A DNA stretch of 64,000 nucleotides, taken from the NCBI RefSeq assembly GCF_964355755.1, contig NC_092671.1, forward strand, positions 19,060,001-19,124,000. The letters run 5' to 3'. Position 1 is the stretch's first letter, and each line of letters begins with the position of its first letter. The notes below the pieces were generated by a model, which was not told the DNA's origin, did not search any database, and saw only the letters and a list, made by a program, of their open reading frames with translations. Source of the DNA: Antedon mediterranea. Its lineage: Eukaryota > Echinodermata > Crinoidea > Comatulida > Antedonidae. The position numbers and the translations under genes are program-made. Shown piece after piece: positions 1-64,000 of this stretch.

Positions 1-388
1 TTAAAATTATATTATTTAATTTGTAGTTTTTTTTATAAACAATCATTAAACGAGGAAATATATTGAGCAGGGAAGTGTGAAAACAAATTATTATTGTTCA
101 TTTATACAATGAATTTTGAATCTGTCAATTGATAAGAATTATTACTTGCACATTTATAAATCTACCTAAAATGTAAACACTTTTATTTTTTAACATTATG
201 GATGGCAGTTACTATTGTACATAGTTTTACTTTTCCTTTAAAGAATATACATTGCATTACCAATACCAGGGAAGAGTGAAATTTCATGCATGTAATAATG
301 AGTAGATACTGTACAAATACAGTAAGTCTGTTAGGTTACAATTGATTTGAATCAGCACCTGAATTCCATATATAGTGATCACGCTGAA

Positions 389-561
389 AAGCTTATTAGG
401 ACTACGTTACAGTATTTGAAAGACATTGTGAAATTTTGGTAATCATTGACATTTAACTTTTTGAGATATTTGTTAAACAAATATCTCAAAAAGTTAAATG
501 TCAATGATTACCAAAATTTCACAATGTCTTTCAAATACTGTAACGTAGTCCTAATAAGCTT
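389..561. repeat. Near-perfect palindrome, 86-bp arms with 1-nt centre
   Basis: Bases 389-474 are the exact reverse complement of 476-561, with a single A at 475 between them. Pairing stops abruptly at both outer ends (388 and 562 do not pair). There is no coding content. It could be a real fold-back duplication or a chimeric-read artefact of sequencing or assembly; the sequence alone cannot decide. Confidence 0.9.
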
Positions 562-612
562 ACACAAAAAGTGTACAGAAAGAAGAAGAATAAAGATTTC
601 ATACAATAACAA

Positions 613-644
613 TAGGTGATCATTTTATTCTAAATGATCACCTA
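613..644. repeat. Short inverted repeat (13-bp arms)
   Basis: TAGGTGATCATTT at 613-625 is repeated in reverse complement at 632-644, giving a small hairpin just right of the large palindrome. Function unknown. Confidence 0.6.
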
Positions 645-719
645 AAAATAACAAATTAGAGAACAAAAATATATAAAGAGAAACCTTATATACATTTATG
701 AATTACACCAATAATTTTT

Positions 720-922
720 TTAAGTATTTAAATTTGTGGCATTTTGCATTGGTTTCTCTAGAGTATTCCATAATCTAGCACCATGATATGAAAAACTTTT
801 TATATTCTGTTTTGGGTTTATCCAATTTTATTACATCCTTTGATCTTTTATTGTATGTGTCTAGTTTGGGTGTAAATAGTTCGTTTAGATACTGCGTTGA
901 AACACTGGTTCTCGTCAGATCA
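720..922 (-). pseudogene. Non-LTR retrotransposon RT C-terminal remnant
   Basis: Read on the minus strand, one frame gives residues resembling the C-terminal end of LINE reverse transcriptases (TPKLDTYNKRSKD, then KSFSYHGARLWNTLEK, the common F-S-Y-x-G-A-x-L-W-N block). The two parts are in different frames, so a one-base frameshift lies between them near 795-805. This is a decayed 3' fragment. The A-rich stretch at 1060-1090 on the plus strand looks like the tail of another LINE in the opposite orientation. Confidence 0.6.
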
Positions 923-1666
923 CCAAAGTATTATTTATATATATATATATTTATTTTTTATAGCTTTGTTAATTTTGTTTTTTATAGTTTATTTTGTATT
1001 TAATGTTTGTATTTCGTCCCTAATGATCAGCTTATGCTAGATGGATCACCCTCATTAAATATTGTTCAAATAAAAATGAAATAAATAAAGTATCGTTGGG
1101 CCTGGTTGGGTTCTGAATGGGAAAATGTCTGGGAATACATGTCAATGCTGTATAGACTGAGAGTGTGTGGTGTAGTGTGTACAAATGGGTACCTAGTTAG
1201 GTCAAAGTACTAACTCCACTGATTACTAGGGTAGCTGCAAACAACATTTAATGGAAATATGTTTCCATACTTGCTTAATCAAAATAACTAGGGCAATAAT
1301 GTGAAAGCATCATTTGAACATACAATATAGAAATTGCATTATAATAAAACGCATTATCATTATTATCCTACTACTATAACTCATTGATTCAATTAAAAAG
1401 CTTCAAAGTTTATCTCTAACAGGATATATTCAATGGAAATGGATGACCTTAACATGGCACCAAGTAATGATCTATGTGTTGGTTTGATTCAACTTTTAAA
1501 GCTTCTATCCGATATCATCCCAAGATGATAGAAAAGGAAGTTACTAAGTATATACAACAATACAGGATTGCCTTATTTGGATGACTTTGGTTAAGGCTAC
1601 TGGAGCTTGTTATTGTTACAATAATTAAATACAAAACACCTTTTAGCTTATTGTTGTTTATTGTAA

Positions 1667-2225
1667 TTGTTAATAAATGTTATAATAAAGAATTGTTCTC
1701 TTCCTCTACTACTACTACAAGCCTGGTCACCATATCTACAACAAGACATCAATAAACTTGAGAAAATCCAACAACGAGCAACAAAACTTGTACCAGAACT
1801 CAGAAACTTGCCTTATGAAGAGCGCAGGATACAGCTTGGTTTACCAACTTTACTGGAAAGAAGGGAACGCAGAGACCTCATCGAAGTTTTTAAATTTTTG
1901 AATGGTTACGAAAATATAGATCGCCACTCCTTTTTTAAATTAGCATCTGAAGTTGGTCTAAATATCACTCGAGGCTCAACTTTTAAATTAAAGAAACCTA
2001 GATGGAACTCAACTAAACAGAATAATTTTTTTGATACTAGAGTAATTAACAAGTGGAACTCGCTGCCCGAATCTGTTGTCAATAGCAAGAGTGTAAATTC
2101 ATTCAAAAACAAACTTGACAAATACACACACATACACACAAATGAGAGAAGAGGCTCCCTACGAGTTTAAAAACTCATTGCCTCTTAACTTTACTAAAGG
2201 TAAGAATTACTAAAGGTAAGAATAT
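1667..2225 (+). pseudogene. 5'-truncated LINE fragment (RT C-terminal part)
   Basis: An open frame at 1667-2170 encodes residues typical of the C-terminal thumb region of CR1/Jockey-type reverse transcriptases: AWSPYLQQDINKLEKIQQRA, then TKLVPELRNLPYEERR, and near the end FFDTRVINKWNSLPESVV. No RT palm motif (xADD) is present, so this is a 5'-truncated copy. After the stop it ends with a short direct repeat (ACTAAAGGTAAGAAT-like, twice, around 2194-2225), as seen at the 3' ends of CR1-like elements. The clade call is tentative. Confidence 0.8.
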
Positions 2226-2412
2226 ACTAACTAGTATCAGACATAAACTCATTATAATTTTCTAATTTTAATTGAAACATCTTTGAAGACTTTATTATTA
2301 GAATAGCTTTTCACTTCTTTTTAAAACTTATTTAGGTCTATACTAGGCCTACTGCACTGTGAATATTTTTAAGGGTAGGCCTAGAGTTTAGGCCTACTAG
2401 GGCCTAGCTAGC

Positions 2413-3009
2413 GGTAACGGGACGATTCGGCCCTGAGACGATTCGGCCCGGGACGATTCGGCCCTGGACTATTCGGCCCGGGACGATTCGGCCCTGAGAC
2501 GATTTGGCACACTCAAATTTATCGGCTTTGATATGCATTTTATAAGCATAAAATAAGCTTTTTCCCCAAACTTTATTTCCAGAGAGACTATGGGGTAGTA
2601 CTACTAGGAATAAAGATGCAATAAAGCAAACATTTTGAAAACATTGTCGAAAATGATCAATTTTTAGTCACGCGAACGATGTAAACAAGTTACGCCCTCT
2701 GTTGGCCGCTTGGCGAATGCACGAAATAAACAAGGTTTTCGAAGTAATAAATTGAATATAAAATTACGTTTTTTTAGTAATTTATTATATATATTATATC
2801 AAAATTGTCAATATCAATAAAATACGGATTGTTAAACACCTTTAAAAACTTGATAAATACCCAAAAAAATGAATGTTAATTTGGTCTAAAGTGAGACGTT
2901 TCGGCCCACAAAGTGGGATGTTTCGGCCCAAAAGTGGGCCGAATCGTCCCACCAAAAGTGGGCCGAACAGTCCCGGGCCGAATCGTCTCAGGGCCGAATC
3001 GTCCCTGAA
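2413..3009. mobile_element. Non-autonomous inverted-repeat element with GGGACGATTCGGCCC units
   Basis: The left end (from 2419) is a tandem run of GGGACGATTCGGCCC-type units; the right end (to 3005) carries the same units in reverse complement (GGGCCGAATCGTCCC). The first about 30 bases from each GGGACG end match. The interior is AT-rich and non-coding. CCTAGCTAGC occurs on both sides (2403-2412 and 3010-3019) and could be a 10-bp target duplication, but this word is locally common, so that reading is weak. A related one-sided array lies at 25358-25520. Confidence 0.75.
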
Positions 3010-3401
3010 CCTAGCTAGCTACTAGGCTATACTAGGCCTATGTTCATTCAGTTTTCAGGTAATCAACAACTTACTTTAGGACTCAAGAAGGAGGCTATTA
3101 TATAGCATGCATACTATACCAGTCAGTGGTTGAAACTGAACTAGCCTAGTGTAGGCCTGTGTATACTTGCATACAAAGCCTATGCTTCTAATAAGCCTAG
3201 ACATACTCTACCTTAGGCTGGAGGTGGGTTGGTGCCGATCTACCTATTACCTGAGTAGAGGCCGCCTGCATTCGACTGGTCTTAACTTTCCTAGCCTCGA
3301 CGGTAGGCCTAGCCCAAGCGAGGCCTACATTGTGGGCATAAACTATCTTTAGCAAAGCATAATTATATGCCCTATGATATGGTAGTTATTGATATTAATA
3401 C

Positions 3402-3485
3402 CTTGGCCTGAAACCTGTTGACATTTTTGGAGAAAATACTCCCTGCTTTGCCAGATCTTGAACGAGCACTCCCTCCGTCAGCCAT
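3402..3485 (-). CDS. Candidate first coding exon of an amphiphysin/BIN1-like gene
   Basis: A 28-codon exon starts at ATG 3485-3483 and ends at an AAG|GTATTAAT donor (GT at 3401-3400), phase 0. It reads MADGGSARSRSGKAGSIFSK then NVNRFQAK. Family knowledge: BIN1 and amphiphysin begin with a short basic amphipathic segment (G-x-F-x-K-N-V-...-N-R-A-Q-x-K) that forms helix 0 of the N-BAR domain, and from memory the first exon of BIN1 is also about 28 codons and ends at the same place. I found no second exon in bases 1-3400, so the rest would lie left of the window. Similarity is short and the call is tentative; it could be the first exon of another gene. Confidence 0.4.
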
Positions 3486-3629
3486 ATTTCTAACAACTAA
3501 GTAGGTGGAGTTTTGCTGAAATGTAAAATTGCGCACGCGCAGAACTCTGATGACTAAAGTTGTAAACCAAAAAACAATGGTGTACAGTACTGCTGAGTAT
3601 TTACTTTCTATACTAGGCAAGATGGATTA

Positions 3630-5940
3630 AAAATGCGGAATAAAGAGGGGACAATAGGAAATAAATGAGGAAATAAGGGTGAAAAAAATTAATGGCCATA
3701 AAACCATGATAAAACATATCTTTTCCTTTCTCTGGATAACTTCCTTATGAACTCATCAGGGAGTTTTGGGATCGACACACAATCTGTTGGTAATTAATTT
3801 TGAAATATATATGTACCAAAAACGTAGGCTTGATCATTTTATGGAGCGACAATCTCCCGGTCATGGGAGTGAAGAGCAAGAAGAAAAATGTTGAAAGCGA
3901 CCTGAACAAGAATGTTCGGTAGCTTTCATAATGGAGAACAATGAAAGCGCTGGAAAAAAGAAAAAGGGAGAAAGTGGAACTTTAGGCAAACTGCAAGCTG
4001 TATAGGGATACATCCTTTTCGCTACGAAGGACTTGAGCACCTCTTTTACCCCCGTAGTATAGAAACTGGCAGACAAATGACAAACATAAGGTGAAGTGTC
4101 AAAAAACAAAACCAGTAAAATACCTTGTTAATACATACTGTCGAGAAGGATTTTAATAACATCATTTTTTATTAATAGTAGTTATTCCTTGGTTTTGTGC
4201 ATGGCATCTACAGTTTCTTTTATTTCAGTTTATTCATACACATTTCTAATACAAAATAAAAATACAGATTCCATTCTTATACCATAGCATCTGTTGTTAT
4301 GTTTGTTAAACTCAATTATAGAATTACTTACAATAAAGGTTTTGAAATAGTGCATACTAAACAGAAGTCTTCTTACACTTAAAACAGATAAATTTACCAG
4401 TTGACCATCCTGGTAACAGAAAAGTGGTTTCTAATTAGAGGGGTGTACATATCCATTTTGCAAGAGGCAACACCATTCGTTACAAACCTAATAATTTAAT
4501 ATACAGTATTGTTAAAATTAAGGTTGATATACATTCAGTATTAAACTGCTTCACAATAGAAATTATGCTAAATAGCCAAACTACATTGCTGCTTCTTTAT
4601 ACTAAAAGGTGCTTGACAATTTAAATAAGATTTGTCATGTACAGAAAGGCAAATCTATACAACATAAACATGCACTGTATGCTTACACAGCACATTGTTT
4701 CAATAACCTTCAAGTTCAACTGTCATGGTGCTGATTTTCAACGATACTGTATAAGGCAGCTGGGTTACAATTAAAAATGTTTTACATTTTACAGTAACTT
4801 TATACATCTATAGATATACAGACAACTCTCCTAATACCAGACAACCTTGGGCTGGCCAAATTTATCCAGAAATTGTGTTACATGTTCTGAATGTGTTTTT
4901 AAATGGTAAAGAGAATTCAGGACCATTGGAACCTCAAGAAATGTGTTTTACGAGATTTTCCAGTATTGAGAGTCAACTTTAGTTGTAAAAATATTCTAAT
5001 GCAATATTTAATATAATTTTTTACAAATTAAATAGAAACAAATCTTTTGGTTTTTAAACACATGTTTGTTTTATTATGCAAGCATACCTATATTCATGAA
5101 TTTATTTAATAAAATTCATATGTTTTCAAAGAATTACATATTTATGTTTATATTACCTTATAAAGAATTTTCTAATCCAAAACATGGACATGAAGTGTTG
5201 TTTATAAGCAAATGCCAATTTGAGCATTCCATTCAATTGAATTCAATGGAATAACGTTTTCAAGATGGTGTACAAATTGGTGTACAAACGGGGCACAAGC
5301 AAGAGCCATTGATCAAAGGGTTAGTTCACACTACAGATTTAAGATTCCATATCATAACATTTTAATCAGCAATGTTACACCAACAGTGTTTAGACTCAGT
5401 AATAGCAAATACAATAACTAACTCATAGTAATGAATGTTAGCTGTTGTTCCATTCGGCTAGTAATTCAGATGCATGAATTTTGTATAATTATGAACACAA
5501 AACTCTGTACCGTCGGTAGGTGTGAATAGGCGATAAGACTCCCTAAACAGCTATGAAATCATATTCTAGTGAGATCATTATATCACAAAATTATTAAATT
5601 AAAAGGCGCACTTATTTACAGCATTTAGGGGTCAAAATTAAAAAACTATACTGTGCTATACTTAATGTTAAAATGACAGTGTAAAACTTGTGTTCTTGCC
5701 GTTTTACCATTTTGGAATACGTTATCGAATGTGATCAAATTTATATTAACTTTTTTGTATTTTCTAAATCATATTCACATATCTACACATCTATTTTGAT
5801 TCATATTAATGTTATTGGTAAAATGATTTTCTCTTTCCCCCACCCACAATTACAAGATCAATATAATTTCATTTAAACTGACTATACAGTTTCATAAAAA
5901 ACCTAAACTAAGTTTATATGACTACTTACTGTACACAATA
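3630..5940. other. No gene recognised; includes region 3' of CUL1
   Basis: AT-rich sequence without convincing exons. It lies downstream of the CUL1 stop (6362) and may contain its 3' UTR; TTTATT words (AATAAA on the minus strand) occur near 4219 and 5069, but I cannot tell which, if any, is used. Confidence 0.4.
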
Positions 5941-5949
5941 GAAGAAGAA

Positions 5950-6190
5950 CCAGAGCATGCTAGGTAGAGTCTGTGCAGACAAGATATGGCTGAGGCACAC
6001 TAGATGGAGACCATGGACACTAGATAGCGCTGTGCATACTAGATAGAGCCCAAGCATGTAAGATAGTGCCAAGAAACCCTTGGATAGGATCCAAGCATGT
6101 TAGTTGGTGTTCAAGCCAGCTAGGTAGGGTCGTGCATATTAGGCAGGACTCCAGCATGCCAGAGAGAGCACAAGCATGCTACATGGGCCC
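5950..6190. repeat. Degenerate minisatellite
   Basis: About ten imperfect copies of a 20-27 bp unit of the type CAAGCATGCTAGATAGAG. Copies vary strongly in sequence and length. It lies just downstream of the CUL1 stop, so it may be inside its 3' UTR. Confidence 0.6.
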
Positions 6191-6361
6191 AATCATATAA
6201 TATATATAACTCTATGATGAAAACAATTACCTTCTCACACTGTTAAACCACCAAAAAATTGTTTTTTGGTACGGAAACTACTTTAAATAAAAATAAAATA
6301 TATAAAACTTCCTGGCTCACAGCTTAATGATGAAATGTTGAGCTGGGATAACATTTAGGCT

Positions 6362-19882
<13,521 letters not shown>

Positions 19883-21260
19883 TTCTACTTGAGGAATAAA
19901 TTTGTTACAAAACTATATTTTGTTCCAACAGAATATTATTGCATAATTTTAATAATGTCTTTTTCACAATATCATAGCATTTTGCTGCAACTCTCCAAGT
20001 AAAAACAGTCTGCAGTGGCTACTGGTATTTCAACCGATGCAATCAGATTCACACTGACAAGAAATATGTAGCACCATCTGAAAAAACAATTATCTAAAGA
20101 GAAGAAAGAAAAATTTGCATAAATTAATAAAGAATTCACAATTGTTCGACCATGCTGCTATATAATTAATAATAACCATAATTAAATTTAGGCTCATACA
20201 GTACACTGATCACATTACTTCTGTTGTGTGAATACCAGTGTTAACAACATGTAAATAAACATTTTTTACTTAATTATTTAAAATTTCAGAGCTCAAGAAA
20301 AATATCCGCATTTATTAAATAGACTAGCTATAGTAGTATTACTGTACAATACAATAGTTGTCTAGCTGGTTATGGATTCGTTTTTTATTTTTGTTCTAGG
20401 CCTATCCCTTTTAAAACAGAGAGGAATTCTAGGCCTACCCAATATTGCAACAAGAGGTTCAATATAATTATTATTATAAAATAAAATACTACATTCATTG
20501 ATCATATTGACATAACATTGATAATAATAGAATAGCTAGCTTAAGCTAGTCTATATAATTAATCTTATTTTAGGCTTGGCCCTATGTATGCCTAGCTAGG
20601 CTGGTCTAAGTTATCATGGATGGCCTACCTAGTCCTAGTAGTAGAGAGAGGCCAGTCCTCTCTAGCTAGCTAGCTAAAACCTCTTTTTTCTGTCTGTCTC
20701 TTGCTGTGATGTGGAATCAAACAATGGGCCTAGCTTAAAATATGAATGACTCACTATATTATAGCTAGGCATAGGCTAAGCATCATTTTGGAAGTAGCGG
20801 CGAAGAGCTAGCTAGCGTAGGCTAGCTGGACTATCTTTGATATCTTTTATTATAGTCTTGTATGGCCCTTGTGTGATAATAATAGGTACTAGTTATTATT
20901 AGCTAGGCCAAAAACGTAGGCTACTGCGCGCCGCCGCTAGTCTTTCCGCTTTGATTGATGATTTTTTTAGACATCCGAAAAGAAATACATTTGTGGAGCC
21001 TATTCACTAAAAATATACAAATAGTCAGTTAAATATGAAAATCAACAACATCCACAAACGTTAGGTGTAAACAATTAAGACATAATTTCAACAACAAACC
21101 TTTTAATTATAAAATATTCGTGTTTTGTCAAACCACTTTTTATGCCAGCCTACGCACGACAACGTTTTGTATTTTCACAGTCATTTCATTTCTTTTTCCT
21201 GTGTACGAATATATCGCTCGAGTTTAATGAAACGCCCCCTTACGGATTTCAGCCAGCAGC
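19883..21260 (-). promoter_or_regulatory. Presumed 5' UTR/promoter region of CUL1
   Basis: Upstream of the CUL1 ATG. A CAAGTAG acceptor abuts the ATG context, implying a 5' UTR exon somewhere here. A GC-rich patch (CTGCGCGCCGCCGCTAG near 20922) and CpG-containing sequence up to 21240 stand out from the AT-rich surroundings. No TATA box or exact start could be fixed. Confidence 0.3.
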
Positions 21261-21477
21261 AGCAACACAACAAACATCAGAAACGACATAAATAATGGTG
21301 TAATATTAATAATGATATAATATTTAAAATGAAACTGGCAACAAAGGATAACTTATTGTAATTTAAAGAGGCAAAATATGTGAACAGATTAACAATTTCA
21401 ACATTTTGATAATATTTTTCTTATTAATCTCATTATCAATTGTATATATCTTATAAATTCACAAATTATAGCAAGCT

Positions 21478-21549
21478 GGTTCTATGGTGTAATGGTTAGC
21501 ACTCTGGACTTTGAATCCAGCGATCCGAGTTCAAGTCTCGGTAGAACCT
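21478..21549 (+). tRNA. trnQ-UUG: tRNA-Gln (anticodon UUG)
   Basis: A 72-nt intact cloverleaf. The acceptor stem GGTTCTA (21478-21484) pairs with TAGAACC (21542-21548). The anticodon stem CTGGA/TCCAG encloses the loop CTTTGAA, anticodon TTG. The T arm CCGAG-TTCAAGT-CTCGG is perfect. No intron and no encoded CCA, as in eukaryotic nuclear genes. A T run follows at 21552. It sits between the CUL1 5' region and the fold-back element. Confidence 0.96.
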
Positions 21550-21551
21550 CA

Positions 21552-21557
21552 TTTTTT
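21552..21557 (+). terminator. RNA polymerase III terminator
   Basis: Six T residues starting two bases after the tRNA-Gln 3' end. Confidence 0.85.
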
Positions 21558-22070
21558 AAACTTTTTTTATAAACAATTATTAATTAAAATATATACCTTT
21601 TGAAATTATGCAATAATCCAATAATAATCAATCAAATTTAGATTTTAATTTAAGAAATTAATTACTACTGTAGTTAAAAGGCTTTATTTATCAAACGCAA
21701 AGTCAGCAAAGTCGCTTGAAGTTGAAAAGTGTATTATCAATTTCAGGACCACCCCATCCTATTTATTAGGCCCCTAAATAAACTTGGCTATCGCGGACAA
21801 AACCATATTTTTATTTCAATATTTTAAAATACAAATTAAATATAAACTTTTCAATTAAAGATATATTAAACAAAATGTGTTGAATTTCATATAATTATTT
21901 TTGGAAGTGAATAACTTCATTAAAACTGCAAAATGGCTTATTCAAAGTCTGGTTTTGTAGGCCTACACAAAAAACACCGACAATCAACTAAATTCATTCG
22001 TATCTGGCTTGTTACTGCATGCGACGCATTTGTAGTGCGTGGGCTGATCACAGATACTCGACTTGATATG

Positions 22071-22814
22071 TACGGTGGCCCACAAGTGTCACGCACACTA
22101 TATAAATCATATTCACACAATTAAAGAAGGAATCACACAATTAAAGAAGAAATCACACAATTAAAGAAGAAATCACACAATTAAAGAAGGAATCACATAT
22201 AAACAAAAGAAAGCATGAAAATATAAAACGAAATGCACAAAAATAGAAGAAACGCGCAATTAAAGAAGAGCTATTAAGCACAATTAAAGAAGTCCGCAAC
22301 AAATTCGAAAGCTCCTCGCACAATTAAAGAAGTCCGCAACAAATTTGAAAGCTCCTCGCACAATTAAAGAAGTCCGCAACAAATTCGAAAGCTCCTCGCA
22401 CAATTAAAGTACAGTAATCCGTATGGAACGCCATCGTTGCCTCCGGCAGCAAACTTTAATTCTATTCGGCTCTTTTACCATTACGTTAGGCTCTTTTACC
22501 ATTCGGCGCATTTCTATTCGGCCCATTTACCATTACTTTCGAATTTGTTGCGGACTTCTTTAATTGTGCGAGGAGCTTTCGAATTTGTTGCGGACTTCTT
22601 TAATTGTGCTTAATAGCTCTTCTTTAATTGCGCGTTTCTTCTATTTTTGTGCATTTCGTTTTATATTTTCATGCTTTCTTTTGTTTATATGTGATTCCTT
22701 CTTTAATTGTGTGATTTCTTCTTTAATTGTGCGATTTCTTCTTTAATTGTGTAATTCCTTCTTTAATTGTGTGATTCTGTGTTATAGTGTGCGTGACAGT
22801 TGTGGGCCACCGTA
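22071..22814. mobile_element. Fold-back DNA element with long TIRs and 6-bp TSD
   Basis: The 744-bp element begins TACGGTGGCCCACAA and ends with its reverse complement TTGTGGGCCACCGTA, flanked on both sides by GATATG (22065-22070 and 22815-22820). The inverted arms extend about 280-330 bp and are largely made of CACAATTAAAGAAG repeats (left) and CTTCTTTAATTGTG (right), plus a 40-bp unit containing GTCCGCAACAAATTCGAAAG. The central about 130 bp holds CTCTTTTACCATT and CTATTCGG repeats. No coding capacity; transposition would need a transposase supplied elsewhere. Confidence 0.9.
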
Positions 22815-23062
22815 GATATGAATACATACAACACAATTAATATCGAAGTGATACAGTTAACAATTGATTAAAATGCTTGGTAAATCATGTCAATCAATGA
22901 ATTCTACTACAAATATACATTTTTTTGTAATACAATGTTGTGTATACATGTGGCGGGGGATTCATTCGAGGAAATAAATAAAGGCCCCAGCCGTATTATG
23001 AGGAAATTTTATAAATGAAGAGATAGGCGGATAATTCAAGGGTGGTTTGGTCATTCCTACCA

Positions 23063-23120
23063 TGGAGTTGTTATTAGATGGAGCAAGGAGTTGTTATTAG
23101 ATGACTCTAATAACAACTCC
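23063..23120. repeat. GGAGTTGTTATTAGA direct and inverted copies
   Basis: GGAGTTGTTATTAGA occurs near 23063 and at 23087-23101, and as its exact reverse complement at 23106-23120, forming a 15-bp hairpin with a 4-nt loop. Function unknown. Confidence 0.6.
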
Positions 23121-23283
23121 CTGTTCCTACTTGGTAGAATAGATTCAACAATGGATTTGTTTGACTTGAGGTAGGCCTATAGCGCGGTAAATTATGTACT
23201 GTAGCTACGGTACCAACAATCATATTAGTTTTGCGGGGTTTTGATAAAAAGACAAACACTAAATACAGTTTCGGAAAATAACG

Positions 23284-23289
23284 TTTATT
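23284..23289 (-). promoter_or_regulatory. Candidate polyadenylation signal for the forkhead gene
   Basis: AATAAA on the minus strand, about 365 nt downstream of the forkhead stop codon. Confidence 0.4.
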
Positions 23290-23651
23290 ATCAAAATTAA
23301 AAGAATGGAATACATAGTTTCACAAAAATAATAATAATGTAAACATTAAAATAATCAAACTGGCTAATTTTAAGACAGTAATAATGCAACTGATTAACAA
23401 AACGTTTAAAATCCGAATCAATTACTCATTTGAAAACGTACGTACCGTATAGATACGCGAACTAAGGTAAAACGTATTTGATCACTTGTGTGACGCCGTT
23501 TCCAACTTTGTGTTGTAAGATATTTTACACAACAGTTAATTTTAATGTGCACGTCCTGTGTGATAAAATGTGTTGTTTTTACACTACACGGCAATATACA
23601 TTTTTGTATCAACAAGTATTTTGTCTAGTGGAGATTGTACAGCAGGCGTGG

Positions 23652-24629
23652 TCAACTGGCTTGAGTACCGTTTAAACAATATCTTAAATTACCACAAATA
23701 CCACGTCTGTCATATGTCCGCTCGTTACCAAGAACATAGAAAACATCAAGATTGCTTAGTGGAGTTAGTTCGCTTAGTCGAAATGCAGGTTCGTTTTTAT
23801 TGATCGATACAGGCACAGCTTTTGGTGGTGAGGGGTAAAAATCTTCCTTATAAGGAGACAATTCCCCGGGTAAAACCTCTCCTGATATTAAACTATCCAA
23901 TAAGCTACAGCCATTTATGTCCGTTGATACAAAATGAGTTTTTGTGTGAAAATCTTGGTAAAATACTGATGAATCACTATCCGTGGGTGAAACTGATGAA
24001 GCTGGAGTAAGATTTGTAAAATATGGGTCATTAAACATAACGTGGTTCTCTTGTGAGACCGAAGGAGATAAAGATGCAGGCGAATCAGGGGGAGAGATCG
24101 GCTGTATTGGACTGAGTACCTTAATGACAGTTGGTGGCATAATAAGTTGTTTCTCAACAGGCTGAGAATCGACCTTTTTCACTCTCGAACGAACAGTGTG
24201 TTTCTGTCCAGGAGTACGCAAAGATGGGTTTCGCCTTTTTTGTCGTTTTATCAGTAGTTCCTCAAATCCATCGACAAAAGTCCACCTGGAACAACCACGA
24301 GCTTCAGGTTCGTTACCGATTGTTGGTATGCGTCTGAACAAGTCCTTTTGAACGGTTAGATTGTGACGCACAGAGTTCTTCCAATGCATTCTATTTTCGC
24401 AATAATACGGATATCTACTCGTTATAAAGTCATAGATTTCTTGCAATGTGGCACTGTTACTGCCGCTTGTTTTTATAGCTTTTGCAATCATTTGTGCATA
24501 GCTGTCTTGGGGCCTACCTTGTGATTCGTTGTGTAGTCCTTGCATGCCTAAATAGTCATTCTCTAACGGAATATTTTCTTTAAGAGATTGTGGTGAATGC
24601 GGTAAATTAAACGAGATGTCTTTTTCCAT
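23652..24629 (-). CDS. Divergent forkhead (Fox) transcription factor, intronless
   Basis: A 325-codon single-exon frame. The forkhead domain lies at about residues 40-135: DSYAQMIAKAIKTSG (helix 1), TLQEIYDFITSRYPYY (helix 2), then MHWKNSVRHNLTVQ, the DNA-recognition helix with the invariant W-K-N-S-x-R-H-N-L, followed by SRWTFVDGF and a basic stretch RQKRRNP. The usual K-P-P-Y-S-Y start is reduced to GRPQDSYAQM, and NLSLNKCF-type residues are replaced by NLTVQKDLF. The C-terminal half is rich in Ser/Pro (PISPPDSPASLSPSVS), as in activation domains. It acts in the nucleus as a DNA-binding regulator. I cannot place it in a standard class; an orphan echinoderm-type class such as FoxY is one candidate. 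The ATG is the first in frame. Confidence 0.92.
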   Translation of the reverse strand: MEKDISFNLPHSPQSLKENIPLENDYLGMQGLHNESQGRPQDSYAQMIAKAIKTSGSNSATLQEIYDFITSRYPYYCENRMHWKNSVRHNLTVQKDLFRRIPTIGNEPEARGCSRWTFVDGFEELLIKRQKRRNPSLRTPGQKHTVRSRVKKVDSQPVEKQLIMPPTVIKVLSPIQPISPPDSPASLSPSVSQENHVMFNDPYFTNLTPASSVSPTDSDSSVFYQDFHTKTHFVSTDINGCSLLDSLISGEVLPGELSPYKEDFYPSPPKAVPVSINKNEPAFRLSELTPLSNLDVFYVLGNERTYDRRGICGNLRYCLNGTQAS

Positions 24630-25027
24630 TCTTAAAGATATGCTGTTTTGAATTGAAGTTTATTATACCTTTCAAACTTGAAACTGGTCCACAGTATGAG
24701 CTACAGTCTCGACGCTTGTTTGTTATATTGTTCACCAACCAACATAATTCTCATATGCATTTAATTTAATCCGAACACCTGTATTCATTAAAGCATGACG
24801 TCATGAGGAAATTGCGCATAAACTGATTTTATATACTGTATTCAAATGCCAACAATTAAACAAATGCTAATTTGATATTTTTACATAAAAGGAAAAACAT
24901 TAAAATGTAAAAAAGTTTAACAATTCATTCATTTTCACTGTGTGCAAACGGGGCATAAAAAACGCACATACAAGAATTGTATTGTTCATAATAAAAGCCT
25001 TTGTGAACTTAGGCCTATCTGAAGTCG

Positions 25028-25092
25028 GTTAAACGGGTAGTCGAATGGCTTTACGGAGTTCACGGAGTTCACGGAGTTCGAACCCTGGATTA
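25028..25092 (+). repeat. tRNA-like sequence with a tripled ACGGAGTTC
   Basis: GGGTAGTCGAATGGCTTT (A-box-like) is followed by GAGTTCGAACCCTGG (good B box). Between them ACGGAGTTC is repeated three times in a row, which destroys the anticodon arm. A tRNA pseudogene or SINE head. Confidence 0.5.
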
Positions 25093-25357
25093 ACTATGTC
25101 AACGAATAAATAATTCATGATTTCTGGATCGCGAACTTAGAATAATGAAATGAATATTATACATTATTATATTATATAGTATTGTATGGGCTTCGGGGAT
25201 ATCTAAATAAATCCTATTCTAATTTACAGCATCCATTTCGAAACTGAAACATCATCCACCTCTTAAGTTTTCAAAGGTTTGAATCGCGAACAGATATCCA
25301 TCTGTAAAAGAAGACCACGGTACTATGTAATGACAACACGCTTTCCTGATCGCCAAG

Positions 25358-25520
25358 AGTAGCAGCGGGACGATTCGGACCAGGGACGATTCAGACCGTG
25401 AGACGATTCTGACCAGGGACGATTCGGACTATACAGACTATTCAGACCAGTGACGATTCGGACCAGGGACGATTCGGACCAGAGACAATTAGGACCATGA
25501 ATGATTCAACCCGGACCAGT
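25358..25520. repeat. GGGACGATTCGGACC tandem array
   Basis: About eight imperfect copies of a 15-17 bp unit GGGACGATTCGGACCA. The unit is nearly the same as the terminal units of the element at 2413-3009 (GGCCC replaced by GGACC). No matching inverted end was found nearby, so this may be one end of a related element. Confidence 0.7.
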
Positions 25521-26671
25521 GACATGTTGATGATCAATAAATTGATGACTGATTGACTTTTATTTACAAAACAGTTATTGTTAAAGTAGTCTATTGTCAA
25601 AAAACTAATAACGAGTTAGCCATGGCAGTATTGATTTAGATTGATCACCAATCAAATTAGTGGATTCACTTTGTGATTCTAAGGACATCACAATTGATTT
25701 TTCATACTTTTGTATTATCTTAACAAAAGTTTCATTACGTTGTATTGAGAGTTGTTAATTAGGATTGCAAATGATGTGCTTCTACAACATCCAAAACAAC
25801 AGTGACAGTGCGCCTTTGCGTAAATTGTCAGTCGTGTACGAGGAAGGCATGATAAGAAGTCCCGAATAATTTGCTATATACAAGGTAAGATAATTAACAC
25901 TGTTATAATATTCATACTTTTTTATATAGTTGCAAGCACCATTATTACCACAAAAAAATATGTAGTGAATGAATTGGGAAACACTGTGTAAAAAAGTTGA
26001 TGAGTTTATCATGCAGCATCACTCATATTTCTTTTGCGAAATTTGAACAACATAGGTATTCTATTTATTTAAAGAAAAAATTAAAATCTAAAAGAATATA
26101 AATATAATGTCGAACTGTCTATGTCTCTGAGAGAAATGATCAGTATACAGGAAGATCATTTTATGGGTATTGAAAAGTAATTTCCACTGGAATACCATAG
26201 TGAAAAAACCCCAACTTGAGTACACCTTTACTTACCTACTATACCTATGTCAAGGTCTAATTTGACGTGTATAACATAATACTGGCAATAAAATTTAACA
26301 GGAACAATATTCCACCATAAGTCAAACAAAAAAACAATAAACAACGAATTAGAAGCTATATGCGTCGTTTTCAAGTATATCATGAGATATACAAATATCC
26401 ATGTATTGTGGTTCTATTTGTTTGGAAGTTCGATAAGACATATCGTATAATATTTGCGATAATAACAATAAAGACACAAGCAACATTGATACACTATGTA
26501 ATGGTGGCTATTGTGAATTGTGAATGATAATTCTTTTAAAACCTTTTACCAATATAGCATGAAACTAAAATGAAGAATTACGTCTATATTAATCAGTTCG
26601 TTTGACGCAAGGAAAGATATTATTTTGAAGCCAACTGATGACGTAGGCATACTGAGTATAGAAGACATGAC

Positions 26672-27811
26672 ATGGAAACAATGAAGTGTCAGTGGTCAGG
26701 AGCATCCAATTTGACATCTCGAAGTACCACAAGATTACGACTACGTCAGAGAATTACCGAGACTCTTGAAGAATTTAAATCTTCGTCTTTTCAATTCGCT
26801 GCGAAAAATATCAATCATCATTATATTCGACTTGAGTATGTGAATCTAGCAGCAGAATTATGCCGATTATTTTTACGCTATGTTGATGAACATAGTAACA
26901 AATATCCAAGCCGGTCGTCTACTATTTTGCACGAAGCTCTTGACGAAGCTACGAGATTGAAAAATGAGATGTTAGAGTATTCGAAAGATACGACGTCTAC
27001 GTTTGGTAGATCCGTATCAAAATTGTTAAAGAAATCTAGAGGGTTATATCCAGAGTTTATCCAATCGTGTGCGCACAAGATGTTTCGGACAAATTACATT
27101 GAGTTGAGCTTTTCTCAGCAGGAAAGAATTTTTATTACCATACTTCGACAGACATTACGAACTAATTTGGTTATTGTATCAATTCGAAAATGGTCTGGGA
27201 AACTTGGTGTAACATTTGTCATTTTAACAGTTGGAATATTAATGTATAATATCAGTGTCGCGTTGCGGCCGACGTGCCATCATATTAGCCGTGCAGTTGC
27301 ACTTGGATTTGGTGCATCTGGCCGCTGCGTTGAACGGCAACTTGGAGCTGAGATTGCCGCTTGTGGTGGCCCAGTAGGAGTGTTTTTAGGAGGACTTATT
27401 GGCGGATTGAATGTCGCATTTGTTGTTAATTTGGGCAAAGAAGGTATACTTCGTATTCTGGCTCGTTTATTATTCCCTGCTTCGACATCAGAATTTCAAA
27501 TGCCACTTAGTTTAAGAGGCTATGATGATATTTACAGCTTGCCAATAATACGCACATCAACAACCAAGACAATTGAATCTGGTGGCACAACATACAAGCG
27601 ACGTGCGCGCTCAGCGCCGCCATCAGTCAGAAACTACACGGCTGCTACTGATAATAAGCGGCAAACTCGCTATCGTTCAGCCACTTCAGGATTGACCAAT
27701 GGTCTACCGGCATTTACTGTACTCACATACAGACCAACAATTCCTCCATCGACATCACCGTTTGTGCCAGATGTTTATCCAGCTTTTCCGAGTGGTGTCT
27801 TTATCAATTAA
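26672..27811 (+). CDS. Unrecognised membrane protein, single exon
   Basis: A 379-codon open frame with an ATG at 26672 (a second Met is codon 4) and a TAA stop. I do not recognise the family. Visible features: a basic N-terminus (RLRLRQRITE), a probably helical soluble region to about residue 170, a hydrophobic segment at about 179-198 (GVTFVILTVGILMYNISVAL), then a Gly/Ala-rich stretch at 206-255 with repeated small residues (GFGASGR, GGPVGVFLGGLIGGL) that could form a second membrane helix with glycine-zipper packing. The C-terminal about 110 residues are polar and basic with RRARSAPP and are rich in Thr and Pro. No signal peptide is evident. Length, codon continuity and start/stop argue for a real gene. 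A membrane location is inference. Confidence 0.7.
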   Translation: METMKCQWSGASNLTSRSTTRLRLRQRITETLEEFKSSSFQFAAKNINHHYIRLEYVNLAAELCRLFLRYVDEHSNKYPSRSSTILHEALDEATRLKNEMLEYSKDTTSTFGRSVSKLLKKSRGLYPEFIQSCAHKMFRTNYIELSFSQQERIFITILRQTLRTNLVIVSIRKWSGKLGVTFVILTVGILMYNISVALRPTCHHISRAVALGFGASGRCVERQLGAEIAACGGPVGVFLGGLIGGLNVAFVVNLGKEGILRILARLLFPASTSEFQMPLSLRGYDDIYSLPIIRTSTTKTIESGGTTYKRRARSAPPSVRNYTAATDNKRQTRYRSATSGLTNGLPAFTVLTYRPTIPPSTSPFVPDVYPAFPSGVFIN

Positions 27812-27974
27812 ATGATGTGTACAAGGATATCAAACAATATGATATGATGTTGTTTGATGATCGACAGCCTTGGTTCACATGAAATTTACGTCTTATCTCA
27901 ACTCAACAATAGAAACTCAATTACCGTCATACGCCTGTTCCATGATTACTAAAAATGTAAATTATGCTAGGTGG

Positions 27975-28325
27975 CCGCACAAAATTATGGCAGATTATGC
28001 CAGACACAATTAAGGCTAAAAGTGCACCAAAACAGTGAATAAGAGGGCGGTTTATGTGTATGTTTTATGTACCACAAAGGTGGGAAGCCAAAAAAAAAAA
28101 AAAAAAAAGCTCTTCGGGTTTTCAGCCAAATTATGCTAGATTGTGTACAAATTATGCCAGATTTTTTCGCAATTATGCCAGATAATATGCTAAATCGTGG
28201 TGAATATGTTGTATGTGTATGTGTATGTTGCGTTTTTCAAATTATGCCAGATTATGCCAGATTTCCTAAAATTATGCCTAGCATAAATGCCAGATGGGTC
28301 AAAATATATGCCATATGCCAGATTT
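27975..28325. repeat. AATTATGCCAGAT motif cluster
   Basis: About nine variants of AATTATGCCAGAT, irregularly spaced, surround an A-rich run at 28088. GGTGGCC near 27970 and GGCCAC near 28325 might mark the ends of a degraded inverted-repeat element, but this is weak. Confidence 0.45.
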
Positions 28326-28603
28326 GGCCACTATGATCTTGACATGGCTTTCGGCAGAACATCATGAACCCTTTTCAAATGAACTATTTTAATACTTAGC
28401 GCCCTCTATATATAAAACTATGTAATTTTCAATTGTTATTATTCATTGGATGATGATTATGCGATACGACCAAATTGGTCTTTTAATTACGGGTAAATTT
28501 AATTTAATTACACTATTGTAGATAAATATGTATTAGAATATCCTTATAATTTTAAACCTATAAATAGTAATATATACTGATTTGTAGAATTTGTTATCCA
28601 AAA

Positions 28604-28648
28604 TGACACCAATATTTGACAAGTTCCTTTGATATACCTATTGTACCA
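28604..28648 (+). promoter_or_regulatory. Upstream element of U5 snRNA gene 1 (PSE-type)
   Basis: Positions -60 to -16 relative to the U5 start, nearly identical to 33522-33566 before the second U5 gene at the same distance, whereas the following about 15 bases differ. This spacing fits an snRNA proximal sequence element; the core is TTCCTTTGATATACCTATTG. Confidence 0.7.
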
Positions 28649-28663
28649 GGCTATATTATGTCG

Positions 28664-28784
28664 TTACTCTGGTTTCTCTGCATCACGCATAAATCTTTCG
28701 CCTTTTACTAAAGATTTCCGTGCAGGGGAACACTCATTGAGTTTAAACTCAATTTTTCTTAATCCTTGTATTTACAAGGGTAAT
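28664..28784 (+). ncRNA. RNU5: U5 spliceosomal snRNA, gene 1
   Basis: The roughly 121-nt sequence matches U5 features in order: 5' end TTACTCTGGTTTCTCTGC, the conserved loop 1 region with CTTTCGCCTTTTACTAAAG, then ATTTCCGTG, the Sm site AATTTTTCT, and the 3' hairpin CCTTGTATTTACAAGG. The invariant GCCTTTTAC loop contacts exon ends in the spliceosome. A TATAAAAAATAGATTC stretch after the RNA could serve as the 3' box. A second copy lies at 33582-33702. Confidence 0.95.
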
Positions 28785-28914
28785 AATTATAAAAAATAGA
28801 TTCATGAACACATTTTTATTGACGCTTGTTTTGATTATTGTGTATCTTTATATTTTATACTTGTTACGATAGTGTGCCTAGAATTTCAAGTTATTCTGGA
28901 TTTTTAGGTGTAAG

Positions 28915-29742
28915 CAAAGAATATAATATCACAATGAGTATTCCGCGATTTTTGCATGAGAAATTTGTAACAGAGAGCTCCAGTGAGTGATGACCGCCCT
29001 CATAAGGGCGGATGTATACATACTAAATAAGACTTGATTTAATAGATATTATACATGTCACATTAAATAGAATTATGATAATAGTTTTTGCAATTGTAAA
29101 CTATTTTATAATACATATTTATTAACAAACTAGTGTACATTCACTTTTACAGACAATTATTTACTAACATGCTAAGTTAGTTCACAAAAAAGGCCTAACA
29201 CAGCAACACCAAAAATCAATGAATCGTTACTCAGCACGGCCTATTCTTTACCATTGCCGTGTACTACTCTACGCCCGGTAAATTAAGTATTGTTTTTATG
29301 ATATAAATTAGTATAAAATACATGTTATTAATAGGACAAAATGTTATTAACATTTATTTGTTTTACCAGAAACAAGTTAAATATAGGAATATTATTAAAC
29401 AATCCTTCGTGAAAACGCGTAAACACCAACACGCCCGGTCACGCTATCGTAGGGCCCGGTTGATAAAGCAAACTGTTTATACGGCAGTTTTTACTAAATA
29501 AATTGCATAAAACGAACAATTAAATATCCAAATAGTATTTAACATGATGTTGGCATGTAGTAGATAACATTTTTTATCATGAAAATACTACCGGTGGTCT
29601 AGCCTTTGATTAGTGAAACCGTCACAAAAAGTTGTATACATCCCAGATACATCCACACTTATGGCGGCGCCCTACCACATGGACAATATTACTGTTACAT
29701 GGAAAATCGCGGAATACTCATTCTTGTGATATATATTCTTTG
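28915..29742. mobile_element. Non-autonomous hAT-like TIR element with TSD
   Basis: The 828-bp element starts CAAAGAATATAATATCACA and ends TGTGATATATATTCTTTG; the inverted ends continue into GAGTATTCCGCGATTTT (about 45 bp in all). It is flanked by GTGTAAG on both sides (28908-28914 and 29743-29749). A CAAAG terminus with a 7-8 bp duplication fits hAT-type transposition. No transposase frame is present. It lies between the two U5 genes. Confidence 0.85.
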
Positions 29743-30221
29743 GTGTAAGTAGCTATATACTTTGAGACCATGCCTATTGAAATTCAAGAAAATTGGTTTG
29801 GTAATAACTTCACAAATAACACAAATTATATTATTTTCAAACCGGCTAGTGTTAAAAGATAGGAGACAATTTTCAAAAGCCGGTGAGCAGTCTTAAAGTA
29901 AACTTAAATTGTATTTTGTCCAAAAATGAGGTTTTCATTTGTAATTTTTAAACATAACTCGATTTATTGTACCGGCTTTTTAATACGAGTAGTTAAAAAA
30001 TTAAAAATATTTCTTTTAAAATCCACCAGTTTGTTTTTCGGGTTGCTGTTCTATTGAGACTATTATTAGTTTTTAATTCATTTTTTATTTTATTCTGTGT
30101 ATAGGTATATACTTACATACTCAGATGCCTATTGATTTTCAGGAAAATTGATATATTGGTCATGTCACAAAACCTTATCTTCCATAGATATATTAAATTG
30201 CACACTCTGTATTCTTTTAAG

Positions 30222-30347
30222 GACATATTCTTTGACATGGACCAAAATATTAGTCGACTGGCCGAGCAGTTAAGCTTACTACATGGGTTAAGGCAGGGGC
30301 GCCGCAAATCAGCACAGCTTCAAGACACTCGTCGATTATTATTCTGA
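30222..30347 (+). CDS. Possible orphan terminal exon (42 codons)
   Basis: After a pyrimidine-rich TATTCTTTTAAG acceptor there is an in-frame stretch DIFFDMDQNISRLAEQLSLL then HGLRQGRRKSAQLQDTRRLL and F-stop. It is amphipathic and clearly less AT-rich than its surroundings, as real exons are here, and an ATTAAA lies about 55 nt downstream. I do not recognise the protein and found no partner exon, so it may instead be a pseudogene fragment or chance. Confidence 0.25.
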   Translation, partial: DIFFDMDQNISRLAEQLSLLHGLRQGRRKSAQLQDTRRLLF

Positions 30348-30518
30348 TCAATCTTGATTTTAGAAAGGTCATTGTTACAATGCCGGTATTGTTTTTATTA
30401 AAAATTATTTAAACAAATTATTAACCCCAGCAGGATTTTAACCATGTAGAGCTAATACATAAAGCAAAAAAATGTATCTTCCATCATGCTCCCAATCAGT
30501 GGATATATATTTGCAATT

Positions 30519-30583
30519 TGCGCCTTGAGCACTCTGGAGTGGTATGTGCGCTATAAAAATCTTATTATTATTATTATTATTAT
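30519..30583 (+). repeat. Dispersed repeat 3' end with (TTA)n tail, copy 2
   Basis: TGCGCCTTGAGCACTCTGGA and GTGCGCTATAAAAATC followed by (TTA)n; the same block as at 6558-6640. Confidence 0.65.
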
Positions 30584-30789
30584 AAGTACTTCACTCAGTG
30601 TTTTCATTAAGGTTTTATTTTCATTCATTGATTTATCTTTTTATTTCGGAATACTATGGTGACATAATATATCCATCATAGCAAAAGAGTAACAAAAAAT
30701 CTTAATCTAAGAGAACAAAAACAAAATTGTATATATATAAAAAGTCAATGCAACAAGGCATTCCATTGTATGTGCATTCTTGACACATT

Positions 30790-31260
30790 AAGAACGTGAC
30801 GATTAATGGCCATGATCAAAGAATTACTACTTGCGTTCACACGATTTTTAAAACTAAAAACAGATTTTCTAATGAACCCATCAAAGAATGGAACGTCATT
30901 TAAGACAAACATCATGATTGCCCTACAAGCAAACGTAAGGCATTGTTATAACATACTTTCAATGATCTTAGAGTGCTCTTAGTATATCTACACCATAAGG
31001 TAGAGCAGTACATGCTGACACAGTAACTCTTAAATAGAGATAACATTTAGGGGTAGTAGAACATTTCTATTTAGGAAGTTGGCCCTAATGCAAATAGATC
31101 GATATTGACGTTTAATGTCACTTTCATCACTCAGATTGTTACTGATCACATGACCAAGATAGGTTATTAAATTATCAACGTTTAGAGGATATGTGGAACA
31201 CCTTTGAGGTTGCGGACTTTCGGGCAAAATAATAGCAAGCATTTGGATTTGAAGTAATAT
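30790..31260 (-). pseudogene. LINE reverse transcriptase remnant
   Basis: On the minus strand, YLGHVISNNLSDESDIKRQY then RSICIRANFLNRN matches the region after the RT core of many LINE proteins (YLGHxIxNDLSDDxDIxRQ), followed in another frame by SMYCSTLWCRYTKSTLRSLK and YNNALRLLV. Stops and a frame change show it is dead. The catalytic core is not included. Confidence 0.75.
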
Positions 31261-31324
31261 CATGGTCACTAGCAAAAGCTATAATTCCCTTTAACAGTGA
31301 TATTCCCTGATTTAGATTTATTTA

Positions 31325-32789
31325 CCGGTGTAAGATTTAAATGTGTCCGGTGTTTAAAAGTGTCCACCGGAATAGTGTAACACCAGCTGTTGTAAATGGT
31401 TGCAACCACCCGGACAGTTTTCATCGATAACAAAGTAGGACCATTGACTGTCACATCACCTTACCCCGTCAAAACTGGCCACTGGACATTTACCAACTCC
31501 CATTAGGATAATTATGATTCCTTAAATACCAACTTGAATCGCAAAACAAAACCAAAAAAATGTGTCGATCCAAATAAATATTATTCATATTGTTATATCA
31601 GGAGACATATTATTATACGACCTGTTGTTTAACAGACATATCAATTTAAAGTAAATGGACGTAATTTGAAAAAAATATATAATGGTCGCTAATATTGGAG
31701 GTGTATGTAAGTAAAATGATCTTAAATTGAAAGAGGACCAGTATAGTTACCCCTAACAATTAATAAAATGGTCGATAATCGAAGGTGTTTTAAGTAAAGT
31801 GGTCTTTAATTGGAGGGGGACCAGTACAATTACTTGGATTTTGTTACATAATTAAAATTATTTATTATTCTTGTCTTTACTCCTACCAATTAATACATGG
31901 TCGCTAATTGGAGGTGCCTATAAGTAAAGTGATCTTTAATTGGAAGAGGACCAGTACAATTACTTAATTTTTTCACATAATTAAAACTATGTATTCTTCT
32001 TGTCTTTACTCTGACCAATTAATAAATGGTCGCTAATTGGAGGTATCTATAAGTAAAGTGATCTATAATTGGAAGAGGACCAGTACAATTACTTAATTTT
32101 GTCACATAGTTAAAACTATGTATTCTTCTTGTCTTTATTCATACTAGATAATATAATGATCGCTAATTGGAGGTGTCTATAAGTAAAGTGATCTTTAATT
32201 GGAAGAGGACCAGTACAATTACTTAATGTTGTCACATAATTAAAACTATTTATTATTCTTGTCTTTACTCTTACCAATTAATAAATAGTCGCTAATTAGA
32301 GGTGTTTTAGATAAAGTGATTTTTAATTGGAAGAGGACCACTTCATTTACTTGTTTTTGTCACATAATTAAACATTATTTATTCTTCTTGTCTTTACCCA
32401 TACCAAATAATAATTATAATGATCCCTAATTGGAGGTGTTTAGACAAAGTGATCTTCAATTAGAAAAAAAACTAGTTTGGCATCATTAAGTATTATTGGT
32501 CGTTAAAAGAAGACAAGTGCATGCGCGATCAAAACCTGAATCTCAAATCCCAACCACCTATCATAAAACGGCCGGATTCCTACCTGACCGCTAATATTTC
32601 CCCGTACAGTATTTAATAGTGGACGCATTTAAATCCATGGGTCAGACATTATTAAACGGGCCGTACAGCATTAAATTAATTAAAAAACGCCCACGAACCC
32701 GTTGAAACATGCAACTGGACACTATCCAATGCTGAAAAGTGTCCGCCCGGACACTTTTGAATGCTGGACACATTTCAATCTTACACCGG
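31325..32789. mobile_element. Inverted-repeat element carrying 129-bp tandem repeats
   Basis: The left end CCGGTGTAAGATTTAAATGT followed by GTCCGGTGTTTAAAAGTGTCC is mirrored at the right by GGACACTTTTGAATGC and ACATTTCAATCTTACACCGG (ends 32789). The arms are about 45 bp. About 7 tandem copies of a satellite-like unit fill 31680-32470. No transposase and no clear target duplication. It separates the two U5 genes. Confidence 0.7.
31680..32470. repeat. Tandem array, unit about 129 bp, about 7 copies
   Basis: Each unit contains TGGTCGCTAATTGGAGGTGT, then AAAGTGATCTTTAATTGGAA, then GAGGACCAGTACAATTACTT and TCTTGTCTTTACT. Units start near 31683, 31769, 31898, 32027, 32155, 32286 and 32420; the first is shorter and the last two are more diverged. 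A single related stretch (AAAGCGGTCTTTAAATGGAG) occurs near 45771. Confidence 0.85.
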
Positions 32790-33099
32790 CACTAGCGTGA
32801 CTTTTGTGAGATTACTTTCGATGGAATAAAAAATGTCGGTGAAACTAATTTAACGTATTCTAATCATTGTACGCGGAATGTGGGTGTTCACTCAAGAGTA
32901 TAATTATTCACTTTCACTTATAATAATAATAATATAACCCTCGTGTCTGACTGATAAATGATATTTGTTCATGCTTAAATGTTTGCCTTCCATACGACGA
33001 ATACAGTTTCTATTCGTCTAAAAATATTGAAAAGAAAGTGAAACAAAAATATTTAAAACAATGGAATATAAATAATGTAATAATAGGATACTAAAATGC

Positions 33100-33480
33100 T
33101 AATACATAGCGCCCTCTAATTTTATTCTATCGTTAATAATATTCATTAAGGGTAGTTGATAATTATCAAATAAAACTGGGACTTTCAAAAAAAAAAATTG
33201 TTAATAAATATTTTATTATAACTTCAATCACCAACTATACAATAATTATACAGAGATATATATAATAATAGGAACAAGCATACTAAAATATTTGAACCTT
33301 TTGTAAGCACCTCCTATATTCTTTCTAATACATAGCGCCCTCTAAATTTATTATAACGTTAGTAACATTCATTAGAGGCAGTTGACAATTATAAAACTTG
33401 GGCTTTTTAAAAAATAAATTGTTAATTGATTTTTTAAATATTTTAATATAACATCAATCACCAAATAGACAATAATGTTT
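33100..33480. repeat. Direct duplication of the U5 upstream region
   Basis: A block starting TACATAGCGCCCTCTAA at about 33104 recurs at about 33331, each followed by similar AT-rich sequence ending in AATCACCAA and TAGACAATAAT/TATACAATAAT. The word AGCGCCCTCTA also lies about 266 bp before U5 gene 1 (28398) and about 246 bp before U5 gene 2, suggesting it belongs to an ancestral U5 repeat unit. Confidence 0.65.
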
Positions 33481-33521
33481 TACAGAGAAATATTGAAAAT
33501 GCTGAAAATGAAATTACAAAT

Positions 33522-33566
33522 TGACACCAATATTTGGCGAGTTCCTTTGATATACCTATTGTACCA
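33522..33566 (+). promoter_or_regulatory. Upstream element of U5 snRNA gene 2 (PSE-type)
   Basis: -60 to -16 relative to the U5 start, matching 28604-28648 at the same spacing; only two or three bases differ. Confidence 0.7.
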
Positions 33567-33581
33567 AGCATTCACAGATCG

Positions 33582-33702
33582 TTATTCTGGTTTCTCTGCA
33601 TCACGCATAAATCTTTCGCCTTTTACTAAAGATTTCCGTGCAGGGGAACACTCATTGAGTTTAAACTCAATTTTTCTCAGCCTTTGTATTTACAAGGGTA
33701 AT
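33582..33702 (+). ncRNA. RNU5: U5 spliceosomal snRNA, gene 2
   Basis: Same length and features as the copy at 28664: TTATTCTGGTTTCTCTGC start, GCCTTTTAC loop, Sm site AATTTTTCT, and a 3' hairpin CTTTGTATTTACAAGG in which one stem position differs (CCTTTG instead of TCCTTG context). The RNA body is otherwise nearly identical to gene 1, which suggests selection or gene conversion. The 3' end is included in a local tandem duplication (33669-33928). Confidence 0.94.
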
Positions 33703-33928
33703 ATGATAATTTAAAGGCAGATCTCACAAGTTACTTAGTAGTTGCAAGTCAATCTTCTATTGCCTTGGTAACGTATAAAGTGCTTACCCTCACATCAAGA
33801 ATTTTTCTCAGCCTTTGTATTTACAAGGGTAATATGATAATTTAAAGGCAGATCTCACAAGTTACTTAGTCGCAAGCCAATCTTCTATTGCCTTGGTAAC
33901 GTATAAAGTGTTTACCCTCACATCAAGA
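33669..33928. repeat. Tandem duplication including the U5 3' end
   Basis: A unit of about 130 bp starting AATTTTTCTCAGCCTTTGTA and ending TACCCTCACATCAAGA occurs at 33669-33799 and again at 33800-33928 with a 4-base indel and a few substitutions. The second copy therefore carries the Sm site and 3' hairpin of U5 without the 5' part. Confidence 0.85.
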
Positions 33929-34145
33929 ATGAGGTAATAATAGATATCTACAGTATAAAAATAGTAGGCATATCTAGAAAAGTGTGTATGTGTAATATAA
34001 TGCAGGACATTGATTCATTATTTTCATTCAATGATGGCCAATGTTATCTTACAAAAATGTTCAGTTGAAAATAACTTGATTATCAATCATTCTTCATAAA
34101 ATGTTAGTCTGATGTATAATGGTACCGATAAATGCATACTTTGTT

Positions 34146-34625
34146 AATTTTCAGCTTAAACCCTTTATGGAACCTGTGCCGGTACCAACTCTTAATATTC
34201 TGTTAAAACCTTTATAGAACCTGTGCCGGTACCAACTCTTAATATTCTGTTAAAACCTTTATAGAACCTGTGCCGGTACCAACTCTTGATATTCTGTTAA
34301 ACCCTTTATGGAACCTGTGCCGGTACCAACTCTTGATATTCTTTTAAAACCTTTATGGAACCTGTTCCGGTACCAATTCTTGATATTCTGTTAAACCATT
34401 TATGGAACCTGTGCCGGTACCAACTCTTGATATTCTGTTAAAATCTTTATGGAACCTGTGCCGGTACCAACTCTTGATATTCTGTTAAAACCTTTATGGA
34501 ACCTCTGCCGGTACCAACTCTTGATATTCTGTTGAACCCTTTATGGAACCTGTGCCGGTACCAACTCTTGATATTCTGCTAAAACCTTTATGGAAACTGT
34601 GCCGGTACCAACTCTTGATATTCTG
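34146..34625. repeat. 47-bp minisatellite derived from the acid phosphatase coding tail
   Basis: About ten copies of a 47-bp unit with GTGCCGGTACCAACTCTTGA. Read on the minus strand each unit spells ACAGAATATCAAGAGTTGGT then ACCGGCACAGGTTCCATAA, i.e. the last codons and stop of the acid phosphatase gene (T-E-Y-Q-E-L-V-P-A-Q-V-P-stop). The copy nearest the gene is the actual CDS end (34588). Confidence 0.9.
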
Positions 34626-37600
34626 TTGGTTCATCGTTTGATTTGTGGTTTGGTTTTCTTGTTATAAAATACATGACGATGAGACAAAAGAAGAATAAGC
34701 AAGCTACCATTATAGCCACAAATAAAGTATAATTTTCTGAAATATAAAACAAAGACAATTTCTTATATAAAACAAAGATAGGGTATATAATGTGCATAAC
34801 TGCGTGAATAGGCCATCGGTACCCCTTGACATATTTGGCGAATCGAGATATGTTTTGAATGGGAGGAGATATAACGAGCATTCAAAGTCATAGAGGTTCC
34901 AGATTATAATTGTGTACATTAAAGTATGACGAACATAAATTGTGTAACACTGTTGTTGTACTTTAGGGCGGGGCTGACGAACGATTGATATTGAAAACTT
35001 CAGTAGTTGAAGTAATATCATTGAGGCTGTTTTTGAAATATTTGTGGGTTATCCAAAGACACACATTGTTATCGTAAATAGGTTTATGTACACAATACAT
35101 TAAATCACCAATATATAAGGAACATACGAACGAACACACAATTAGTGTTTATAGATTTAAATTAAACAAGGACAGCCCATTCACTTCCAGTCAATTTGAC
35201 TATTTTTTGCTTACACGTTTTGGTAAAAGTGAATAACTATTATGTGAAATTTAAAATGGCATATTCAACGAAAAACATTTTTTGTAATTGTTTTTTCGGG
35301 GAGACAATATATCTTTAAAAATTTTTTTTGAATTTTAAATGTTTTCTTTATAATCTTACCTAACGGTGTCCTACAAGAGTCACGTATATCGCCAGGTAAC
35401 ACATTGGTTAATATTCGTTTAAATTCATCTAATGGACACAAGTCTGTGCAAGTAGGTAAGCTCATGATATAAGGATCAACCGTGCTATCATTCCTGTACC
35501 ATATCTTCACGTAGTACTCACTATAAAATTGGGTAAATTATCTAATATAGGGCCTATATTTTAGATCAAAAACATCATCTTAATCCTTTATTTGTTTTCT
35601 ACTAGTTCATCACTCATTTTTTTAAAGAGTAATACGACTGACAATATGTGTTTGCTTCCCTTAAGGTTACAAGAGCATGGAAAGGACACACATTTGTTAA
35701 TACTATATTATGTTGCTCCATGAATAAACAAACGGCTCACACATTTGCGCATGTGCCGTTTCACGTAGTTGTTTTACTTACTTTTGACTATCATTCCACA
35801 GTTCAACACCTAAACATGTCGCTGGTGGAGGTGGTGCACCATCGTATATTCCTAAGGCCATACTTAAAGGAACTAAAGTTGTATCATGCTGAGAACAAAT
35901 ACAAAGTATAATGATACGTCTCATAAATACAAATCAATGGATGGATAGATGGATGGACGGCTCATGTACTAAATAATTCATCATTACTCTGAGACGTATC
36001 AATATTATTAAAAAAAGATATTGTGACAAGAACGTAGTATGGCACCGTACAAACAGTGCTTTACGGTACAAATTTTACTGTACGGCCCTGCACAACACTG
36101 TACGTTACAAACAGTATACAGTACTGGATATATAGTAAGGTACAAACAGTACTCTACGGCAGATTACAGTATTGTAAGATAAGATACAAACAGACACGAC
36201 ATGGTACATAAATACTGTACGATATGTAATAAACAGTATTAGTATTGTAGGGCAAGGTACAAAAAGTACTGTACGGAACGGTACAAACAGTAGTGTATAC
36301 GGAATAAATAAGCAGTATTATTTTGTTAAGGCAAGGTACAAACAGTACTGTACGGCACTGTCAGTACTGTACGACAATTAGGCCTACAAACAATATTTTA
36401 AGGCAAGTACGAACAGCACTGAACTGCATGGTACGGTACAATCAGTACTACTGCACGGTACGGTACAAAAAGTACTGTTATGTACAGTACAAACAGTAGG
36501 CCTACTGTCCGACACGTTGCAAACAGTACTGCCCGGCATTGTAATGCAAGGTACAAACAGTGGCTCAGTACGGTACAAACAGTATTGTCCGGCACTTTAC
36601 AAACAGTATTGCTTCGCTCGCGTACCATCTAGGTCGTGCCCACAGATGGTTCTCGAATACACCGTAATTTCAGCGTAACTAAAGCCTAGTTCCCACTAGA
36701 ACGTAACGCAAGGACGTAAACGCAACGCAAGCGTTTTAACCAATGACAAGCGAAGTTATAGACAGCGAATAAGCCATCGCTTGTGATTGGTCAATTCACT
36801 TACGTTGCGTTACATTCTTGTGTTGCGTCGCTAGTGGGAACCACGCTTTACTAACTAAAATGTACGTAACGTACAGTAGGACTATTAATACATTGTCGTT
36901 TACAGAAACGAATAAATAGACACGATGATTTATGTAAAATTAGCACACCGGAATTACTTCCAAAAGAGAAACTTTTCACGACACATGAGTTTAAATGTTT
37001 GATTTGGACTCATTTAAACAAACCCAATTTGTGTTTTGTATATAACTTTAGGGTTGAAGGATGGGGAAGAGAATGTGTACAAAGAGGAACAGTTTTAAAA
37101 TATATTCTTTATCCACTCAGCAACGAAATATTTTTTCATGTTTTATACATCGATTTACTTTGTTAAAACTGGCACTGTCATAGTCACTTGAAATAGTAAA
37201 GTACATGTAACGATACACCACTACGACGTTTATGTTTTGTTATAATTATTAATTGAAAAGCAACTGTCAGTATTGTCAAAGTATTGCAATAGGTTTTAAG
37301 TTTATTCTTCAAGGGCTCATACATTTACCTACCGTTACCTACTGAATGTTCCATTCATCACAAATCAATACATTTGTCTAAACGTATATATTAAATATAG
37401 TATAAAAATAGTATTTTTAAAATAGTATTTTTTTTAAAAGAAAATCGGCCTGTATTCAACATTATGATGCTGTACTCGAGCTGTTCAACCGGTTTTTAGC
37501 TATTAAAAGCAATTATCGTAGGAGGATAAAGGTAATGCGAAGCATCTTCGTATTATTGTGTGCGGGTATTTTTCAAGATGGACATCCAGTAGACAGTGTA

Positions 37601-40600
37601 TACCACGATTGGAAAACACCCCTATTTGGGGTAAATCGTTGAACCTAAATTCGTTTTAATTGTCAATAACTAATTATCTAACTCAATTTAATTAGTAAAC
37701 AGCATTACATCCGGTGGTTGAAATCAGTACTGAAAGTATGAAACAACTTTATATAGCCTACCGAGTAAACATTCTAGAAGTAACGTGCGATTTATCGAAT
37801 TTTGCCCTTACGTAAATTTATATATAGTGGGTGACACACACCCAAGCAATTATTAGGCAAACAGTAGGCCTACTCTACAGTATGGTCAAAACAGTATTGT
37901 AAAGCAATGCACAAATAGTGTACGGTATTACTGTATTGCACGCTACAAACAGTACTGTACTGTATGGCATGGTACAAACATGATACTGTACGGTACGGTA
38001 CAAACAGTATTTGAAGGTACCGTACGGCACAAATAATATTGTACGGACGGCACAAATAAATAAATAAACAGTAGGCCTACTGTACAAGTATTATAGCACG
38101 GTACAAACAGTACTGTAGGGCACGTTACAAACATTATTTAAATGCACGGCACAAATAGTATTGTACGGTATTACTGTAGGCCTATGCTACTACAATATTG
38201 TTATCATACACGAATCATATTGTTTTAGTATGCCTAACACAGTCAAATATACTATTTGTAAGTCAATATCCGAAGGAGTGAATTAAATGAACACATTTGA
38301 GGATGGGGTTAACGAAAAACATAATTTTTACTTACTCCTGAATACATGTAAACTTGTCGAGTGGAATGTTTTTTCTCCATATTTCCTAAAAGTAGCTGAA
38401 CAATAGGACCTTATGAACAAACAAAAAAGATACCGGTCATAAATGCAACGATGCCTCCATGAACGAAGTAGCGTTGTATAGTAACATTTTTTAAACTGTT
38501 ATGCATGTGGTTTTCAATGTGTTAATATTTGGGTATACAGGATCGTTTTCAGTCCAGAGCCCTGTAGTTAAAGTAGCGTGTTTGTCATAATGTATACATA
38601 ACATTACCATTTAAATAAAGTGACACAAAGGGACTAATGAATCTATGTTATGACAGAACGTGAAATGTGTTACTCAGTGACCCTTTTAACTCCGCCTTCA
38701 TTCGGCTATGACAGAAGTACGGCAAATTTTTTTTGGCAAAATTTGTTTTTTTAGACTACATTCGTTAATTCTCGTATATATGTTATGGTTATATCCTGTA
38801 GAATTAAAGGCATCTATATATGATAAGGTAGCTATAATATGCCAATATTTGATACGACGAAGCTGGTGCTTATTGGACGCGTAACGGTTAGAGTTGAATA
38901 TTAAAACAGAAATAAACTTACCACCCTTCAACCTACAGATGTCTATATTGCCATCAAATAAAAAGTGTAAATAATGCACAGCAATTTCAGAGGATTTAGC
39001 AATTATTTCATCGGTTATCCACTGAGGTTGAGTGAGGTTATGCGAAATCTGTATGTTACAAAAGAGGCGTACATTGATCATAAAAATGTTACCGGTATTT
39101 AAAGGTACCGACACTATTTGTTCATGCTATAGTGGCTAGCATCAAACCATATTAAATTATCACGTTTCAAATGAATTAAACAACATTCTAAATATTCTGT
39201 TATATTGTAGGCCCTATTTCAATAATCATGGCGATCTGCATTTTCACCATCTCAGGTTTGCTTATATTCTACCCTATATAAAGTATTATATTATTTATAT
39301 TATTTAGGCAGCCTTATGATGTAGATTTCCTTTTTTTAATAATGAGAAATATTCACTACCGTATCAATTATTTTTTTTATTCATTTATCAATAATCCATC
39401 ATTATTTTCGAGGTGTTTGTCTTTAATAAATCATTAAAAGTAGGCTATAGCGCACCAGATGCTATTTTTTAATTTGCATACATTCGATAAAATATATTTA
39501 CCTCTATTGTGATTGCATCATTAAAGTCATAGCATTTACTAGCCATACGACTTAAAGAGCTATAGTTGTATTCTGCTTCTTCGTTTATGTATTTCAAAAA
39601 CTCCTACAAAACAGAAGAAAACAGTTTTTGAATTAATTTTCTTCCCTTTCACAAATCTTTTAATTTACTTATAGGGAGAGCGACGATATAGCTATAACTT
39701 TTGAAGAACATGTTTTAAAATGCTTATTTTGTTTTTATTGAATGAATACAGTGTAGGCCTATATCAATGTAAAAGGAATGAAAAAATGTGAACATTTTAT
39801 TTTTTGTTACTACTACCCAGACTTAGCCTAGAGGCCTACTAATTAAAAAAAAAATAAACGGAAAATACAGATAATAAATAAATTTAGAAGAAATCTACAC
39901 TTACTTGATTGTCATTTACAAACTGTTTATATTCAGACGATTGTCTAACCTTTTCAAACAGTTTCTTATAATAACTGCACACATAGGTGACTGGAAATAG
40001 CTGCAACGAAAAATCAAAATGTCAACAAAATTGCACAGAATCACAACTTCGCTACCGTGCAATTTGTATGGACAGACGTGGTTAACGGGATTCGGCCCTT
40101 CATTGTTGTTCTCGGCCTCGGAAAGGATAGGCCTATACATCTTAAAATTGGCAAAAGTATCCAGAAAGAAGAGTATTCGCAATAATACATTTACTAGCAG
40201 TATACTGCAAAGCTGCAATCACTTTAGAATTTGCTATAATCGCTGACCTCAAAATAAACATCTGTTCACACACAACATGTATATTTTTCCTTCAATTCAA
40301 ATTGGGGAAGCGAAGCTGGTAATGGATAAAAATGAAATACACATTTTTAAAAAGAAGCCCAAGAGCTTGTAATAATGAAATGCAATTTGAAATGGTCACA
40401 CATTTATTTTTTAATATAGGGCCTACATTTAAGAGCCATAAGGTAATGTGTAGATTATGAAAAGACTGTGTACACTAACAAATCTTGCAAAACGTTTGCT
40501 TGCAACCTTCGAGTTAGCCACTGTTAAAGACATGTTATATAGTGTCTGTCTACTCAGTTGATGTTATATAAAGACATTGATTCATATGCAGGTTCAAATG

Positions 40601-43600
40601 ACTAAAATCTGACTTGCCAAGTTCACGAGAAACTTCGGCCTCTAACGTCTGCAAACTAGTATTCTATTCCATAGTTTGTCAACTGAGTTACTAACTTTGC
40701 CTGCCAAACTCGGAGTGTGTAAAGTATGTAGTGTATACCAGGGTTTGATAATTAAAAATAAAAGTAATTTCTTCCTAATCAATTAATTAATTATCTTCAT
40801 ACTTGTTTTCTTTTTTTTCTAGGAACGTTGCCTTGGACATTTATTATATTATATACAATAAAATAAACTTATGTGTGTGTTAAATAATGCTTTCTCTTTT
40901 TATAAGCAACGTAAATGAATGTAGAAAGATTAAAATATATATTAGGGTTTTTTTTTTTTGCTTGACATTAACAAAATAATATGTTCAACTGTTAGAATCG
41001 TTTACCACGTCATATAAAAATATTTTCAACCATAACATGTTTTAAAAGGCAATAAAGAAATACTTAAGGAACCGTATGGAAATTTTGTAATTAGGCCTAA
41101 ATAATATTTTTGTATTTAAATGATGACAATGTTATAAATATATCATATATAAAAATAATTTTGTAATTTATTCGTATTTAAATAGTACATTTATATATTT
41201 TAATTTTCTAGTGCAAAATATAGGTTTTATAAGTAGTATTTTTATATAATAGGCCTATTAAATTGTTTGTGTTGACAAATGTCATATTTTGATTATAATT
41301 TGTTGTGCCTTTGTGATTTTGTTGAGAAATGACATATGACAGAGCAATAAATATTACAAACATCAAACAGATGGAAGTAATTGTTTCTTAAATTATTTTG
41401 GAAATTTTAACTGGTTTTCTACTCAATTATTTTTTTTTTCTTGTCCATCGTCCTTTTCAATTTTGAGGTCAATAACATCTAATCTAAACTTAGTTATAAT
41501 TTGTTTTTATTTTAAATTCTTAATATATCATGTTAAATTTTTTTTAAACATTAAATCTACAAATGAACCAACTTTATTTGAAAAAAAAAATGTCTTTCAG
41601 TATCTCTTAGACGTAATTTAAACTTTGTTATAAAACTCTATTTATCATGAACGTTGTGCAACCCAAATATAATCATAAGCCATTAAAAAAAACAAGATTC
41701 TTACACTTGCATACTGTAGTCCAACTATTCTCATTTCTCTCTATTTTTAGTCGCGTGGAAGCGACTCTATAGTTCACTATGTCGGTCGGTTGGTCGGTCT
41801 GTCTGTCTGTCTGTCGGTCTGTCTGTCTGTCTGTCGGTCCGGTATCACTATGCGTTTTATCGCTTTCTGACCTTATCTTGATATCAGTTTAATCTAGCTA
41901 GGTCAATTTTTCACAGTATATTCCTTATGGCCAGGAATCAATGTGGTTATGTTTTCACGGTGCGCAATAAAAAATTACGCGGTCTACGCACGATTTAACG
42001 AAATCACGTTTGTAATCATATCTTCACAACCATGAATCACAATTAAATAAAATTTGGTACTCATAAATTTCAGGGCATAAATCATCATATGGCAATACAA
42101 TTACGTGCGTAGCGCATGTAACGCATGCGTACGCGCGCTTAAAATTTTCAAAATTTATTTTCGATGAAATAAGAGTACATTTCAGGCAATTTTAAGCGTT
42201 TACAAAATTGCCATGAGTGCGCATATTTTTGCGCGCGCACTGCGCGTTAAATGTTATTGCGCACTCTTTTTGCTCGATTTCTGTTTTCCTGACTTACTTT
42301 TCAACTCGAAATTACGTTATACGAGCACGTCGAAAGTGACAGGCTACGCACGTGTAAATTAAAAATATATAAATGTTTTTAAACATTTCAACATTTTTAA
42401 ACATGTTTTTTTTTCTCTTTTGCGGTTAACCACCACCTTTATTAATTCTTTCATACAAATTTCGTTCATACATTAAATTTCTGTTTTCTACTTTTTTCGT
42501 TATTTTCTGATTTTTTCTCTTTTAACCTTTATACATATAGTGGTTTGATTATATGCATACAAAAACTGTACATCTTAAAATACAAAAATGGATGCCACTT
42601 ATAAGTTACAACATGCCTAGTGTATTCATATCTTTTAAAATATATTTAAACTGAATCCAGGGATTCTGGCATACAGGTTTTTTAAGTTCAGTTTTAATTT
42701 TAATTATGTATATGACGTACACAGCTATTGAATACAATTGGTTTTTTAATTGACATTTACTTCCTAACAGGAGTTCTTTGAACGAGCTACTGCTGTTATC
42801 TAGCTTTTTAAATATATTGTCAATTTTTTCCCACATTATTTGATTACGTCTACAATAATAAAACATGTTTTTCGTCTTCTATAACTCCACAATTGTTACA
42901 TATGTTATTATTTTTCAGTTTCCAGTTATACAGTTTTAGATTTGTAGGTACAACTCTATTTAGTAATTTGTAATTCAATTGGGCAAATTTCTTAATTTTT
43001 TCGTTTTTCACTTTTCTTTTCCAGACATCACACCACTTGATATCTTCATTAAATATGTTATTCCATTTAAGTATGCTTTTCGGGGGAATAAAGACATTAT
43101 TAACAAAGTTAGAATAAACATCTTTTGTTGTCATCTTAATTATATTGTTGATATTGTATTCTAGATTCACATTCATATATTGGTTCATATTTGGCATATT
43201 ATGTTTAATTATACTTAACCACTCTTTTGGAATAGCTCTGGTTAGAGAAACATATTCAGCTATCCAGTTTTTCTTAATACGTAATTGTTTAATTATTTCT
43301 ATAGGTTTCATTAGACGATTGAAAATAATTATATCTCCAATTTGATTAAAACCTGCATCTATCCAGTTCTTAAAGAATAGTGGTTTGTTTCTATATTTAA
43401 TATCATTATTACCCCATAAGTTTTGCTTTATCACTTCTTCATACTCGTTAATTGTACCTTCATTATTCATATTATTAAATTCAACACAACACTTTAGAAC
43501 ATTATAATAAAAAGATGGTATATTATCTAAGCCCATGTTATTTTGAAAATTGATATTTGACATACTTAAAATTAGTTGTTCGGTTCCAAATTTGTTAAAA

Positions 43601-45068
43601 TAGTATAGTGGTAAGATTTTCCATCTTACGTGTTTTCTACACAGTAATTTTCTTGCCCATATCATTTTCAGAGAGTTTATGTGTAATGCGAAATCAGGCA
43701 TACCTATGCCCCCTTTAATCATTTTACCGATTAAAGTTTTTCTTTTTATTTTTTCTGTTTTTCCATTCCATAAAAAGTTATATATCAATTTATTTATTTT
43801 AAAAATAACATCATCTGGTACATCAATTATACATGAATTGTATGTTAGTTTAGACAAAGCTAAACTTTTTAAAATGGTAACTTTGCCAAAAAAGGTTAGG
43901 TTTCTTCCTTTCCATCTATTGAGTAGCATTTCTAAGTTTGCCACCTTACTATCCCAATTTAATTCACTGCATTTGTTCTCATTATATCCCACATAAATAT
44001 CCAAAATCTTAATTGGTTCATTAACCCAATTTAGACGGCATGGTTTTTCAATTTTGTTTACATTTTTGCCAATCCATATAGCGTTGGTTTTTTTTTTATT
44101 TAAAGTCATACCAGACGCTTTACCAAACTTATTAACAATGTTTAAACCAATCTCTATACTTTTTTCATTTCCCACAAAGAGTACAGTGTCATCTGCCAGA
44201 TGCGCAATGCGAACTTCCTCACCATTATCATTGTTAGATAAACATGTTCAGTAATTTCGGTCAGTATAGTTCACTATGTCGGTCGGTCGGTCTGTCTGTC
44301 TGTCTGTCTGTCGGTCTGTCTGTCGGTCTGTCGGGTATCACTATGCATTGTAGCACGCGACTTAATGGCTGTTGGCCTTGTTCTAATTAGTAAACACTTT
44401 GAAAGAAATATACTTGTGTCGGTTTGAATAATATATAAACAATAACTAATAATATACACATACACTGCCATTATATTGAGAAATAAATAAAGCTTTCCTA
44501 CTTACAATGTCGTCTCCTTCGGGTACATAGATATCATTGAGCCATCGGTTGGTTTCGTTTGGATACAAGCCCTTCAATGTCCAGTTAGCTGAATCAATAG
44601 TTCGATCAAAATCAGTAGATCGAACATATATTTGATTTTCATTGAAACTTTGGTCAAGAAAGAAATCGTATTTATTTCTTAGAAAAGTTCCCAATTTATA
44701 CATTTCACGTTGACCTTTCTGAAAAAGTAATATTATTTGCATAAAAATACAAACCATTGTTTAAACGTATTAACTGTATTAGTCAAGTGAAACAAATTAA
44801 AACATTCAAGGTAATATTATTAGCTATAGATTAAAAACACAAATGCAAATAATGTATGTTTTGCATTCGTTGAATTGCAAGAATTTCTGATTTTTCTTTA
44901 ATATGACGTTGGTATTGCGCTCTCTAAATATAATCATTAAGCATTATTAGTTTTCTAGTTAAATTGATGGTTTATTCCAAAAGTCTACAATAATTACATA
45001 TCTTAGCAGCCGAAGTTCATTCGATACCAATCATCCTCATATATACGAAACAGTACTGTCTGCAGATT

Positions 45069-45109
<41 letters not shown>

Positions 45110-46235
45110 GAAACGATAAGATGAGGAAATCTGTGAGAATCTATTTAATTATATTTAAAAATATATATACTTACATAGGTTAGCTGTCCAAGACCTTGAC
45201 TCCATTTTTCCGGTCCGTAGGCATCACTGGGATATGGTCTGACTGGTGTTCTTTTACCATGCCTGAATACCTTCAACAAAATTAACAAGGCACAATGAAC
45301 ATAGTATATCTAAGAAGGGTGTTTTGAGTCCCATTATTAATAGGTCTCATTCTAATTAAAGACAACTTTTGGGACCCAGATTTTAGTACGGTGTTTAGTA
45401 GCTTTGGTTACTAGTGATCTTTAAATTCCTCTCTTACGGGAAATTAAACATCAGAATGGGATTATCGTTCTTCTCCAAAGACTGAGGATAAATTTAATCG
45501 GGTTGAGTTGTCTGTTGTCAGTGTTTCCTTCAAATTGTCAATGCATTAAGTTCAAAAGTTAATTTTAAAGAAAATGTTTAGTTCCTTAGTTCGGGACATT
45601 CCAGAACTTATATGACTAGATTCCTCTATAACTTCGTATCTACCATTGTGACAGCTCTCTCGGTTATGTAGGTCTACCAAAATCGTGGCCTTTAGTCTCT
45701 AACTAGAAGGAGTCTTTAATGGGAGGAAAGAGAAAATGTTAAAAGATAGGCGATCATCCGTGGCGTCGATAAAGCGGTCTTTAAATGGAGGGAGACCTGT
45801 AATTAAAAAGCAATTTCTTTTCCCCTACAATTTTTAATGTCTCTTTTTCAATACTACAGGGTGATAAAAACAAGGCAATATAGATGGCTGCAGTCGCGTG
45901 CTCAAGTTAGTGTTTACCGACCGACCGACCGACATAGTGAGCTGTAGAGTCGCGTGCAACACGTTGGTATAGAGTTAACCGATCACACATGAGAACTTTG
46001 GATAACTGGGATCGGAAACATATGATTTAGTTCCGCCATGGTATAAATCCGTTCTATGCAGGCTTAACTCTAGCGAGTATGGAAACAAAGCCTAGACCTA
46101 TAAATTACTTACCAGATTAACCATATGAAGTTTGAGGTTCTCTTCGTTTATGTTGGTACCGTCTGATTCTACCAAAGTCATACATAGTAGATTTAACAAA
46201 ATTACAATCTGCAGGTATATCCTAAACCCGTCCAT
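34588..46235 (-). CDS. Histidine acid phosphatase, lysosomal/prostatic type, 10 exons
   Basis: A phosphomonoester hydrolase anchored by one membrane helix. Exons, all GT-AG and in frame: 46113-46235, 45175-45270, 44506-44718, 39905-40000, 39502-39603, 38922-39048, 38336-38385, 35782-35888, 35360-35520, 34588-34736. The product is 407 aa (human ACP2 423). An N-terminal hydrophobic signal is encoded in exon 1. The catalytic motif RHGKRTP is at residues 44-50 (family RHGxRxP, nucleophile His45), and YVRSTDFDRT follows in exon 3. HDTT at about 270, after YSG, supplies the proton donor pair HD. Exon 9 has YRNDSTVDPYIMSLPTC, as in ACP2/ACP3. A membrane helix is at about 363-382, then RKPNHK and a short tail with YQEL (398-401), a YxxØ sorting motif comparable to the lysosomal tail of ACP2. 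The intron between exons 3 and 4 contains a LINE. ACP2 versus ACP3/ACP4 orthology is unresolved. Confidence 0.93.
36030..36620. repeat. GGTACAAACAGTACTGTACGG repeat array 1
   Basis: About 15-20 irregular copies of a 20-45 bp unit with GGTACAAACAGTACTGTACG. The unit is itself partly palindromic (GTAC words). It lies in the acid phosphatase intron between 35888 and 38336. Confidence 0.8.
36681..36849. mobile_element. Small MITE, GTTCCCACTAG family, best copy
   Basis: AAAGCCTAGTTCCCACTAGA on the left and CTAGTGGGAACCACGCTTT on the right; inner parts ACGTAACGCAAGGACG and TTGCGTTACATTCTTGTG are also inverted. 169 bp, non-coding. It sits between the two GTACAAACAGTAC arrays. Confidence 0.75.
37855..38190. 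repeat. GGTACAAACAGTACTGTACGG repeat array 2
   Basis: The same unit as at 36030-36620, in the same orientation and the same intron, about 1.2 kb away. Confidence 0.8.
41751..41855. repeat. CTATAGTTCACTATGTCGG-(CTGT)n dispersed repeat, copy A
   Basis: TCGCGTGGAAGCGACTCTAT, then AGTTCACTATGTCGGTCGGT, a (GTCT)n run and GGTATCACTATGCG. Near-identical blocks occur at 44264-44362, and a shorter one in inverse orientation at 45892-45958. Confidence 0.75.
42405..44250 (-). pseudogene. 5'-truncated L1/Tx1-like LINE
   Basis: In the acid phosphatase intron, same orientation as the gene. The longest frame (44175-42850, extended upstream by HLADDTVLFVGNE with catalytic ADD) encodes the RT palm end and thumb: KASGMTLNKKKTNAIWIG, RWKGRNLTFFGKVTILKSLA and KLIYNFLWNGK, a set typical of L1/Tx1-type elements. 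A C-terminal zinc-knuckle-like NNNICNNCGVIEDEKHVLLL follows, then a frameshift near 42860 into a second frame ending at 42606. A T run at 42400-42415 (plus strand) corresponds to the poly(A) tail. Sequence 5' of the palm is missing, so it cannot act alone. Confidence 0.88.
44264..44362. repeat. CTATAGTTCACTATGTCGG-(CTGT)n dispersed repeat, copy B
   Basis: TATAGTTCACTATGTCGGTC, (TGTC)n, GGTATCACTATGC, ending AGCACGCGACT. It flanks the LINE on the side opposite to copy A. Confidence 0.75.
45070..45105. repeat. (TA)n microsatellite
   Basis: An uninterrupted AT dinucleotide run of about 36 bp in an acid phosphatase intron. Confidence 0.95.
45892..45958. repeat. Short inverted copy of the CTATGTCGG repeat
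   Basis: GTCGCGTGCTCAAGTTAG, then (CCGA)n, CATAGTGAGCTGTAGAGTCG. GTCGCGTG stands at both ends as a direct repeat. Confidence 0.6.
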
Positions 46236-46239
46236 TTGA

Positions 46240-49200
46240 AATTCATACACTATATACTGTTCTAAACACCCAACAAAAACAATGTGGGTAGATCTGGAGA
46301 TTTTTTTGTAACTACTGTAGTACAGTCAATATAAAATTAGGTAGTACCGTATAAATATAATGTATTTATTCATGCATTACCGTTTTATACTGTCTTTTTA
46401 TTGCTTGACTTTCATTGTGTTCTGCAACAATTGACAAAATTCGAGTATGGAAATTTGTTCATGGTACACGTCATAAAAAAGGAAATAGTTTAAACAAATC
46501 CTTATTAAAAACGCTTACGTCTAGTACACATGGTGCAATTAAAAATCATAATGTAGTTTCCAACGTACAATTAGAAATACTTTCATAAACTGTATATGAA
46601 ACAGTTATTATTGACGATTTGCGACGCCATATGCATATATATCTAATAATTTCCTTATTAGTATATGAAGAGATAATGTATACGAGTTAAATGGTTTATA
46701 TTATTATCTAAAAGTTTAAGGGTGAAATGCTAGGAGAGAAAAAAGAAAAGAAAAAGAAATGAATTAAGATCTGAAATCATCCAAAAAGAATGAAAAGCCA
46801 TTCATCTATTAAGGCGGTTTCGCTGATGTCCTCTTACTCTTAGATCAGAAATGGCAAGAAATGTGTCAACTACATGAACAAGATCATTAAAAGAAGAATA
46901 TTCTATTGATGTTATCTGAGAGGAATATTATCGCCACTTTTGCAACCACCAGTTGAAGTGACATTAAGTGAAGTTGTGTGAAGTAATTGCGCGCAGCACA
47001 GGAATTAGCAGCATGATGGAGGGCATGATGGGCGTTAATGCATCAGCTATAAAATCTTAATGCATCATCCCTTTTTAGAATTTACTCTTCTATATACCAC
47101 GTTGCTTTTTCGATTTGTAGGCCTACCTGTAATAAAACATTAATGATCATAAATATAAAATGTGTGATTTATAATGTTATTTCCCATTACAGTATACAAA
47201 TTTGGTTTAGCAGCCACAGTATTTTTAACTTTGTCGGTTGATCAGCGCCATTTCAAACATTAGCTAAGATTACGAAATGATATATATAATACAATTCCTT
47301 CTAAAACTAATTTTTTCCATTTTCTTAATTTTTAATCTTTCTCAGTTTACTTAATATTTTTGCAATATCTATTTCTGTCTATTTCTTTTTGTATATATAT
47401 ATATGTGTATTATTCACTGTAAACTTGTTGCACATCTCATTGAGACTGTGCCTCTGAATTAAAAGAGATAAAATACAAGTTCAGTTCATCAGTTTTGGTG
47501 GATAGGCTATAGAAGATGTTCACGTGGCAGGTGGGATCGCGCAGCAGACTCTATCACACCATCACACCCTGCATCTTCACCAGATCTTTTCACTTAGTTA
47601 GGCATAATAATAGAGATTTTCACAGAAATAAAGTTTGCAGGTTTTTGGAAATTTGCGATTGCGATCAACATACTTTGAACACACATTTTTTATTCACGAA
47701 CGTTGCAACTGGTCTCAAAATCAAATGAGCGGCACATACTAACTTTACTTAAAAGTACACGTCGGACCATGTTGAATATTTTATTCAGTTCTTATTGAAA
47801 CAAAATGTACAAATTTAATTTTGCTTAATATACAAATTGGAAAAATAATGTTTTAAACACAAATGATTTAGTAGTTTATGGCCTAAAATAATCTAATATA
47901 AAGTTACCTAATAAATTCAATACTTAAATGACTATAAGCCAAAGTATTACACATTAAAACTTTAAAGTTATATCATCGTAACGCGAATACGTGGATGCAA
48001 CATGTGCAAGCTGGTGCGGCTGACGATTGTTTGAAAAAATTCATTTAGGTTTTAGCATTTTATCGCGTTGTTCTAATAATAAATACAATAACAAGCCTAG
48101 AGTTTCGGATTAAATTTAGAAGGCTGCTTTCGAAGTACCTGTATACGTACTACTATTGTATACGTTCACTTTCCGAAAGCTCCATATTGTCTGTGGTCAA
48201 CCGACCCTAGCTAAACGATATAAGACTACAATATGTTTGTTTCTTCTTTCTATTTTGTCTCTTCAATAACTACCCCTACTATATTGAATTTAATTCAATT
48301 ATATATAGTGTAATAGTGTTTTTTAACGGCTATGTAACTAACTCTATTCTAAAATTTATTTAACAGTGATGTAATCAAGGCAATATAACCATGTTAGATT
48401 GGCTTGATGTAACTAACTCTATTATGCAATTCATTCTTAATAACCCTTAATAACATAAAATACATACTTATATCAAAAATACACCAAAGGGTAAAATTCT
48501 ACCAATTATATACACAATACATACTCAAATGTTGGAATGTTGCAAAATAAGATACGCGACCACTACCTAATGTGATATTTGTTCCTGAATGTCAGTAAAA
48601 TGCAACACCTTTAAATGCATAACTACAGTAAGACGACATTTTTTTCATTTGTGTTGCCTACGTTTTATACATAACTACTATTTTAACACATTCACTAATC
48701 TACACAATATCAATCCTCACAGTTAATCTTTTAATGCTTTCAGAGAAACTAGAACTGAATTTGCCATACATAACAATATTCTTACATCAAACAAAAGAAA
48801 TTAGAAGATTCATTATAGAACTATAGGATAACCATTTATGCTGTCTTTGTTGAAAATAATATTTTCACACGTCAAATCAAATAAATGGTTATCCTTATAG
48901 TTCTATAATGAAAATCTTATAATCTCTTTTAGATTTTGTAAGAAAAATGTATCTATTTATCGCGGATCGTTATTATCGTAGTGTGTGCAGCCTTAAGAGT
49001 GGCCATATTCGCCCATCACAATTCGGCAAATGGAGACACTTAGCATTAACTAATTCTACCACTGTAGTATTCAATCAATACAAACCGAAATACTATAGTT
49101 GTTACCTATTACAATGTTTCGAATCCTTTGCACCCACCTTTCTTTTATAGAAAAACATTTTTTTAAATATTTTCAAATGTTCCAAATGAATCAAATTAAA

Positions 49201-49760
49201 TTGTTACCCAGCTAAATGTGACAATATAAAAATATAAATTAATATAGCATTTATATAAACAGTACCCAAGAAAAGTGGAATAGCATTTTCCACAAATTCT
49301 ATACTGCTATACTGCAATCTGCAAGAATAGCCACAATACTACTGTATTTACATTATTTATTTTATTTTGTTGGTTCCTTTTTAGGCCATGTTTCCCCAGT
49401 CAAAAATCAACCGATAATTAAGCTGATAAGGCTCCTGTGGAAACAGAGTTTAACAGATTCCACTCGAGAAAAATAAACAGAGAATTATCTAATTCAAATC
49501 AGATATTCTATAACATTTGACCTGAAGGACAAATTATTGCATTGTGATTGAGCGCTTGGTGTTACGGGTAATGATTGATCATGGGCACTTGATTTTTTAT
49601 TAATTATTGGTGAAAACATTTTCATCATTTTTGTTAAGGTTGCAGAAACACGACCTATACTTGATATTACACTCTTCTGTTTTTGTTACTTCTTTCTGCA
49701 TGGTCTTGTTATTCTTCTATCGTTTAATGTACAGTAGTTGGTTTTCAACAAAGTTTTTTA
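46240..49760. other. Intergenic, no gene recognised
   Basis: Between the acid phosphatase start and the zinc-finger stop. It is AT-rich with no convincing exon. Open frames such as 47516-47728 lack family signals. It contains the acid phosphatase promoter (not resolved) and the inverted repeat at 48805-48918. Confidence 0.5.
48805..48918. repeat. Hairpin-forming inverted repeat, arms about 36 bp
   Basis: AAGATTCATTATAGAACTAT then AGGATAACCATTTA pairs with TAAATGGTTATCCTTATAGTTCTATAATGAA and ATCTT, with one or two mismatches and a loop of about 43 nt. It resembles a tiny MITE; a precursor hairpin RNA is possible but unsupported. Confidence 0.7.
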
Positions 49761-49762
49761 TT

Positions 49763-52700
49763 TTATTGCGTCATTTCCTTTTTTGCCAGTGTGTCTTGAT
49801 TCATTAGTTCATAGACAACTTTCTTATTCAAATGATGTATTTTTGAAAGGTGGTATGGTAGATCAGTCATACTAAAAAGTCCATTGCATACAGGGCATGT
49901 TAAATCAGCTGACAGATCACACATGGACTCCGTTTGAGGCACTGCAGATTCCATTTCTTGTTCCTCCTCAGATTCTTCAATTTGTTTATCAGCATTTTCA
50001 CATCCATGTTTGTGAACATCATCTAACGTTGTGAAAATGAGTTGACAAAGTTTACATGTGTAAGTTTTTTCACAGGTGAAGTCATTGACACTGTTGAGTG
50101 CACATGGATGCGAGGAATCAAGAAATGTCTCCAGGGAAAGTGAGGTTCGTTTGCATTTGTAACAGGTGTATGTTTCACTGTAGTGCAGCTTCTTTTTCTT
50201 TGATACAGAGAGCCTGTTTTTCTTAGGTCTTTCTAAGCATGGATGCATTGATAGATTTGACAGGTTAGGGAAGACTATATGACAGAATGTACACTGGAAA
50301 ACCTCTTCCCTTGTGTACTTTTCTCGAGGAACAGTCTTTTTTTCTTGATCATCTAGTGTGAAGACACTTTGAGCAGTTGTAGGTGCCAGATCATAATTAT
50401 CAGGTTCCTCATCCCCATCACCTTCATCAACTATCAATTCTCCTCTCCATGGAAATTCATCTTGACTAGTGTCATCCTCAGTGTCTTGTCCATCGTTTGC
50501 TTTGTCAACTTCTGATTCTGTAGTTGTTCCTTCTGGTTCCTCATGATTTACTTTAGATTTTGAGTACTGGTATGCCACAGAAACGCCATGTCTTTCTCTT
50601 AGATGTTCATGATAAAGCTCTTGACGTACTTCTATGAAACATACTTGACATTGGATTTTGGCTACTTTGTTTTTTGCAAAATTGCATAATCCATGACACT
50701 GCCTCACATGCCAGCTTAAGGATCCTGAATTATTGTAACTTTTAGAACACTTGTTGCATTTGTATGGTCGCGAGTTGTTATGTATGTTCATATGAGCTTT
50801 TAAATGGTAGTTATAATGAAAAGACTTCTGACAAAGGTGACACTGGTAGTTTCGAATATTCAAGTGAACCTTAAGATGTCTTCGCATTTTGCATTTGTTC
50901 CAGTATGCTCTGGTGCATTTCAGACATTTAAAGACACGATCATTTCCTTGGAGTACAATAGTAAAGTCCTTACCTTCTATAAATTGTCTTGTTGATTCAA
51001 GTTCCACTATTTTCTCATTCTTACTTGATGACGATGATGAATTATTCTCATTCTCTTCATAAGCTTGTTTTGCGAAATCCTTCTTGGTGTTTTGTAGTCC
51101 TACTTGGCGAGAATTTCTTTCTATGTGAAATGATGAATCTGTTGCATCAGAGTCACTATCCTTATCCACTTGTATTATTGCACCATGTTTGTTCCGAAAG
51201 AAAAGAATGATATCAGGAGTACCTGCTTTTGGAGATGAGTTAACTGTCAGATTCTTCTGCATAATGTTATTCCCATCAGTGTCAAATGGAACTTGAGCCA
51301 TTCTGTACCACACAACCCTGAATGTAAATATTATTCTATCTCGTGTAATATTGCAGAGTTGGTCTAAAGATGGAATGCCTAAAAATTGCATAAACTCCGG
51401 ACAACTCAATGTCAAAAAATCTTCAATAGGTTGACTTCTATCGTATTCACGATGTGTTGCTAGGTGGTCTTTTACTCGTTTGATGTTGGTTTTTGAAAGA
51501 TCATGAAAGCACAGTTTACATACATCTATACTATGGCATGAAAATATATGCAATAAAAATCCTCTATTTGTACTGGCTGTTACATGACAGCGAAGACAAT
51601 GGAGAGAATTGGCAAAAGGTAACCGTTCTAGTCGAATCTCTTTAATGGATTCTTGAATCAACCATCTTCTAATCGGACTGTTGTATCCAGACTTAGGACT
51701 CACTTGGTCTATGTCTGCTTGCAGGCCTGATGTACTTTGGCATGTGCTTAGTTTTGAACTTGAGACAGTGTCCTGGTCTTTTCCAGATACTGATTGAGAA
51801 ATTGTATACATGGATTTAACTGTGTTTGTAGACAGGAGATTTGACGTGGGTGGTTTGGTAATATCATTCTGAACCGATATAATCTCCTTGTTCTCCAATT
51901 GTGCTTTTAATGATGTTAATTCATTTCTAAAAAAATAAAATTTAATTATTATATTATATTAAATAGCTTGAAGAAACACATATTGTTAATATTGCAATGA
52001 CGCACATTGTGGATTTTTTATTTAAAAAAATTGAATTTATTTTAACCATAGTCAAACAACACATAAAATATAATCAATGTCCAAAGGTCCTAGTTCATCG
52101 GAAATCAAAAGTGCCCGAATAAATATACCTACCTGTTTTCTTCTTCACTGGCATCATCTGCAATTTTACCTCTGGGTAATATATCTTCATGAGAAGACAT
52201 CACCATAAGAGCTTCAGATTCCAGATGTTTTTGACCAGAAAGGATCTCTATCCATATCTCATTACCTTTCATGGTCACTTGTCTTATAATAAGATCATCT
52301 TCAAATTTGTCCTTATGAGAAAATGCATCAACAAGAGCGTAATGCACAACAAGATCATCTAAAATGAATTTCTCATTAGTAATACAGCTTAAGCCATCCA
52401 GCTGCGAAACATCAATGGTTTTACATATATCATGAAGACTTTGACAGACATTCTCTTCAAGTTCCCAAGAATCAATGTTATGAATATCTTTCATGTGGTT
52501 CACAATGTTGTTACTAATTTTAAGTGGTTCAGCAGTGAAAGAGCAGATTTTGCAGATTAAGTTAGAATGATCACTAAATAGATGACTGATCAGGCCAATA
52601 TTACTTAGGGCATTGACACCACATTTATAACAAACAGGCCGTGGTTTACGAACATCTATTGTTGAATCATTCTTGCCAGTAAAACTCCGAAAATCATTTG

Positions 52701-55046
52701 AACAGTTCATTTCACTCGTAGACTCATTTTGTGAAGAGCCACTACCTGAATCAACAGTAAATCTTGGCTTTGTAATCATCTTAGAATCCAAAATTTGACG
52801 CACCGTCTGTGAACTTGGAAAAATTTGAATACTAGATCTTGGTAGTATTGAAGACTGACCTGAGGTAAAAACAGCAGTGTTTGAAGTTGGTGGTGGCTGA
52901 GAAACAGACATGTTAGATTGCTGTGGTAATTGACCCAGAATAAGTGGGTTCTGAAAAGCAGAAGTGCTTGGTACTGGCTTGGGTTTCAGTGTTGGTAGTT
53001 GTTTAGCACCTTTCTTATATGTAACATTTATGGTCTGTGGGTTGGGTATTCCAAGACCTTGTATACCCCCGATGCAACCTTCAATTCCAGCAATACTTTG
53101 GAAATTCTGATAACTATTATCCATTAATCTTTTCAGAGTTTCATACTTCTCTGGATGGTCAGTCAATATATGTTTAAGCTGTCTCTTTTGTGATTTACCA
53201 AAATCTTCATTACAGTTGACAACTGGACATGTATGCGTCGGATGCTGAACGCCAATCGCCTTAAGAACTCTACAAACAGAACTCAGTTGATGACTCTTTT
53301 TAATCATGTGTGTTTTTAGGGAAAGTATGTCAAAGAAAACGGTAAGTGATGGGCATATTGGGCATTTGTAGTAAGTAATATCATCAAAGCAAAAACTTGA
53401 ACAATCTCTTGGAGCTGCAAGCGCTGGTTGAGCCATGATTGTAGTTATAGGAATTGAAGGTTTTCTGTTAACCTTCACGGTCATTTTCATTTTTGGTGGA
53501 TCAACATTTTTGGTGATAGTTACAAATCTATTATCTTTGATTGAAGTCTGTATGTCTGGAGAGTCTCTAGTTCGAAAGAAACTATGCCACTTGTCATTCA
53601 CCTGGACTATTAGGCTGTATCTAGTCTCCTTTTTAGTTTCATTCTCTTGACAAAATACATTAATTTGGCATAATTTTCTTACATATAAAAATGTGTCGGT
53701 GTGCTCCCTAATTAGGTGTTTACAAAAATCTTCAATACTTCCTTCGATAGCTGCTTGGCATGTGTCAACAGGACAATATTGTTCATTTGACATTAGCAAT
53801 TCTTGTAAAAGTTCTTGTGCATCTGGCATCATTTTCCCATTCTCCTTGTGGAATGGTTCGTCAAAATGCTGCTGAAGCCAATATTTATGTAGAAAAACTT
53901 GCTGGGAATTGCACAATGGACAATGAAAAACCCAAAAATTGATTTTATGTAATAAAAATTTCTCTAAATTGGATGGTACTTTGAGAGCGTATTCATAAAT
54001 GTTGCTTGATTCCTCATCTTCTTCAATGACTTCTTTCTTAATGTCATCTGGACCAAGTATGATTGCCTCTTGTTCTTCTGGATGACCCTCTTTCAGAAAG
54101 AGTGTATTCTCATTCCATTGATTGATGACAGCATATCCTTGATCATCAACTTCCTCTTTCACTTCCATAATCAATGGCATTTCCTCACCCATATCACTGA
54201 AATGAATCCCACTTTCAATTGCAGATTCTGAGCCTTCATCTTCATCGGTTTGTGGAAAGAATTCATCTTCTTCATCTGCCTCTTGAAATGACACATGTTC
54301 AGATGGGTCATCTTCAACTGAATTGGCTTCTGAATACAGCAGTATACGTTCATATTCTGGATCTATCACTTCCTCTTTAATTAAAACAACTCCTGGATTT
54401 CTTTTGATTAAATCATGGTCTTGAATTTCTGAAAAATTAAACAAAATAGAGATTACATACAGTATTGTATATCTGCTGCCCTACCAAATTTTAAGATATA
54501 ATATATCTTAAAATTTGGTAGGGCATCATAATATTATTATGATGGTTCACAGTTCTTCAGTATATGGCCAACCTATGTTTGGATCTTTGAACAACAGTTT
54601 TCACAGTTTTGCCTAATTACAAAGTGGTTGTACAGATAAAAAACTAAACTAAAAATAAAGTAGAAATTAAATTAAAAGCTAGTCTATGTTAGTCTGTGTC
54701 CAACCTGTTCCACCCAATGGTAAATGACCAAATTTAAATGTTGTTTCCAAAAATACCGGTTTTAAAAACTAGTTTCTGTGGAGCAATTTTCTTTTTTATA
54801 GAACTGATTTTGCAGAAAACCGTTCTTTTGAAATTTTTTGGCAGAAATAGGCCCTACTGTACAGTACATTTAACAAACCCAACAATAATTGTTGTAAATG
54901 TCTTTCTTACCTCCATTAACCGATTCATCTTGAGTGTTGTCCTCTGATTCCTCTAACGCTCCTGAAGCTGTATTTGCCTTCTTTGTTTCTGGGTGTTTAG
55001 AGTGAGTGTGTTTTGATTTGCGTTTTCTTGATTTTTTCTTCTTTTT
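49763..55046 (-). CDS. Large C2H2 zinc-finger protein, three 3' exons
   Basis: Exons 54911-55046, 52133-54428 and 49763-51926 join in frame (GT-AG) to give 1531 codons plus stop; the true start lies upstream. The first part is strongly basic (KKKKKSRKRKSKH, a likely nuclear signal). The middle exon is acidic with three SUMO-type sites (LIKEEVIDPE, EVKEEVDD, DIKKEVIEE) and scattered divergent C2H2 fingers (e.g. HCPLCNS, CPVDTCQ, YKCPICP, CPVVNCN, CYKCGVN). The last exon has a canonical tandem run of three fingers (FKCLKCTRAYWNK..., YQCHLCQKSFHYN..., YKCNKCSKSYNNS...), an Asp/Glu-rich spacer, and further fingers at the end (FQCTFCH, YTCYKCK, YTCKLCQ, LTCPVCN). A nuclear nucleic-acid-binding role is likely; I cannot name an orthologue. 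A THAP exon at 61571-61984 may be its 5' end. Confidence 0.88.
54478..54544. repeat. Perfect 23-bp palindrome with 1-nt centre plus a second small palindrome
   Basis: 54478-54500 (GCCCTACCAAATTTTAAGAT...) is the exact reverse complement of 54502-54524, with a single A between. It runs directly into CATCATAAT-ATT-ATTATGATG (54524-54544). It lies in the intron between the zinc-finger exons ending at 54911 and starting at 54428. Confidence 0.85.
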
Positions 55047-55129
55047 CTGTAAAAAAAATTGTGAAATGTGAAAACAATAAAACACAACAGTAAAGATATA
55101 TCTGAATTTATTCCACTTCATTCAATTAA

Positions 55130-57030
55130 CCGGCTAAATGGATTTCAGAGGTCATTAAGGTCATACATACTGTACGTTTGACGTGTTGACTCAAATCATA
55201 AACTCCCCATTGTTTTACTGACTACTATCTACTATGCAAATTACAGTTAAACTGAGAAGACATAAGACTGCAATTAAGAAACAACACTGGGATGAATATT
55301 CATGAGGTGCCTGATCAGCTAAGTCGCAGTTACAGACAGCTACAGTTGAATGTTATAATAGAATGTTTTGTTGGCACACAGAACCACCTTTGGTAAGGAC
55401 AAGTAAAATTGGTAAGGACAAGTCAAATATCTGCCAAATATGGGACCCAGTTTTGGTTATTTATGACCACACCTACTACTTTACCTGCATTATTTCTATT
55501 GGGTGAACACTTTTGTGGGTGATACCTGACCTCCAACCTACAGGTATATCTAGACAATTTGAGTATAAATTTGTTCATTCATCAAATTAATTATCTGGAA
55601 ACAGTAGAAACTTCACAAAAAGTAAGGTGTTATAGAGAGTGTCTATTAAAAGAAAATGGAAAATATGAAACTACTAACAAAAATATCGCAGAGAAAGCGA
55701 TCAAAAGAGATTCTCTAATACACCTAAAAGTTTGCCAAAATTGAGATTTTCCCAGCGAGAAAATAGGAGATGTCACAGAGCTCATACTGTAGAAGAAAGA
55801 TTGAGACAAATATAGAACAAAATATTTTGTGTAAAGTCTTGGTAAAGCAGTTGGGCATGCAAAAAAGAATCTTCCTCCGACTTCCATACAATGGATGGTA
55901 GCAATATGTGCACACTATTTATGCACTTGAGCCATTTTTGACCACGTATATCTTTTAAACTATTCATTTTGTTACTTTGAATGTTGCAGAAATTAATTCA
56001 GGGCCAAAAATTGTCTAAAATTGAATGTATTGAAAGCACTAGGAGATAAAATACTGAAATTATGATCTTCCGAAAATTGACGATAGCACGTTTTACATTG
56101 AAATTGCTAGAAATATACACAAAACGCCTTCATTCCATAGTCATATTTGGACATGAAGGAATAAAGACACCAAACTGGTATATGCATTGATGAATTTATA
56201 TGATGAGTTTCAACTTTGGGAATAATTGCCCACAAGGTCAAAGTTCAAAACGAAAAAGTAATGATTTTTTATATTTTGTGTCCCGAGTGACTTTTTGATG
56301 CGCAGGATGAATTTTTAATATGATGAACTTTTTTGTATGGATACATTTAGCACCATATATTAACATTGTATAGAAAAAAATCAATTTAAAAATGTATTTT
56401 CATATTTAAAGGGGTAAAAATTGCCGAAACTGTTTGCAACAAAATAAATTGGGGTCTCTAGGGACCGAAATCTCTGAAAATAATTGAGATACAGCCATTT
56501 TTTTTTAATATCTATATTTTTAATCTATGATCAAAATTATGTTAGTGTATCAATATTCAGCTTATTAGCTTTAATAGTTTTTAAAATATGGCTAATTAAA
56601 AATGTAACTTTACAAAAAGGTAATTTATTAAGACCAAAAATTCTACAGACGACACATTTTCAAATGGCCATAACTTTGTAACGACTTGGAGTTGGCAACT
56701 GAAATTGTTGGTGTGTTCGTGAGACATATAGTTGCATATTATATGAAAGTTTCAAGAAAATCTGAGGGGGTACCCAGCCATGATTTTCAGAAAATTTGTT
56801 GAGTTGGCATAGAATGACCCATGAACAATAAAAAAAAATATATATTTTTTGTGTTGAGTCCGTAATCAAATCTTAATTCGATATTTTATCATTCAAATCG
56901 ACAATTTGGGTCGGGAAGCGATTTTTTATTTCGTACAGAAGTTGGGGCCCCTTATGTGAAAGATAGTTAAGTTCATAAATATAACTAAACCTAACCCTCT
57001 AGATAATCTCTCTCACTATAAAGTAAAAAG
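55130..57030. other. No gene recognised
   Basis: AT-rich. Open frames around 55560-55970 are mutual shadows without family signals. If the THAP exon belongs to the zinc-finger gene, this is intron. Confidence 0.4.
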
Positions 57031-57036
57031 AACTTG

Positions 57037-57115
57037 TTCATCGGATTCGAACCCAATACATCGACATGTAAAGTCCATAGCCTAATCTACTCGACTACAC
57101 AGACAGCTCGACCTT
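57037..57115 (-). repeat. tRNA-like sequence (SINE head or tRNA pseudogene)
   Basis: On the minus strand, TGTAGTCGAGTAGATTAGGC (A-box region) is followed by TTGGGTTCGAATCCGATGAA, which has a perfect B box GGTTCGAATCC. The acceptor stem is not closed. AT-rich repeat-like sequence surrounds it. Confidence 0.5.
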
Positions 57116-57119
57116 TGTA

Positions 57120-58770
57120 TTAGCGAATTGTTAGCTCATTTATAACGTAGCTTATGGACATGATTAATGAATATTCATTCATATTTTGTGACGTCTCATG
57201 AGGGATCCCCAATTTATGTACGAAAATTTGTATATTCGAAATATCGTGGCCGGGAAAAGTAAACTTTTATTATACTTAAAGGCCAGGTGCGGGCAAAAAA
57301 TTTCTATTGATCATACATTCCAATAATTATCGATCTATAGTTTCCCCTATGTTTCATAATTTTTGGGATTTTATTTGTGTTACACAAGCTTGTTGAAAAT
57401 AAGCACTTTCTTATCAGTGTGGGGATAGTTCAAATTACACAGTAAAATCTCTATTCTTTTGTACACAAATTTTGTAAATAGAGAGGCATTTTAAAAAGCT
57501 ATGAAAAATAAACAGTGTGGTAAAAAATGTTATCAGATGACTAAATATAATATAAATTTCTGATATTTTTATTCAACTTCAGCTTTTTATTTTCATGCTA
57601 TAGCAAAAATTATTCACTGTATATCCACCATCTTTTTTCACCGTCTAGGGAGTCACCAGACATGTTATTACATTAGGTTAACCTAACTACTGAAAAAAAG
57701 TCTTTCTGTTTTTTATGGAAGAATTTTGCCAAATTTTGTATTTGACCATATTAAGGGAAATTCATGTTTTTTCGTCTCGATTTCTGTTACAAATATTTGA
57801 TTTATGTACAATTAACCAGATATTATATTTAAAATTCATGCCTGTACCTGAGCTTTAATAATCATGCCATGTAAATTACAAAAGTAGCAAGTACATAACT
57901 AATCTCCCATAGAAAAAAATTGCAAAATATCAAAACCAGTGAAATAAAAATAAAATGTAAATGAATAACCGTAATTCGTGTTTCCGCAGCAATGTGTTTT
58001 TCATTCGATTTTTGTCCACTTTTTTTTTTATCTCTACGTATTAAATAATTAATACACCACGAAAAACACACAAAATAATATAGTTTGGCATTGTTATACT
58101 TTCGTTATGTGTTTGCGCGCATCATCTAATTTACACAGCACAATTTTTATTTAGCATCTCTTGTTTTCCAGTCAAAAGTAAAGTCTAAAGTTCCATATCC
58201 ACTATACTATTGTTTTAATTTTTTAGCCTACATATATTGAAGTGAAGGAATACTGTATAACGAACCAATGGCCAAATTTTATTTGTGATACAATTTGTTT
58301 TTATTTTAATAATTTGTCAAAAGTACTTTTATCAAAGTGCGCTGTACAGTACTTGCCCATGCAAAGTATATAACAACACATTAAGGCAGAAAAAGACTGT
58401 GCGGAGCACGGGTTACTGCTATTCAATAATAATTCAGGGTATTTTAAAGAAGTTGAGGAGATCGTTTAAATTTATTTCTGAAAAGACGACATATCTTGTC
58501 AGAATCCAAGTTGTAAAGATGGTGAGATGTCACTGATGTCACTCAGAGAATGCCACTCTCAAATATCTACTGATTCATTTAGATAAACCTGTCTACTGTT
58601 CTTTAAGATCAGCCTTTGGAAGCCTATCAAGCCCATATGTTATGTGTACCATGAAAATGTGAATTTTCTTTTGCAAGTTGTGAAAACTACAACAAAGTGT
58701 GAACAGTTGTAGAAGATAGTTGCAGTTTATTGAATCTTAGCTTGCATGCTACAGGGCTGTGATGCCTGTT
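57120..58770. other. No gene recognised
   Basis: AT-rich sequence with no exon-like frame. The stretch near 57280 (AAAGGCCAGGTGCGGGCAAA) looks like part of a dispersed repeat, but I found no second copy in this window. Confidence 0.4.
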
Positions 58771-58779
58771 CAATCAAAA

Positions 58780-59440
58780 TTCAATGAAATTCTCTAATTC
58801 TCAAGCATGGACTATCGTATGGCATCAGTGGATTTCTGTGGAAAGCCACATGGAAAAGATTCTGGGACACTTTCAGAGTGTATTGATCTGCTACGGCAAC
58901 AAGTTCCCGCCTTTCTGGTTCATACCTTTCTGAAATGACTACAGAGTGCAGTATTTGAAGCACACAAGAAGATTGTCAAGTGAAGTACTGGCTGTTGTGC
59001 AAATTGATTTTTTAGAAAAATGTTCAATAATGCATCAAAATGAAATACAAATTGGCCACTGGAATCATAAACTGGTTACCATCTTCACTTGCTGCACACA
59101 TGCTGGAGAGAAAGTTCATTCATATACAATTGAAAGCAATCATGGGAAATTAGGGTTTCCAAATACTTGGACTTAATAATTAGGGATCACCAAATCTGTA
59201 TTTTACAGTGATGGTATTGTTTGAAAATATAACTCATTTTAAAGATGATTATAGAACCACATGTACATGAAATGTCTTTGCAACATCTCATGATAAAGGT
59301 GTGGTGGATCGCATAGGTGGTCTTGTGAAGAGCATGGTACATTCAAAGAAAAAAAGTTGAAACTATGAAAGGCATAAATATATCTACATTTTAGAGAGAT
59401 TGAAAAAGATAAAGCCAAAATGGATAGTCGTCCCAAGTAC
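58780..59440 (+). pseudogene. Decayed gene of an uncharacterised, probably transposon-linked family
   Basis: In the frame 58946-59176 the residues VQIDFLEKCSIMHQNEIQIG, HWNHKLVTIF and CCTHAGEKVHSY match a pattern I recall from uncharacterised multi-copy invertebrate proteins (VQVDFxENxTxxxQDEIQxAHWxHxQVTLF). Further on, in other frames, LFENITHFKDDYR and ATSHDKGVVDRIGGLVKSMV match the later ATSHGKGxVDGIGGTVKR block of the same family. Frame changes and a stop between the blocks show it is dead. The family assignment is from memory. Confidence 0.55.
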
Positions 59441-59449
59441 TGTACACAC

Positions 59450-61560
59450 AGCACTCACCATGTACTGTAGCTCCTACACTAGACTGCACACTGTGAACTA
59501 CAGTACTGTATGCCCTATAGTATACTTTTCTAAAGGAGTTTAATACTTTAATGATTGATTCAAGTCCAACCAACAACAACATCAGTAGCTTATGACACAC
59601 TAACTGTTTTAACAAAGGAATCGGTAATTCTATAGAAAGAAGATTTGCTCAAATCAAATATACAAAAGAAAGAATCAAGAAAATTGATTATTTATTATAT
59701 ACAAATTTGATAAAAATGGAAAATTGTCATTATTAGAGACTAACTGGTTGGAACATATGGGATAATCAATAAAGCAAAGTTGTATACTTCCATCACCAGT
59801 ATTAATGGACTACTGTATAAAAAAATGTGGGCTCCAGATGAATATTTTTTTGTGGATAATCAATATTAATTGTATTCCGTTTGTATATTCAATTTGGTAA
59901 AAATTGTACATTTTCCTTGTAGAAGAAGTAGTTATTTTTTTTCTAATAAGTATGGTCATTGTGGTTTCTAGTATTTAAAATTCCATATACTGCAAGTATA
60001 GTATTATTTTTTGTTTTGATACTCTATAACAAATTAATGAAAATGTGTAATTCCATAACCATACAATTTCATAATTTTACATATTTTCTTTCATAGAAAA
60101 AGTTACTATAGTTTTAACCTATATAACAAATTTATTTGACTGTTGTGTTTTGCCAAATTACTCAGAACCCTTAATTTTAAATTAATTATTCAAATAACTA
60201 AATCAAAGAGGTAATTCTGTAACTGTAATTCCGTAACCGGACCAGTTATACTGTAGATATTTTAATACAGATTATAATTATACAAAAAACTGTAACGTTT
60301 GAATGTATTTATTTTTAAAATCAACAATACAATTCACATAGAATAGAAATGTATAGGCCTTGCACTGAGTGCGTCAGACAGTCAACCAATTGGAAATTAA
60401 TAATGATAAATTAAAAGCAATACTGTACGGCAAATTTAATAAGAACCTTTGTGGTTTTTGTTTTGGGGTAGTGGAAATGTGGAAATTGTGCGGGACGGTC
60501 CCGCATTTCAAAGTTATTTTTAATGAAAAACGCATTTTAAGCAAACACATGTGATGACATATTTGTCACGCATTTAGCAGTACGTATAATCGTGGTCGCT
60601 CTCACCTTGACGAAGGATGGGCCAATAACAGGCATGTGTTGTTAGTCACAACCATGATTACTAAATGTAACATCATACGGTGGACTGACACAACACAGTG
60701 ACATGTGATGTTGCGTGCATGTTTATACAGTAAAGGGGAAATCCCGGGCTGCGCTGAATTTCCTTGCCTTTTATTTGATCAGTGGATCAGTTCAATTTGA
60801 CCCTCCAAAAAAAGAAATTTAAATAAAATATGCATGAAAATAATGTTGATCAAGATTAACAAACAAATGATTAAAAATACAATCCAATAATATTTTCATC
60901 ATTTACCGTACCGGAAGTACCTTGTTATTGGAGACTTCCCCTGACGTTTGCATTAAACGCAAAATACGATCATTTTGCTGACTCCTAACGCGCTATGGAA
61001 AATGACTTTTACCATGAGAGAGTACCATTTCCGGCTAGGGTGCCAGTTGGTAACTGTGTGGGTAGGGGTTCACTGTAGGAAAAAAACAGTAGATTAAAGG
61101 GGGTTCAATGTAAAAGGGGTATTCCTGAACCATAAACCTATATAAAAACGATAACATGAAAATTGCATCAAAGTTTAAATATCTTGGAATGATGACAATG
61201 ACATGATTTTTTCATGTTGACACACATAAAACCTAATTAATTAATTAAAGCGCAAATTTGGTTTTGTTTGATCAGCCAAGACCACAATATTACAGTAGGC
61301 CTAGCGTCTAAAATACCGAAAGTCTCCAGGCCAAAATTAGAGTTTGGCAAGTATGCAAGTGATCTAAAATATGCTGGCATATTTGTTCAGTCTTTTATCA
61401 CCATTATGCAAATTGAGATGACTTGCTTGGCTGATTTAGGTGAAAACCAGGCTATAAATACTGTAGTCTAAAACAGTACACATCTCTACAAATTGACATC
61501 AATCAATTTAATATTTTTCAGGTTCTTCCAGCAGAGGGTGGGAAAATACAGTACTTCTAC
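59450..61560. other. No gene recognised
   Basis: AT-rich, without exon-like frames or clear repeats. A moderately GC-rich patch at 60470-60770 contains nothing I can identify. Confidence 0.4.
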
Positions 61561-61570
61561 CCCTTTGTTC

Positions 61571-61984
61571 TTAATTCCTATTTACTATACTAGGCCTAGC
61601 CTGAATGAAGCTAGCTTGATTAGGCAAGGCTAACTTGATGGCCTTTCTAGCAATCAAACCCACCTTGGGCTTGGAAACCAGTGCCTGGTCCTCCTTCTCA
61701 ATTTCTCCATACTCAAATAAAGTAGGCACTGCATCCGATTTAAGCATTCGTTTGTGTTTTTCAGAATATCCAAGTGACTGTAAAAACTCTGGATCCCTAC
61801 TGTAACAATCTTTTGAGAAATGGGCACTACATAACTTGCTATGCATAGTAGGTTGCCAATTTTTTCTCCGCACGCCACGTATCCATAATTTTCTTATATT
61901 CTCTTCTTTCGGGAAACTAAAATATCCTAAATGTTTTTCAAATTTAGAATTGCTTTTACAGCCATATGCAACACAATAAGGCAT
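61571..61984 (-). CDS. THAP-domain protein or exon
   Basis: A 137-codon frame beginning directly with the THAP zinc-binding module: MPYCVAYGC (C4 and C9), FSFPKEENIRKLWI (conserved Pro and Trp34), LCSAHFSKD (C52, H55, F56: the C2CH ligands) and AVPTLF (residues 85-90), the terminal AVPTxF box. All key residues of the domain are present. THAP domains bind DNA and occur in chromatin proteins and in P-element-type transposases. The remaining 45 residues show no domain. The frame may be a complete small protein ending at TAA 61571, or exon 1 of a longer gene using the in-phase GTAAAT at 61585; the zinc-finger gene at 49763-55046 lacks a start and lies downstream on the same strand. Confidence 0.85.
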   Translation of the reverse strand: MPYCVAYGCKSNSKFEKHLGYFSFPKEENIRKLWIRGVRRKNWQPTMHSKLCSAHFSKDCYSRDPEFLQSLGYSEKHKRMLKSDAVPTLFEYGEIEKEDQALVSKPKVGLIARKAIKLALPNQASFIQARPSIVNRN

Positions 61985-61989
61985 GGCTA

Positions 61990-63470
61990 GGCCTTTGTGG
62001 AGTGGAATGATTCATGCATGAATGCCTTTGAATTAACCTGTGTACAAGTGTTCTTTATTGTGTGCACAATAGTGTAGGCTGTATCACTCATGATGTCACA
62101 AGGTAATTACCATATCATTATTTATTCTTAGTAACCTTTAGCATCTACCTATGTGTTTATAAAAATCAAATAGCACAGTAATGTAAAAAGAAAATAACAA
62201 ATTAACACAAATCTTGATTTTTAAAAAATTAATTATTCTTATTAGTATATTATTATAATTAGTACAAAGGTATTATATTGTTATTGTATTGGACCCAAAT
62301 AGAATAATAGCAGTGTATCACTCATGATGTCATGTCTTGACTCATTAACATATTGAAATCATTCATCCATAGTGGAAGTATGTGAAAGGTGAAATCATAT
62401 CAAAGCTAGAGACATGAGAGGTTATAAGAGGAAAGAGAGGGGAGGGATAACTTCGCTTTTCCTCTATAAAAACTCATTAATTAAGCTACAAGTATAACAT
62501 TTAAATAACTTTTAATAATCGATATTTGTCTTGAAGTCCTGAAGCTGAACACCGCCCTCTATTTATCATCAATAAATTATGACCGCATATAGTAGTATAA
62601 TGAATTAGGCCTAAATATCGTAAATTTGCTTGTGTATATTATAAAAACTACATATGTACATTAAAATTCAGTTACCGTATCTTTCTAATCAGGGATAAAA
62701 TTTTTCAAACTGAGATAAAATGTTAAAAACCGGGATAAAATGTTACAAACCGGGAGAATAATGTTAGGCCAGGAGACTCCTGTATTTTAAACTTGTCTCC
62801 CATGTGTTGACATGTATGAAAGCACCAGCCACATTTTCGCATTACTATTAATAAATAGTCAGGAGTTTCCAAGATTTGGTGATGAATCAATAACAATTTT
62901 AATTATCTCAACGACCTATCAAACAAACCTAATAAATTATCATAAAATTAAATTAAAACAAACAAAATTCAAATTTGTATAATATGACTCTACTATTAAT
63001 ATAATCTAATACAAAGAATGAGTCACTTGTAAAAAGCCAGGTGGTTCATCTAACACCTGTGAATATTGAGGATGAAATAAAGACAAATGAGAACTTGTCA
63101 TTTATGTTATTTATAGAAACATCTGTATATTTGTTGACTGGAAATATCATAGGCAAACAATTTCATTTAGATTTATACTCAGGAGTGTTCAGAAACTGGT
63201 TCACCCCACTTTCATGAGTCATTTCAGCTCCAACATGAGGATAACACTAACAGCAAGATATTGTTCACAAAAAAGAACATGACAATAAAGATTGCAAGAA
63301 AATTATGATTATTGAATCAGGGGGTGGTGGAACCAGTACAGAATGATGACCACCTTACCACTATTTGACATGCAAATCTCTTATGTAAAAACCTCATCCA
63401 CAGTAATAGTGGGGCAAAGTTTCAGAATCAGGTTTCTGGCAATACAAATCGGTACATACTTCTGACATAA
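61990..63470. other. No gene recognised
   Basis: AT-rich flank upstream of the THAP exon. It holds the GGGATAAAATGTT repeat at 62692 and otherwise nothing I can name. Confidence 0.4.
62692..62757. repeat. Short tandem repeat, unit about 20 bp
   Basis: Four imperfect copies of GGGATAAAATGTTAAAAACC. Confidence 0.8.
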
Positions 63471-63473
63471 CGC

Positions 63474-64000
63474 GAAGATGTAAGGTATACCACTGAACAT
63501 GAGGGTGTGAGATACACTCCTTAACATAAAGATATGTACACCGCTGAATATGAAGGTGTAAGATATACCCTTTAACATGAGGATGTAGGGTACACTGCTG
63601 AATATGAAGGTGTGAAATATACCCTTTAACATGAGGATGTAGGGTACACCACTGAATATGAAGGTGTAAGATATACCCTTTAACATGAGGATGTAGGGTA
63701 CACCACTGAATATGAAGGTGTGAAATATACCCTTTAACATGAGGATGTAGGGTACACCACTGAATATGAAGGTGTAAGATATACCCTTTAACATGAGGAT
63801 GTAGGGTACACTGCTGAATATGAAGGTGTGAAATATACCCTTTAACATGAGGATGTAGGGTACACCACTGAATATGAAGGTGTGAAATATACCCTTTAAC
63901 ATGAGGATGTAGGGTACACCACTGAATATGAAGGTGTGAAATATACCCTTTAACATGAGGATGTAGGGTACACCACTGAATATGAAGGTGTGAAATATAC
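63474..64000. repeat. 54-bp minisatellite made of two related 27-bp halves
   Basis: About nine units of the pattern ACATGAGGATGTAGGGTACA-CCACTGA followed by ATATGAAGGTGTGAAATATA-CCCTTTA. The two 27-mers are themselves diverged copies. Units near 63480-63560 are more diverged; those to the right are almost identical and continue past the window end. Because 27 is a multiple of 3, the minus strand stays open (63381-63956: LKGIFHTFIFSGVPYIL repeats), but this needs no coding explanation. Confidence 0.92.

Follow-up and report, generated by a model that had tools for sequence, protein, structure and literature searches.

In a window of 64,000 nucleotides from the crinoid Antedon mediterranea (the whole stretch of DNA analysed, to which all unlabelled positions refer), a 47-bp tandem repeat runs across the stop codon of an acid phosphatase gene. 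We consider it highly probable that this is an ordinary minisatellite, the product of slippage or unequal exchange, and that its first unit takes in the final 13 codons, counting the stop, of a membrane histidine acid phosphatase gene. The repeat straddles a stop codon and is tolerated nonetheless, providing a clean example of an arrangement in which copy-number drift would be almost invisible to the protein.

The array was reported by Tandem Repeats Finder at 34156-34627 with a period of 47, 10.0 copies, 93% matches, 0% indels and a score of 825. On the minus strand its ten units run ungapped from 34626-34580 and 34579-34533 down to 34203-34157.

34157-34626, minus strand: the array, ten tandem units of 47 bp (unit 1, 34580-34626; unit 10, 34157-34203)

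The consensus of the units, read on the minus strand, is ACAGAATATCAAGAGTTGGTACCGGCACAGGTTCCATAAAGGTTTTA. Individual units depart from it by 1-3 bases (94-98% identity), and the mean pairwise difference among the ten is 6.5%. Head-to-tail units of ~10-100 bp in several copies define a minisatellite, and the array, with 47 bp × 10.0 copies, is one. Across the whole 354-Mb genome the unit core, at a tolerance of 3 mismatches, was found at these ten places only (the reversed pattern, used as a control, had 0 matches), and the full array matched this locus only. The array is a one-place repeat and not a dispersed element family. Beyond 34156, the match to a decayed eleventh unit was no better than chance (p = 0.56), and no remnant of the repeat was found upstream of unit 1 (p = 0.95).

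The sequence-only reading had assigned the adjoining open reading frame to the end of an acid phosphatase gene, an assignment borne out by the frame shared across exons and by matches to His_Phos_2 and to prostatic acid phosphatase. The gene lies on the minus strand, the last base of its stop codon being 34588, and its last three coding exons share one frame across consensus GT/AG junctions. The following exons were placed, from the 3′ end of the gene to its 5′ end.

34588-34736, minus strand: coding part of the last exon, with membrane span, cytosolic tail TRKPNHKSNDEPTEYQELVPAQFP and TAA; upstream acceptor TTTATATTTCAG
35360-35520, minus strand: penultimate coding exon (NEYYVKIWYRND...SCRTPL), whose frame continues into the last exon; donor G|GTAAG; prostatic acid phosphatase match
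35782-35897, minus strand: exon with the catalytic HD motif (CSQHDTTLVPLSMALGIYDG...), of which only the 3′ part is placed
38914-39979, minus strand: two middle exons (39979-39902 and 39042-38914), placed by similarity to paralogues, with approximate junctions
44503-45285, minus strand: 5′ exons, at 45285-45178 (containing the catalytic motif RHGxRTP) and, following it, 44718-44503
46110-46235, minus strand: candidate first exon, presumed from a signal-peptide-like start, MDGFRIYLQIVILLNLLCMTLVES

The C-terminal catalytic part alone matched prostatic acid phosphatase with an E-value of 1e-19. When the exon pieces were joined, including the 5′ exons, the match to prostatic acid phosphatase, the nearest solved relative, reached 7e-45 and the Pfam family His_Phos_2 scored 78.4 bits against a cut-off of 23.6, the query in both cases being a set of exon pieces rather than a complete gene model. 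Both catalytic motifs were found, RHGKRTP at ~45270 and HDTT at ~35890. The predicted gene product is an animal-type type I membrane histidine acid phosphatase (His_Phos_2; PAP/ACP2-like). A long open reading frame on the minus strand (42853-44247), by eye resembling the C-terminal part of a non-LTR retrotransposon reverse transcriptase, sits between the 5′ and middle exons and is apparently intronic.

Gene and array have one segment in common.

34588-34626, minus strand: coding part of unit 1, TEYQELVPAQFP and stop

Unit 1 consists of the final 39 coding bases (13 codons including TAA) plus eight post-stop bases, and the open reading frame ends ..DEP-TEYQELVPAQFP-TAA, continuing the frame of the two exons before it. 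The repeat unit was correctly said to contain the stop codon, the TAA lying within the 47 bp; of the roughly ten units that had been placed past the stop, ten exist, with one holding the end of the coding sequence and the nine others (units 2-10) all following downstream. The last exon encodes a single predicted hydrophobic stretch, VAIMVACLFFFCLIVMYF, with YQEL 14 residues further on, which by its sequence corresponds to the C-terminal span and YxxPhi tail of the TMPAP/LAP-like form. For the distance of the tyrosine from the membrane, 10-40 residues are quoted for endocytosis, and 6-8 are usual for lysosomal targeting (PMC4584282); the predicted spacing of 14 residues fits the former range better than the latter. 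The YQEL of unit 1 is a putative tyrosine-type signal, endocytic or lysosomal. An earlier proposal of a lysosomal sorting tail holds as far as the presence of Y-x-x-L, whereas the predicted spacing exceeds that usual for lysosomal targeting.

The motif had also been expected in every unit. It is present in the tail and spelled in 8 of 10 units, and was lost from units 9 and 10 by a CAA>TAA change, which puts an early stop in each. A GTT>TTT change, found in unit 1 alone, gives QFP there, the remaining units reading QVP or QVL. The coding-like part holds ten departures from the consensus, nine of which alter or end the peptide; the tenth is silent. Since nine in ten of these differences are non-silent and units 9 and 10 have lost YQEL, units 2-10 bear no sign of coding constraint, and we infer that they evolve neutrally and would appear in transcripts, if at all, as part of the 3′ untranslated region (UTR). 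Variable sites made up 4 of 8 positions in the 8-bp spacer after the stop and 8 of 39 in the remainder, a non-significant difference (Fisher p = 0.18), and the spacer was accordingly not accepted as more variable than the coding-like part; higher spacer variability of this kind, non-significant here, would be expected if the conserved part were under constraint.

The effect of copy-number change was simulated by joining each pair of units at each position, which yielded 2115 in-register duplications and 2115 deletions. Whole-unit duplications left the tail identical in 2115/2115 cases and YQEL was kept in 100%. After deletion the tail was identical in 86% of cases (n = 2115) and YQEL was kept in 99%, the tail being cut to TEY in 1%. 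Indels of 1-2 bases sampled in unit 1 all ended in EYQELVPA[QE]VP (12/12), including those ahead of the motif, the frameshifted reads continuing through one or two units before stopping. The return to EYQELVPA-VP comes about because 47 is not divisible by three and both alternative frames are open. These results speak against the suggestion that copy-number change or slippage could alter the sorting tail. The robustness of the tail follows mechanically from a 47-bp unit that carries a stop, and selection is not needed for it.

On the reading as an ordinary minisatellite, replication slippage or unequal exchange would make the array and turn it over, and the first unit met by the ribosome would always supply a stop in the reading frame. 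Because that first unit carries the in-frame stop, copy number can drift with the protein nearly unaffected, and this tolerance would explain the persistence of the array across the stop codon. Arrays with a unit of at least 20 bp and at least 3 copies occupied 5.5% of 146 kb sampled, a non-random sample composed of the window and the phosphatase paralogue loci. With minisatellites making up ~5% of the sampled DNA, some array across a stop codon is therefore expected somewhere. By inference, arrays whose units carry a stop in the entered frame should be the best tolerated, a rule that predicts where stop-spanning arrays should survive in repeat-rich genomes.

How the repeat and the tail came together can be read in two ways. 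The array plausibly arose by amplification of the gene's own tail, as the sequence-only reading had claimed, and unit 1 does coincide with the end of the coding sequence; the tails of five paralogues are, on the other hand, unrelated to it. The converse history, in which the array was first present beside the gene, the coding sequence was extended into the first unit and the YQEL tail is repeat-derived, is possible, if somewhat unlikely. It concerns the origin only and is compatible with an ordinary minisatellite in the present array. The five paralogues of the same genome (L019/L021, L022/L023 and L024) speak for such a capture, their unrelated C-terminal tails having no YQEL (for example KAIRSTNTKYRRQINEDNEPCI, RSEVKQRHKRYLIDKHGETL and one ending DFHLLGTGMSESEDEAVFDA; those at L022 and L019 may be spliced or disrupted); the motif is absent from 5/5 of these tails and is not a family-defining feature. 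Moreover, wherever a reading frame enters an array and meets a stop there, the array would seem to hold the end of the open reading frame. Against capture, tail lengths are alike (24 residues here and ~21-23 in two paralogues), with no obvious extension, and the tail of mammalian transmembrane prostatic acid phosphatase has a YxxPhi motif (PMC3769315), which may be ancestral. The paralogue tails are in any case too divergent to discriminate amplification from capture. One of them, at L021 ~3545-3780 (and at L019 near 9519-9731), includes ...PIDFHLLGTGMSESEDEAVFDA, with a DxxLL-like motif and an acidic cluster, putatively a different kind of sorting signal in the same family.

Other readings concern what the array does at present, or whether it is real. 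The simulated deletions and duplications and the sampled indels, all of which largely or wholly retain the motif, could suggest that selection maintains the array as protection of the tail, such that frameshifts and exchanges still end in a sorting motif. We find this scarcely credible, as retention comes automatically with a stop-bearing unit that is not divisible by 3 in length and is open in both other frames, the motif is lost in units 9-10, and frameshifted tails would still bear extra residues. At the transcript level, each unit also contains a variant polyadenylation hexamer.

34164-34592, minus strand: variant poly(A)-signal hexamers, ten in all, each overlapping the stop of its unit: CATAAA (units 1-7 and 10) or TATAAA (units 8-9)

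The units, each with its stop, hexamer and G/T-rich stretch, might then form a tandem polyadenylation bank in which copy number sets the position or strength of the 3′ end. Such a regulatory array is improbable. CATAAA or TATAAA occurs in 10/10 units, and neither AATAAA nor ATTAAA was found on the minus strand between the stop and ~33447; the hexamer, however, follows automatically from CCA-TAA-A, and canonical signals exist at 33447 and 33352. A related reading starts from AG|AATATC at the unit starts, which is phase-compatible with the donor of the penultimate exon. In units 1-8, AG|AATATCAAGAG would join that exon in frame, giving a predicted soluble phosphatase that lacks the span and has an EYQELVPA-type ending. 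That the units serve as alternative 3′ splice acceptors and tandem poly(A) sites, each with its own stop and CATAAA/TATAAA, is very improbable; the pyrimidine tract of the candidate acceptors is weak, and both the hexamers and the in-frame acceptors could be accidents of sequence. If it were true, the balance between soluble and membrane enzyme would be tuned by copy number. Tandem arrays are often assembled with the wrong number of copies, and the repeat might have been collapsed or expanded in the assembly. Given the private substitutions of the units and the chromosome-scale assembly, at least several distinct units are real, and we attach almost no weight to an artefact.

Several other repeats were observed. 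A tandem array with a 129-bp unit (5.5 copies, 31757-32465) lies 1.7 kb beyond the phosphatase array, and 33670-33770 and 33800-33900 form a local duplication of ~110-130 bp. The segment RYSGFSASRINLSPFTKDFRAGEHSLSLNSIF is repeated 5 kb apart, with similar text at 28620 and 33540, and is probably a dispersed repeat. A 54-bp minisatellite of ~50 copies, with TAA in one frame per unit, occupies 63477-64000 and continues in L025 (3477-6212); its part at 63477-64000 was considered as a second stop-spanning case and rejected, no gene frame having been found running into it, so that no local pattern emerged. At L023 (5242-6800), within the sampled 146 kb, an acid phosphatase paralogue is followed ~180 bp after its stop codon by a 39-copy array of a 40-bp unit. 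L016 and L009-L015 (C2:8391216-8397799) contain a multi-exon gene with VIRHGDRTPKQKMKM, which we take to resemble the PPIP5K/VIP1 inositol kinase branch of the superfamily and not acid phosphatase.

Apart from the position of its first unit, the locus is ordinary, being of a known kind (a minisatellite at a gene 3′ end) and buffered against its own copy-number change. The encoded protein has known counterparts. Transmembrane prostatic acid phosphatase (TMPAP) is reported to carry a YxxPhi tyrosine signal in its tail (PMC3769315), and TMPAP and lysosomal acid phosphatase are likewise histidine acid phosphatases with a single C-terminal span and a short YxxPhi cytosolic tail; the likeness is one of predicted architecture and motif. 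A literature search for arrays spanning a stop codon returned general minisatellite papers and Prdm9 only, a weak negative given its open-licence coverage. Among variable-number tandem repeats (VNTRs) in 3′ UTRs or flanking genes, the 40-bp repeat of the SLC6A3/DAT1 3′ UTR, cited in a human survey (PMC8096271), is likewise a tandem array at a gene's 3′ end with units some tens of bases long; in our case, by contrast, the stop codon falls inside the first unit, which also encodes the last 12 residues, as seen in one assembly only. The terminal coding minisatellite of Prdm9 also lies at the 3′ end of its gene, and stop-holding units are found in it too (PMC3890296). In Prdm9 the units are in-frame coding units of 28 codons and the stop-bearing unit is always the last, whereas here every unit carries a stop and only the first is translated.
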